Made by a program: the position numbers and the translations under genes
Shown here: one piece after another, positions 1-64,000 of the stretch
How positions within the stretch are numbered: the first letter of the stretch is position 1
How the letters are laid out: every line of letters begins with the position of its first letter
The notes under the pieces: model-generated
Told to the model about the DNA's origin: nothing
Database searches by the model: none
What the model saw: the letters and a program-made list of their open reading frames with translations, nothing else
NCBI GenBank assembly: GCA_907163375.1
Contig: CAJQUW010004425.1
Location: 96,653 to 160,652, forward strand
Source of the DNA: Prostheceraeus crozeri
Taxonomy: Eukaryota > Platyhelminthes > Polycladida > Euryleptidae
Length of the DNA stretch: 64,000 nucleotides
Direction of reading: 5' to 3'

Positions 1-2276
1 GTATTTCATTAAACATAGCATTATTATAGAAAAAATTCAAGTAACTAACTGTTTGTATAAGTAACTGAATTATCACACGTTTTTGTTCTGAGGAATGGGT
101 GGCACAATTGAGGGAGTATCAGATGTGAGCAAGAGAAATAATATTGAATAATATTTAAGCAGCGTATGCGTATAGCTCCCTTCGATTTTATTTCCCTCCC
201 TTCGAGTTAGAAATGGATATAATCGATTATTTGTAGATTTATTGACAGACTATAATGTGCTATAATTATGCTCGGCATTTGCGCTTATTGTGCTTTGGAA
301 ATGTCATCGTTTATGGAAAATTGCAAAGATGTGCCACTTTGAGAACAAGCCCATCAGTCACGAGCTGTGCTGACTTCACTACGGAGTCTCGAATCAACCC
401 TCTCTAATGCCTGAAGATTCAATTTTGCAATCTTTGCAAAATAAATGCATTTTGAAAAAGCGAGGAATTTTTCAAATTCATAAATGTGACATTTTTCTGA
501 GTAAAGAAAAAAAATTACCGCGAAATTTACCGCGGTTAAAAGTGATTTTACTTTTCTGCTTTCAAAATGCTTGTTTAAACGCTGATCATGTTGAATGAAT
601 GTATTCATCTTGGGCAGGGATATAGAGTTTAAGAACACACGTGTTAGACGTTGTATATCATTATCCTGTTACTCGACCGAGCAAAGGAACCAGCATTTCA
701 GGACCTCGGTCGCAATTAATAAAATTGCTAGTAAAATGTTAGTCGCTCAGAAACTAATGTGTCGAGCCTATGCACTTTGTGGATTATGCACAGGCACAAT
801 TGATACCTACAATATAAATTTTAAACAATTATGAAAAACCATGAGACAGTTTAAATGATAAATACTCGGAATTGCAATCCCAGGAACTTTCTTTTATACC
901 GATTGCCTCTAGCAAACCCAGGATTCAGGGATTTACAAAACATAAAAGTTTGCAATACCTCAGGACCTTCACACTCCTTGGGTTTACAAAAGCCTATGAG
1001 AACTCGAGTTTGCAATATCGTATTAGGCCTGTGCATAATCATTCATTTCTTTATGAATGCATTACCGCATATCGGTAGGCATATCTCTACTATGGATTCG
1101 GGATTGCAAGTTTTGTACTGAATTCAAGGGAATGAAATATGATGTGCCACTTCAGCAAGGGTCCATAGCTTCATAATGCAAAGGTTGCGAAACACAGGAA
1201 AACCTATATGTAGACACAGTGACTTGAAGTCTTCTTCTTTATTCTAAGTTAACCGACCAACGTGGAACATTTTTAAATTGATGAACTTTAATTGATGCAA
1301 GACAGACGAGAGCGGGTGATTAATATTATTGATTAAACTTCGTCCTGTCTACGGTGCATGTCATCAAAAGTTAATCTGCTAAATATCGAATACATCGTGC
1401 GCTTTATGGAATTGGATCTCCTACTGTCGGATGTGTACACAGGTATTTCCTCAATTTCACATTCGGACGACAAATCTTCGCATTTTTTTACTTCTCTAAC
1501 TTTTTTGCATTGAGCCAGTCAGAGCAGTAACGTACAAGAAGTGAGTAAGATTCACACTGAGGACACCAATTTTTACATGGAAGGCATCGGTTACGTGTCG
1601 ACAGGCATACAATGTGTAGCTGCGCTTCGTTTGAAGATTGCATCAAATGGAGCGATTTGAATTTATGCTATTGAAGGACTAGAAGCAGAGACAAAATAGA
1701 AATAAGACCGAAAGAGATTGCAACGAACTGTAAAAATAGAAAGAGCAAATGTTTAAGCAAGTGAGAAAATCTTCGCGGACACAACAACCGTGAGAGCAAA
1801 AAGAAAAACAAGCGGCTCTTCTGGACGTGAGCAGGCCAAAAGCCCCAAAAACTGCTCTCCAACTTCTGATCGGGACATGGGTGTGATACTGAAAAATTCT
1901 TTCCCCAAAATTTTGATCAAAGTGTTATGCTAAAGACATTCATTCTTTATCATACATGCATTCACATACGCACGTACATTCATTCATTTATTCATCTACA
2001 AAAGCCTATGCAAAAGTGTTGAGTTATCATATTTCATTTCTGATTTATATAATTAAAAACAGACTGTCACTTGATGACTAGGATTCTTGCAAAATTTAAT
2101 GCCTTTAAAAAGTTTCATATTTACTTGTGGTCGAGCAACATCATGCAACTAAAAACGAAGTCTGTCCCCAAATTTTTGTGAAAGTCCCTAGAGAAAAGAA
2201 GAAAAGTATGGATTGCTTACCCAATTTTTTATTACAAGAAGTCGATCACCATATCAAATTCGAAGACAATTGATGT
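1..2276. other. Gene-free host sequence
   Basis: I see no convincing gene, RNA gene or transposon end here. The open frames are short, have no recognisable domain and occur on both strands at the frequency expected for AT-rich DNA. Confidence 0.5.
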
Positions 2277-3065
2277 CATGGAGTAAGTATATTAATAACT
2301 CAGTATTGATTAAATCCCCAATGTGTATGCATTTTCGATTTTATTAAATGAGCTCGACTTTTGACCCAGAACCACGTGTATACGATAAGCAAATGTTTAC
2401 AGTTTTGGAGAAATTCATGGAATTGACTGATTATGATAGCAATAGAGGAGTATTCTACAAAGTCTCCGTATCATGATAACCTTGAAGAGCAATGTTTATT
2501 AAATTAGCTTCGATGGAAGTCCCCTACTTTAATGCGCAGTTAATTAATTAATTAATAATCTCTTTAATTAATAGGAGTTATTTTCTAAAGCGTGATCATG
2601 TCACAATGACACAAACTATCTTCTAACTGAAGGAGCAAATAATCATGATCAAAGACAGTGATCATAGTTGACTCTAAAAGATGTAAATGGGTCCATAAAA
2701 CTGTAATAATTAGTTTCAGATAAGAAATGAAGCTTTATTTTGTGAATTGAAAAATTTTACATGTACAACGACAGTGCACTCCGGATAAGGGCGACAGTTT
2801 GGGAATGAGATTTCTCTCCCACTTATCCGGAGTTCCCGTTTAAACAGAGTAACAAGATTCGAGCTCATTTCTGCCTGAATGATTACTATGTGAGCTAACT
2901 TTTCGTTTTTATATTGATAGTAGCGAAAAATTGATCAAATATTTTTAGACTGCAGGAACGTAATTTCTACAGAAAACTGAATCTTTTGATATAAAAATTT
3001 TCACTGTATGCCTACGCTGACATTTTTTTGAGTCGACACTCTACCTACTGTATATATACTCTATG
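2277..3065. repeat. MITE-like repeat, copy 1 (shared with 33136-33969)
   Basis: The segment begins CATGGAGTAAGTATATTA and ends ACTCTATG, and is related along its length to 33136-33969. Shared blocks include 'TTAAATCCCCAATGTG' and 'TCGATTTTATTAAATGA' near the left end and 'ACTCTACCTA' near the right end. Terminal inverted repeats are clear in the second copy and degraded here. No coding capacity is visible. No target duplication is visible around this copy. Confidence 0.65.
2778..2833. repeat. Small hairpin inside MITE copy 1
   Basis: ACTCCGGATAAG is followed after 32 bases by its perfect reverse complement. I did not see it at the matching place of the second MITE copy, so it may be a small nested insertion. 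The CCGGATAAG core resembles pogo/Tigger-type ends, but this is weak. Confidence 0.4.
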
Positions 3066-3945
3066 TTCACTTCTTTTATTGATCATTCATTGATAGTTAA
3101 ATAATGTAATCAAGTGGCAACTCTGAACCAAACGCTAACATAATCATCTAAGTGGCTTCAAACGTGTAGGAAATAGTTTCTCATCAATTTCTCTAATCGC
3201 AAGTCGATGATAACTGATTGATTCTACTCTCATGAAGTTGAAGACAACTGCATGGCACCATAGGAAGAGTACCTGTAGGCCTATCTATGGCCGCAATGCG
3301 CACATGCACACAGCTCCATCCAAGGGGAGGGGAATTTCTCCTAGGGGCCTATCCATCATTTTCCATAAATCGCGAGATGTGATTAACTGGTCAAAGGCAC
3401 TCACTGTCTGATCGCGCCACCATTTTTAAATAGGAGCTCAAGAGCACCATGCACAGACCAGTGTTTCGGTCAATGCAAATGATAGCATCATTGAAAACGG
3501 CGGTGCCACACTGTTTTAAAATATAAATATGCGATCTCTGATAGAGGTTGATCACAAGAGCTTGGCAGGCTGTAACGATGCTAGCTGTGCTTTATCATCC
3601 GCATAGTCAGTTAATAAGTCCGACTTTCAAGTCTCGCTTAAAACTTTTGGCAAAAATATAGAAGTTGGATGCATAGTTTGTGCTTACAAATAGCTTCTGG
3701 GAATCGCAAGTCCCATAAATTAGTAGCAGTTAATAACAATAAGCAAAAAATAGTAATTTGTCATAAACTTATGGTTGTATCAACTCAAATAAAGAAATCA
3801 AACAATTTTGATCAGAATGAATAACTACTTGAGTAGCATGATGCATATATTTCCATTGTCAATTATTCTTTCGATTGAGTTGCCTGAAAATAATCATTGC
3901 AGTTCGTCTAACCTGTGCAAACCCACATGCTTGAAACGTTCTTAT
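3066..3945. other. Gene-free host sequence
   Basis: No gene or element end recognised. An open frame beginning at 3808 runs into the hAT element at 3954 and has no recognisable domain. Confidence 0.4.
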
Positions 3946-3953
3946 GTTCAACC

Positions 3954-5477
3954 TAGGGCCCTGCAAGTACTCGAAAATGTCGAGTTTGACCGCTCGAGTA
4001 CTCGACTCGACTCGACATTTTGTTATACCGTTCGAGTACTCGAACGATTCGACGAATACTTGAACGATGATTGGTGAGTATTCGAATTGTGTTGGCGAAC
4101 ATGCGTAAAAATATATCTTGTTTTCATAGCCTTCTTATTTCGATTACAATGAATTTCTTCAATAACTTAATACTTAAGCGCTTTTTATTCAGCATTATGT
4201 TTTGGTCAGAGCCTGGTCACGTCAATATTGTTGAAGTTGCAATGAAATGTTCTCTAAATTCAGTCACATTTAACGACGGCCAATCACATCAAAAGGAGAC
4301 GATTAATTACTGCTATCTCAATCTCTCTCCGTGCGTGCACCGTGTCACGCGGAAATCGATTGAGTGAATTTCTCTCATTTGATCTCCACGGTGATGAATT
4401 TCAGAGCCACTTAGGCAGGCCAGACCAATGCAGAATTTTCTCCACGGCTAGCCTGAGTTCTCGAATTGCCAGGCGATGCCGCTCGACTTCTGTGAATCCC
4501 ACTGTTATGTAATTAATTTCTGTACCTTCTTAGTTTTCACTGGACCACATGACCAATTCGCCACTGGCAGTCGCCTACATACATCTTCGACTTCATATAT
4601 GTGCTAGTCAATAGCGTTGCTGTGACTTGAATTCAACTCTCATTGAAAATCATAATAGGTCACATCATAATGCTATAATGCTGTCATAGCACTGTACTAT
4701 AGCAAAAATCTCAAAGTCAAACGAATTGTCTTTCGACTTTTTAAGGGATAAGTTTGGTGACGTAGTGAATGTGATCCGTCTTATACAATATATAAAGCTA
4801 ATTGAAAAACGACAAAATGTTTTGCAGATTTCATGAGGGAAAGGTCATAATTCGTCCATTCCTCTTTTCCGCTGATTTTGATGTGCCACCTTTCTTACAT
4901 GCTTTCTTTGGCGGACATCCATCAGTAGTACCCCTTCATACTAAAAAATCAGCACGCTGTTGACTAAATTGATTCATCAGTCATCTCATATGTTACTATT
5001 CGAATCAATGGATCCTTAACTCAGGGTCCAACCCTCAAACATGGGGAAGAGACAATAAACGAGGAGCAAGTAAGAGTAAGGTGACGTAGACGTTAGCCCA
5101 TGCGCTCTACTAGTAATCCCTGCCAGGTATTCAGAATAGTGGCACACTTGCTTAGCAATTATTGTTTAATATGCCTACAAGACAAAATATATACAATGGT
5201 GAAGCAAAAGGTTTTAAAAAATTAATAGCGAAAACAAATGATTGCATGCATGAAATGTTTTAAATTTGTATAATGTATGTCGAATGTCCATAATTACATA
5301 TACTTGACAATGGATAACCCACTCACTGGATCAACGATGTGTGTCGCCATATATCTTATTCTCTTTATTGCTTTTATTAGCCTAAGTAGGCATAAGCACA
5401 TTTTTGCCTCTTATTATCTATAAAAATTTTGCCCGACTCGACTCGAGGTTGACAAAAGCCCGACTCGCAGGGCCCTA
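3954..5477. mobile_element. hAT-type non-autonomous element with perfect 8-bp TSD
   Basis: The ends are perfect inverted repeats TAGGGCCCTGC / GCAGGGCCCTA. They are flanked by identical 8-bp duplications GTTCAACC at 3946-3953 and 5478-5485, the size made by hAT transposases. Inside the left end is a stretch built from CTCGA/GTACTCGA motifs (about 3966-4060), and CGACTCGACTCGAG recurs near the right end, so the subterminal regions are also repetitive. The 1.5-kb interior has no recognisable transposase frame, so this is probably a non-autonomous copy. Confidence 0.85.
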
Positions 5478-5485
5478 GTTCAACC

Positions 5486-6508
5486 TCCGGTGTTTGGTAT
5501 ATTACAGGCTTGGAAATAACGGCAGTAAATGGGAAGAAATACAAATAAAAAGCACAGGTTCTGTGCTGCTTCGAAGTACAGCACAAGCATACACAGGATT
5601 TGATAATCGAGCAATGAAATCAGGGCATTATTATCGGATATCGCTGTTGTAAAATTGCTAAATGGATCAACCGCGTCCAGGCACGCGGGAACCAGGGGAG
5701 GGAGCAAGGGAGGGCTAAGCCCAGGGTTGCCGTGGGGATTGAAATTTGAGTCTCCACCCCACACCATACCCCCACTGAATAAGAAACCTAATTTATATGC
5801 TACTTTTCTTCATATCATGGAATAACTGATATCCGATATTTCAATTTCAGTGGAACTTAAAATATGATACGATCCGGATACTTGCCTTTGATGGTTTGAT
5901 TATAACGTAATGATTTTCTCTGTAATTTCCTTTCTGATACCTCATCAACTCATGTATTACTTTCATAACACAGCCGAATTCAGACGAATACATTTGTATT
6001 AAAATGGCTTTTCAATGGATGCCAGGCCGTCAAAAAGCGTGTACCAATTAATTTTAATTGCTTGTACTTAGCCAATAGTAGAGGTTCCCGCCAAATGTTT
6101 TCATACATGGTCAGATTGTTACCCTGGATATAACTTTCTTCATAAACAACAATTGCAGCATTGTCATTCTTAGCAATCACATGGAACATGCACATCACTC
6201 ACTGGTGGAGTTTCAAACTGAAAATGTAGGCTATATAATTTTTTCTTAAGAAGCTTCCCGCAGGCAAGTCGAGATGCCGTCTGCTTTGCTACTTGTCCAC
6301 AAACAAGTCAAAAGAAATTTCGATCTACGGTCATCGAACACTGTGAAATGAAACTACGTGTATGTTTTGACTCTTCGTCTATTATTTCTATATGTATGTT
6401 CTCCATCAACGAATCAGACTTAGTTTTAGGAATCTTTGTGAAGAATTTTAACTTTTTAAACTAACTTAAGGCTGATTGTATCAGAGGTAATAACACCCGT
6501 AGTCAGAT
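5486..6508. other. Gene-free host sequence
   Basis: No gene, repeat end or RNA gene recognised. The minus-strand open frames here have no recognisable domain. Confidence 0.4.
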
Positions 6509-6653
6509 TTCAAAATAAAAACCACAATGATTAGGAAGGAAAAAGCTTATCCCGAGCTTTCACTCGTCATTCCCATGATTATGCTCGCTGTATGACGAAT
6601 GAAAGCTCGGGATAAACTTTTTCTTTCCTAATCATTGTGGTTTTTATTTTGAA
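6509..6653. repeat. Long near-perfect hairpin
   Basis: Two arms of about 60 bases are nearly exact reverse complements (left arm begins TTCAAAATAAAAACCACAAT, right arm ends TTTTTATTTTGAA), separated by about 20 bases. It is either a foldback MITE or an inverted duplication. There is no open frame and no clear flanking duplication. Confidence 0.8.
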
Positions 6654-8022
6654 TTCTAACTTAAAGTACCTATTTTCTCACAGCTCTCCTTTTGTTGCAA
6701 GTGTGAGTGTAAGTTTTGTATTACATCTTAACAGGGCGATCTATCATTGAGCACCGATGAGCACCGGGCATGGTGGTGTGATGCGAAAGTAAGCATGGTG
6801 AATTATTGTTGGCAAGGCAGGCGTAGAATATACGAGTCACACATATAAATAGGAACAACAGAAAAAGATGAAATCAAGAAAGTTATTGAAGTTTTCGGAC
6901 GACCTGTCAGGAGTGTAACATGATGTCATTGGTGTGATGAAATTTTCCGTTACACCATTACTGACCAATGTCCTTGCCACTGACTACTACACCACTGACG
7001 ACATTTGAAAATCGGTTTTAGCTTAGCACATACCGGTATAGGTGGAAATGAAATTCAGTCAGAACGACGGCTGCTTTTGTTAGTCTGGATGGATGCTAAG
7101 TTTTCATAATTTTGGCTTTATTGAAAATTGAAGCTATTCTCTGGTGATGTCGACTGTTGCATCACTGATCAGCAATACGTGTGCGCTATGGAGTAAGCAT
7201 TTTGAGATGCGTATTGCGAGATAGCTCCAAGATGAATTTGAGATTATATAAATGGATGACTATAGTTTTACACTCCCCGAATTCAAGCAAAATCGTATTT
7301 GTCGTCACACGTTGCATCACCGACAGGTCGGTTACTTAAATACTATACATTGAAAAGAGTTCAGAACTTCGTGCTGGCATTAATTCTTGTTATAACAGAC
7401 ATGTTCTTTTTTGATAATCTTCCGCATATAGTCGAAATAATGAACATTGAAAAGTGGCTTCAGGACACAAAATTTCAAGCTTTCTGTGGACTGACCCATT
7501 TATTATCTACTTTATGCATAAAGTTTAACAGAGATGTTTTATTAGGACTTCTTTTATGTCGTGATAAGTTTCAAATGATCAATCACATTTATCACGCAAG
7601 CATAAATATATCACATAATCATTATGAATCAGTGTGACTTAATTTGCATGTAAGAGATTTACCGGCATATAAACCCCGGATTTGCCGACGATTATACCGG
7701 CATAAAAAGGAGTACGCCGTACGAATCAGCCTACATTCTGTTCGACCCTAAAAGCAGCTTATAGCGTTCTTCCCCTTCAGACGTCCCAGACACACCGAAG
7801 CTATTATTGGTCATTCAAAATCATTATCAATGTGTTGCGGATGTGAAATCAGCACAGAGATGCCAAGCTGTCTGATAATTCAAAGTCAGACTTTACTGAG
7901 TGATAAAATGTCAGTTCTGACTGCTTTTAGTGAATGTCAAAAATCATGACAATCCCCATAGAATCCCTATAGAAGCGCTATAGGAGCTGTGGAGATGGCC
8001 TCAACACCCATACCCACCCATA
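6654..8022. other. Gene-free host sequence
   Basis: The 112-codon open frame at 7299-7637 has hydrophobic stretches but no recognisable family, start context or neighbour. I see nothing else to support. Confidence 0.35.
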
Positions 8023-8030
8023 CCCATGGG

Positions 8031-9115
8031 CAGTGGCGTCTTCTCCGTACCTGCGAGGCCTTCGGCGCATCCTCAAAAATTATTTACCAACATTTATAAA
8101 AATGAAAAGTGTCATCATTCATTTAAATTCGATAGCTTCTCGTGATAGCTTCCGTCTCAAAATCAGACGCTCAACCTCAAGAGTGAACAGTTTTGCAGCA
8201 CGTGCTTGAATCACAGCTGTTTTCTTCGAACAATTAGACACACAAACTAGTCGTGTGTTCAGACGGAGCACTGATGTTCAGACAGCGAAAGAGAGTTGTG
8301 TGCGTGTGAGGCAGTAAGCGCACGCGTCCACGTAAATATTGGCTTTCCCGATAGACATGATGCTTTGCCTTCTCCAATTTTTGCAATGCAATTCTACACA
8401 ATACTTGATCGAGGCGCGGTGCCTAAATATAGTAAGGGAAGCGCAACCCAATTGTTCCTAGCTTCGCTTAATGTGAGAGAAGCCAATACGTCAACAGTGG
8501 CAGATGGATGACGTTCAGACAGGACTGCGATCAGATGATGAGCGTTCTCCAATGAATGCAGAGTAATGCATCTGACTCGAACAACCAGATTCGGTAGAAT
8601 TCCATAATTTGTTTTTACGCGATTGATGTGACACTATGTTTAGCACTGCAGATGAGATCATAACCACGCCTTTCGTCCCAAGGGAATATACTGAAAAGAT
8701 AACAGTCGTCAAGCAAGGTAGGCCAACACCTGATATGAAATTGAAAGTACTCACACAGAAAGAAATAAGAAATACACAAGACATTTGAATGCATCAAAAT
8801 TTCAAACATGTGAGTGGCTGACCGGCCGTCAAAAACGCAAGAAACTGTTCGCCTTGCCTCCTTTTTTTCTCGAGAAAATGTGGTCTGGACAGAGAGGGGA
8901 TATAGTGATCTCAGCTCCTTGAGTAAAGCGGTTAAGTGACATGATCAATCACTTCTCATGTGCACTTTCACTTGACCTTAAAAAATGTTCGGAAAATTGT
9001 TATTAAAAATTCAGCTTTTATGAAAATTAATGTTGTGACATAAAAGTGCTTTGTTTAGAAATAGTATCCCAATGCCGAGTGAAGGCCTATGGTGAGGGAG
9101 CACGCGACGCCACTG
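8031..9115. mobile_element. hAT-type non-autonomous element with palindromic 8-bp TSD
   Basis: Termini CAGTGGCGTC / GACGCCACTG are perfect 10-bp inverted repeats, bounded on both sides by CCCATGGG (8023-8030 and 9116-9123). CAGTGGCG ends plus an 8-bp duplication are typical of hAT elements. The 1085-bp interior shows only short open frames on both strands with no recognisable transposase domain. Confidence 0.88.
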
Positions 9116-9123
9116 CCCATGGG

Positions 9124-10057
9124 TATACCCACAGAATCCCCATACCCACGGCAACCGTGGCTAAGCCCCCTTAAATTTCACATACTTTCGGCAGCTCCGA
9201 GACATTCAGTCAGTCTGCAGTCTAATTTATCGATAAGATATATTTAGCAATACAAAACAAATATTTCCTTATCATTTCAGAATAACTTAATTCTTATAAC
9301 CATCCACGCGTACTTTCTCCGGTCACGTGACTCATGACTGTGCCTGAATGAAATATAGAGCTACTATAGCGAGTTCAGTGATGCAGAGCCCACAGACTTA
9401 GATTGCTCGTTCTTCTAGGTTCGTTGAAGATGCGATGAACGGGAATTTTCACTGGGGCTGTGAAGACTTATTGAATGAGCGGAGAATCTCAATGTATATG
9501 TTGAAAAGTGAAAACAGCCTTTCATCGCTTGTGGTTATCTTATCTCATGGATATCTTCAGATTATTTAAATCGCCACGAATTCCATCAATTTTCAAGAAA
9601 TGCCATCCACATTACAAGCTCTTTTCCCTAATCAGAATGTTATTGATTCCAACAGTATGACAACCGGACCAAAAGATCCTAAGAGCATCTCCGCGACAAA
9701 TTCTACAGATGGGTCAGCCATAGAAATTCGACTTGTACCTTGAAACGGCACTCAGGGCTCTTTCATAATCTGGTGAATGGCAAAATAAGACAAAGATTCT
9801 AGCAATCGATGATGATTGCAGCAGTCCTGGAAGACTTGTTCGTCAATGCATAACAAGGAGAGGCTGCGGAAAAATTCGAAAGCACTTCCGCAAATTTTGG
9901 AAATTTGAATTTTACATATAACTTACCACCACAATAACTTCAGCCCTTCTCGAGCAATCTAATTTCATTCAAATGCTGTACGTGTGCATAAAGGATTGTC
10001 TGAGTCTAATGAACATGTTTACAAATGGCTCGGCAAATGCCTATAAAAGTGTGATGC
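9124..10057. other. Gene-free host sequence
   Basis: No gene or element boundary recognised. Confidence 0.4.
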
Positions 10058-10061
10058 TTAA

Positions 10062-11218
10062 CCCTTTCCTGCCCGAAGACGTGTACTACACGTCTTTTGA
10101 CACTGGCGCAAAAACGATTGTTTTTTTTGGAGAAAGACGGATGACGGAAACGTGTACTACACTTCCTCAATGTTATTATCCATTGAACGATAGCTTGCTC
10201 AAGTGAACTGTGTTAACTGACGGCAACTTGCTGGTCCGTCTAATTGACTTTATCGAGTAATTTCTGATCATTCGCACATAACTTTCTTGTCTGTGTCATC
10301 TGGACAAATTTTCAAAATACTTCTAGGAATTTACGATCCATGAAGATACTTGTTTCTAGGAATAATAAGGACACTATTATGAATGGAAGTTGGAAACGTA
10401 CTTGCTTCTGACAAGTCTCATATCTATTAAAACCTTTTAGAATTTTTGTGTAGTGTGTTTACGATTAGCAATGTTGCATGATGATAACTTAATTTATAAT
10501 TGTGGGGCAGTTAAAAAAGGATTTTAAGAAAGATCAGAAATGTTGACTTGAAATTGTAAAATAATTTATGAATGAAATTGACTCAGCCTAATAATAATCG
10601 ACGTAAATTGTCTATCATCATTCTTCACGAATTAAGATAACTGTGAGCGTCATAGACTCTCAATGCCACTTTCATCAGACATCCGTAAATTAATAGGATG
10701 TTCTGCATTTGGTATATTGTCTTCAGTTTTAAAGTGGTCGCTTATATGCAGGCATATTCTTTCTTAAATTGAAGGTTAGAGCACTACATAAAAACATGGG
10801 CCTATTACCTTTTATAAAAGTAATACTGACGACTAAAAAGAATTGAAATTAAAATTTGTGTGCATCTTCCACAGTGCACAACCAATGCGCTATTATTGTA
10901 AGCGTTCTCGGAACGGAACAAACTTAGATACAAAACCAGTTCCATAATCAAAAATATAGAAAACTTTATATCATCAGATTTGTCTGAACTTACTGAATTC
11001 AAAAATCGGCAAGGTAACCCACGAACGGCTAAAGGAAAATGTCAATGACAAACGAACGTGCTATGCACGTCCTCGGCTGATACAACAATGAAATTATCGA
11101 CGTGTACTGCACGTTCCCGTCATATTGGACGAATGAATCATCGCAAAAGACGGCAGTACACGTATCCGTGTAGTACACGTTTCCGTCATTTCCCAGAAAT
11201 CCTGCCGGCGTCAAGGGG
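10062..11218. mobile_element. piggyBac-type non-autonomous element in TTAA
   Basis: The left end reads TTAA-CCCTTTCCTGCC, and the right end, as its reverse complement, reads TTAA-CCCCTTGACGCC. The TTAA copies are at 10058-10061 and 11219-11222. TTAA duplications with CCC-initial ends are diagnostic of piggyBac-type elements. Both subterminal regions carry copies of a short palindromic motif, ACGTGTACTACACGT or close variants (10078-10094, about 10148, 11099 and 11157), which may be transposase binding sites. No transposase frame is visible. Confidence 0.8.
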
Positions 11219-11222
11219 TTAA

Positions 11223-11551
11223 AGGTCAACCTCGACATTCCCAAAACCTCATCATTGGTCGTTTGGCCTTCCAGAAATTGAAGGAAATCATTCAAAAAAA
11301 ATTCCGCTCGTAAAGGTATGGCAATTTTGATTGCAAAATACTTGCATGTTCAAAGTGTTGTCATATCGTCTGTTAATTTAAGTCCAATTTTGTTCTATAT
11401 ATAAGTTAACTGCATGTAGGCATAGGCCTATATATTTTCAATGGAACATTTAGAGGATTTTAATTAGATTTGAACTGATCTGCAATGGTTTTTTGTGGGA
11501 CGAACTGCACTGCTAGTGAAAAGCATTATAAATCTGCTACAACCACAAAAT
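11223..11551. other. Short host spacer between piggyBac element and Polinton 1
   Basis: AT-rich sequence with no recognisable gene. It directly abuts the left terminal repeat of the Polinton. Confidence 0.4.
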
Positions 11552-12132
11552 AGTCTATAAATTTCAAAAATTTTGGTTGACTCCAAATTTCACGTGGCCG
11601 AAAATTTAGGTAGTGACAAATTTTCGAAAAATTAAATTTTCAAAAATTTCACGTGTTCGAAAATTTAAGCAGTCGAAAAATATCACGTGGTCGAAACTTT
11701 AAGTTGTCTCAAAATTTCACGTAGTCTAAAAATATCACGTGGTCGAAAATTTCACGTAGTCTTTTCACATAGACCAAAAAATATCAAAATATTTATTAAA
11801 AAATGGAATCCTCAAGTGGAAGAAACCTCAAAAATGGAAGAAACTTCGACGGGGACGACGACGACGAGAATATATCCTTCGTTATCACAATTAAAAACAA
11901 GTGAAATGGACATTGAAAAAATGAATAAAGAAAAGCACAAAGATAGAGTTAGGTATATGAAAGATAAAGAATCTCAATTATTATTAAGATTAGAACATTA
12001 TAAAAAATTAAGAAAGAGATGGACTCTATTTAAGAATTTGACACAAGGCATTGGAGCATTTTTAACAATTTCGTTAGGCGCTCTCACTATTGTCATTTCA
12101 TCTGGCGTTCTTACAATTCCTGTTGTTGCTAT
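11552..12132 (+). repeat. Polinton 1 left terminal inverted repeat
   Basis: It matches the reverse complement of 29345-29887. The outer ~250 bp is made of short reiterated blocks containing CACGTG and TCGAAAATTT or GGTAGT. The inner part contains the 5' portion of the two-membrane-segment gene that is complete at the other end. The repeat stops inside that gene, just after the codons for IPVVA. Confidence 0.88.
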
Positions 12133-12139
12133 CAGATGA
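11813..12139 (+). pseudogene. Truncated duplicate of the membrane-protein gene within the left terminal repeat
   Basis: This is a 5' copy of the gene at 28986-29669, carried here because it lies inside the terminal repeat. The shared motifs are 'SQLKTSEMD', 'RVRYMKD', 'SQLLLRLEHY', 'TISLGALTIVISSGVL' and 'IPVVA'. The frame ends at a stop right after the repeat boundary, so only the N-terminal half and the first hydrophobic segment remain. A potential ATG at 11802 is out of frame with the conserved part, and the frame upstream is filled by repeat sequence. Confidence 0.8.
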
Positions 12140-12420
12140 TCACTCAATTGTGTGGAACAGTTGCTTCTCGTATTCATGAAAGACAGCATTTCAGAACAAA
12201 GAGCTGTGACCCTGAGATGAGCATTTGGAAGACGCCCAATTGTAGGAAACAGTCGCTTGCCACGTTCATGAGACAATGCATTTTAGAACAAAGAGCTGTG
12301 ACCCGGAGATGAGCATTTGGGAGACGCTCAATTATAGGGAACAGCTGCTTGTTATATTCATGAAACAATGCATTTCAGAACAAAGAGCAGCTATCCGCAC
12401 TTGAGCGCTTGGGAGACGTG
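12136..12420. repeat. Three tandem ~92-bp repeats inside the left end
   Basis: About three imperfect copies share the words 'CAATT', 'GGAACAG', 'TTCATGA', 'CATTT[C/T]AGAACAAAGAGC' and 'GAGCATTTGGGAGACG'. They lie immediately inside the left terminal repeat. They are open in some frames on the minus strand but have no recognisable coding function. Confidence 0.75.
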
Positions 12421-12464
12421 AAATATATATATTGCCGTATGTAAGCAGTAAGACTTCATTTGCA

Positions 12465-13156
12465 ATGTCTTCCGTCAGCAAAATAGAGAGAGAATTTTGT
12501 TGCTTCGTGGATCAAGTTGTGCCTCTTATTTCACCAGACCATCTTGATTTCTTTAAAACAATATCAACAAAATTTATTCTTGAATCGCTAAGAAAGAAAC
12601 AGAAGACGAGTGGAAACGAAGAAGACAAAAAGAGAGAAGTGTTTGAAATAATCCGAGATTTATTCAAGGATGTTGACAGCACAATTTACCTGTATTTCTC
12701 GAGAAAAAGGATATTATAAGTACATCATCGTGCATCTCGTCATTGAATAAACTCATTGGTTTTGAGAAAATTACACATCGGAATCTTCTACGCTGCTATG
12801 TTTTACAAGGTGAAGTAGTTCAACGGCTGAAGTTATTGTCCAATATGAATTATACAAAATGCGTGAAAGAGTTGAATGAGACCCACAAAATATAATTTTC
12901 ACGCTCATATGTGACATTACTGATCAAATTGTTCAAACTATCAAAGAACTATCCAAACTTATCCAATTCTTCTCTATCAATTCACTTTGTGATGAAGAAT
13001 TTTGGTCATCTTGAAGATTTTATTGATCGTGAAAAAGAGGATGAACAGCAAAGAATAGCAGAATCCATATTTAATTCACCCACTGTGCAACAAACTGAGC
13101 AACAAACTGTGCAACATACTGGTCTCACGCAGGAATTAGAAGACTTGCAAACGTGA
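12465..13156 (+). pseudogene. Unknown Polinton 1 gene, frameshifted
   Basis: I do not recognise the product. Coding-like sequence begins at the ATG at 12465 (MSSVSKIEREF), runs to a stop at 12719, and resumes in another frame without a gap (SLNKLIGFEKITHRN... to about 12895). It then continues from about 12911 to 13156, ending in a Gln/Thr-rich acidic tail with repeated EQQTVQ-type units. The pieces share the element's codon use and are probably one gene of roughly 230 codons broken by at least two indels. No membrane segment, signal peptide or enzyme motif is visible. Two helical stretches (residues about 5-55 and 65-80) are charged. Confidence 0.5.
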
Positions 13157-13173
13157 AATTCTACTTCATAGGT

Positions 13174-13370
13174 AATAAGTAGTAACATTTATTGCTACTT
13201 ATTTGCGTGGAGACTGAAAAGTGACAACGGTGTTGACAATTTGCATTTCTGTTTCATATAAAAATGAATGGTGGAATAAGTAGTAACATTTATTGCTACC
13301 TATTTGCGTGCGTGGAGACTGAAAAGTGACAACGGTATTGACAATTTTCATTTTTGTTTCATTTAAAATG
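13174..13370. repeat. ~100-bp tandem duplication covering the protease start region
   Basis: Unit 1 (13174-13274) and unit 2 (13275 to about 13370) both begin AATAAGTAGTAACATTTATTG and contain GAGACTGAAAAGTGACAACG. Both end with a TTTCAT-T/A-TAAAA(A)ATG context. The genuine protease ATG is in unit 2. Unit 1 carries an extra upstream ATG in equivalent context. Confidence 0.85.
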
Positions 13371-14373
13371 ACTGACCTGACCGAGTTCTTAAAATTATAT
13401 GGAACGCAAACAACTACGAATTTTGATCTAAAGAAAATTGCTAATCAATTGGGAATAAAAAATTTTCACATATTGATGAGGGATGAATTACGCTTGCTAA
13501 AAGATAAGCCAACTGTAAATTTCGTAACCAGTGGCGGCTCGTCAGAGGAGGCGAGGGAGGCACTGCCTCCCCATGATTTTCTGTGGCAAGATATTTTATA
13601 TTCCTGACATTTTTCTACGCTATTTTGTTTGATTCATTAAAATAGTAACATTGATCACACGGCAACATGCCTCAGCCGAGCAACGCAGATATCAAACTCG
13701 CTGTATCGCAACACAGGGAGGCGTGCCTCACCTCACAGTGTTATACGCGGTAGAGAACTTTGATGACACGTGATTGGCTGATTCATTCAGCTGCTTGTTT
13801 TCAATGTGAAAGGGAGGCATGCATCAGCCATTATTCGCGTTCGACGTTCGGTACTGCTGCTTCGATATGGCGTCCGCTGCGAATGAAATATGCACAGCAG
13901 AGGAGGTTTTCTATGTGGACAGCATTCTCGAAAAGCCGTTTTCACGTTTATCTATTCAGGAAAAGTTGGACATCAAGAGGAGAGGAAGAGAAACACCAAA
14001 CTTATCTTCGGAATCGGGAAAAAAGTCATAGTTAAAATCTAATTTCTAATTTTTCATTTTTTGCCTTCTCATAGAAAATACCCACGAGCCGCCACTGTTC
14101 ATAACAAATCTTCACACGCCAGATCAAAAAGGAGTACATTGGTCAGCAGGTATGTCTAATAAAAATGGAGATAATTACTATTTAGACTCATATGGACTTC
14201 CACCTACAAATGAAGTAAGAGAAATACTTGGCAATGGAGCATACAATACGTTTCAAATTCAAACACCAGGAACTACATATTGTGGTCAATTATGTATATA
14301 TGTTTTGTATAAATTACAAAAAGGAGTACCATTTCTAGATATTATGTTAGAATTGAATAAGGGAATTGAATAA
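13368..14373 (+). pseudogene. Adenain-type cysteine protease, split by hAT insertion
   Basis: This would be the capsid-maturation protease of the element. The 5' part (13368-13528) and 3' part (14106-14373) flank the hAT element. With the 8-bp duplication counted once, the two parts are in one frame and total 142 codons, the usual size for Polinton proteases. Catalytic signatures are visible: histidine in GVHW, aspartate in YLDSYG followed by PP, and cysteine in YCGQLC. The gene precedes the convergent integrase fragment. The start is chosen at ATG 13368, which has the AAAATG context used throughout the element. It cannot make protease unless the insertion is removed. Confidence 0.85.
13529..14097. 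mobile_element. hAT-type element inserted in the protease gene
   Basis: Termini CAGTGGCGGCTCGT / ACGAGCCGCCACTG are perfect inverted repeats. The flanking duplications are TTCGTAAC (13521-13528) and TTCATAAC (14098-14105), 7 of 8 identical. The interior is GC-richer than the surrounding Polinton. It retains a short plus-strand frame (about 13867-14031) with '...EKPFSRLSIQEKLDIKRRGR', resembling the start of some hAT/ZMYM-type transposases, so it looks like a deletion derivative of an autonomous element. Confidence 0.9.
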
Positions 14374-14452
14374 GGGAATTTAATTCTCGAAACGTTAGTT
14401 CCAATTACTGTAATTAAAGTTCAAACGAAGCTAGCTAAAGCCCACCTAAAGG
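14374..14452. other. Junction of convergent protease and integrase remnants
   Basis: A short spacer between the protease stop and the last open codons of the minus-strand integrase remnant. Nothing else is seen. Confidence 0.4.
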
Positions 14453-15000
14453 TTAAAGCTCGGTTATTTGTAATTCGTTTTCATTAAATCGGCCTCTGAT
14501 TTCCTGATCATCTAAATCTCTAATTTCATCTCTAAGGATCGTCAGAAGCATTCGTTGGAGTTTCTTCAATACCTGAATGAACTTTATTATTGTACTGATC
14601 TACAATTCCTGGTAATATCTTCAACCATTTCTGATTACCTTGCTCAGTAAATTTCTTGAATATTTTATTTTTTAAAGTTCTATTAAATCTCTCTATTACT
14701 ACATCTTTGCTAGCATGTTCTGTGGATTAAACAGTTTCAAATAATGGCTTAACATTTCTGTTATAAAACTCAGATCCTTTATCAACGAAGAGCTTCTTTG
14801 GCTTTCTATTACTTTCTTTAAAGATTTCTTCAAACGCATATTTAACTGACAGACCACTTTTTTTTAAAGGCTTTGCCCAAGCGTACCGTGTATATAAATC
14901 TATAACGGTCAATGCGTATTTATGATCTTTTTCATTCGGTATATTGATTAGATCAGCACTCCAAATATCATCTGTATTAAATACTTTTACTTTCAATACA
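14453..15000 (-). pseudogene. Polinton retroviral-type integrase, truncated and broken
   Basis: This is the integrase that would insert the element. The catalytic core is recognisable: first aspartate in DIWSADL, second aspartate in LFVDKGSEF, and glutamate in VVIERFNRTLKN. YALTVIDLYTRYAW lies between the first two. An in-frame TAA (14727-14729) lies 12 codons before the catalytic glutamate, and a further stop at 14532-14534 is followed by continuation in another frame. The N-terminal zinc-binding part and any chromodomain are absent: upstream, the frame runs straight into the end of the phospholipase gene. Inactive. Confidence 0.85.
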
Positions 15001-15011
15001 TATTTTGGCTT

Positions 15012-15632
15012 TCAATATTCCTTGTGAATTTCGGAGGCATAAGTTCCACTATGCCGATCTAGGTCATTCGACATTTCGGAGGCGCAGGTTTCAGAGTTAT
15101 GAGTTTTGTCTAAACCCTGTCCGAGCAGTATTTTTGCTTGTAATGCTTTCTTTACGAACATTCTTTCAATTCTTTCTCTTAAGGAAGGATTTTGAATATT
15201 ATCTAATTCTTCTATCATTTTCCTATCAGCTTCATGACGAGATTTTAGGTCATGATTTCGATAAGCTAAATCGTGTCTATAAGCTGCTGCATCAACTCTG
15301 TTTATTGGTTCTTCACCTGGTTTTGGATTATTATTCTCATCTAGTCTTATATCTAATCGAGTTCCTGGACCGGTATATGAATGACCAGGAAGATGTTTTT
15401 CTTTTGAATATTTACGCCAAATAAATCCAGGAAAGTTTTCTAATGTTTTTTGTATGTCACCTCCGGAATGCAACGAAGTTGAATCACCACCGGTGTGCTG
15501 ACAATTTGAGGTTTTATGTACTTTTAAGAGATAATTCAATAAATGTAAATTAGAAATTTTTAATTTAATTAAATTTTCGGAATTTGTAGAACTTGTAGAA
15601 TTTGTAGAACTAGTAGAATTTGTGGAATTCAT
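15012..15632 (-). CDS. Parvovirus-type phospholipase A2 domain protein
   Basis: The 206-residue protein has an N-terminal Ser/Thr/Asn repeat (STNSTSS units, residues 2-17). It then has a core like the secreted phospholipase A2 domain of parvovirus VP1: the calcium-loop word GPGTRLD (about residues 87-93), then NRVDAAAYRHDLAYRNHD (about 110-127) with the catalytic HD pair, then ADRKMIEEL. In parvoviruses this activity lets virions breach endosomal membranes, and PLA2-like genes are known from some Polinton/adintovirus elements. The frame is intact from the ATG at 15632. Inference: a virion-entry accessory, but the copy sits in a dead element. Confidence 0.8.
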   Translation of the reverse strand: MNSTNSTSSTNSTSSTNSENLIKLKISNLHLLNYLLKVHKTSNCQHTGGDSTSLHSGGDIQKTLENFPGFIWRKYSKEKHLPGHSYTGPGTRLDIRLDENNNPKPGEEPINRVDAAAYRHDLAYRNHDLKSRHEADRKMIEELDNIQNPSLRERIERMFVKKALQAKILLGQGLDKTHNSETCASEMSNDLDRHSGTYASEIHKEY

Positions 15633-15659
15633 TTTTAAAGATAAAATAAAATAAATGTT

Positions 15660-16133
15660 TTACCTAATCATACTAGGACTTCGATATATTCCAGAACCAT
15701 CTTTAGTTTCTTTTATTTCTATTAAATCATCAACATTATGTAGAGTGTTTTTGAGAACTCGTTTTCCTTCATCAACTAAATTTAATTTACTAATAATATT
15801 ATCTACTATTCCTTCACCCCTAGCAACTTTCTCTAGCTCTCTCTTATGACGTTTTTGTTCTTCTAATGCTGCCTTCTCTGATTTATTTACTGCCTGGACA
15901 ATACCAGCTGTCCCACCTGCAACACTTTCTGTTGCTGCTATGCCACCTATTATTAGAGGAATTAATGGGAGAATTCCACCATTCTTTTCTTCTTGTAATT
16001 TAATATTCTCTATCATTGGTTTACTTATGTAATATTTCTTTTTATCAATAGTAATAGTTTTAGGTGTATTTTTGTCAACAATGTTAAGTAGTTTTAATTC
16101 AACAGTTTTATTATTACTTTTCGCTTACGACAT
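15660..16133 (-). pseudogene. pX/pVI-like membrane-active Polinton protein, early stop
   Basis: The hallmark is a KNGGILPLIPLIIGG segment followed by a glycine/alanine-rich helix (AGGTAGIVQAV) and a charged coiled-coil region. This fits the short 'GGFLP-LLP' family of Polinton virion proteins, thought to correspond to adenovirus core or membrane-lytic proteins. The frame is open from an ATG at 16133 except for a TAA at codon 3. The next in-frame ATG is at 16016. It lies between the phospholipase and major capsid genes, as expected for a structural cluster. Confidence 0.65.
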
Positions 16134-16187
16134 TTTTAATAAAAAAATTTAAGTTAAGAACAAATTTTAAGCTACCAAAAATTTTAA

Positions 16188-17585
16188 TTAACCAATCCTA
16201 ATCATCTTTCCATTAAGAATTTCAATAGAATATTTTACATCTTTTAGCAGTAAACCATAAGCCATCAATGAAGTTGTGGAATCTTTCTTTTCAATATTAA
16301 TTGTTACATCACAACCATTTTTAACAATATCTTCAGATAGTGCGCTTAAATCGAAACAGAAAACAGGATATAAATGTTTCCAATCTCCAGGAGTTAATTG
16401 TGGTTCAACCCCAAATTCTATACAAAGATTTCTGTAAGCATCATATCCTTCCATAAATTGATTATTGGTATCATCGAATCTTAATGGATCAATGGGATAT
16501 CGGGTTTGATTTAAAGCAACTTGTAAACTTCGAATTGTGTTAATATGGGAAAGATTATTGTTCTTATCAAGACTTGGAGCATCATTTCTTTGAAAAGTTA
16601 GTAATAAATATCTTGGAGTAATCGAAGTTCTAGTAAAATGCCAGTTAAATCTTTGCGCTGAAAAAGTTGCAGAACTAGCTGCACGCTTTAGAAAATTTCC
16701 TGGAATTAGTTTGTTAGTGTTTAATCTTTTTGCAATAGTTGATTCAACTTCTAAACTAGGAGTAATATCTTTTATCCATCATTCAAGTCAATCAATTTTT
16801 AAATATGCTTTTTTTCCAGTCTTACCATAAAAGATTAATTCATTATTTGCTGTGCGATGAATTATTAATTTAAATTTTAATTGATATGATATTTTGTCAT
16901 AATCTAAATATCCGAATAATGGAGACAATGACCAATTTACAATCTGTTTACTTTTCTTGTTGAAAACACGTCTTTCTATATATGCAGTATTATTTGTTTT
17001 ATTTAAATGATTTGCAATATTTTCTACATCTTTCGCAATTCCTGCAGCATCTGTTCCAGCGTGAGTTAAATCATCAACAATTATACAATCATTATTATCT
17101 GGAAACTAACCTTCGATTTCATACTTTCTATTATTTTCACCAATTGTTACAAATCTAAGCATTGTATCAATTACGCCTGGAGAATCACTTATTGTTTCTA
17201 TATTTTGAGTTGCAACATCTAAACGCATTTGTGTAGATAATCTTGTAAAAAAATTATTCTCTAATGCAATATTATCGGTATCTGGTAATGGTGTTGTAAA
17301 ATTGGCATCACTATATAAAGAATATTCACAGTGTGAAAAGGAATCAGGTAAATATAAATAACTTTGTTGATTATCAACTTCAAAGATTAAATCTCCTCCA
17401 GTATTTACTCTACTAGAAGATCCGGGATTCAAAGCAATTCTTATATAGTCATTCTTTTTTTGATTATAACTGAAGAACGAAGGATCGTCTAATCTAAATT
17501 TACTTTCAATCAGGGAAGACAGTTTTAAAAAATAATTTGACTTTTCTGTTTTTTCTAAAAGTAATTTTCTTAGGATTCCTTTTTA
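16188..17585 (-). pseudogene. Major capsid protein (double-jelly-roll type), multiply disrupted
   Basis: One ~460-codon coding region is read in several frames. The N-terminal part (about 17585-17106) contains SLIESKFRLDDPSFFSYN and a QSYLYLPDSF segment. The middle (about 17100-16455) contains ITPSLEVESTIAKRL and FNWHFTRTSITPRYLLL. The C-terminal part (16454-16188) contains LTPGDWKHLYPVFCFDLSAL and ends MIRIG. The 'YP-F-FD-S' C-terminus is typical of Polinton/adintovirus capsid proteins. Two TGA stops occur in the word ID-stop-LE-stop-WI (about 16790), and there are frame changes. No ATG is left at the 5' end. Confidence 0.75.
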
Positions 17586-17594
17586 GAATATATT

Positions 17595-18056
17595 TTAGAA
17601 GTTTGCTAAACCATTACATCTTATTTCTTCAATTGATTTCTCCTCATGTTTACTATCAGTTGCTATGTTAGCAGTTTTGTTTTTTGTTTCCTCTGAGAGT
17701 TTTTTAAATTTTTTTAGTTCTTCAGAATCATTATTAAGTTTACGAATAGTTTCTAGCTGTTTAAGTTCGTCTTGTGACTTGATAGCATTCGATATTGCAC
17801 TAGCTGTACTACCAATAGCAGCTATTCCTTTTGCAGCAGATGTAATTAAATCTTTATTATTTTTGATAACATTAACGATACTTCCTATATTATCACTGAT
17901 GCCAGAAAATATAACAGCTCCAAGGTTTACACCAGTGCCTTCTTTTTGAATAGTTTCTACATTGTTATAATGGTAAACAGATTTCATAGATGGTTCATGG
18001 GCAATTTTTTTATTTGAAGTAAAATTTTTAAGATTGTGTTTATAAATTATAGGCAT
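17595..18056 (-). CDS. Minor virion-type protein (glycine/alanine-rich helix, coiled coil)
   Basis: The 153-residue protein has an amphipathic Ala/Gly/Ile-rich middle (VNLGAVIFSGISDNIGSIVN, then AAKGIAAIGSTASAIS, residues about 43-90) and a charged helical C-terminus. It sits directly upstream of the capsid gene on the same strand with about 10 bases between. The composition resembles small Polinton core or membrane-associated virion proteins, but I cannot assign it to a named family. The frame is intact from the ATG at 18056. Confidence 0.55.
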   Translation of the reverse strand: MPIIYKHNLKNFTSNKKIAHEPSMKSVYHYNNVETIQKEGTGVNLGAVIFSGISDNIGSIVNVIKNNKDLITSAAKGIAAIGSTASAISNAIKSQDELKQLETIRKLNNDSEELKKFKKLSEETKNKTANIATDSKHEEKSIEEIRCNGLANF

Positions 18057-18115
18057 TTTTTAGGATTAAATTTGACTTTTGGGAAAAATATTTACGTTAA
18101 GATTTACGTGTGTGA

Positions 18116-19001
18116 TTAAGTTTTGCGTTTGTGAATGGACAACAACCGCGTGATAACTTTATTAATTTTCTGTTGCACTTTATCTATTGCGTCAAGCAGC
18201 GTGTGATGTATTTTAATTTCTTTTCTACTAACTTGCATTTTCTGCTGATTCATCTTCAACGCCGTTTTAAGTGCATTCAATTGAACTTAAAGAACATCTA
18301 ACTGATTTTTAACAGCATCTAATTGTTCTTTATTTCCTTTATATTTTTTCTTTAATTCATTTTCTAAATTGATTTTAAGAGTTTTCATTTGATCGACTTT
18401 TTGATTTAGTGAGTTTACTTCATTTATTATTCTATTCATCTTTTTCATTTGTTCAGTAATTTTAGAACTTAATTCATCAACACTTTTTTGGAATGTAGCT
18501 TGTAACTTATTTAAATTTTTGAAATTTTTTAGGAAGTTTTTCTAATTCATTTTCTAATTGTTCTTTCAATAGTTGTATCTGATGTTTATTTTAAATGACT
18601 GCAGATTTGAACTTTATAGAAAGTAATATTAAAACTTTTGATTGTTCTGAAATTTTTTTAAAAAGTTTTGCTATATTTACTTCTGGCTCTCTATCCTTTT
18701 TATCAAGTTTTAATAATTTTTCGTTTAATGATTTGTCATTAAGTTTAAGAAACTTTAATTCATTCATCAGTGGAACCAAAACATGATTTATATATTTTTC
18801 TTTTAAGTCATTGATCTGTGTATCAACATATTGTTTATTCGTTAACTCTGTATTTTGTTGTAGAAGAATAGAAAGATGTAATGGGCCAGATAAAACGTCT
18901 CCAGTTTTCATGATATAATTTTCTATTTCTATTTCTGATTCACGATTATTCGGGATATATGGACCTGCACCAACATTTGGTAACATCATTTTTTTAAACA
19001 A
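18116..19001 (-). pseudogene. Fibre-like coiled-coil protein, broken
   Basis: The N-terminal 60 residues contain TGDVLSGPLHL followed by ELTNKQYVDTQI. This is the 'M-GD-L-G-L...NK-YVD' pattern common in phage and large-virus tail-fibre or spike proteins. The rest is heptad-rich coiled coil. The intact frame stops with TAA at 18591, but the same frame continues after it. After a frame change, coiled coil continues (about 18520-18116) with one more internal TAA. I infer a single fibre gene of about 295 codons. Adenovirus-type fibres attach to the penton and bind the host, and this one probably had that role. No knob domain is evident. Confidence 0.55.
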
Positions 19002-19035
19002 TAAAAATAATTTTTTTCTAATAAAAATTAAAAAA

Positions 19036-20673
19036 ATGGAAATGAGTCAAATGTGCGAAACTATGAATCCTAAGTCAGAGTTCTATGATAGTAAATATCA
19101 GTGTACGGATTGTTTAAAAGCAAAAGTAATGTGTTTAGGTTGTGAAAAAATTATATTGAAGAAAAAAATGGAAAAAGGAAATTTAGAAAAATTACATTCG
19201 CCCCTATCATCCTGCTCTTCTTATTCGACGAGATCATCGGGATTTGAAAATAAATGTTTTGATAATAATAATAATAATAATCCATGTATAGATGTTAATC
19301 TTTTGTTTGAATTACAAGCTGAAATATTTAAAGAACAGATTAAAGGTTTACCTTCTATTGAAACAAATTATTGTATATTTCTAGGTGATCCATTTATAAA
19401 ATTTATGGATATTGTAAGTAAATATAATAATGTTGCATATGTAGAACTGAATAAAGAAAATATGGTTACCATAGGGTATAATAGTGTATATGGGTTTATT
19501 AGAGCGGTTTTACCAATTAGTAATACTGATTGTATTGAAACTAAAATTATCAATTATATCAACATTAGAGAATTAGTAAAAAAATTAAAATCTTTCTTAA
19601 AATCTAAAATTAGATTATTTGTAGACGAATTAAATCAATATAATATTCATATTGAAAGTAAAAAACATAATGATGAATTATTATGTCAAGTATATTATAG
19701 AGATACTATAAAAGAGAAATGGTAGAAATGCCTCAAAGATATGATAATGACACATGTGGGATTCTATTCTAATTTAAACATTAGTTTATTAAAATCATAT
19801 ATAAATGGTTTAGCACAACAAGAAAAAATTGATATGTGGACAACACCTTATACTATTAACAATGACCATAATCATAATCATAATAATTTTAAAGAATCTG
19901 ATAATAATGATTCTAATGATAATAATGATAATGATGATGATGATCATTCTGAAACATCTGAAAAAGGTGTAAATCGTAAAAAAGATTATGAAACTTTAAG
20001 TGAAGAAAAATTTATATCTCAACATGATATTGATACCACAGATAATCAAAATTTATCTAAATTTCATTTTTTAACAATTGAAAATAATAATAATGGAATA
20101 GTTGGAGATACTATTAGACAACCATGTGTTGGGTCTACAAAATTTAAATTAGGATTCACATCTAATCAATTTAGAATTTTATCATCTTTAATAAAAACTA
20201 AAAATGATTCAGATTATGGAGGCGTTATTAAATTTTCCAATAGAGATCAAAGACCAATATTTTTCTCCATTATATTATTATCAGATAATAAATATAATTT
20301 GGAATTAGATATTCCTATCAGGGAATGGCATCCTATACCAAAAAGTGTAATTTGTGATGTTGATGAAGAATCAAAAGTTAGTGAAAATAAATTTAAATTG
20401 TCTTTTAATAAGACTTTATATAATAAAGAAAATAAAATAACTAAAGAACGTGATATTATACGAGAAATATTTCATTATCTTCCTAATTATTATTCTAGTC
20501 ATGAAAATATTGTTACAAAAGAAATTTATACTGATTCAAATAAAGAAGTCTATTATTGTATTTCACATCATGAACAAACAGTGATTCATTTCTTATATTT
20601 GAATTTTTGGGATTATAAAGATACTATCCCTTATTTTGAAGAAATTAATAATGTGAAAAAATTTGATGTTTAA
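19036..20673 (+). pseudogene. Large unknown Polinton 1 protein, split by one TAG
   Basis: Two consecutive plus-strand frames (19036-19725 and 19741-20673) are in the same phase and are separated only by a TAG at 19723-19725. They look like one 545-codon gene. The N-terminus has CxxC pairs (CTDC at about residue 24, CLGC at about 34) and Ser- and Asn-rich low complexity. The centre has the segment NINIRELVKKLKSF. The second half has His/Asn and Asp-rich linkers (about 19861-19947) followed by alternating strands. Two repeated hydrophobic-strand modules flanking a linker are vaguely reminiscent of a DNA sliding clamp, but no diagnostic motif supports that. Function unknown. It is one of the few plus-strand genes of the element. 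Confidence 0.55.
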
Positions 20674-23327
20674 CTTTTAGAAACTGTAAAAAAACGATTA
20701 GAGACAAAATATAAGGTTCATGAATTTTTGATGTAATAAATTTTTAGATGTAATAAAATTTTCATATGTAATGAAATTTTTAGATGTAATAGGTTTTTAG
20801 ATGTAATAAAAAAATTATTATTCCCACGTGTCATCATCATCAAATAAATTACTCTCAGCGAAGATTGTTTGAAATATTTCTGCTTGAATATCTTCTCCGT
20901 TATAAGGTAACATAATTTCATTTTCATCAGGTGCTTGACGTTTAAGAATATTTATTTGACCAGAAAATTTTTTTTCTTCAGTATTATTATTTTTATCAGG
21001 AATACTAATTCTAGTTTCTGAAGATCTTTTCCATGGTTTATTAACTGCAGTCGATAATGTTTTACCCGAATATAATTTTAGAAAATCTTCTACTTTTACT
21101 TTATCTTGTGAATATTCTTTAAATGTTTTCTTTTCACTAAGTCTTCCTTGTTCATCTACAGTAATACAATATTTTATTTTAGGGGCAATAAACATTGCAA
21201 AAATAATTCCACTATTTCCATAATCATTTTTCCTTGACATAATTCTCCCCCAATATAACCAGCAGCATCTAATTTATTGAAGAGCTCATTAGAAATGCAT
21301 ATTGAATCAGTATCTGTGTAATGAATGTATTTTTCGTTGAAACCATTGATTTCTAAAATAAAGTTATTCATGATTCTTCTAGAGTGAGAAAGAATAAGAG
21401 AACCTAAGTGTGATGGCATGAATGACGTCTTCCCATCTTTTACAATTTTAGCTTTAAGAAATTCATCATCTTACATTTCTACTTTCTCTAAATATTGTTC
21501 ATCATTTAATTTTTCATAATCTTTTACTTCTTGAGTGAAATTTTTTCTCAATGTATCCTCATTCCATAAATGATATTTAGTGGTCATGTCTTTTTTTACG
21601 GTTTTTCCATATAGTTAATTCATTAATAATTTAATTAACTCATCGCCTACAGTGTTTCTTTCTGTTTTATATTTTTTTCTTAAATTAAAAAGATTTTCAT
21701 TATAATTTCAAAATGGTGAAACTTGATAATTTTTTACATCATAACATATACCATTTCTAAACCTGATTACTTTTACATGAGAATTATTATTTTGATTTTT
21801 AACTTTATCTTTTGTAGAAACTGGTTGGAAAACATATCATTCGGATATTGAAACACAACAGAGAATATTCCAGTTTTAGGTCTAAATGTTTGAGTATTAA
21901 ATTTATATACTACTTCTCGTTCTTCTTCTTGACGAAATTTTCTAGCTGATTCAGATTTAGGGTATTCTGAATTTTCATCATACATAGCTGATGGATATAA
22001 AAATGTTGCATCAAAAGCCATTAGAAATTCATTTTTTTGTTCAAGTAGTTGATTTGAAATTTTTTTACAAAGATCATTCTTGTCTTTTAACTGATTATAC
22101 TTCTTCATTAAATCTATTAAATTATTTCCAGGTAAATATTGTTGTAATATTTGTATCACGATGTTACAAAATGGAGATATGTATTTTCTTATATTTGCTG
22201 AAACTCTTCCACCTTTAACAGATTTTCTAATATAATTTCTAGCCCATAAATCTGTATGAGAATGAATATTTATATTGTCATTTTGTACGCTTTTCATCCA
22301 ACCGATAAATGTTAAAGCGGAGGATGTTAAATTAATAGTTATATCTTCTCCAACTAAATCCCGCATAACATTATTATATTTGTAGATACAGAAAGCTAAG
22401 AAAGAATATCGTTAACTAAATATGGTCTCCATTCATTTTATTTTTCTTTACAATTTTCATGTGTTATGTCTCCAATTTCAGAATTTAATTTACACACATT
22501 GGTAGGAATTTTAAAATTCTCACACCATCTGGAAAGACTTGTTTTTACATGTTGATAACTACATTTCATTATAATAGTTTCAAGTGCTAATTTACCTGGA
22601 GGTGAATTTTTTTCATATTATTATTATTATTTTTAAATCTAAAAGATTTTTGAATATATCTCCTAACACATTCAGTTGTATAAGGATTTTGTAATGAAGC
22701 AGTTAATATTCCTCTTGAAGTTTTAAGAGGCGGTTTAGATAATTTAAAAGTAGCTTTTATCGGAAAATAGGAATCAAAACCTGATGAATTGTGAGCTATT
22801 AAAGTTACTTTCGAATAATTAAATTTTCCAAGAATTTTAAAAAATTGGTGGATCGGACATGGGTCCTCTGGGTTTCCCCCGAACAAACATTCATCAGTTC
22901 TTGTAAATATTTTCGCACAATTTTGAAGTTTATTAAATTCTGTTTCAGTTAAATTATTATACTCATTAATTTTATTCTTAAGTTTTCTAATTTCATTTTC
23001 ATCTTTTGATTGTTTAATTTTAATCATATCACTTAGCAAACGTGTGTCTAATTCTTTCAATCTTTGCATTGGTAAACAAGATATAAATTTATTAAAATTA
23101 ATGGCACCTAAAGCATAAGCAACAGGATGAGCTGTGGGATTTTTTGGATCTGGATAAGGTTCGAGATCCCAAATATATGTTGAACCATAGTCAATTGGTT
23201 TCTTTGTTATAGTTTTATACGGAAGCGTTGTTAAATTTTCATCATGAACTGTTTTATAAATTGGTTTGAAATTATTTTCAATTTCTCTAATAGCTTCTAC
23301 TTTGTAAAATTTATTTATTAAACAATA

Positions 23328-23722
23328 CACGGTTGGTTTTGAGGGGTCAAAGTCGATGTATCGACTCCATTCAAAATACCTTCATGAATGGGTAGCCTAG
23401 GGTCCCAGAAGTTGTAAAAACTGCATTTCAAAAAAATCGGTCGGTAGCTTTTTTTGTGAGACCATTTTTTCAAAAATGGCGGCCAATTTTTCAGATTTTT
23501 GCCCTTTGTTCGAATTATGACTATTTTTGACCCATCTTCATGCACAAGCTCTATTACAAATCCAGTATAAATTGATCAAGGAATATCAGTGTGACATATT
23601 ATAGGTATGCTGTTGTGTTATTGGCACATGACGATGCCAACTTTTCAAAATGGCGGTCTTTTTTGCATTTTTGAAGTTCAGATTATTTACACAAACCTAC
23701 GAGTTTGCTCATATCATGTTCT
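23328..23722 (+). repeat. Left TIR of the RAG1-N-like transposon
   Basis: It is the near-identical reverse complement of 25320-25714. It contains two conserved internal words, AAAATGGCGGCCAATTTTT and AAAATGGCGGTCTTTTTTG, which may be binding sites. Confidence 0.9.
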
Positions 23723-24248
23723 TTCATTCAAGTAATGCACACATGTCATAGTCAGACGTTTTTGTGATTTAGTCATACATGGTTGTAATATGTACATATG
23801 AGTATATGTATTTCATTAAGTGTTATTGGCCTAAGTTCGCACAATGATCGAATCTTGTTTGAACAATGTAATGAATGCATTTTCTATACTCTTCGTGATT
23901 TGTATATACGTGCATGTAGTTCTACGAATATATCGACTGTGACTCGGCATTCTGTACAAAAGTAGGAAAATTGCAGGCATAGCTAATAGAAAACAGATGT
24001 ATTGGTGTACAAGAAATACGTATGCATAAATAGCGGTATATAGGCCTAACAGCTCAAATTTACAAATGCAAAGAGTTGTACTCGCAAACTGATGGTGTTA
24101 GTACAGTATCTTTTCGATGTCTTGTCTTTGGTTGTACATTCTCGTCATCGATGGTAAAAACGCTGATCATGACTTTAACAAAGCCTCCGCCTCCATCAAG
24201 AGAATTTAATAAAAACATTGTCGTGGTCAATACCTCTCGTTGTGCATA

Positions 24249-25061
24249 TCACATGGATAAGCCTTTGAATATCTTGCAATACACTACAGGTCTCTCGTAC
24301 TGTTCCCCAGAATTATAAAAAAAGTCGCACGTTTTCACTTCAAATTGTTCATCGAGAAAATGAATAATATTGTACAACTTGTCTTTCAAAAATGGTTCAA
24401 TTGATACTTGATTCTGCGTTGATTTACGAATTTCTTGACCTAGCTTCAGTGTTTTGCTACGAGAAAGATTCAACTCACTTTGAATATGAGCAAGACTTTT
24501 TGAAGAAATCTCAAAGCTTGCGGTTGGTGACTGGCTTGTAGCACCCACACATTCATCATCCGATGATGTTTGGGACTGAATATCACTTAAGTACTGTTTA
24601 AATGTATCTTTGGTACACTGATGACTCTTTCCTCTTCCGAATTCAGATAGACATTTTGCACACAGTTTCTCAGAAGTTCCAGATTCTGATGGCTGTTCAG
24701 CTTTTTTCCATGGAAACGCGTTGCCTTGTTTCAAATTTGGATTTGAGGTTGACTTTGCAATTTTACAAATGTAGCAGTCACAATCAGAATCTCGAGTTCG
24801 TGATGGACTCCCAATCAATGAATAATCTGGTAATTCAATTGTGTGATCATATATGTTTCGAGAATATTCCGAAAGAATAAGACGACACTTTCCACAAAAT
24901 GCTGTTGGATATCGAATATCATCGGGATCAAAATGCATTAAATTTGAATGAATAGTCCTAATCTGATTTTCTGTGAGAACACGCATTTCCTTCGATTTTC
25001 GGAGACATAGTAAACAAACATTTTCTCTACACGCATTGTGGTTCATTCGCTCATATGGCAT
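24249..25061 (-). CDS. RAG1-N-terminus-like zinc-binding protein of the transposon
   Basis: The 270-residue protein has an intact frame from the ATG at 25061. It has three cysteine clusters. The first is NVCLLCLRK (about residues 14-22), followed after about 35 residues by YPTAFCGKCRLIL (52-64). The second is DCDCYICKIAKS (93-104). The third is KLCAKCLSEFGRGKSHQC (132-149). The order C-x2-C, then P-T-x-F-C-x2-C, then C-x2-C-x2-A matches the N-terminal zinc-binding region of RAG1 and the N-RAG-TP mobile element described from the sea slug Aplysia. The second half (after residue 160) is Ser-rich then helical. No RAG1 catalytic core, RING or RAG2-like frame is present. It could be a DNA-binding accessory of a non-autonomous transposon. 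Confidence 0.7.
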   Translation of the reverse strand: MPYERMNHNACRENVCLLCLRKSKEMRVLTENQIRTIHSNLMHFDPDDIRYPTAFCGKCRLILSEYSRNIYDHTIELPDYSLIGSPSRTRDSDCDCYICKIAKSTSNPNLKQGNAFPWKKAEQPSESGTSEKLCAKCLSEFGRGKSHQCTKDTFKQYLSDIQSQTSSDDECVGATSQSPTASFEISSKSLAHIQSELNLSRSKTLKLGQEIRKSTQNQVSIEPFLKDKLYNIIHFLDEQFEVKTCDFFYNSGEQYERPVVYCKIFKGLSM

Positions 25062-25319
25062 ACTTGTCTGAATGTGATGAAAACAACTTCTGATGTGTTC
25101 AATATGCTGACTCGCGTCATGCTATTGTTTGGCTGACGTCACGATACCAAAATCATCACTGAATAGCCATGATATGTGTGGCATTGAATTGAAACGAGCA
25201 TCGATCGTTGATGTCTGGATGGGCCATAGATATTCGTCCGACCTCAAAATAGCTGCTTTTGTCTCTCTAGGAATAGCGACAACGACAACATAGCTTCTGA
25301 TTATGACATGTGTGACGAG

Positions 25320-25714
25320 AGAACATGATATGAGCAAACTCGTAGGTTTGTATAAATAATCTGAACTTCAAAAATGCAAAAAAGACCGCCATTTTGAAAA
25401 TTTGGCATCGTTATGTGCCAATAACACAACAGCATACCTATAATATGTCACACTGATATTCCTTGATCAATTTATACTGGATTTGTAATAGAGCTTGTGC
25501 ATGAAGATGGGTCAAAAATAGTCATAATTCGAACAAAGGGCAAAAATCTGAAAAATTGGCCGCCAATTTTGAAAAAATGGTCCCACAAAAAAAGCTACCG
25601 ACCGATTTTTTTGAAATGCAGTTTTTACAACTTCTGGGACCCTAGGCTACCCATTCATGAAGGTATTTTGAATGGAGTCGATACATCGATTTTGACCCCT
25701 CAAAACCCACCGTG
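25320..25714 (-). repeat. Right TIR of the RAG1-N-like transposon
   Basis: Inverted partner of 23328-23722, ending ACCGTG at 25714, next to the AATA duplication. It carries the same paired CCGCC-containing words in mirror order. Confidence 0.9.
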
Positions 25715-26618
25715 AATAGTGACCAATTGATGAACCTTCATGAAAATAATTGTAATAGACTAAATTATATGTCGTTGTAATACCTCTAGGATTTAAATGA
25801 CGATTAGTAGTACTGTAATATTGCACACATTCACCAAAATATTCATTGAACTGAGAAAATTTACAGTTTGACATTACTCCTGTTCTAGGTGTGGCTTTCT
25901 CTTTATATAAAAGATTATTAAACATATCGATTATAATTTTTGCTTGTTCTTGATTGAAACCACGTAGAACATTATAACATTTTATAAAGCAGAAATCTTC
26001 AGAAGGAATATAACAATATTCACTGAAATATTCTTTGATTCTATATTTCATATTAATACCTGCACGTCTATGTGATCTTTGTACTAGCTTCATTCTAAAA
26101 TCTTCATATTTAATATTAGCTGTAAAAATTCATTCCTAACTATCGGATTTCTCATCCAGATTGAAAAACCATGTTTCAAATGATTTTTTATTGTAGAAGG
26201 TTACGTAAAAATTTTGAATTATACTTTTCTGATCTTTAATAACTTTTCCAAGTAAATTAATAATTTTACCATTTGCTAAAAGTTTCCGCATATCATTTAC
26301 TACATTGATAAAAGATACATTTTCATATTTAATTTCATTTGGATTAAATAAATTACATAAATCATTACCAAGTTCATCCTTAATTCTATCATCAAAAAAA
26401 TATCAGTAATAGGAGTTTCTAATATTTCTTTTGTCCCACGTTTCTGTTTTTCAATACTACGTTTAGTACTACGTTTCTGTTTTTTAATACGTTTACTACG
26501 TTTAATTTGTGCATCAAACTCAGCAATTTGTTTCTTGTTTAATTCATCAATCCTAGACGTTAGTCCGAGAGACATTTCACCATTCATATTTTTTAAAAGA
26601 AAAAATGTATTTTTACAT

Positions 26619-26918
26619 TTACAGAGGAATATTTAGTTGATGTGATATTTCTAATTCATGCTTTGTTAAATTTTCCTTCTTAACCAACCACCATAAATTA
26701 TTGTATGCGAAAAATACTCTGAAACTACGTAGACAAAGTGGAAAGGTATTTGATTCAACACACGGTTTGATACCATGTTTTGTTTTATAATCTGTAACGA
26801 ACGCTACGTATTTATGATGATAATAAAATTTAACTTCTTTCTTCGAATTGACAGGGTTTGTAGGATGACGAAAATCTTATAAAACTGCTGCATGTTCTAT
26901 CTTGTACGCATTCAACAT
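26619..26918 (-). pseudogene. Small unknown Polinton 1 gene with one internal TAA
   Basis: A 99-codon frame from the ATG at 26918 to a stop at 26619 has a single TAA at codon 14. The rest is coding-like: KKEVKFYYHHKYVAFVTDY, then a C-terminal half with FRVFFAYNNLWWLVKKENL. It lies between the polymerase and a 74-residue gene on the same strand. Beta-rich aromatic composition, no recognisable family. Confidence 0.5.
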
Positions 26919-26966
26919 ATTTTTTTATTTTTAATAATAAAAAAATTTTAAGAAAAAATTATTCGA

Positions 26967-27191
26967 TCACTCCGCAAAAATATTTTCTATAACTCTATCA
27001 TGAATTTTTTTATCAATATTAATTGTAATGAAGCCATAATCTTTTGACCAAGCATTGTTACACGATTGTTTAAATTCATCTTTATTTCTTACACATAAAT
27101 CTCTTAACAAATCACTTAAGTTTCTGTTACGGTGATGATTGAATTTAAGTTTTTTATTTAATGCTAGGTTTGTGGAAATTTCTTCACTCAT
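26967..27191 (-). CDS. Small unknown Polinton 1 protein (74 aa)
   Basis: An intact short frame with ATG at 27191 in the element's usual context. The protein is charged and helical (RNRNLSDLLRDLCVRNKDEF) with no known motif. It lies in the minus-strand series between the penton-like gene and the polymerase. Confidence 0.45.
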   Translation of the reverse strand: MSEEISTNLALNKKLKFNHHRNRNLSDLLRDLCVRNKDEFKQSCNNAWSKDYGFITINIDKKIHDRVIENIFAE

Positions 27192-27230
27192 TGTTAATAA
27201 AATAAATTTTATTTTTTAAGAAGACGAAAA

Positions 27231-28019
27231 TTAAACTTCTCTAACCAAAAGATCTATCATAATCTCTTCACCTCCACAATTTATTTCCTTTCTTTTCTCA
27301 TCTGTTATTCTAATGTTAATACTGTTAATGGTTTTTCTTGTAATAGGGAAATATATTAATATTTGTGGAACTACATTTAATCTATAACCAATGGGTACAG
27401 TAAAAGCTGGAAAACTGAATATTAAATTTGACAATTTACCATTTATATATCCTCCTTCAATAATGTCACAATGTACAACAATTGAATTTATTTCAGTTAT
27501 TTTAGGAATCTTCTCACCTAAATGATAACCTTGAATATAGGTTTGTTTATTAAGTCCCAATAGTTTTGACAATGATCTATCATGATTAAAATCAACTTGA
27601 TGATTTTCGTCTAAAGTAAGAGAAAATTTATTTACTGCTGGTTCAAATGCGAAATGTAATTGTTTCTTATCTTTGAATGGCATACCTAAATGTCTCTTAA
27701 TTTCATTTGATATTGATTCAACTTCGTAAGAACCAGGAAGAAAAGTTGGTACTTTCCACGTTTTGCCTTCATCAGTAGAATATCTAAATTGATCATTCAC
27801 ATCTTTGATAACGTTTTGAATAGTGTTAAATGTGGAGAAACTAGTCAATGCAATTTGATAATTTTTATTTTGTTCCAAATGTAAAATGGGTTCTAAATTA
27901 CAAATATGTGATGAAGTAGTTGTTATAATTTTTAACGTCGTACTAAATTCTGATGAATTTAAAATCTCTGTTAAATTTTCTAAATGATTATCAATTTTTT
28001 CTTAATCTGCTGAACACAT
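27231..28019 (-). pseudogene. Penton-like minor capsid protein, early stop
   Basis: The body contains NYQIALTSFSTFNTIQNV, then FLPGSYEVESISNEIKRHLG, then a C-terminal half with GYRLNVVPQILIYFPITRK. This order, a strand with 'IAL-SF-T-NTI-N' followed by 'PGSYEI-I---I', matches Polinton/adintovirus penton-type single-jelly-roll proteins. The frame is open for 262 codons from the ATG at 28019 except for a TAA at codon 6 (28002-28004). No ATG lies nearby downstream, so initiation would be impaired. Confidence 0.7.
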
Positions 28020-28060
28020 TTTTTAGATAAATATTTTAAATAAATATTGTTTTATAAAAA

Positions 28061-28879
28061 TTAAAAACAGCATATTTCAGCTATACTTTTATAATCCTCT
28101 TCATTTATAATCTTCTTTTCTAATAGTCTTTTTAATATAGCATGAATTTCATTGAAACTAGAATTATGTCCTTCTTTTATTGCAGATATTAAAATATTTA
28201 ATCTATTTAGTAATTCTTGTGGATCATCTGGTAAAAATATAGTTGTTTCTGTTTTAAAACCTTTTCCTACTTTAGGTGCCGTTGGTAATAAATTTTCTAA
28301 TTGTTTATAACGTCTAAGAGATTTTACTGCACCAACGCTATCTAACATAGCTTTATATTTTATAAAATCTTCTACAGCATATTTTTTTTTAAATCTGGTC
28401 CTCTTAAAAGATCAACAAAATTTCTATCTAAACTAATAGGTGATTTATCTGGTGAAAAAATTAAACCCCTCAAAGGTTGTGGAAATATTTCTTTTCCGCC
28501 AAGATAAAATCTTGTAAATAATTTTTTATCTAAAAAGAAAGTAGAATGTTCAAATAACATAGATTTCGGTAATTTTTTTTTCTATATTTGCTTCTAACAA
28601 TCCATAATCATCTAATAATGTTTTAAGTACTGAATCTGTTATATTTACTCGGTTATCCTGATTAGCAAGTTCTTTTTCAAGAGTTTTAAATGGTTCAATA
28701 GTTTTTTCAGAATCAGTTTTTACTTGTTCGGTTTGCTGCACTTTTTCAAACATATCAGATTGAATACCAGCTTTTATCATTCTATACTGAGTATGATTTT
28801 CATTCATAATGTTTTTTTGCTTTATTAACTCATCTAATTGTTGAATTCTTTTTTGATTATCAGCTTTAATTTTATCCAT
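28061..28879 (-). pseudogene. Conserved Polinton protein with two homopolymer frameshifts
   Basis: Three minus-strand frames form one gene. They are N-terminal coiled coil (from the ATG at 28879), a middle containing KLFTRFYLGGKEIF and FVDLLRGPDL, and a C-terminus with SVGAVKSLRRYKQL, FLPDDPQELLNRLN and a GHNSSFNEIHAILKRLLE segment. The same order of motifs recurs in a protein found widely beside animal Polinton capsid genes. I know no biochemical function for it. The frame changes at two A9 runs (28572-28580 and 28382-28390), so either the gene is inactivated by slippage or the runs are misread. Confidence 0.65.
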
Positions 28880-28985
28880 TTTTAAAATATAATATTTGAA
28901 TTTTGTGGTAGCATTGGAATACAACAAAAACATTCTACTGAACAAATTATTTTTTTGTTGCTTTGTCGTCTGACATCTTTTCGTT

Positions 28986-29669
28986 TTAAGTTTTGTTTAA
29001 TAAAGTTTTTAGTTCTTCTAAAGAAATTTTATCATTTTCTTCATTAGAAATTTTACCATCGCTAGAAATTTTGCCATCCTGTTTATTCTTGTCATGAACT
29101 TTTTCTGACTGTAATTGAAATGATATTTGATTAACTTCATTAGCTATTTGATCAAATTTTTCAATCTCATCTAACGTAATAACATGATCATCACACACTC
29201 TTTGAAAGTAATAATGCAGTTTATCATAGACTTCTTTAACGTGAGAATGTTTATTTTTTAATGATTTTCGTTTCTTAGTAAGTAAAGATTTATCTAACAT
29301 TGTAACAAGTGAAGTTGTAAAAACACCCATACCTGTTAAAGCAGTAGCAACTACTGGAATTACTAAAACACCTGAAGATATAACAATTGTTAAAGCACCT
29401 AAACTTATTGTCAAGAATATGCCAATACCTTGTGTTACATTCTTAATTTTAGACCATCTCTTTCTTAATTTATCATAATGCTCTAATCTTAATAATAACT
29501 GAGATTCCCTATCTTTCATATACCTAACTCTATCTCTGTGTTTTTCTTTATCCATTTCACTTGTTTTTAATTGAGATAACGAAAGATATATTTTCGAGGT
29601 TCCTTCCATTTTCGTCCCCGTCGAGGTTCCTTCCATTTTTGAGGTTTCTTCCACTTTTGTTGCATCCAA
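28986..29669 (-). CDS. Two-membrane-segment protein at the right end of Polinton 1
   Basis: The ~220-residue protein begins inside the right terminal repeat. It has acidic Thr/Glu repeats (EETSKMEGTST), a basic helical stretch (RVRYMKDRESQLLLRLEHY), then two hydrophobic segments (FLTISLGALTIVISSGVLVI and a following ALTGMGVFTTSLV), then a charged helical C-terminus. The frame is intact, but the codon at the expected start is TTG. The next in-frame ATG is 11 codons in. A truncated copy lies in the opposite repeat (11813-12139). Function unknown; possibly a membrane-associated virion or host-interaction protein. Confidence 0.6.
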   Translation of the reverse strand: MDATKVEETSKMEGTSTGTKMEGTSKIYLSLSQLKTSEMDKEKHRDRVRYMKDRESQLLLRLEHYDKLRKRWSKIKNVTQGIGIFLTISLGALTIVISSGVLVIPVVATALTGMGVFTTSLVTMLDKSLLTKKRKSLKNKHSHVKEVYDKLHYYFQRVCDDHVITLDEIEKFDQIANEVNQISFQLQSEKVHDKNKQDGKISSDGKISNEENDKISLEELKTLLNKT

Positions 29670-29887
29670 TTTTTAATAAATATTTTGAATACAATCTTCT
29701 GAAATTCTTAGACTACGTGAAATTCTTAGACAACTTAAATTTTCGACCACGTGATATTTTTTGGACTGCCTAAATTTTCGAAATTTGAAGACTACCTAAA
29801 TTTTTGAAAATTTGATTTTTCGAAAATTTGTCACTACCTAAATGTTTGAAATTTGGAGTCTACCTAAATTTTTGAAATTTATAAACT
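29345..29887 (-). repeat. Polinton 1 right terminal inverted repeat
   Basis: Inverted partner of 11552-12132. The outer part has the same reiterated TTCGAAAATTTAGG/CACGTGGTCG blocks. The inner part is the first half of the membrane-protein gene. Confidence 0.88.
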
Positions 29888-29910
29888 ACGTTAATTTTTG
29901 GAAACTCGAA

Positions 29911-29957
29911 AGGTGTGACATCCGGTGCGAGCGAAGCGATGCGCCGGATGTCATACC
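29911..29957. repeat. GC-rich hairpin beside the Polinton right end
   Basis: GGTGTGACATCCGG pairs with CCGGATGTCATACC across an 18-base loop region rich in GCGA/TCGC. It stands out in AT-rich surroundings, 23 bp outside the element. Confidence 0.6.
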
Positions 29958-30997
29958 CTATACTACTGAAGTCAAAATAGTGAAAATCAATTCTAACCAC
30001 ATTCTAGCTACATTAATCATGGTATAATTAATGGTTGTCCTGATGTTTTATGTCGTGATCATTGTCATACTTGCATATGCGATAAAAGATTGCACATTTA
30101 AGTGAACCTGTATAATAAATAGCATTTTTTGAGTGTTTGACACATTGACGAGGCCCAAGGCCCTATATCAATTTGACTTTTTCCTACATCAGCATGCTTT
30201 AGTTTCATCAATAATCATTTTAATATAGTTCATGGGAATTTTTTTTCGACAATATTGGTGAAATACGAGATAGACAACTACGTCACAAATGCAGCTATGA
30301 TGAATTGTCTTATTATTCCAAACTTCGAGTGTCATATTCTAAAGTATATTGATACAGCATATACTGTAAAATCATTCTAGCTTTTATTCATTCATTATGC
30401 CTCCGTTAGCCGTCTTATAATTCGTTTTGCAACATTTGAATTTTAGCCCCTTCCCGAAAAATCGTTGCCGCGTGCCTGACCGCGTCAAAATTCCTACTGA
30501 AAGTATACAAAATAGTTATGGCAATCCTGTTTTAATTTTTTAGCAATACTTATTGAGATATCGCAAATGAACACCTTGCAAATTTCATTTAGGCTTTAAT
30601 ATTACGGCCACAAGAAGAGACTTTCGAAAAAATGCATTTGCCAAAGTTATCTGCAAGTTACTCAAACTCTTATGCGAAGACATTCTTGCGACTTTTTATT
30701 TTTGATTATCTATGTCTCGGTCATGCTGAGACTAACATGATAAATAAAATTTCTACTAACCACTACGATGAAAAAAATATACTGCCTTCTCCAACTACTA
30801 TGATCTCACAGCATAATAAGGCCCTCAAAAGTCTCAATGTGCTATCCAATATTATTTATGATTATTTAAGTTTTCAGCCTTATTGGCATGAGTTTTCTCA
30901 TCAACTATGGGGATTATTTATTATTATATATATTTTTTTGTACACGACCTCTACATCGGTAGGTCTACAACCCAGGATCTCGGAATCCTACAAGGAT
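29958..30997. other. Gene-free host sequence and LINE 3' end
   Basis: No gene recognised in 29958-30910. At 30910-30940 a TAA-type repeat (TTATTTATTATTATATATA on the plus strand) marks the 3' end of the minus-strand LINE, and 30941-30997 would be its 3' untranslated region. Confidence 0.45.
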
Positions 30998-32305
30998 TCA
31001 GAGATCCAGAGCGCGTCTGAGGATATAGGCACTGCCCAACAGAACAGCTTTCTGTAACTGAGGTACATGATGAAGTCCGGGTACTTCTCTCAAGTATTTT
31101 GCGAGATTCTGAGTGTGAGCACCCAATGCCCCAATGACAACAGGGATCACTTTCACCTTGATCTTCCACAACTTTTGGATTTCCAGTTTTAGGTCTAGGT
31201 ACTTTGCGATCTTCTCTCTTTCTTTGTTCGTTATATTTCTATCTTCTGGTACCGAGATGTCAATTATGCATCCTCTTTTCTTCACCTTATCTATTATTAC
31301 GATGTCAGGTCTTCGTGCTGTGATTTTCTTGTCCTTTCGAATTTCAAAGTCCCACAAGATCTTAACCGAATCATTTTCTGCTACTGGCAAGGGCATATGC
31401 TGCCATGGCTCTCGTGGTACGCTTAGGTCATAGCACATGCTGATGTCTCTGTGAATGATTCTTGCCACCTCATTGTGCCGCTTCAGGTATTCAGTCCCTG
31501 CTAGTTTTGAACATCCCGTGAGGATGTGAGAGACTGTTTCATCTGAGGACTTGCACATTTTGCACTTTGGATCTACACTTGTTTTCAGGATATATGTTGC
31601 GTGGGCTTTGGTGTTCAGTGCTTGATCTTGAGCAGCAGTGAGCAACGCTTCTGTCTCAATCTTGAGATTCACCTTTCTTTGCCAGCTGTAACATGCCTTC
31701 TTTGATGTAATTTCATCCATCTGTCTTGTATATTGCCCATGTAGTGCTTTGTTTTTCCAACCTTGATATCGATCTTCTACTGTCTTCTTCTTCCAGTCTC
31801 CGAGGGTCTCTTGCCGTTGCCTATACAAGTCACCAGCTCTTGCCACCGCCAGCAGTGGGTCGTTGTTGCTGCCTTGTATATGCTCTGTAAGGCTTCGGTT
31901 CTCATGTTCTATGACTTCGGTCAAGTTTTTCAGACCTCTTCCTCCCCGATCCCGCGGTAAGTAGAGGCGGTCGACGTCCGCTCTTGGATGCAACCCTCCG
32001 TATATATTTAATATCTTTCTTGTCTTGCGATTCAATTCATCTAATTCTTGTTGCTTCCATTTCACCACTCCGCCAGTGTAACTTATTACAGGTATAGCGA
32101 ATGTATTTATAGCTTCGATTTTGTTTCTTGAGTACAGTTTCGATTTCATCACTTTCTTAAGTCTTTTCCTGTATTCAGCTGTTGCCTTTGTCTTTGCATC
32201 GTTATCGAGGTTGGTATGCTGTTGAGGAATTCCTAGGTACTTGTATCCTTCATCGCTTACGTCATGTATACGAATCCCTTCTGCTTCCAATCCATCTGTG
32301 TGCAC
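30998..32305 (-). pseudogene. R4/Dong-like LINE, 3' part with REL-type endonuclease, 5'-truncated
   Basis: The 435-residue open frame is the C-terminal part of a non-LTR retrotransposon polyprotein. It begins after the polymerase catalytic centre (INTFAIPVISYTGGVVKW is thumb-region sequence). It contains a zinc knuckle (CKMCKSSDETVSHILTGC, about residue 265) and then the restriction-enzyme-like nuclease signature RRPDIVIIDK followed by IIDISVP. TAA-type microsatellite lies at both ends (32325-32360 and 30910-30940), matching the TAA target preference known for Dong/R4-group elements. The frame is intact but lacks the reverse transcriptase core, so it is a dead 5'-truncated copy. Confidence 0.85.
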
Positions 32306-32734
32306 GATCCGATCACGACAGGTCGGATTATTTATTATATTTATTATTTATTATTATTATTACTACGTTCTAAAACATGAGCCGGTTATGTTTGTTGTCG
32401 CATGGATCGTGATATTTTCAATCTTGCAAAATCTTGTTCTTCACAGTGCATGTTTTGAAAAATGATGACTACGTGGACTTGCGTACTGGTACGTAAAAAA
32501 TGCTATAGTGACAATTTATACACCTATTGATTTTAGAAATCCGAGTAATCATATTTCCGCGGAAAAATGCGAAATTCCGCACTCTGCCGGGAAAGTAGTT
32601 TCCAAGCGATCATTTGTAAATCATAATAGCTGATTTCAAACTGATATCATCAGCCTTACTGCACCGGCACCGGGGAAAATGCGACATGACGATATTTAAG
32701 ATAAGAATTTTTATGACTACTGTTGACTATTACT
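32306..32734. other. TAA microsatellite and gene-free sequence
   Basis: Positions 32325-32360 are (TTA)n-like and form the target of the LINE. The remainder holds nothing recognisable. Confidence 0.5.
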
Positions 32735-33127
32735 TCAGTAATAACTACATTTCTGAATTGAAAGGTTGAAAATTACAAATAAGTAACATGAAAGAAAAGA
32801 AGACACGTTAACTATGGAAGGAATCCAAGGTTGGGCTTCTTGAAAGCATTGCCGTGTTGTAGCGAGATAGATACTTTCTGGAAAATCTAGTCGATCACTT
32901 TGCCACTCAGTCTTTGCCATACCGGTCGGCCCATCTGCCGCCTCTCAGCTTGATTGTGTCGAGAGCAGCAGGACCCCAAGCACCGAAAGTCTCAACGGCT
33001 ATTGGGAGGAAAACGAAACCCGCCGTTTCGCTGGAGCCCAGAACCGCACCATCCTTCATATCTTGGCTGCGACGAGCTGCCCCAGCCTCCTCAGCCGCCG
33101 CATTGATAATGGCAGCTTGCTGCAGCG
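32735..33127 (-). pseudogene. Tail of a non-LTR reverse transcriptase ORF
   Basis: The minus-strand frame contains FLPIAVETFGAWGPAALDTI followed by a Gly/Arg-rich short stretch. This is the 'P-AVET-G-WG--A' signature often seen at the extreme C-terminus of animal non-LTR retrotransposon proteins. It is GC-rich compared with its flanks. The frame changes near 32910, and the 5' side is cut at 33128-33135 by the target duplication of the MITE. No catalytic domain is left. Confidence 0.5.
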
Positions 33128-33135
33128 GTGATGTA

Positions 33136-33969
33136 CATAGAGTAAGTATATTAGGTAGAGTGTTAACTTCGCATTTATTAAATCCCCAATGTGCGTACAC
33201 TTTCGATTTTATTAAATGAACTCCAGGGGGATACAGTCGGAATTGTTTCCAAATGTGAGATAAGCACATTTATGCATAGTTTTGAAGAAATTACAACGGA
33301 ATTGAACTCATGATTATAATACAAAAGGAATGATGGTATTTTTCAGATTCTCAGTGTTATGACAGCCTTGGAGAGGCAATGTTTGTTAAATTAGCAACTC
33401 AATGAACTGCTATTACTTTCATGCTGAACCTCAAGAGAATCTTCCTGAGCGAAATCATATCATAAGCAACCTGCCACTAGTAGAGCAAAATAACATAATC
33501 AAAGACAATATTTAATTAACTTTGAAAGATGTAAATGGGTCCACATCACCATTTAGATTCAAGAAATGAAACATGAATTTAGCGATTCATAAAATCATTC
33601 CGGTGAAAATTGAATTAAAAACTTGAAATCTCAGGCAAGAAAGCACGAATAATATCGCGACTTTTTCATAAAGACTTCGGTTCATGAAATTCCCTTGATA
33701 ATCAGATTAATTTCCGCTTAGTTATGGTGCTTATTAGCAAATATTCATTCCTTTTGATATCCAACTTGTTTCATACTACTTATGTAGGGACGTCATCTCG
33801 GTAATACATAAATTGGCAAAATTTTGACTTTTTTTAAAATTGCTCAAATAATTTTTTGGACCACTGGAACGTAATCTCCGCAAGAAACTGAATCTTTTCA
33901 TATGAAAATTTTCACTGCATATAGATACTTTTTTGAGTAAACACTCTACCTATATATATTTACTCTATG
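33136..33969. mobile_element. MITE-like element, copy 2, with 7/8 TSD
   Basis: The ends are inverted repeats of about 35 bp beginning CATAGAGTAA and containing AGGTAGAGTGTT. The flanks GTGATGTA (33128-33135) and GTGATGTC (33970-33977) differ in one of eight bases, pointing to hAT-type mobilisation. It has inserted into the retrotransposon tail on its left. It is homologous to 2277-3065. No coding capacity. Confidence 0.8.
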
Positions 33970-33977
33970 GTGATGTC

Positions 33978-35758
33978 TAAAAGTCCATTCACACCGGACG
34001 CGACGCGTCCAACAAAAATACCTGCTCTCACTGAGCCGCGTGGCGAGGAGGGGAAGGGAGAATGGAGAGGGGGCAACTACAAATACCATATAATTGTGGA
34101 CACTTCTCATTGCTAAATAATTAACATATTTATATTCCTTGTGTTACATGCATTCGAACGAGCCGAAACAAGACACCATAATATGACACTTTTTTGATAT
34201 TTAAATGACGTACTCAGTTTTCAGAATTTACGTGAAATCAGATGCAACATTTCAATCGTAATGACTCGAAAATGGTGTCTAAGCGACACATTCTCGAGGA
34301 AATACAGATACATTTTACGTTAGATCTACGAGCGTGAACAAAGTGTGATGCAATCATGTTCTTAGATCTGCAAGTTTCATCAGACGAGAACAAGCCGTTA
34401 TGAATTGAAGCGTTGCTATAGGGGCAGTCTATTTAGAGCAATATCCAGCAAATTCCATAATGAGTTTTGGTTGACGAACAGTCTAGAAAATAGTCTCAAT
34501 CTGAGAAGAGCACTGAGTTCAGTATGACATGGCGACAAAAAAGGCATTCCGTCCTGTTAATTTTCGTTTAGTAAATCCGAATCTGCAGAAATTTTTCTCT
34601 TGAGTATCAAAATCTATAAGTTGTGGATGCCGTGATTTGAAGGAATGTCAGATCAAATATTTCACTGCTAATACTATTCACAAAAACCAAGTGAAATCAA
34701 TCCATTTGTCAAACTGTCAACACAGTTATAAGCTATATCGACTGTTGTCACGCACTGCGATGAGCAAGAGCGATACAAGCGAGCATTTTCAATGAGAAAT
34801 AATGACTGTGGTTTGCAAAATATATACCACCATCGTCTTCTTCGTGAAATTTCCTTCTAAATAAAGTGTGTTTCAACTAAATTGGTTAAGAATTCTGCGA
34901 TCTGCGTCAAAGAAACGATATGAAACCTTTTGATGACTTCATCACAATGCTTGAAGGAGTGGCGAACAATTAAAGACAGATGAAAGAGACCGACATTGCA
35001 AAAGTTATTTTTTCCGATTGCAAATGAAGTAATGCATACTTTCGAGTGATTGACATTGCAAATTAATCGTTAGGATATGACCATTGCTATAAAATACATA
35101 ATTTTGCGAAAACTGATCGTTTGATATTTCACATTTGTAAGGAATATGGTTTTAAGGACGCGCACATAATTTGCACATTTTCATTCATAGGGTGACAAGT
35201 GGCCCCGGGACCTGTTTGAGATGGTGATGTCGCTATCAGGGAGCGTTGCAAACCAGGGGTGACATGGCCAGTCTCGAGGGTGGGGAGAAAGCGCAGGCTT
35301 CGGCGATGTGCAACAAGATTCCCGTATAGCGTTGTGTTAACCAATTCTGTCGCCACCGGAACACAGCTACGACACTGTAGCTACCCAAAACATCAAGACG
35401 AGTACGTTTGCGAACAGGCCAAGTTCGAGGGGTACTGCAGATTTGTAGACCTTGCGATAAACAGAGCAGAGCACGAAACTCCCGTGATAGAATGACCAAT
35501 CCCATCGAGGCCATCGACATGGCACCAAGCCACACCCCGGAGGTATCCGCCGCCTGGGAGATCAGACGAACTTTGTCACGGATGGAGGCTGCCCCCCGAA
35601 GTTATGTGCGTTGTTTCCTATGGATTGAGGTGGTAAGGTGATGTTGAAGCTCTGAAGGTCAGCAGCGAGGATATCATCAGCATTGACACAACTAGTAGTC
35701 TTTAAGGTTTCCACAGCATTCACCATCCCCGGCACAAAATCATCTTATTCTCAGTGTC
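33978..35758. other. Gene-free host sequence
   Basis: Positions 35200-35640 are somewhat GC-richer with open frames on both strands (35129-35535 minus, 35259-35641 plus) but no recognisable family. This may be an older retroelement fragment contiguous with the tail at 35759. Confidence 0.35.
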
Positions 35759-36076
35759 TTGGAGTACAATTGTCCTTTGATGGTTGGTATGTCAGCAACT
35801 GATTCCTCTTTACTAGAAAGAATTAGAAGATGCTGTCACCGCATCATTTGTGGAAGTGAGTGTGTCTCAAAATGCCTACCATCGATAGGTGGTAGGAGAA
35901 CATCGAAAACTTTGAAACTTTTTTGCTCTTGCTTGAATCCGTCTCATGGGCGTCACAAATTTGTGCCACGGCAACTGAGATACTCGAAGAAGGTCTTATC
36001 ACCTCTATGTCGCACCAGGAAGTGTGCTCAGACCTTTTTTCCAAGCTGCACTCACCTATACAAGAAGAACTCGTAA
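35759..36076 (+). pseudogene. C-terminal tail of another non-LTR element
   Basis: The 105-codon frame contains LLERIRRCCHRIICG, then SKCLPSIGGRRTSKTLKLF and a C-terminal CRTRKC segment. The spacing 'LERVQRR-CRIIxG ... LPS-E-RR ... LF ... P-CRT' is typical of the end of CR1/L2/jockey-type reverse transcriptase ORFs. No catalytic part remains. Confidence 0.5.
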
Positions 36077-37307
36077 GCCTCGCTTGTAAAACGTTTTTCT
36101 TCGGTTTTTGACCTACGTTGACTTAATGATTTTTGTTTGTGTGCATCTGCATTTCTGTAAAGATTGATTTTCAGTTATTCAATAAACGCATTATTATTAA
36201 AAGCATCCATGTCACACAGAAGACGTCTCACGCGTGGCCCAGCTTCAGCACAACCTATCTTAGCATTCATTTCTACAGTGCACTAAATCAGCATGAAATA
36301 GAATGAGAGTCTGCAACGGACGAATATAATTTTGCACTATTTCCTTGACTTGAAATAAAGTTCGCTTACCATGCAAAAGAAGAAAAAAGTCTAGGGTTTT
36401 CAACAACAACTGGTTGTGTTACAATGCCGATGCCAATGATGCATGCACGATTTTTCGGTATTATTCTTATCAGAGTAACCGATCACAAAAGAAGTTGCTG
36501 AAGTGAGATTAAATTACATGTGATAATAATTTAGCATCTATTATGCACTGCTTTCTCTGGTCCAATCCAATGGGATCCTTATGTATGCCAAAATACAAAA
36601 CTACATGTAATTATAGTCTCAAGTTATGCCACTTCAACTTGCTGTGTAATTTATATATATCTAGAAATCTCATTAAATCCCCCTATTCTGCGCCCTGATA
36701 ATAAATCGAACATCGTGCTTTTATGGAGATAAGGTGCGGAATTCATTTATTTATGCAAATAGATTATATGAAATGGCCAGTGTTGGGCGTCGCTAACCCA
36801 AACGCGGTGGCATATATAAATATGCCAGGCAACTTGACTCCATTTATGTTTCATTTTAACCGTGAAAACCCATTTTTCGGATCATTTCTTTTTGACAAAA
36901 CATAACTTAGAGCGATGTTCAAGATTTGTGATGTGAAATCACTTTTTTCAATTTCGTCCATTTGGCGGAAATTGCAAATCGTTTGGAACATCAAAATCGT
37001 TTTGGTAAGTTGAGCAAAATATTCAACTTTGAACTTTCATGATCTGTTCGTGTCCATGTATGTTTTATTTGGCGTAATTTCTAACCCTGTGCACCCGTCT
37101 GACATTCAAATTCGACTTAATTCAGTGGCAATGCAGCAATACGGACTGGAATATATACTCATTGACAAAATTTTTGAAACATTTACTTCTTTAACTTCTT
37201 TCTTTTTGACTGGTATATATGCATGTATGTATGATACCTTGATAATTTAGTCACAATCTCCACCAAGTCGCTAGCACAGAACAACAACGCATGTAGCAGA
37301 TTCAACT
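36077..37307. other. Gene-free host sequence
   Basis: AT-rich sequence with no supported gene or element end. Confidence 0.4.
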
Positions 37308-38333
37308 TTAATAGCGCGTGTGCCCCCCTCCAACTCCAATACATTCAGTAATCCGAGATGGCATGGATTCACAAAGTTTCTGAATGAAGGATGTTTCAAG
37401 GAGAAGCCACTGCTCTGCCAGTCTTTCAGAGAGAATTTTCAGGGACACTGGTGGAAGTGAATAGCGGTCTCTCACTCGCCGTCCAAGCTCGTCCCATACT
37501 TGTTCAATGGATGACAAGTCAGGTGAGCGTGCAGGCCAGTCAAGGGTTTGAATGTTTTATCTCCTAACAGTGGCAATGACAGCCGAGGAGCGATGTGGTC
37601 TTGCGTTGTCGTCTTGGAAGACGAGATCCTCCACCCTGACCACTGGGGCAACAACAGGAAGCACAATTTCATTGAGATACCTCTCTCCAGTCAACGTGCC
37701 TTTGATGATGACTGCTGTCGTTCGTCCGCCATGCCAAATGCCACCCCACAGCATAACACTTCCACCACCATATAAGTCGTGTTCTTTAATACAGCATGGG
37801 ACAAAGCGTTCACATGGAAGACGATGCATTCTGACACGACCGTCATTGAAATCCAGAGTGAATATCGATTCATCGGTCCACAAGACTTTCTGCCAGTGAT
37901 GGTCATTCCATGAGCGATGGGCATCACACCAGGCAACTCGTCTTCTGCGGTGCTCAAAACTCAATGGAATTAGGACAGCTGGTCGTCGCGATTGAATTCC
38001 AGCTTCTTGCAATCTTCGGTAAGCCGTTCGAACGCCACAGTCTACATTTGAGGCACTCTTCCAGTGTACGACTAGCTTTGGGACTGACACAATTCTATTC
38101 CTCTTTGCAGCTAAAACTAGACGTGCGTCTGTCCTTCCTGCAGACTTTCTTGGTCGACCAGATCCCTTCTTCTTTTTAACATCTCCTTCTGCTTTCCATC
38201 GACACCACCACCTCCAAGCAACGACTCTCGATAGTTTCAGCTTTTCGGCAACACTCGCACAACTTCTACCACAACGAATCATTCCAACAGCCATACCTCT
38301 AGTAAACTGATCGTGTGCCATTTTGTTTGACAA
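37308..38333 (-). pseudogene. Tc1-like DDE transposase with one internal stop
   Basis: The region holds 341 codons from the ATG at 38333, a normal Tc1 transposase length. It has an N-terminal helix-turn-helix region with KKGSGRPRKS (about residue 56) as the linker. The catalytic residues are aspartate in VLWTDESIF, aspartate in FQDDNARPH, and glutamate in SSIEQVWDELGRR. The only interruption is a TAA at 37557-37559, between the second aspartate and the glutamate, with the frame unchanged across it. I could not place the terminal inverted repeats with confidence. Confidence 0.9.
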
Positions 38334-40049
38334 AAGCTGGATTTCAGTTCACGTTTATGTTCAATTTGTAAAAGCAATTGTGACAGTTGTACAGTTGTTA
38401 TACAGGAAGACGGTTATAAACTCTGAAATCGATAAAGAATAATTGCATGGGAGAAGTCGGACGTCAGAATTTATCGATGGCAATGCGCAACGATGTTAGT
38501 AGGCCTATAAACCATTGGATATTCACACCTAAGCAGCTGCTGAGCCTAGGCTCAAGGTTTTTCACGAACGAAGTGCTACAAATGCGGTGTGGCATTGTGC
38601 GACAAGTGTCTCAAAGCATGCTACCTTTGAAGACTTATTTCATGACGACATGAACTGTTGAGCATGCACACCTAAACAAGATTGTCGTTTTACATAGTAA
38701 ATAAGGCCTACTAAAGAGAAAATGACTGACATAGGTGCATATGTGTAATACATGTGTATCTGCATGAGAGCTTAAGAATGCGTTATACACTGATGAAAGA
38801 TCTGTTTTATATCATAAAACAATAACACAAATTATTTTTTGAATAAAACTACAAGTAAAAATTGTAAATTATACATTGCTCTTACTTAAATTTGATTTAC
38901 ACATATCCTACATGCAACTGAATAATACATCAAAGCAGTTGCTATGAATAATGGACGTGCAAAATGAAATTTGAAATGCACCAGCATGATGTTCGCACCA
39001 GACAAACTGCTCTTATTGCAGTTTTATAAAGTTCAGTACTTCAATTTTGCCATCTTTCGATGCCATCTTCGAAATCGATCCGAAATGTCTCATATCCATT
39101 ATATACATAAAAATGTTCATGCTTTGTGATGTTTCAAGCTATGTTTTATTGATATAATTCGAAATATGCAGAGAAATCACAGCCGCGTTTAATGGGTTAA
39201 CTCCAAAATTACTTCCGCTGATTGTCATAATTTGATCCGATAATTCCTACTCCGTTGCTTTTAAAAAGTGCAACGCAAAATGAAGTTGAACCTTTAATTC
39301 GCTGCCCGTTAGATGATTTTTGACACATATACGTAGCTTACTCGATCTGTTTGGTGGGGTCAAGACAGATTAGAGTTGATCTAATAATTTCATTAAAATA
39401 TGTTTTCTATTATTTAAAAATTGCAATGTGATGCTATGCCAATTGTATCAATGAAAAAATCCAATTGAAGAAATTAAGTAAAATTTAAGTTTAAATGATG
39501 GTAAAATCTGATAATCAAATCGCTTCTAAAAAAAGGCAACCGATTCGGAAACTGACATAGTAATAAAAAATCGGAACTTATTATTTTCAAATCAGATGAT
39601 CGATTCGGACTTCAGCTGGTGAATCGGATAATAGGTAATCGGACTTTTAATTTTTCGAATAGCACCAACCTCTGTGAATTTAATCTGCAACCATTACTCA
39701 CGCATTTTAAAGTTCTCTAGTCTGTGGAGCTCTCTGAAAGTACATATTACTCAGTACAACAATTAACAAAAAACAAGACTCATTTGTCGTGTCAAAAAAA
39801 GACAGGCTGTTTTGTGCTCATTCATGATGACAACATAATAACTTTAGTTAGCTTCTTGTTATGTCCACGACGAGCTCTCATTTTAGTTCTTTGGTTGTAA
39901 GATAAAATTGATTATAAGTTTTAATTTATTCCCTTCAAAAGCTGGGTCGGCTAGCCCTTAAATGTATTTCGTTTTCTACTCTATACTGGGGTGGGTTACT
40001 CTATGCTATTAGTATTAACTTGTATTAATTCGCTCTTGACTTTAAGTTA
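38334..40049. other. Gene-free host sequence
   Basis: Apart from the short 5' flank of the Tc1-like gene, I see nothing recognisable. Confidence 0.4.
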
Positions 40050-40057
40050 CCTAATTA

Positions 40058-40883
40058 CAGTGGCGGCTCGTGCAGTCCTGCACATGTGGGGCGCAATACA
40101 AACGTCTTCATCTTAGCCCATCATCTACTACGGTCTCTGCTATATTTCATGTACGCCTATGTAAATGCCTGTTTATGACATGATAAGCCTCACTGCAAAT
40201 ATACTACTGTGGTCCTTCATAATGACATTATTTTCGGAAGCCTACTTAAAAACAAAATCATCGCTCGAACACTTCCAAGTTAAGTAAAGAAAGAAAAAAA
40301 TTGAATTTGATAACAGAAAACGGCATGAAATGTAAAAACGACTTCATTTGTCATTTTCATTTATTCAAAGATAAAGCAATTCATTAAAACATATGCAATC
40401 TGATTCATTTTCAGTCGACACAGTGAGACACAGTTATGATTGAAAGTGCTTCGCCAGTCCAGTTAAGGCTTGTATACACGCATCAGAATAACATAAGTTT
40501 GACCAGAATCTGACTTCCCAACGCACGCGCGGCGTTACCTAATCAGAATGTACGAAAGCGAGCCAGAGGGACTTTTTGAGAGCGCCCCATCCATGCATTG
40601 TTTACGCGTGCGAAGCTGCTAAAAAATCTTCGATGTATGCAGATGTATGATCAGCAAAACATGTATGAATCAAGGCGCACAGACTGTGCGCCCCATCCGG
40701 TAGAAGAGAGGGAGAGTGACGTCTGAATGAGTCACTGAACCACGCTTCGAATGTGTTTAGCAGTGCAGGTTGATAGTTCAATTCAGTCTATCAGATCAGT
40801 TGCGTTTCAGCGCAATGTTCTGCGTAAATAATTTTCTTTGATGCAATAATTTTTAATGGAGGGCTGCGCACATGGCCCCACTG
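40058..40883. mobile_element. hAT-type non-autonomous element with perfect 8-bp TSD
   Basis: It begins CAGTGGCGGCTCGTGC and ends GGCCCCACTG. CCTAATTA is duplicated exactly at 40050-40057 and 40884-40891. The left end closely resembles that of the hAT element in the Polinton protease (13529), so they may be relatives. No transposase frame is visible. Confidence 0.82.
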
Positions 40884-40891
40884 CCTAATTA

Positions 40892-41149
40892 TTTGCACGG
40901 TTCTCCGCTAGGGCGGTTGTTTAACTTTGGTATATTCGATTTCCTGGATCCTTCGAATTTTTTAACGTGTCGTGTTTTAATTTAATTTCAAAAGTTGGAA
41001 TTCTGTGAACAGGATCAAAGGAGGCCCTCCGAAGCCAACCTTAATATCAATGCAGACATTGCAAGCAAACTTTGTGATTGTGAACACCCGAGTTTTGATT
41101 GTAATTTCACAATAAACTCATAAATATTCTAGATTCATTGACAGCAGAT
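40892..41149. other. Host sequence or Penelope-like flank
   Basis: No feature recognised. Related sequence may belong to the adjacent Penelope-like fragment. Confidence 0.3.
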
Positions 41150-41640
41150 CAAGAAAGACAAATACCGAATCCCTAATGTAAGCAAGCACATTCACAGTTG
41201 CTCAATTAATTATGATCCCCCATTTTATGTTATGCCTATCATGACATTATCCCCCCGATTGTGGAAAAATATATCGCGAAGAAGAGGAGAAAATTTGCAT
41301 AGAGATCCTTAAACCAAAATTGAATAAAACCTGATAAATACTTCACCTGCTGCGATTTCTTTGGTCCGGTGTACATATAGATATTTAATTCTACATGCTT
41401 CCCATAATTCTATATTTCTTAGTCTGTAAATCTATATCTCAATTCATGCTAATTCTGAATGCATTATTGAATGAAATATATTTCATTACAGCCCTTGAGA
41501 AGCCTTGAGAAAGGTGAAACCGGTTATGCCTCAATTGTTGTGTCTTCTCTTCCATACTTTCAAGTGTCGGTTTATTTTTAGTATATATTGCAAATATATA
41601 TATAACACAAGATGTAGTGTAACACAAATGGTAATACAAT
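41150..41640 (+). mobile_element. Penelope-like element 3' fragment (GIY-YIG end and terminal repeat), copy A
   Basis: The last coding part reads SINYDPPFYVMPIM and, after a frame change at a C6 run, KIYREEEKICIEILKPKLN followed by a stop at about 41330. 'E--I--LKP-LN' is the usual end of the GIY-YIG endonuclease of Penelope-like elements. A terminal repeat follows (about 41360-41590, starting TTTGGTCCGGTGTACATATAG), shared with copies B (inverted, 45460-45840) and C (46655-46880). It contains the conserved block GCCTTGAGAAAGGTGAAACC. Confidence 0.7.
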
Positions 41641-42295
41641 AACTAAAGGCTAAAAGTGAAAATCAACCAGATTCACAAAATGAATGAAGTCATATATAAC
41701 GTTCACTGTAAACCGTTGACTGACAATTGACAGACATTTATCCTACAAAATCTATTTTGTCGGTCATTGTTAGTTCTTGTAGCATGATTGCCACTGAACA
41801 CCTACAATATCTGACAAAAATCGACAAAATGAATAGCAATGAATTATAGTTTAAATTTTATCAAAAATTTAGGTAATTAATTAAATTATGTCAAAATAAA
41901 TCATGGTTTTGCCACGCAATGGTACTAATGGCCGAAAATTCAAGCAATCACTAATCGAGGAAATCAGTTAATATTCAACAGTTTTTGTTTAGTTAATTTG
42001 CATACAAAGCATCTGTTTCGATGTCGATGGAGAACCTACAAATTCGTCGGATATCGCAGGATATGGGAGGTGACAATCGTCGGTCTACGGTTTACAGTGT
42101 GCCGATCGATTTCACAACGTTGCTGTTTAGTGTCAAGGCACTAAATGAATCAACATTCAAATAGTGGAGGAATCATAATCATAACAGCAGCTTAAAAATT
42201 ATACATTTGCATAGAAATGTACCCCATATCACAATGATGGTCAACCATTCAATGAGGGATTCATTAAACAAATCAAATTCAAATGAAATGAAATG
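41641..42295. repeat. Sequence duplicated at 46925-47130
   Basis: Downstream of copy A, the words TAGTGTCAAGGCACTAAAT, CAACATTCAAA-TAGTGGAGGAATCAT and ATTTGCATAGAAATGTAC recur in the same order after copy C. The second copy lacks about 300 bp. The duplicated unit is therefore larger than the Penelope repeat, or this is part of the same element. Confidence 0.6.
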
Positions 42296-42299
42296 TTAA

Positions 42300-43254
42300 C
42301 CCTAGGACTACCAAGGTAACAGCCAACCTAGAATGGCCAACCTACATTTCAAGCTTCTATCTTGTAAATATTGTATGTATTAAGTCATGTATAAGTATAA
42401 GTTATGTTTTCTTCTAATATAATACTTGATCAGTCCTCTATTCGCTTGAAATGACTTGTCAAATAAAAATGAAAACGTTCATTGGTCAATGAAATGTACA
42501 TATTGTACACAAAGAAAAACATTTTTCAATTTTCAAAGCTAAATTTACATGGTGAAAATTAACTGAGGTCTTCTTCAACACATGACGAACAGATCTCAAT
42601 TGTGTGCACTTTGCACAGGAATTGTTGGCATCGAATACATTGCTTGGACGTGAGGGTGATATTCCGGCTCATTTTTCCCTCTGCGTGACACTTCATTCAG
42701 CGCTGTCTTTGAGAGAAAGTCGTTGTGCTCGGAATTTTCATGTGGCCTATTCGCCAGGCTCTCCATAGCTCGGATGATGCTATTTGACAGTCAAATCGGC
42801 GTCTGAATTTGAAGGTGGATGAATGGGAGTACAATTTCTTTGGATAATGAGTAAGGAAAATTTCTTCCGTGTCGACGTGAATTATTACCCATGTCCTCAG
42901 CATTCAGGCACACCATAGAGAAAGTGTTCAGACCAACGACATCATGCATGTTTTGGAAATGAACTTGAGGCCATCGCCTTACCATCGATCGCAAGGAGTA
43001 TTGCCTGTACATTTTGTCACACACATATACTCCACTCTTCGTTTTATTGTAAAAGAGCATGATATCTCTCTTTTTCTTTTGTTCTTCTTGAACATTTCGG
43101 TCATGATGCATAATACAATAGCATGGTGCATGATATAATAGCAGCTGTCAACTGAAAACTGAGGTAAATAACTAACTTGAGTTCCTTTCAGCATACATGT
43201 TACACAGATAGGATAAAAGTAACAAAACATGTTACATAGCGAGCTGCGGTTCAA
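42300..43254 (-). pseudogene. piggyBac-type transposase remnant with one TTAA end
   Basis: Minus-strand coding remnants contain a MLFYNKTKSGVYVCDKMYRQ-type segment (YN-TK-GVD-DxM in active members), with RRWPQVHFQN after it (about 43060-42970). The C-terminal cysteine-rich finger (CIRCQQFLCKVH then ICSSC) is at 42568-42642, and the stop is at 42559-42561. Frames shift between these pieces, and the third catalytic aspartate position reads V/Y. A TTAA followed by CCCTAGGACTACC at 42296-42312 is a plausible 3' end. I did not find the 5' end. Confidence 0.75.
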
Positions 43255-43428
43255 ACTTGCGCTTCGTGATCCTTCTAATCGCCTTCTTAACTTAACGTGC
43301 AGATTATCAGCTCCCTCAAAAACAATACATCAACCATGGGAACAATCAGTTTTCAAAGCTACGTGCAATTCATTCCAGATAAAAAGGAACTGGTCAAAAC
43401 TCTGATCGTCTCCTTTCAGTCAACACGG

Positions 43429-44343
43429 ATGTCGCCTCAACTTCTGACACTGGTTGTTTACCTCCTTTCTCTGCTTTATGTTGGAAATGGTAATCGCAAG
43501 TCGCGTCCGGTGGTACATCACATAAAGTGTGAAAATGTAGCATGTGATCTATTACCTAGCTCGACAAAAATAGAAATAATATACGATGGATGCATTAAGC
43601 GGCAATGCAGACTTCAGAAACTGTATAAAGTTCTTGAAACTGATCATAAGAGGAGATGCCTCAAGGAATACAAATCAGACAGATCTAAATGCAACACTAT
43701 TCGAAAAGAATTTTGGAGAATCAAGGAAAGCCTTTCTGCTACTGAAGCAAGTGGTGTGACTGAAAAGTGGAAAAATTCAAAAATGCCAGCTCGCACACAG
43801 TGTGAAGATGTAGCATGTGATCTATTACCTTGCTCGACAAACGTAACAACAGTATTCGATGGATGCATTACTTGGAAATGCAGACTTCGGAAACATTATA
43901 AAATGAATGAAGCTGATCGTTTTAAGAATTGCTTCAAGGAATACGAATCAGACAGACCTCAATGCAACACTATTCGAAAAGAATTTTGGAGAATCAAGGA
44001 AAGCCTTTCTGCTACTGAGGCAAGTGGTGTGACTGAAAAGTGGAAAAATTCAAAAATGCCAGCTCGCACACAGTGTGAAGATGTAGCATGTGATCTATTA
44101 CCTTACTCGACAAACGTAACAATAGTATTCGATGGATGCATTACTTGGAAATGCAGACTTCGGAAACATTATAAAATGAATGAAGCTGATCGTTTTAAGA
44201 ATTGCTTCAAGGAATACGAATCAGACATACCTCAATGCAACACTATTCGAAAAGAATTTTGTAGAATCAAGGAAAGCCTTTCTGCTACTGAAGCAAGTGG
44301 TGTGACTAAAAAGTGGAAAAATTCAAAAATGCCAGCATTGTAA
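43429..44343 (+). CDS. Secreted protein with three 92-residue cysteine repeats
   Basis: From the ATG at 43429 the product has a signal peptide (MSPQLLTLVVYLLSLLYVG). Three tandem repeats of about 92 residues (276 bp) follow, starting near 43517, 43793 and 44069. Each repeat has the cysteine pattern C-x4-VAC-x14-GC-x4-C, then later a C in (R/N)C-(L/F)KEY and one in CNTIRKEF. Each ends with SLSATEASGV. Repeats 2 and 3 are almost identical; repeat 1 is more divergent. I do not recognise the family. A pyrimidine-rich AG (CTCCTTTCAG, 43411-43420) just before the ATG could be a splice acceptor. The last repeat stops cleanly at TAA 44341-44343. Confidence 0.7.
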   Translation: MSPQLLTLVVYLLSLLYVGNGNRKSRPVVHHIKCENVACDLLPSSTKIEIIYDGCIKRQCRLQKLYKVLETDHKRRCLKEYKSDRSKCNTIRKEFWRIKESLSATEASGVTEKWKNSKMPARTQCEDVACDLLPCSTNVTTVFDGCITWKCRLRKHYKMNEADRFKNCFKEYESDRPQCNTIRKEFWRIKESLSATEASGVTEKWKNSKMPARTQCEDVACDLLPYSTNVTIVFDGCITWKCRLRKHYKMNEADRFKNCFKEYESDIPQCNTIRKEFCRIKESLSATEASGVTKKWKNSKMPAL

Positions 44344-45459
44344 AAGTACTCGGATGTGAAGTGAGAAATCGAAAGTGAATGATGATGTAATTTATTTCTT
44401 CTTAACATCGTACATATATTTAGGCTTCCAAGAAAATTAAAAAAATGAGACATGTGGACATTACTTCATTTTCCGCCTATGTCGCTTAACTGAATTCCAA
44501 GAAAATCAACAAAATTGAAGGACTCAGTAAGAGACTTGATACAAACTGATTGATGATAGGTCATGAAACAAAATCGCATATATGGGTGTATGCTTAGTGT
44601 AAATGGTATGGGATTCCATAAATGTGGATGTTTCTTTTGCTCTTACTATTGAAATGGATTATCCGGAGTGTGTAAACCTGAGCCTGATAACTGCCAAATG
44701 CATGATTAATGGGGGTGGAATTTTACTTCGTGCTACATTTGAACTTCTAGTGCTTTCATCTTTATTATATTTTTGAAATAATGAAAGGGACACGTGGCAT
44801 TATCGATGTCTGAACTACTATATTTATATCATGAATATATTGATATAATACATGTTGTTATGGATATAATACATGGAGAGTTTTTGGTAACGCAATGTTT
44901 GTGTAAATCACAAAATTGACATAATTCGAAACGCATACAAGTTTTTGTAATCGTCGTGTCGTATACATGTTGGGATTTATGAATGAGTGTAAAAAATGCT
45001 TTCAATGAAATATTTAAATTTCAATTGTATTAACTAGGAAAATTTCCGCTTAAATTTTCGTGATTTTTATGTGTTGTCATTACCGAGTTTAAATTGATTA
45101 CTCATTTCCATCCGTTCTGCAGTTTAATCATGATTTTCAGCAAGATTATTTAATACCTGTGCGATCTAAATGGTAAAAGCATGTAATTGTTGAATAACAT
45201 TGTCATATTAGCTTTTGATATATGCCTACAATAGATGTTCAAAATGATCGCCATTGTTCCTCTGTAAGCAAAGCGTGTGATCGATGAAGGAATTATGAAC
45301 CGATTCCAACTTTGCAGAAGACATAGAACTAACCGCTAAATTGATATTTTTTTCAGAGAAGACTTACCTCGTTTAGTGTGTCCTGGGCTCCCTAGAAGAA
45401 GAAATCAAACAGGTCGATTTCCGGGGACCGTGGCAGGCAATTGGTATCAAAACCACGTT
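44344..45459. other. Gene-free host sequence
   Basis: AT-rich 3' flank of the repeat-protein gene, with nothing else recognised. Confidence 0.4.
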
Positions 45460-46015
45460 AATTTAAATTCCTTAATGCAACACATAAGAGCCACGAAAAT
45501 TATGTTCACATGGCATAGTACTCACATCCACTTTTAGTACGCTTATTTTTCGCATACATATAGGCCCATAACACATATACGAAAAATGAACGCACCAAAA
45601 ATGGAAATGAATACTATAAATAAACCGACACTTGAAAGTATGGAAGAGAAAGCACAATAATTGAGGCACAACCGGTTTCACCTTTCTCAAGGATTCTCAA
45701 GGGCTATAATGAAAAAAATGGCATGAATTGAGATGTAGATTAACAGACTAAGAAATATAGAATTATGGGAAGCATGTAGAATACATATCTATATGTACAC
45801 CGGACCAAAGAAATCGCAGCAGGTGAAGTACTTATCAGGTTTTATTCAATTTTGGTTTAAGGATCTATGCAAATTTTCTCCTCTTCTTCGCGATATATTT
45901 TTCCACAATCGGGGGGATAATGTCATGATAGGCATAACATAAAATGGGGGATCATAATTAATTGAGCAACTGTGAATGTGCTTGCTTACATTAGAGATTC
46001 GGTATTTGTTCTCCT
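45460..46015 (-). mobile_element. Penelope-like element 3' fragment, copy B (inverted)
   Basis: It is the reverse complement of the 41170-41590 type sequence. It has the GIY-YIG C-terminal coding end (about 46000-45850, with the same G6/C6 run) followed by the terminal repeat, including the GAGAAAGGTGAAACC block (about 45675). It lies head-to-head with copy C, a layout common for Penelope-like insertions. Confidence 0.7.
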
Positions 46016-46029
46016 TTATCTGCTGTCTA

Positions 46030-46935
46030 CTCGTATGAATCCTGACTCTCCAGCGCAAGCCACCCCCCCGTTTGACCACATGGGCATGGGTCTTTTGGAA
46101 GAAAAAAATGCATTCATTGGTGAAGGACATTCTCACTCCATCTAACTACGAGTTATTCTGCAATTCATGGCTTCGTTATCTAGATGACTGTTTCCTGATT
46201 TGGCAAGAATCTTTTGGAAACATTAATAATTCTTAAACATTCTAAATAATCTTGATGATAAAATCAAATTTACAACAGAAACTGGAAAAGAGAAACCTAA
46301 CACTTAACTTTTTAGATTTGATGATATACAAAAATGGAGACAAAACTGAAAGAGATATATGCCACAAGCCAACAGACAGTTTTAACTACGTGCCGTTTTC
46401 GACCTGCCACCCTGGACACATCATCAGGAATATACCATACGCATTATCCAAACGAATTCGTAGGATAATTTCTAACACAAATTTGCAAGACATTCGACTG
46501 AGCGAAATGCGGTCTAGATCATATAGACTTGGTTACCCAAAGAATTTGGTTGAAGACGCAATTATCAAATCTAATCTAGCAATTGAGAACACAAGAAGGC
46601 AGAAAAATGAGAAAGTAATTCCATTTGTAAAAACTTATAGTCCAAATGAGACCTTTCTTTGGTCCGGTGTACATATAGATATATAATTTTACATGCTTCC
46701 CATAATTCTATATTTCTTAGTCTGTAAATCTATATCTCAATTCATGCTAATTCTGAATGCATTATTGAATGAAATATATTTCATTACAGCCCTTGAGAAG
46801 CCTTGAGAAAGGTGAAATCGGTTGTGCCTCAATTATTGTGTCTTCTCTTCCATACTTTCAAGTGTCGGTTTATTTATTGTATATATAGATATACCGGTAT
46901 ATACTCGTATATATATATAAAACACAAAACGGTAA
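46030..46935 (+). mobile_element. Penelope-like element reverse-transcriptase fragment and terminal repeat, copy C
   Basis: The coding part includes the catalytic RYLDDCFLIW (about 46170-46200). After a frame change near 46235, NLTLNFLDLMIYKNGDKT, HKPTDSFNYVPF and SYRLGYPKNLVEDAI follow, ending near 46660. These are palm and thumb signatures of Penelope-like reverse transcriptases. The coding part is fused directly to the terminal repeat beginning TTTGGTCCGGTGTACATATAG, so the endonuclease portion is deleted. Non-functional. Confidence 0.8.
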
Positions 46936-47123
46936 TGCAATAAAATAACTAAAAGTAAAAATCAACCAGATTCATAAAATGAAAGGAATTATATATAACG
47001 TACCGATCGTTTCCCAACATTGCCGTTTAGTGTCAAGGCACTAAATCAATCAACATTCAAAATAGTGGAGGAATCATGATCATAACAGCAGTTTAAAAAA
47101 TTGTACATTTGCATAGAAATGTA

Positions 47124-47140
47124 CACACACACACACGCAA

Positions 47141-47184
<44 letters not shown>
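47124..47184. repeat. (CA)n-(TA)n microsatellite
   Basis: About 35 bases of CA repeat with one interruption run into about 25 bases of TA repeat. Confidence 0.95.
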
Positions 47185-47188
<4 letters not shown>

Positions 47189-50014
47189 TGTTTTGCTCAA
47201 TTTCCAAATCTTAAATACCTGATTCGAACTGACCAGGTCAATACGATATTTTTGATGGTTTTTGATTTTTGCTGATTTGATGTTTGTAAATTTTGATTTC
47301 AGTTCATTTGCTGTACGCGTTTGATGGAATAGTATTATGATATCAGTATATTAGTATATTAGTACAATGATATCATTGTTCAGTTTAACGCCTCTATGAT
47401 TTAGAAATTAAGCAAAACAAACAAGAAATATCCTCAATGCAAAAGGAATCCAAAAATCTTGTCAATATATACCGTATATGTATATCAGTGGTTTTGAGTC
47501 ATTTCATCGACAAGTTTTTTTGTCTCCATGAATTAGTGAGCTAATGTATGTCTCTAACTATCTAGGGATGCAAGATGCGTATAAACCAATATCATGCTCC
47601 TGTTGATGAAGTGAGCCACCATCATCACCACCATACATATGTGCGCAGATTTCTGAAATTTTATCAATCAGCTTTCAGCTGGCCAGGGTGTTGTGAATCA
47701 GATGCTGCACTTAAATGCGGAAATGTTATCAAATGCACAATTTGTTTTAGTAAGTACTGCTGATACTATTCCGGTAGAAGCAGCTGGAAATGCGCTTCCC
47801 TCCGAATTGCTTCACCAGAACCGTACAGTCTTCCTGGCATCCAACTCATTTGTATGATAAGCACATTGGATTAGGAGCATCCTTGCTGTAAATCACCCAT
47901 TAAGTTCGCACAGTGCTTCATTTAAGGAAAATTTGAAGTTTCTTTTTTTCTGCAAGTATGAGAAAAGACTTTCTGAAAGAATAATCTAATGTTTGTATTT
48001 GACTAACTTTTGAGTTGTTTCCTGGTTCATTCACAATCTCACGTCAAATATCACAGCACACAGCAACAAACCAACAACAGTGTTGAGTTAAATATTAACA
48101 TTAATAACCAATTACATAATTATGCTTCTATAAACAGAATCGCTCGACAAAAATGTTCAAATCAAATGTGAGAACGAAAGATTTCGACTATATGAGGTTA
48201 TTTGTTTTCACAATTCAAAGATCGTGGAAATAAATATGTATTATCTACTGTGAACATAATCACTTAAAAAGGACGCTCATGTAATTCCAGGCAATAGCTT
48301 AGCAGTCAATTATACATTTTTTTCTAAGGCAAAAATCTGCTTAAATTACTCTCAATCTATTTTTCCACACATAAAAGATAGACGAACGTAGCAACGTGCA
48401 TGCATGTTAAACAAGTTTAGTTTTGCAACTTTTTCAAACGCCTGGAGTGAAAGTACTAAGACATTAAAATGGAAATCATTAGATTTCATTGAGTGACAAT
48501 GAATGGAGACAAGACTGTGAGGAAGACTTCGTAGAAATAACACTCAATACTCGGTAGGAAAGTAATGAGATGGCAATAGTGAGGAACTAGGATTTCAAAA
48601 TCACCAAACCGTGTGAAGAAAATTGTATTGATGAGCAAAAGATAGCAAGAAAAAATTAAAAGAAAGTATAGGAATGAAAATATTATAATTCTCATAAATG
48701 TAAAGGACCAAATGCCTCGGGCGCAATTGCGCGCTGCTCTTTCTTCATAAAAAGAAGAAAAATAATAAATATGCAAAAGGAGAATATAAAATATTGCATA
48801 TAAGAATAAATGCACTTCAAGGAACGAGATTATACGACTGTTATTTTGATATTTTACTATGACGAATTTTTTGCGAATATCTATTTTGTATTTTCGTTCA
48901 TCAATTGATCTCAATCATATATACTTTCTATTCCAATATCTTCGTTTCTTTAAATTGTCGATATTGCAATGGTTCAGCACTTTATGAGGACACGAACGAA
49001 TCTCATCGATGCCCATCAACCTGAGTGCACATATTATTCTCAAATGAGAATGTTTTGAATGCGAACTTGCACAATCGAGTAAAAGCGTCCTTATGAATTG
49101 CTATTTCAGTTTCAGATATTCTATTGTACACAGAAACTCACAACAAAATTCATCATCTGATTGGTGTGTTAATAAAATGAGAATGCATATCAAAAGTAGC
49201 TGATGCATCATTTATGAAATAATTCACACTTTTTCGAAGCAAATTAGAGAAAAGTTCTTGAATCTTATTCGCAATTGTATTTCGACTGATGTAATCGAAT
49301 CAAAAAGTCTATTTCTCATTCCTATTTTCCTTCTTTTTTCTTTCTATGTCTCATTCTCATATCTCATCTCAAGCAGTTCCGAGCGAGCATTCATAGGGGA
49401 GGCCGGCAGGAACGAAGACGAAATTTGGATTTGGTATAGGCCTATTTGCCAACTTTTGATAAAGACTAAAATCGACGTCGATGAACTTTACATGTACAAT
49501 AGGCGTGAGGTTGAAGGTGGATGGAAACTTTGTTCAAATGACGAATTAATATTTTAAAATGATTTAGAATTAGTTTTCATAGAAAACCCACTTGAAAAAT
49601 TCATCAAGCACGATAACAGTGAATTAGACAACACATATGACACGCAAATCTAGCTAATTGATACAGCGCACTGCAACATTGCCATCAAGAATAGTTTTAG
49701 TTTTCTGATTTTTTTAATTGTTATGGATTGACCCCGCTATCTAAGCTAAAAAGTTTCTCTAATCTGCGTTGGTGACCTTGCAGTTGTCTGACCATGAGCG
49801 ATCACTCTTAAAGAGAAGCTGATGGTTCTTATTAAACCTACGTGTCATGCTTCGAAGGTCGATTGTTGCAAGCATTTGGTGTCCATCAACCATTTACTGG
49901 TTCTTGCGTGCATTCGATTTGTAATACACCATAGACGATACCCGAGTTTGACTCGTTTAAATCCCTGCACTGCAAATCAACCTATGCAGAAATTTACTGC
50001 AATGAGAGGACGAT
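47185..50014. other. Gene-free host sequence
   Basis: Open frames here (for example 47575-47763 with a histidine run, and 48486-48914 minus, hydrophobic) have no recognisable family. The His run comes from an ATC/CAC microsatellite. Confidence 0.4.
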
Positions 50015-51592
50015 CGCTTGACATTAATCGTGGATGGGCCATTGTTATCGTGTTTAATACGATTATAGTTTTGGATTACCGTTTAGTAGCTGTGTTATTT
50101 GCGCCATTTTTTGGATGAGTTGCAGGAATCTCCAATGATAACAGCATGGGCTGTTAACCTTAATTTCCTATGTACGCAAGAAACTGATTTTCTGGGTACT
50201 TGCCTAATATCCATGGCAGGTCGGCGTTGCACAATTGTAATCGGTTGCTTATTGTCAACCACAGGACTGATTGTCTCATCATTTATTACGAGTGTATTTG
50301 GTGGTAACGGAATTGTAAATGGCTTTGGCTTTTCTTTCTCGCATCTGGTAATGTTCTCCATGATCCCAGTCTACTTCAGAAAATAGACACAAAATTAGAA
50401 TAAATTAGAATAAAGGTGCAAGACACAAAAAGAAGAGAGCATAGGTTACCACAATCCGACGAGGAAATAAAAACAGTGAATAATCCCACCTATTTACAAA
50501 AGTTAATAAATGATCTCTTAAAACGGCTAGTTTTGGCAGGTGGTGGAAACAGCTCACAAAACGACGAGTGGTACAATTGCGTGTATAGGGAGTACGCAAA
50601 ACAATTTGCGAAGTGGATGACATTGGTTTTCAACTATACACTTGAACAGCTTGCGATAGGACTTATCAGCAGCCTGCAAAATGTTGTAATCATTATCAAG
50701 ATTAATGCCAATAATCTGCAGACTCTTCGCTCCACAGGTAAAATGTCATTTTTCAAATACTCTGCGGCATTGCAAAAGCAAGCAAACGAATACAGCGAAA
50801 TACAGCACATGTGCAAGCGTTGGAGGAGGTTTCGGGAAATTCATAATTCCGCTTTGGTCAACTTTCTCATTGACGAGTACAGCTGGAGAGGAGCCTTTCT
50901 TCTTCTTGGAGTTCTCAATCTAAATATGCTCGTTGTCGGAGCCGCACTCATAACTCCACGTCAAATCGATGAAATAGCAGAGAAATGTCATTTTACTTAG
51001 TTTATTGCATTGCTCAAATGTTTATTGCAATAGACATAGGAAGCTTTCAAACTCATTTATCTAACTATGGACGCATTTAGATTTTGGATGTCACTTCCAT
51101 ACAATTGAAATTTTTACCCTCACTGGCCGGGATTGGAAGTAGATTTGGACGACTGTTGGCTGGTTTTACCACACAATTAACCACAGTTCACGTTGTTTTG
51201 GTGTATATTATCGGTATCTCTCTCTCGTGGTTGTAGGAAACTTTGGCATAGCATTTGTAAACTCTTATCTTGGTAGTGCCACTTTCAGTCTGCTATTTGG
51301 GTTTTCATTTGGAATATACACTATTTCCTATGAAGCTATGATTCATATTGCCGGTTTAAAACTCTTTCGATATTACTTAAATGTTAATCTGCTAACTTGT
51401 GGCGGCGGATTACTTTTTGGTGGGCCTCTCGCAGCTTGGCTGCATGAAATTGATCCAACATATCAATGGGCATTTAAGACAATCGGCATTTTTGTGTCAA
51501 TCGGAGTAATTATGATGACACCGATCTGGTTAACGATCACGAAATGTAAAATTCGTCAAAAGTTACCAAGGGACAGGGCAAAAGGAAACTGA
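50015..51592 (+). pseudogene. Monocarboxylate-transporter-like (SLC16/MFS) gene, decayed
   Basis: Pieces of a 12-helix transporter lie in order. The first helix region is NRGWAIVIVFNTIIVLDY (about 50029-50110). After a frame change come MITAWAVNL and the loop AGRRCTIVIGCLLSTTGLIV to a YFRK end (50386). After about 400 unrelated bases a GGGFGKFIIPL segment occurs, then in another frame YSWRGAFLLLGVLNLNMLVV (about 50870-50940). Finally there are C-terminal helices (51227-51592) with YEAMIHIAGL and a GGPLAAWL motif. This order is that of SLC16 monocarboxylate transporters. Missing helices between 51000 and 51227 and frame changes within helices suggest a pseudogene, though some gaps could be introns. 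Confidence 0.65.
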
Positions 51593-53019
51593 ATTCTTCT
51601 TAGGAAAAGGTAACCAACGTGACCACATTTTTCGGTCAGAAGTAGGACACGTTGTGAAGAAGGAAAGTGTGCAAACATGCTTTGTGTGCAAACATGCAAA
51701 CATTTTTTGTCATACATGCTTCACTTTGTTCATCTTCATCAGTGTTATTCACTCTTCCAGTAGACTCTTTACACTACCTTGTACACATCAGCGGTGACGG
51801 TCCATTGGTGCAGGTGGAGCACTACACAGGTGAATTTTGATTGCTTCCTTTGAATATTATTTGAAAATGTTGTATGATTGTTAATATAATCATATTAAAA
51901 TATTGTATTTTACTACACATGTACATTGTTTGTCGCAATCAATCTTTGGTTTAAAATATTTTTGCTAATGTAGCAGCATTATGAAAATGTGCTTTCATCA
52001 TATTTTAAGCAAATGATAATGATATTTGTATGCTTCCTGCTGAAGAACAGAGAAGTTCCTCCAACAATTAGATTTATCCTTGAATCGTTTTGATAAAATG
52101 TCACTATGGAGGTTTCCTATGAAATGCTGGGAATAATATATAGAGCAAACAAATACAGTTAAAATAAGCAAATATTATCAAAACATCATATGTCGTCAGA
52201 GCTAGCATTTGCAATGCCAATGATTACATAAAACCTATCCAAATGCAATACAGAACATTCAAACACAACCTAGAGCGAGGCATCGTAATAAAGATCACAC
52301 CCAGATTGTCAAGCGTCCGAAGACATGCGAACATTTTTGCGAGGTCGAGAGCCAGCAGTAAATGAAGCACTCGCATTCTCCATTTCATAGGATTCTGTAA
52401 AGTAGGAAATGTAAATCAATTCGCATAACATGTATGCATCATTCGACAAATGCATTATCTCATTTAAAAATCTTGTTATGGACCTCTTAATAATCAAAGT
52501 TTACAAATTATGGGTGTGAATTATGTTTCGGATACCTCAAATTATTCAACAGGATATCGGGCCATGTACACTCATGATCTCTGATTACGTTTATGCAACC
52601 CATTGTATCCATGTTGCTTCAGGATGTTATTTCCTCTCCTTCCAGTGTCATATTATAAATCAATCATATATGATATCATATTATCAATATTGTATTACGT
52701 TACATCATGTTTTCATACTGCATATTTTCAGTATCACAATTCATGACATGAATGATACAATATTCATGGTATTCATACTCATTGTCTGTTTCTAGACTAC
52801 ATTCTTGTCCTCTTTTCGAGAAAAATGCGTTTTGATATTTTAATGTTGAAATTTGGGTATTTGTACTTAGTATTTTATGTACTTTTCAAATTTCATCATT
52901 ATTTAATTCCCTCGCCTAAAATAGTTCTCTTTCGTCAAATTTGGGGTCGCGGGTTAAATGCTTGGGGTGGTAAGTAGTAAGTAAAACTCCACTTCTGGAT
53001 AGTGCAAGATGGCCGCCAT
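51593..53019. other. Gene-free host sequence
   Basis: Very AT-rich; no gene or element end recognised. Confidence 0.4.
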
Positions 53020-53815
53020 CGAAAAAAGTCGCTGACGTCCCCCCCTCGCAAACGACAGAGTGTGAGACTCGGGTGAGTTGGCCTCGGGTGGGTTGACGTG
53101 GGCGACCGTCTAGGTTGTCGTGGTGAAATGGTGAAACGGACTTTAGATTCGTAATCAGCGTAAAATTCTGCATCGGTATGGTGAATTTGAAAGCAATCGG
53201 CGAGAAAAAATGTTTCTTCGAAATTTTGACAGAGTTAAAATGTTGGACGTTTAGGGCTGTAGCGCCAAAACGAAGCATCGGATGGGAAAACGGATTTCAG
53301 ATTTGGATTCAGCGCGAAATTCTGCATCTGTATGGTGAATTTCAAGTCAATCGGAGAGAAAACATTTTCGCTGACGTCCCCCCCGGCACCGAACTTCCAA
53401 TTTTACTTCTAGAGGATGGATTTTGTCGTGCAATAGCTCGTTTGAAAGCTAAGAGTGAGACAAATTCAGTGAAAGAAACGGCTTGTTCATATCTGTCTTC
53501 GTTTAGATGTGAGACGCCATTTAAGATTTTGGGAGATTGGCGAAAAACGACAGAGTTAGAATTGCACCGAACTTCCAATTTTGCTTCTAGTGGATGGATT
53601 TTGTCGTGCAATAGCTCGTTTGAAAGCTAAGAGTGAGACAAATTCACTGAAAGAAACGGCTTGTTCATATCTGTCTTCTTTTAGATGTGAGACGCCATTT
53701 AAGATTTGGGAGATTGGTGAAAAAACGACAGAGTTAGAATTTCCCAAGAAACAGCTTCAGCGGGCGAACGAAGGCTCGGATTGGTAAACGGAGGCCAGAT
53801 TTGGAATCAGCTTGA
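53020..53815. repeat. Tandem-repeat array at the left of Polinton 2
   Basis: A ~176-bp unit starting CCGAACTTCCAATTTT occurs twice in tandem (about 53391-53566 and 53567-53740, over 90% alike). A second unit type containing TCTGCATC-GTATGGTGAATTT occurs at about 53167 and 53320, and CGCTGACGTCCCCCCC at about 53031 and 53371. A third partial copy of the latter unit's start is at about 53776. Long open frames across the array simply reflect the repeats. Being next to the promoter of the first Polinton 2 gene, it may be the terminal-repeat region of that element. Confidence 0.7.
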
Positions 53816-53824
53816 TGTTATTGT

Positions 53825-53872
53825 CCAATGAGGATCATCATCCAATGAGAATCAAGCATTTCTATATAAATA
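53825..53872 (+). promoter_or_regulatory. Two CCAAT boxes and TATA box
   Basis: CCAATGAG occurs at 53825 and 53842, and TATATAAATA at 53863-53872. A start site about 30 bp downstream (near 53895) would give a ~75-base leader with a CT-repeat tract before the ATG at 53971. The arrangement resembles strong animal RNA polymerase II promoters such as those of histone genes. It would drive the spliced first gene of Polinton 2. Confidence 0.75.
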
Positions 53873-53970
53873 GCGAGCCTTCCACAGTGAGAATCATTCC
53901 ATCGTTGAATCACACGAGTGACGGACGCACATTTTCTCTCTCTCTCTCTCTATTCTATTATCCAACTAAA

Positions 53971-54745
53971 ATGGTAAGTCGCTACTTCCCTCCCTCTCCT
54001 CCCTTGAACGTAAACTTAATACAATCTTTTTCATTTTCAGGCATCTACTCCATCTGCTGCACTAGTAGGACAAAATGGCGGTCAAACGTTACAAGGTTCG
54101 CTACGATCAGATCATCTACAACTGAGGCCAGTGGAAGAAACAACCAAGGTACATAATCTTACACCGCTACAGCGTAAATTTAAACAAGTCTAGCGTTATG
54201 ACGATCATAGCGTAGTACTCCAAACGGGAATGCTCCCTTCCACGGATGTCAAGATAATGCGCAATCAGTATGGGGACTACATACTGATCCCCGTGAGTCC
54301 GTACATTCGCCACCAACTTGATATTATTGAGGAGTACGTGACATTAAATATGGACATTACTACTCCTCTTGCTCAAGAGTGGAAGGCGAGAGATGACAAG
54401 GATGCTCCCTATAGAAAGATTTGGGATGGTAATCAAATTTGCCTACCGGTATCACATTGGTGCACTTACTATAAGAAGGAGGGAGATCATTCAACATCCA
54501 TCACATGCGACGAGCTCGGAGAAGGTACTTGGGATATCCTTTTCAAAGTGAATAAGCTATATTATGGTCGGCACAAGGATAATAAAATAGCCTCGCTCTC
54601 CATGCATATGGAATCCATCCTATATATTCCAAAACCACCCAACGTGGATGACATAATTGATCAAATCCTTAACAGCAGTGGTACGAAGCGCAAGTCGGAG
54701 AAGAATGCTACATCAAAACGCAAATCAAAGAAGGAGAATTACTAG
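53971..54745 (+). CDS. Spliced first gene of Polinton 2, unknown function
   Basis: ATG at 53971-53973 is followed at once by a donor (GTAAGT), and a pyrimidine-rich acceptor (TTTTCAG) ends at 54040, giving a 67-nt intron. The frame continues from 54041 (ASTPSAALVGQNGGQTLQGS) to a TAG at 54191-54193, then continues in phase to 54745. The TAG is also the AG of a possible second, in-phase 45-nt intron (54149-54193, donor GTACAT). Alternatively, translation may begin at ATG 54230 (171 residues). The body has strands around HWCTYYKKE, FKVNKLYYGRHKDNK and LSMHMESILYIPKPP, perhaps OB-fold-like. It ends in a Lys/Arg/Ser-rich tail suited to nuclear import. I do not recognise the family. Confidence 0.6.
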
Positions 54746-54779
54746 TCCTTTCCTAACTCTACCCTATGACAATTCGCTT

Positions 54780-54905
54780 ATGTGCTTTGAGTGTCGTAGC
54801 CGTGGTCTTATTAGATACATTTTACTTCTTCGTTGCCATCATATCATTTGTGTATTTTGTCGTGAAAAGCATCGATGTAATTCTTCATTTTGTAATATGT
54901 TATAG
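54780..54905 (+). CDS. Very small RING-like cysteine/histidine protein
   Basis: The 41-residue frame from the ATG at 54780 has CFEC, then RCHHIICVFC, then C-x4-C. This is C-x2-C...C-x-H-x2-C-x2-C like the first six ligands of a RING finger, with an atypical last pair. It may be an exon of a longer spliced product, because acceptor-like sequence is common nearby. Its neighbour at 55980 is a more canonical RING protein. Confidence 0.45.
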   Translation: MCFECRSRGLIRYILLLRCHHIICVFCREKHRCNSSFCNML

Positions 54906-54939
54906 AACGTTTCCTTAGATGTGTAAATTTCTGTTTTAG

Positions 54940-55488
54940 GCTTCTCTCATCATTTTTATGGATTGTGAGGGTGAACCTGTACAGGAGCTCAGTGCTATTG
55001 CTATGAACAATTGGACATATCAGATTGTTAGTGTCTATCATCAACATGCCAACTGCGATCCCAATGTTGATCAATGGGCGAGAAAACACATTCATGGACT
55101 TAATCTGAAATATTTGCAAGACTATGGCTTTTCTTGTGACAGTGCTCTTCTTATTGACTTTAAACGATGGTTAGCTGCTTTCAATGTTATACGCATCTTT
55201 TGTAATAATCCTGGTAAGGAGAGGAAAGCATTTCCCAATCTAATCATTGATGATATTTTGCTCCCACCTTGGGATAGTAGAGTGAATCAACACTACCATG
55301 AAGTCACGAAACGTTTTAAGGATTTGTGTGTTCCTATTTTGTCTGTTCGTTGTAGTAGCTACGTTCATAACCAATGCTTCTTTCCTCCTTACCTCAACAC
55401 TGCCAAAGTCCTGTATGGTTATCATTGCTCGCTGCATGATAGTTACCAGCTGTATCTATTTTATCTGTTTCAAACCATTGATTTATAA
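54940..55488 (+). CDS. DEDDh-exonuclease-like protein
   Basis: The protein has LIIFMDCEGEPVQELSAIAM at its start. This is a hydrophobic strand followed by D-x-E, as in exonuclease motif I of DEDD nucleases. It ends with YGYHCSLHDSYQLY, an H-x4-D like motif III of the DEDDh type. Between are KHIHGLNLKYLQDYG and LIDFKRWLAAFNVIRIF. Translation from the ATG at 54958 would cut the first strand. A good splice acceptor (CTGTTTTAG ending at 54939) would join the upstream codons in phase, so I extend the exon to 54940. The same protein type occurs beside Polintons of other animals. The role (proofreading or DNA processing) is inferred. Confidence 0.6.
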   Translation, partial: ASLIIFMDCEGEPVQELSAIAMNNWTYQIVSVYHQHANCDPNVDQWARKHIHGLNLKYLQDYGFSCDSALLIDFKRWLAAFNVIRIFCNNPGKERKAFPNLIIDDILLPPWDSRVNQHYHEVTKRFKDLCVPILSVRCSSYVHNQCFFPPYLNTAKVLYGYHCSLHDSYQLYLFYLFQTIDL

Positions 55489-55572
55489 TGCATGCTTGTT
55501 ACAGTTATTCAATAAATGTTACTATGAGAAGAGTTGTTTTCATGCAATGTATGGGTTAGATAAAGGGCGATC

Positions 55573-55983
55573 ATGTCTTTCTCAAACGACTGGGGAACAT
55601 TACATTTTCATAGGCAAAGTTTAAAAGGAGCTGTTCAAGATTATGTGATAAATTTTCATAAAGATGAGACCGACATCGAAGCAGTGGTCGATGATGCTAG
55701 CACTCTATTTCTAGAGTTAATGAATACATTCTCTGTTAGCATTGTCATGGCGCGATTAGTTGCGAAAATTAAGTTTAGTCATTTTGGAAAGGAAGAGGTG
55801 GAAAGTCGCTCTTTCCATTTTGCTTCTTATTCAATGGAAGTGGTAGATCACCCCGAAGAATTTTTTAAAAGACATATGATAAAAATTGCTGAACGTCTTA
55901 ACGCATTTAACCATCATGGCAGCAGTCTAGTGATTGAAGCGATTTCAGATATTCACATTCAACTTTCTATAAAGAAAAAATGA
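55573..55983 (+). CDS. Conserved Polinton protein of unknown function (136 aa)
   Basis: It starts at the ATG at 55573. The most conserved-looking part is C-terminal: FFKRHMIKIAERLNAFNHHGSSLVIEAISDIHIQL. This resembles the small region often found N-terminal to, or beside, Polinton DNA polymerases ('F-GSGW---I--L-I'). It overlaps the next gene by four bases (ATGA at 55980-55983). No catalytic motif. Confidence 0.5.
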   Translation: MSFSNDWGTLHFHRQSLKGAVQDYVINFHKDETDIEAVVDDASTLFLELMNTFSVSIVMARLVAKIKFSHFGKEEVESRSFHFASYSMEVVDHPEEFFKRHMIKIAERLNAFNHHGSSLVIEAISDIHIQLSIKKK

Positions 55984-56309
55984 AGATGCAGTGGTACTTG
56001 ATTGTAGCACAACTGGTTTTCGAGCTATGCCTGCTCACTGTCGAAGTATATTCCTTCTGTACATGCGTCTATTATTTAGAAAAGGCTAGCAAATTCATAT
56101 CTTCAAAAAGACTTGCTATAGACATCAGTAACGGTGAAACTATGTGTTGCGATGTATGTAAGCGAAAGGATGGAAATGAAAAGCGCATCTTCAAGAGATG
56201 TAAGCATGCTTTTTGTCAGCGCTGTTTCATACGTAATTGCATTCAACTTTGCCAATGTAGCCACTGTGATATTGCTCATTTCGAGTGCCACTTATGCCGC
56301 AATAGTTAG
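55980..56309 (+). CDS. Membrane-anchored RING-finger protein
   Basis: The 109-residue protein begins with a hydrophobic segment (LIVAQLVFELCLLTVEVYSF, residues 6-25). It then has a RING-type domain: CDVC (residues 58-61), then RCKHAFCQRCFIRNC and CQCSHC, giving C-x2-C...C-x-H-x2-C-x2-C...C-x2-C. RING proteins act as ubiquitin ligases. A virus-encoded one could target host proteins, which is inference. The start overlaps the stop of the previous gene (ATGA). Confidence 0.7.
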   Translation: MKMQWYLIVAQLVFELCLLTVEVYSFCTCVYYLEKASKFISSKRLAIDISNGETMCCDVCKRKDGNEKRIFKRCKHAFCQRCFIRNCIQLCQCSHCDIAHFECHLCRNS

Positions 56310-56344
56310 TACCTATGCAAATGTGGTAAAGACTAACACGGAAA

Positions 56345-56710
56345 ATGGCGAAACGTAAAATGACGAAACGTAAAAGTCAAAAGTCTTCAAAGTTTTCTTC
56401 AGCCATTCAAGCTCTCCGACGAATGAAAGCAAATCAGCGATACAATGCTATACAACATGCTAACGATAAATTCATTCGTGAAATTATTTCTCATGTGAGA
56501 AAGTTGAGGACGAAGAAATTAGCACCAAAACAACGAAAGTTACTTAAGCGATATGCTACGAAATTGCGTTTCATATCCAACCCTAAAGTCACCCTTCAAA
56601 GAAAGAGGAAAACTCTAACACAAAAGGGCGGTTTCCTTCCAGCGTTACTACCGATGCTAGCTCCTATCGTGGGCAACGTATTGGGTAATATCTTTGGCTC
56701 TAGACGTTAA
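56345..56710 (+). CDS. Basic pX/pVI-like virion protein
   Basis: The 121-residue protein is strongly basic (KRKMTKRKSQKSSK at the start, KVTLQRKRKTLTQK later). It ends with KGGFLPALLPMLAPIVGNVLG, the membrane-active or core-protein signature of Polinton virions likened to adenovirus pX/pVI. It probably condenses DNA and/or disrupts membranes. It ends 31 bases before the ATPase ATG. Confidence 0.75.
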   Translation: MAKRKMTKRKSQKSSKFSSAIQALRRMKANQRYNAIQHANDKFIREIISHVRKLRTKKLAPKQRKLLKRYATKLRFISNPKVTLQRKRKTLTQKGGFLPALLPMLAPIVGNVLGNIFGSRR

Positions 56711-56741
56711 TTATGCAAATGTTGAATCTCAAAGTATTATA

Positions 56742-57359
56742 ATGGATTTCAGACTTCAATGTGATAAAGTTCTGACTGTATCAGGTCCATCTCATGCAGG
56801 TAAAACTGTTTTCACGCTGAATTTATTGGATAAAAGAAGGGAGTTGTTTAAGGAACCTATCAATCGAGTGATTTGGTGTTATGGTATTTATCAACCGTCG
56901 CTGTTTCAGGAATTGCAAAGTCGCAACTTTATTCGACATGAAGGAATTATTCCAGTGGATAAACTTCAGTCTAATGATGTTGTTGTATTGGATGATTTAT
57001 TAAAAGAAAGTAAGAATTCCAAAGATGTTACAGATATGTTCACTCGTACAGCACATCATAAAAGGTGCTTTATCATCTATATCACACAAAATTTGTTTCC
57101 TGATGGAAAAGAAGCTCGTACACGAAACCTGAATACACACTATTATGCTATTTTCAAGAATCCGCGAGATAAAAGTCAATTTGAAATTTTAGCGCGACAA
57201 GTTGCACCCAGAGAATCAAAAGCCTTAATTGAAATTTTTCAAGCAGCTACTGAAAAACCACACGGTTACTTATTCATTGACTTTACGCAAGAGTGTCCGG
57301 AAGAATTTAGATTTCGAAGTGATATTTTGAAAACTCCCATGATTATCTACAAACTATGA
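56742..57359 (+). CDS. Packaging ATPase (A32/FtsK-like)
   Basis: The 205-residue ATPase would pump the genome into capsids. Walker A is GPSHAGKT (residues about 14-21), Walker B is VVVLDDLL (about 84-91), and a sensor-like ITQN lies at about 124-127. Length and motif order match the small A32-type ATPases of Polintons and adintoviruses. The start at ATG 56742 (MDFRLQCDKVLTVSG) places the P-loop after one strand, as expected. The stop overlaps the next ATG (ATGA at 57356). Confidence 0.92.
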   Translation: MDFRLQCDKVLTVSGPSHAGKTVFTLNLLDKRRELFKEPINRVIWCYGIYQPSLFQELQSRNFIRHEGIIPVDKLQSNDVVVLDDLLKESKNSKDVTDMFTRTAHHKRCFIIYITQNLFPDGKEARTRNLNTHYYAIFKNPRDKSQFEILARQVAPRESKALIEIFQAATEKPHGYLFIDFTQECPEEFRFRSDILKTPMIIYKL

Positions 57360-58048
57360 GTTCTTATTCTCGCATGATTGTTATTCCTCAGGATGAATAT
57401 GTACAATTGACTGCCATGCAGCAAGTGAAGCAACCTCTTGCAAATCAAATGTATAGGAAAGAAATAGATTATCAGCAAAATGTTCACATCAAAGGTCCAC
57501 ATCGTGCTGTATTATTACAATCGGAAACTGTTGAGCAACTAAAAAATTTGAAGAATAAGATGCGTGACTCTGTATCGACTGCTACACCTTTAGCATCTCG
57601 CGCACATGCCATATCTCTTTTCAACAGTATTGAACTCCATCTCAAAGTAAATGATAGAGGAGAAATCATTACAGATGAAAATAAAGTGATTGATGCTTCA
57701 CGTTATGAAGACTTGATTCAGTATGCGACACGTAGAAAGCGCCGTCAGGGCTATGTTCCACCTGGTTGGTCATACTTTCTTAAACTATTGAAAAAGCATA
57801 ATGTGCCAAAATTTGCTTTGAATAATGAGACATTGAAAGAACTTGATTCAACAGTGGCTACTGCTCCAATGCTTCAGACGATGAAAATGCCAACAAATTG
57901 GTTTAAGACGTCACCTGCTACATCCCCTCCCACACTCACTAAGCAAACAAGAGGAAGAACTCGACGTAGATCTACGCCCCCACTAAAACTAGTAAAAGGA
58001 AAACGTAAAACAGCTCCTCCCAAGAAATACATGTTCTCAGACTATTAA
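57356..58048 (+). CDS. Conserved Polinton protein following the ATPase
   Basis: The 230-residue protein begins with SYSRMIVIPQDEYVQL, a strand and helix resembling the start of a family repeatedly found beside Polinton ATPases. A central GWSYFLKLLKKHNVPKFALN region follows (about 140-160). It ends in a Thr/Pro/Arg/Lys-rich basic tail (TRGRTRRRSTPPLKLVKGKR) likely to bind DNA or carry a nuclear signal. It overlaps the ATPase by four bases, so the two are probably co-expressed. Function unknown; possibly a minor virion protein. Confidence 0.6.
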   Translation: MSSYSRMIVIPQDEYVQLTAMQQVKQPLANQMYRKEIDYQQNVHIKGPHRAVLLQSETVEQLKNLKNKMRDSVSTATPLASRAHAISLFNSIELHLKVNDRGEIITDENKVIDASRYEDLIQYATRRKRRQGYVPPGWSYFLKLLKKHNVPKFALNNETLKELDSTVATAPMLQTMKMPTNWFKTSPATSPPTLTKQTRGRTRRRSTPPLKLVKGKRKTAPPKKYMFSDY

Positions 58049-58049
58049 T

Positions 58050-58265
58050 ATGAAGCAGATGTGTTGCTTGCCATGTAATGAGCCGCCAGAGGTGAATGTC
58101 GTTGTCACTTGCACTTGCTGCGCCAGCTCTCACAATGAAACCCCTAAGCAATGTGAACACGATCGCAAAACCGCTAAAGCTAAATGCTGCAGTTGTTGTA
58201 AATGTAGAAAGGCAAGAAAACAAAAAGATGAGAAGGAGGAAAAAGAGTCAGTCGTCATCGACTGA
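58050..58265 (+). CDS. Small cysteine-rich protein
   Basis: The 71-residue frame has 12 cysteines (CCLPC, CTCCASS, CCSCCKC) and a Lys/Glu-rich C-terminus. It starts one base after the preceding stop and overlaps the integrase start by 38 bases. The pattern could bind metal, but no family is recognised. It is possible, though less likely, that it is an upstream open frame of the integrase. Confidence 0.5.
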   Translation: MKQMCCLPCNEPPEVNVVVTCTCCASSHNETPKQCEHDRKTAKAKCCSCCKCRKARKQKDEKEEKESVVID

Positions 58266-59316
58266 ACGTTTGAAGTCAATCTATTATGATTTAAAACATC
58301 CGGCAGGATTTGCATCTATCAAGAAATTATCAAATGCGAGTGGTCTTCCACAATCACAAGTGAAACGATGGTTAAAGGGTCAGGCTACCTATACACTCCA
58401 CAAACAAGCGAAAAAGAAGTACCGCACCCGCCATTATATTGTTCATGACATCGATGAACAGTGGCAAGCAGATTTGTGCGATGTCGCCTCCATTTCAAAA
58501 CATAACTCGGGCAATAATTTTATTTTAACCGTCATTGATATTTTCTCGCGTTATGCGTGGGCTCAACCTTTAAAAACTAAAGAAGGGAAAGGAGTAGCAA
58601 AAGCATTCCAAACAATTTTTCGAGAAGGTCGCATTCCAAAAAGAATTCAGAGTGATCAAGGAAAAGAGTTCGAAAATCAGCATGTGAGAAGATTATTTGA
58701 GAGGCATGACATTTAGTTGTTTAGTGTAAAGAGTGCTTATAAAGCTGCACTCGTTGAACGTTTCAATCGCACATTAAAAAATCGCTTGTGGCGACATTTT
58801 ACTGCCAACTTGACACAAAATTGGACAAAGGTTCTACAAGATACACTCCATGCCTACAATCACTCTATCCATCGTTCTATTGGACTCAGACCAGTAGATG
58901 TAAATGCTGACAATGCAGATAAAGTGCGCGAATCATTCCAACGTAAACGCACTCATGTGAAAAGTGATGTGAAAATTGGTGATAAAGTTCGTATCTCAAA
59001 AGTGAAGAGTGTTTTTGCTAAAGGGTACCTTCCGAATTGGACAGAGGAGGTATTTACAGTATCAAGGATTGATCAAAAAGACTCTCCCACCACCTACAAG
59101 TTAAACAATTACGATAATGAAGAAATTGAGGGTAGCTTTTACCGCGATGAGATTGAGGTAATCACTGAAAGTGAAACATATTTGGTAAAGAAAATCATTC
59201 GATGTAAAAAACGACAAGGTGAAGAATGGTGTCTTGTTAAATGGACTGGTTATCCTTCAAGTATGAACTCTTGGATGCGTCGTGCCGACATCTTTCATCT
59301 AAGTGATCGACAGTGA
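58228..59316 (+). pseudogene. Chromodomain integrase with one in-frame TAG
   Basis: This is a retroviral-type integrase. Its helical N-terminal region (LSNASGLPQSQVKRWL) looks like a helix-turn-helix. The catalytic residues are D in WQADLCDVAS, D in IQSDQGKEF, and E in AALVERFNRTLKN. The C-terminal chromodomain (TYLVKKIIRCKKRQG then WCLVKWTGYPSSMNSWM) is at about residues 310-350. Chromodomains can guide integration to marked chromatin. A TAG at 58714-58716, 14 codons before the catalytic glutamate, is the only break. It means either one inactivating mutation (CAG to TAG is the simplest) or readthrough. I choose ATG 58228 because codons upstream lack similarity to integrases. Confidence 0.88.
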
Positions 59317-59357
59317 TTCATGCAAAGTTGTAACTAACAATGTTTAGGGTTTGAGCT

Positions 59358-59813
59358 ATGAATCCAACTGCCTCATTTTATTCACGACCCTCGTATGTAA
59401 GTGGTGGAGGACAAATTTACATCGGCGCTCGCCGCCAACGTGGAGGTAGCATACTTGGTGCACTGAAATCTGTTGTAGCACCTCTCATATCCAATGTCGG
59501 AAGATCTTTAGAGCGAAATGTTTTAAGTAAAGCCGTTGGCTTTGCTGGTGATGTTGCTAGTGATCTTTCCAGAGGTAGAAGTTTTAAGAGCAGTTTGTTG
59601 AATCGTGGGAAGGAACGCGGTTTAAAAACATTGAAGCAGACCTTTGCTGGTGTTACTCAAGGAAAGAAATCGCCTAAACGAATGAATAAAGGAAGAAGGA
59701 AACATCGCGGAGCTGGTAAGGTGCGATCTTCAGTCAAAAGGCATTCACGCAAACGTCGCAGAGGTTCTAATCATTCATCAGGCGCTAAACGACGACGCTG
59801 CCATAACTTCTAA
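59358..59813 (+). CDS. Basic minor virion protein (GARRQRGG type)
   Basis: The 151-residue protein begins with an aromatic/Gly stretch and YIGARRQRGGSILGALKSVV (about 22-41). This is the 'G-R-QRG-GIG--F-GL-R---P' signature found in a family of Polinton structural proteins. Next comes an AGDVASDLSRG helix, and a C-terminus extremely rich in Arg, Lys, Ser and His. It probably combines a membrane or capsid-binding N-terminus with a DNA-binding tail, like adenovirus core or minor capsid proteins. It sits directly before the capsid gene (2 bases apart). Confidence 0.7.
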   Translation: MNPTASFYSRPSYVSGGGQIYIGARRQRGGSILGALKSVVAPLISNVGRSLERNVLSKAVGFAGDVASDLSRGRSFKSSLLNRGKERGLKTLKQTFAGVTQGKKSPKRMNKGRRKHRGAGKVRSSVKRHSRKRRRGSNHSSGAKRRRCHNF

Positions 59814-59815
59814 TC

Positions 59816-61093
59816 ATGGAGTGTAAAACTTCCGGGTTTTGTTTGTTTGATCAACAAGCCATACAGACAGATATTCTTAGTTCAAGTATTGTAGATTATC
59901 ATCCTCGAACAGCTGAGAATGCTGGCCCCATTGAATTTGTTATTCCTGGTGGTAGTGATGACTACATAGATTTGAGTTATGCGATGGTTGATTTGAGGTT
60001 TAGAATTCAGCAAGCAGATGGAACTGCTATTGACGATACACATAAAGTTGGACTGAACAATTTACCATTGACTACATTACTTCGCGATGTTTCTCTAACG
60101 ATTGATGAGCAGCAGGTGGAAGGTGGCGAAAGCGATTATCCCTATAAAGCATATTTCAATCATGTATCACAGTTTCATCCAGCAGCACAAAAAAGTCATA
60201 TGGAAGCCATGGGATGGTACAGAGATGAAGCAGGAAAATTTGATGCTGAAACAAACAGTGGCTTTGCAAAGCGATCTGCTATGATTAAAGATAGTAAAGT
60301 ATGTCAGCTATATGGTCCGCTGAATTTAGACTTCTTTAGACAGTCAAAGTTTTTACTCTGTAATACCAGCATGCGACTCAAGCTGACATTGAATAAGCCT
60401 GAATTTGCGCTGAATGCATTTGCTAAAGTTGACAATTTTAGAATTCATGTGGAAGATATTGCACTTTACATTCGTCGAGTAGTACCGAATCCAAGTGTCA
60501 TTAGAGGACATGCTGAAGGTCTTAACCGCCAAAATGCCATTTACCCCGTTCAGCATACAAAGCTTCTCACCTTTACAATTCCGAAAGATCATAAGAGTTT
60601 CATGAAAGATGGCCTCTTTCCATCGGAAGCACCGAAGCTCCTCATGGTGGCAATGGTTGAAAATGATGCATTTAATGGTAATATAAAGAAGAATCCTTTC
60701 AATTTTAAACGCAATCAGTTAAGTGAAATTGCTTTACGTGTAAATGGTGTGAGTCATCCTGGTCCACCCTACAAACCAGATTTTGCTGCGGATCAATTTA
60801 TGCGCAGTTATGTTGATTTTATGGATGTCTTTGGCTTTTACAATACGGATGACACCAACGGACTCACTATGAAAGAGTTTAAGAGTGGATATACTATTTA
60901 TGCATTTGATTTGACTGCTGACAGCGATATTAGTGCACCCTATCGTCAAGCGAACGTGCCTCATAATATTCGTTTGGATTTGACGTTCAAAAGAACACTA
61001 CCTGAGACGATCAATGTATTACTTTATGCAGTCTTCGATTCAAATATTGAAATTACAAAGTATCGTGACGTGATTCTTCAGTATAATCGTTAA
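59816..61093 (+). CDS. Major capsid protein (F54H12.2-type)
   Basis: The 425-residue protein has IEFVIPGGSDDYIDLSYAMV near residue 45 and DYPYKAYFNHV near 108. It ends with a C-terminal TFKRTLPETINVLLYAVFDS segment. These are hallmarks of the F54H12.2-like family, first annotated in Caenorhabditis and widespread in animal Polintons. The family is interpreted as a double-jelly-roll major capsid protein. The frame is intact. It is followed by the protease with a one-base stop/start overlap (TAATG), a typical late-gene pairing. Confidence 0.78.
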   Translation: MECKTSGFCLFDQQAIQTDILSSSIVDYHPRTAENAGPIEFVIPGGSDDYIDLSYAMVDLRFRIQQADGTAIDDTHKVGLNNLPLTTLLRDVSLTIDEQQVEGGESDYPYKAYFNHVSQFHPAAQKSHMEAMGWYRDEAGKFDAETNSGFAKRSAMIKDSKVCQLYGPLNLDFFRQSKFLLCNTSMRLKLTLNKPEFALNAFAKVDNFRIHVEDIALYIRRVVPNPSVIRGHAEGLNRQNAIYPVQHTKLLTFTIPKDHKSFMKDGLFPSEAPKLLMVAMVENDAFNGNIKKNPFNFKRNQLSEIALRVNGVSHPGPPYKPDFAADQFMRSYVDFMDVFGFYNTDDTNGLTMKEFKSGYTIYAFDLTADSDISAPYRQANVPHNIRLDLTFKRTLPETINVLLYAVFDSNIEITKYRDVILQYNR

Positions 61094-61554
61094 TGAGTTG
61101 GTTGACTGCTGACGATATTAAAACTAAAGTACAGCGTAATGCAGACGAAGCGACGTTGAAAGCTTTCGATAATGTCTATTCGCTCGATACCTTACCACCT
61201 GCAGTAAATCACTATCCCATCTTTATTGTACTAAACACTCATTCGCAGAATTTAGGCGGTGAGCACTGGAAAGCGATCTTTATTGGAGAAGACCGACGTG
61301 GTGAACTATTTGACTCTCTTGCTCAACCTCCAAATATACCAACACAGCAGTGGTTGAGAAAACATACGCGTCAATATCAGCGAAATGAACGCATACTACA
61401 ACATCCACTTTCATCAACGTGTGGTGCTTTTGTACTGTACTTCATCTTAAAACGTTTACATGTATCTCGATTTGTATCTGTTACTCAAAACTTTTCATGT
61501 AATCCATCCTCTAATGAAAAAATGATTTGTAAGTTCTATCATGATTTGAAATAA
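61093..61554 (+). CDS. Adenain-type maturation protease
   Basis: The 153-residue cysteine protease resembles adenovirus protease and Ulp1-type enzymes. The catalytic histidine is in GGEHWKAIFI (about 57-59), the acidic residue in GELFDSLAQP, and the cysteine in SSTCGAFVLYF (about 114-118), preceded by a Gln-rich stretch. It would process virion proteins during maturation. The frame is complete, and all catalytic positions are present, unlike the split protease of Polinton 1. An AATAAA at 61551-61556 overlaps the end of the gene. Confidence 0.9.
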   Translation: MSWLTADDIKTKVQRNADEATLKAFDNVYSLDTLPPAVNHYPIFIVLNTHSQNLGGEHWKAIFIGEDRRGELFDSLAQPPNIPTQQWLRKHTRQYQRNERILQHPLSSTCGAFVLYFILKRLHVSRFVSVTQNFSCNPSSNEKMICKFYHDLK

Positions 61555-61585
61555 AAACATCATGTTGGAAAAATTGTTTTTTATT
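61551..61585. terminator. Back-to-back poly(A) signals between convergent genes
   Basis: AATAAA on the plus strand is at 61551-61556, overlapping the protease stop. On the minus strand AATAAA is at 61585-61580, overlapping the stop of the TBP-like gene. Only 26 bases separate the two coding ends, so the transcripts' 3' ends must overlap. Confidence 0.65.
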
Positions 61586-62126
61586 TTACAATCCGCTGGG
61601 TACGTACATACTCGATGAGATAGTCTAGGATCACATTTGCTTGTACATGAGATTTTAGTCCAGTAATGATCACTTTACTATTATGAAAGATTGCCACATG
61701 CACAGGTAACCAACAACTAATAAGAGCTGCAGGAAAAAGTTCGGGTTCATAACACAAATTGTAACTGCTGGTACGAATCTTCAAAAATGATACACTTTCA
61801 CTCAATTGAGTAGAGATCACCATATTGTCCACAGTCAGATTCGACATCACACACCTCTCCCTCTTCCATATCCGACGTAGTAGTCTCTGTAGCTCTAAGA
61901 GCATTGACTGCGCCGATGAATGAGAAAGGGCGCCGAGAATCTGTACAGTTCCATTTCGGAAGAGTTGAAGATTCCGTGAATTGTTCATCTTCACCACTAA
62001 CATTTGAGGTCGGCCCGGGTAATACTTGCTGTTTGGAAGGTGTTGGTGTAATTTTGTGAGATCGATTTTGGTGTAGAGTCTGAAGCGACGGAAAATGTTG
62101 ACGATGGTGTAGCGATGGCGCTTCAT
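61581..62126 (-). CDS. TATA-binding-protein-like protein
   Basis: From the ATG at 62126 the product is 181 residues, the length of a TBP core, and it shows two halves. The first has IDLTKLHQHLPNSKYYPGRP, then FRNGTVQILGAL. The second has LTVDNMVISTQL, then YEPELFPAALI and IFHNSKVIITGLKS. The YEPELFPGLI, IF-SGKV-TGAK and N-Y-P-RF words of eukaryotic TBP are thus all represented, in order and spacing. TBP binds the TATA box and starts transcription. A viral version could direct polymerase to the element's own promoters, one of which has a clear TATA box (53863). Several phenylalanines that kink DNA in TBP are replaced, so DNA binding is unproven. The open frame extends upstream to 62270, without similarity. 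Confidence 0.82.
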   Translation of the reverse strand: MKRHRYTIVNIFRRFRLYTKIDLTKLHQHLPNSKYYPGRPQMLVVKMNNSRNLQLFRNGTVQILGALSHSSAQSMLLELQRLLRRIWKRERCVMSNLTVDNMVISTQLSESVSFLKIRTSSYNLCYEPELFPAALISCWLPVHVAIFHNSKVIITGLKSHVQANVILDYLIEYVRTQRIVK

Positions 62127-62448
62127 GATGAAAGAATGAGTAAATTGAGCGATGTACCTTCCTTTTATACTTCTCCCAACTACCTTGATGAAATGTGAAG
62201 TTAGTATGGAGTTGGGAATGATAGAGTTGAATTTGCCGTTTGTTGACGCGCAACCATATGCGATTTCCAATACGTGAATGTCTATTCATATAGAAGTATT
62301 TCAAATCCTTCATGATATGATGTAGAGATTGAAAATGACGATGAGATAAAGCAAACTCTCTTCTCACATTTCCAGTTGAATCTTTGAAATAGACGTTTCG
62401 ATCATGATCCGTTTCAATACGTTGTAGGGAATCTAATTTCCAACTCAT
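61798..62448 (-). CDS. PC4-like candidate protein, paralogue 1, with tail overlapping the TBP-like gene
   Basis: From the ATG at 62448, the first ~110 residues are clearly paralogous to 62471-62827. Shared words are LDSLQ, REFALSHRHFQSLHHIMKDL against RGITLTWRQFVNLNDIMRDL, IGNRIWLR against LGDQVWLQ, and GSWEKYKRKVHRSI against YNWEKYRRYIHRYI. Each protein seems to contain two beta-hairpin-plus-helix units. The 'GI-LT---W--L' ending of a unit recalls the PC4 single-stranded DNA-binding coactivator fold; this is a tentative assignment. The frame continues for about 107 more codons on top of the TBP-like gene in another frame, ending in an acidic tail (DMEEGEVCDVESDCG). Whether the extension is translated usefully is unknown. 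Confidence 0.6.
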   Translation of the reverse strand: MSWKLDSLQRIETDHDRNVYFKDSTGNVRREFALSHRHFQSLHHIMKDLKYFYMNRHSRIGNRIWLRVNKRQIQLYHSQLHTNFTFHQGSWEKYKRKVHRSIYSFFHHEAPSLHHRQHFPSLQTLHQNRSHKITPTPSKQQVLPGPTSNVSGEDEQFTESSTLPKWNCTDSRRPFSFIGAVNALRATETTTSDMEEGEVCDVESDCGQYGDLYSIE

Positions 62449-62470
62449 GGTGCGTGGTAGTCATGTCTGA

Positions 62471-62827
62471 TTAAGATTTGCATAGTAGGGTGATGAACTC
62501 ACGACGAATAAATGTCATGATGTAGCGATGTATGTATCTTCTATACTTCTCCCAATTGTATTTGCGAAATGAGAAACAGTTTGCGGAATGAGAATGGCAG
62601 ATTTGAATTTCATTGTTGCGACGTTGAAGCCAAACTTGATCACCCAAGGAGATGAATCTTAATGTTTCAAAATATTCCAAATCCCTCATGATATCATTGA
62701 GGTTGACAAATTGTCGCCATGTTAATGTAATACCTCTTGATGAATGACCATGAGAATTTTTGAAATGTACGTTTCCATTACGATCAACTCTGATATATTG
62801 TAGAGAGTCCAAAATCCAAGTCTTCAT
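62471..62827 (-). CDS. PC4-like candidate protein, paralogue 2
   Basis: The 118-residue protein, from the ATG at 62827, is the tandem paralogue of the adjacent gene. It has two similar units, the first ending RGITLTWRQFVNLNDIMRDL and the second running from SLGDQVWLQRRNNEI to a YNWEKYRRYIHRYI helix. There are only 22 bases between its stop and the next gene's start. Its start is 35 bp from the divergent start at 62863, so the two transcripts share a minimal intergenic promoter (CAATATAAAA). PC4 similarity is inferred from the repeated strand-strand-helix pattern only. Confidence 0.6.
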   Translation of the reverse strand: MKTWILDSLQYIRVDRNGNVHFKNSHGHSSRGITLTWRQFVNLNDIMRDLEYFETLRFISLGDQVWLQRRNNEIQICHSHSANCFSFRKYNWEKYRRYIHRYIMTFIRREFITLLCKS

Positions 62828-62862
62828 GATGTTATGCAAAGTCGCAGATCAGCAATATAAAA

Positions 62863-64000
62863 ATGTCGTTTTATCATATTTTGCTTAGCAATGCGGCCGC
62901 AAATAGATTTGCTAGTAATCGAGCCGCACTCTTTTCTACTCCCATTGATCATACACAACAGCTAAATGGAAAGTGGGAAGTGGGTGTCACTCAACTTGTT
63001 TATAGCAACTCTGTCTATACTTTTGATCATGAGGTGATGACTATTAATATGAGGCGTACAGCTGCTTACCAATGTGAAAAGGGCTGCCGAGTATACATTC
63101 CACAGTGGCCAAAGAAAGATCTCTTATCATGTAAAAAGTTTATATATGATTTCCTGAATAAAGCGTGTAAACATATTGTCCAATTTACTCCGCACAATGA
63201 TGATCATAATTATGTACATCATGTAGTTGAGAAAGATTGGATTGTTGGTTTAAGACCAAGTTTAAGAAATGATTTAGGTTACCTCGCTAGCGCCTTAACA
63301 AGCTATGATAATTTTAACGTTAATTACCACATAAGTGGTCATAAACAGTTAATATATCGAGAGGAAGCTTATTATGTAGATCTTATTCCAAGACATGAGA
63401 AGACGTTGGTGAAGAAGATTGTGATTAAGCCAAGAAAGACAAACATGACTCCTGAAACATTATTGAAGAAATTTAAGTATCTCCTTCGAGTTGATGGTAA
63501 ACAAGTGGCAACATTGACTTATATGAAATCATCTAATCATATTGTAATAAGTAAATTAAATGATGATGATCTAGTATTAGTTTGTTCGAAAGATTTTCAT
63601 CAGTTCTTACGACATCGTTCTGCAGCTGTTCATGGAAAATTTGATATGCAACATTTACCATGTGAAAGGTCAAATCAATTTGATACAGAATGGACCGTAT
63701 CTTTATACAGAAAGTGTGTAGAGTCTTTAGGTGGTATCTTACATGAAACAAGAGTGTTGATGCCTCGCATTATTACTTCAGTTAAATTGGTTGTAGATTA
63801 TTTAAATGAAGTGATTAATGAGCAACATATTTCATTTTCTGAAAAAGAAGGTGCTTTGTCTCTCACTATAAGTGGAAAAGGTATTGAACTAATTATGGAT
63901 AAAACTCTAATGGACATTTTGGGTTTTGATCAAAATATCTTTAAAAGTGGTACTGTAACCAAAGCTAGCGCAGACATGTCACTATCGCGTCGTATTAACT
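62863..64000 (+). CDS. Polinton minor-capsid/penton-type protein, cut by window edge
   Basis: The frame is open for 379 codons from the ATG at 62863 to the end of the window. The N-terminus, MSFYHILLSNAAANRFASNR followed by FSTPIDHTQQLNGKWEVGVT, matches the 'L-SN-S---F--N----F-T-L---I-L-G-WEVGL' start of a large protein common in animal Polinton clusters. That family is generally viewed as a minor capsid or penton/vertex-associated component. The later part has two similar modules around 63380-63600 and 63770-63960 (FKYLLRVDGKQVA and VLMPRIITSVKLVVDYLNE). The gene is divergent from the PC4-like pair. The C-terminus is not visible. Confidence 0.7.
   Translation, partial: MSFYHILLSNAAANRFASNRAALFSTPIDHTQQLNGKWEVGVTQLVYSNSVYTFDHEVMTINMRRTAAYQCEKGCRVYIPQWPKKDLLSCKKFIYDFLNKACKHIVQFTPHNDDHNYVHHVVEKDWIVGLRPSLRNDLGYLASALTSYDNFNVNYHISGHKQLIYREEAYYVDLIPRHEKTLVKKIVIKPRKTNMTPETLLKKFKYLLRVDGKQVATLTYMKSSNHIVISKLNDDDLVLVCSKDFHQFLRHRSAAVHGKFDMQHLPCERSNQFDTEWTVSLYRKCVESLGGILHETRVLMPRIITSVKLVVDYLNEVINEQHISFSEKEGALSLTISGKGIELIMDKTLMDILGFDQNIFKSGTVTKASADMSLSRRIN

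What the first reader, a model, noticed from the sequence alone, without database searches (positions are those of the whole stretch)
61581..62126. A Polinton-encoded TATA-binding-protein homologue
The 181-residue product has the two-fold repeat of a TBP core, including YEPELFPAALI and a S-KVIITGLK word in the second half and matching words in the first half. I do not know of TBP in the usual Polinton gene set, though TBP-like genes are known from some large DNA viruses. It sits between the protease and capsid-associated genes of an otherwise nearly intact element, so it seems to be part of the virus rather than a host gene passed through. Its frame has no stop although Polinton 1 is full of them.
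Basis: partly seen in the sequence, partly recalled or inferred. Interest (0 to 1): 0.92.

Follow-up and report, generated by a model that had tools for sequence, protein, structure and literature searches.

The report
TATA-binding protein gene in Polintons
A family of virus-like mobile elements in an animal genome carries its own version of the protein that marks where genes start, kept intact by selection, so these elements may steer their own gene expression rather than rely wholly on the host.

Summary
Confirmed. Window 61581-62126 (minus strand) encodes a 181-residue TBP with both repeats (Pfam PF00352, E 2.4e-21; a profile of 30 relatives matches solved TBPs at up to 1.8e-24). It belongs to the Polinton. 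I read 50 distinct loci of this 2.05-Gb animal genome, in three Polinton families (A 23, B 3, C 24). One C copy has AGTAGT/ACTACT ends, long inverted repeats and a 6-bp target duplication. The frame is under purifying selection (pN/pS 0.34-0.45). 53 unnamed database relatives exist; the 24 Polinton-type TBPs in my tree form one clade on a long branch.

Beyond the finding: (1) three of four DNA-kinking Phe and the TFIIB-contact stirrup are kept, while in the first repeat one Phe is Pro and the central Thr is Leu, Met or Phe; (2) the first half of the TBP gene also encodes the tail of a neighbouring protein; (3) family-specific boxes lie 29-44 nt before several start codons.

Best reading: a viral core-promoter factor that works with host TFIIB and RNA polymerase II. 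Its DNA target is untested. I found no earlier report of TBP in Polintons in the papers searched.

The parts
61581..62126 (-). TBP gene, 181 codons plus stop
   Evidence: Pfam TBP 2.4e-21; PDB TBPs; ORF
61798..62448 (-). PCb, 216 codons, overlaps the first 108 codons of the TBP gene in another frame; function unknown
   Evidence: Five of 6 database relatives cover its whole length; overlap frame open by permutation test
62471..62839 (-). PCa, paralogue of PCb's N-terminal part (41% over 112 residues); first ATG at 62827
62163..62169 (-). TATAAAA, 43 nt before the TBP ATG (also encodes part of PCb)
   Evidence: same in families B (-46) and C (-43)
61093..61554 (+). protease ORF (Ulp1/adenovirus-type, weak match)
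   Evidence: Pfam C48 E 0.001, below cut-off
59816..61093 (+).
   Evidence: conserved in families A and B
59358..59813 (+). X151, basic protein of unknown role
58096..59316 (+). integrase with chromodomain, interrupted by one in-frame stop at 58714-58716
   Evidence: Pfam rve 1.6e-10, Chromo 2.2e-6
57356..58048 (+). Y230, unknown
56742..57359 (+). packaging-ATPase-type ORF (weak matches; ORF opens at 56694)
   Evidence: Pfam AAA_14 0.005, PHROG ATPase 0.0049
56345..56710 (+). [not shown]
   Evidence: Pfam Adeno_PX 7.4e-4, below cut-off
62863..64000 (+). W379, structural-type gene cut off by the contig end
54230..55983 (+). A171, B176 and C136, unknown genes also present in family C
56315..56321 (+). 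[not shown]
56713..56719 (+). ATGCAAA box, 29 nt before the ATPase ATG
59320..59326 (+). ATGCAAA box, 38 nt before X151
62834..62840 (+). ATGCAAA box, 29 nt before W379
62477..62483 (-). ATGCAAA box, 35 nt before PCb

Best explanation
The gene is a genuine, selected gene of a Polinton (Maverick) lineage and encodes a divergent TBP that acts as a virus-specific core-promoter factor. Shown: TBP homology in both repeats; presence in three Polinton families here and in a wider set of database relatives; purifying selection; a C-terminal half with its intercalating Phe pair and E-x-E-L-F-P stirrup; a consistently remodelled first repeat. Inferred: the protein bends DNA at the element's own core promoters in the nucleus and recruits host TFIIB and RNA polymerase II through the kept stirrup, so that element genes are expressed without, or in competition with, host TFIID. 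Inferred and weaker: its altered first repeat lets it read the family-specific boxes before several element genes, where a TATA box would lie if leaders are very short. The TBP gene itself has a plain TATAAA, so host TBP could switch it on first.
For: Homology. Context. Selection: pN/pS 0.449 in A (21 copies), 0.403 in C (23 copies), 0.344 between A and L115; frame open in 21 of 22 A and 20 of 23 C copies. Residues, 56 Polinton-type TBPs: Phe56 56/56, Phe131 55/56, Phe147 56/56, Glu127 55/56, Glu129 56/56, Thr155 56/56; Pro at the first Phe in 53 of 54 with a letter there; Leu/Met/Phe at the first central Thr in 56/56. Boxes: ATGCAAA before 6 of 16 family A starts, AAGCAA before 6 of 13 family B starts; TATAAA at -43, -46 and -43 before TBP in A, B and C. 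Precedent: the authors of PMC12085832 propose that the TBP and TFIIB of an algal large virus redirect host RNA polymerase (passage).
Against: No structure, binding or expression data. Element TFIIB or RNA polymerase genes were not seen among the annotated genes. Family C keeps TBP with PolB although no capsid-type, integrase, ATPase, protease or W gene was found there, so it cannot serve structural-gene promoters only. The box region was chosen after looking at the sequences, and gene starts are predictions. TATAAA before TBP also encodes a conserved Tyr-Lys of PCb, so its conservation may be coding.
Confidence: 0.55

Rival explanations
1. Decoy: the element's TBP binds host TFIIB, TFIIA or promoter DNA unproductively and damps host transcription or defence.
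For: The first repeat is remodelled (Phe to Pro, Thr to Leu/Met/Phe) while the TFIIB stirrup is kept; such a protein could sequester TFIIB.
Against: Most DNA-contact residues are kept, which a pure decoy would not need; family-specific promoter boxes exist.
Confidence: 0.2
2. Replication or DNA-architecture factor: the TBP saddle bends DNA at the element's ends or origin and serves protein-primed replication rather than transcription.
For: Family C keeps TBP next to PolB although no capsid or integrase gene was found.
Against: The stirrup that contacts TFIIB is among the best-conserved parts, which only transcription explains readily.
Confidence: 0.12
3. The boxes are sites for a host POU/octamer factor and have nothing to do with the TBP, which reads TATA only.
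For: Three family A boxes read ATGCAAAT; that this is the octamer motif is recalled, from no call.
Against: Family B has AAGCAA at comparable distances, which is not the octamer, and the spacing to the start is that of a core promoter. This rival is compatible with the TBP still being a promoter factor.
Confidence: 0.4
4. Captured host gene carried as a passenger without function.
For: Leu/Ile in the stirrup, as in eukaryotic TBPs, points to a eukaryotic source.
Against: Purifying selection, three families, one clade, remodelled but constant residues.
Confidence: 0.03

Closest known systems
Cellular TBP (Pfam PF00352), eukaryotic and archaeal
   Same: Two repeats, length about 180 residues, kept Asn pair, three of four kinking Phe, E-x-E-[LI]-F-P stirrup with eukaryote-type Leu/Ile
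   Different: About 27% identity to the host TBP; first-repeat Phe is Pro and first central Thr is Leu/Met/Phe; no N-terminal extension; intronless; overlapped by another gene
TBPs of large DNA viruses: mirusviruses (PMC10132985, passages), megavirus chilensis (PMC11464507, passage), algal large viruses (PMC12085832 and PMC4602308, passages)
   Same: A TBP encoded by a DNA virus; the algal virus authors propose the same mechanism
   Different: Those genomes are far larger and the last three also encode TFIIB by their papers; the 9 IMG/VR TBPs in my tree fall outside the Polinton-type clade and have the archaeal-type Gln in the stirrup (9 of 9)
Vertebrate Mavericks (PMC8097293, passages)
   Same: PolB, integrase, ATPase, protease; terminal inverted repeats, AGT-repeat ends and 6-bp duplications as in the C copy
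   Different: The words TATA, TBP and transcription do not occur in that paper's main text; no TBP among the genes named in the passages
TRF2/TBPL1-type TBP relatives (host copy in L002, naming by recall)
   Same: Also lose some kinking Phe
   Different: Other positions are changed: Phe56, 131 and 147 equivalents are Trp, His and Tyr in the host copy; grouping with Polinton TBPs is neither found nor rejected

Membership tests
TBP (PF00352) | Profile match over the curated cut-off in both repeats | tested here: met
   75.8 bits against 22.9, two stretches; 30 of 30 relatives match
TBP (PF00352) | Two-fold saddle fold | not testable with these tools
   Structure job interrupted, then tool switched off
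TBP (PF00352) | Four DNA-kinking Phe (positions recalled) | tested here: not met
   Three of four kept; the first is Pro in 53 of 54 with a letter there. Membership by homology stands; ordinary TATA binding is not thereby shown
TBP (PF00352) | TFIIB-contact stirrup E-x-E-L (positions recalled) | tested here: met
   Glu127 55/56, Glu129 56/56, Leu/Ile130 54/56
TBP (PF00352) | Binds TATA DNA and nucleates transcription | not testable with these tools
   needs protein
NCBIfam archaeal TATA-box-binding protein models | Curated cut-off of any of the ten models | tested here: not met
   30 to 73 bits against 181 to 347
Polinton/Maverick (the element) | Protein-primed type PolB, integrase, ATPase, protease | tested here: inconclusive
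   Integrase clear; protease and ATPase weak; PolB recognised by eye in L015 and its relatives in A copies L012 and L016 and in B; no profile run on PolB
Polinton/Maverick (the element) | Terminal inverted repeats, AGT ends, 6-bp target duplication | tested here: met
   One family C copy; not seen for A or B, and the window copy is cut by the contig end
Polinton/Maverick (the element) | Double jelly-roll major capsid protein | not tested
   CAP425 has no profile match; its fold was not predicted

The most novel reading that the evidence does not exclude
A lineage of animal Polintons has its own core-promoter system: a TBP with an asymmetric saddle (second repeat as in the cell, first repeat remodelled) that reads a GC-centred box (ATGCAAA in family A, AAGCAA in family B) at the TATA position of its genes, so that factor and box have diverged together between families living in one genome. 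It is packed so tightly that the first half of the TBP gene doubles as the tail of a neighbouring gene.
Probability: 0.3. Interest if true: 0.9.

Novelty: new variant of a known kind. Interest (0 to 1): 0.74.

Why it matters
How integrated Polintons control transcription in the nucleus is little known (own knowledge). A selected, clade-wide Polinton TBP gives a concrete handle: it predicts which promoters the element uses and how they differ from the host's. It shows a general transcription factor carried by an element of about 16 kb (the C copy), not only by very large viruses. It also offers a natural test of TBP specificity, because diverged TBP and box pairs sit in one host genome.

Tried and rejected
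PC4 idea: PCa and PCb looked to me like PC4-type single-strand binders, but no PC4 match came from Pfam or the PDB; dropped. Viral collections: the Polinton TBP profile found no relative in IMG/VR (45 pattern matches, none confirmed); CAP425 as a single protein found none (close relatives only); no match in phage records. Origin of the TBP: Polinton+eukaryote (p 0.261), Polinton+6 marine viruses (p 0.158) and Polinton+TRF2 (p 0.306) were none of them rejected; the sister group is open. Selection on the amino acids of the overlapped PCb tail: openness is far from chance, but substitutions do not settle it: TBP synonymous differences are reduced in the overlap in family A (0.032 against 0.053) and not in C (0.069 against 0.064), and pN/pS of the PCb frame in the overlap is 0.69 in A and 1.00 in C. 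Inverted repeats in the window gave only short, weak pairs, no terminal repeat. Host identity: unresolved; the TBP exons resemble those of many animals about equally. Two papers on adintoviruses and on nematode Polintons are not held and so were not checked.

Full report
What was checked. The minus-strand frame 62126-61581 is an open 181-codon ORF. Pfam TBP matches it in two stretches, E 2.4e-21. On its own it finds 35 distinct TBP sequences among solved structures, best 2z8u at 1.2e-12; a profile of 30 relatives finds 35, best 1.8e-24. All 30 of those relatives match Pfam TBP. Ten NCBIfam TBP models match, best 2.2e-20, all below their cut-offs.

How many copies. A Pfam TBP search of the genome scored 150 of 10,983 candidates; all 150 listed are over the cut-off, and 4 lie on the two contigs of the host TBP and a TRF2-like gene. 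I chose and read 50 distinct loci (52 rows, two loci fetched twice): 23 of family A, 3 of B, 24 of C. CAP425, protease and W379 neighbours were found in 23 of 23 A rows and 5 of 5 B rows. In C the only neighbour in 24 of 24 is PCb, which overlaps TBP and is not independent; A171 was seen in 11 of 24 stretches, most of them 3 kb long.

Family C. One C copy (contig C6670) runs from about 507453 to 523774 between inverted repeats (98% over 547 bases plus 94.5% over 421), ends in AGTAGT/ACTACT and has ATCATA on both sides. It holds PolB, TBP, PCb and A171-, B176- and C136-type genes. No integrase, ATPase, protease, CAP425 or W gene was found in L015, L017, L153, L154 or L155 at E 1e-3, nor in L156 beside another C copy at E 1e-2. 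A very divergent capsid gene could have been missed. The TBP is thus kept also by what looks like a capsid-less relative, which speaks against a role at structural genes alone.

Selection. Pairwise pN/pS of the TBP frame is 0.449 in A (21 copies), 0.403 in C (23 copies) and 0.344 between A and the 79%-identical copy L115. L112 and L017 were left out because their matches were incomplete. The frame is open in 21 of 22 A and 20 of 23 C copies. The ratios include neutral decay after insertion.

Overlapping gene. PCb (61798-62448) shares the first 108 codons of the TBP gene in another frame. That frame stays open 108, 107 and 102 codons into TBP in one copy each of families A, C and B; shuffling synonymous TBP codons reproduced this in 1, 2 and 15 of 20,000 trials. 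Five of 6 database relatives of PCb cover its whole length at 49-96% identity. Among copies it is fully open in 21 of 22 A, at least 96 codons in 20 of 23 C, and 102 codons in 2 of 3 distinct B loci. Whether the amino acids of the tail are under selection is unresolved (see Tried and rejected). PCb has no recognised domain.

Relatedness. 53 database relatives have E below 1e-3, best 81% identity; none carries a name and I could not see their surroundings, so that they are Polinton genes is inferred. A tree of 59 sequences (24 Polinton-type, 17 of the 80 archaeal loci, 9 of the 12 IMG/VR loci, 8 eukaryotic, one TRF2-like) puts the Polinton-type ones on one side of a branch at 100/100, length 2.19 changes per column. 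L108 was dropped for a wrong frame; L100 and L103 were not entered. The program warns of long branches, and the sister group is unresolved. One residue speaks for a eukaryotic source: Leu/Ile in the stirrup in 54 of 56 Polinton-type TBPs, Leu in 8 of 8 eukaryotic ones, Gln in 26 of 26 archaeal and IMG/VR ones.

DNA-contact residues (residue roles and numbers recalled). Of four Phe that kink DNA, those at 56, 131 and 147 are kept in 56, 55 and 56 of 56; the first is Pro in 53 of 54 with a letter there. The Asn pair is kept in 44 of 44 and 56 of 56. The second central Thr is kept in 56 of 56; the first is Leu, Met or Phe in 56 of 56. The second repeat is that of a working TBP, the first consistently remodelled.

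Reading. That this is a selected Polinton TBP gene I hold at about 0.95; that it is a viral core-promoter factor with host TFIIB and RNA polymerase II at 0.55; that it reads the boxes at 0.3. The rivals are listed; the octamer rival concerns the boxes only, so the odds of rivals do not add up with the main reading.

Literature. Ten searches, several seen only as the top of longer lists, showed no paper on TBP in Polintons. Of papers opened I saw only passages found by term: PMC10675990 (TBP in mirus-like elements of an alga), PMC10132985 (TBP in 59% of mirusviruses), PMC11464507, PMC12085832 and PMC4602308 (TBP in large viruses), PMC8097293 (vertebrate Mavericks), PMC10328495, PMC11071296, PMC11071308 and PMC10675110 (no TATA or TBP), PMC12220804 (TATA only within an author's name); PMC10120064 had no hit. 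Most subscription papers are not held, so the claim of novelty is limited to this library.

Noticed in passing
L015, L153 (genome contig C6670, 507453-523774): A TIR-bounded, high-copy relative with PolB and TBP in which no capsid-type, integrase, ATPase or protease gene was found: perhaps a capsid-less derivative moved by other elements.
   Followed up: partly
window 61798-62126: Two overlapping frames stay open together in three families, with TBP about 43% identical between them: a candidate for overprinting on a general transcription factor.
   Followed up: partly
window 61541-61600: The protease and TBP genes converge, and each stop codon overlaps an AATAAA on its own strand (read by eye): back-to-back polyadenylation signals.
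   Followed up: no
L002, L011 (genome contig C3829, 151570-151938): A TRF2/TBPL1-like host gene fragment (naming by recall) lies there.
   Followed up: no
P0057 (database protein): A PCb relative 96% identical to the window's comes from a JGI contig of 10,296 bases, so a close copy of the element, or its host, was sampled there.
   Followed up: no
window 14083-14984: The other, degraded Polinton of the window has integrase and protease traces, but no TBP match at E 0.01 was found in the window outside 61584-62126.
   Followed up: no
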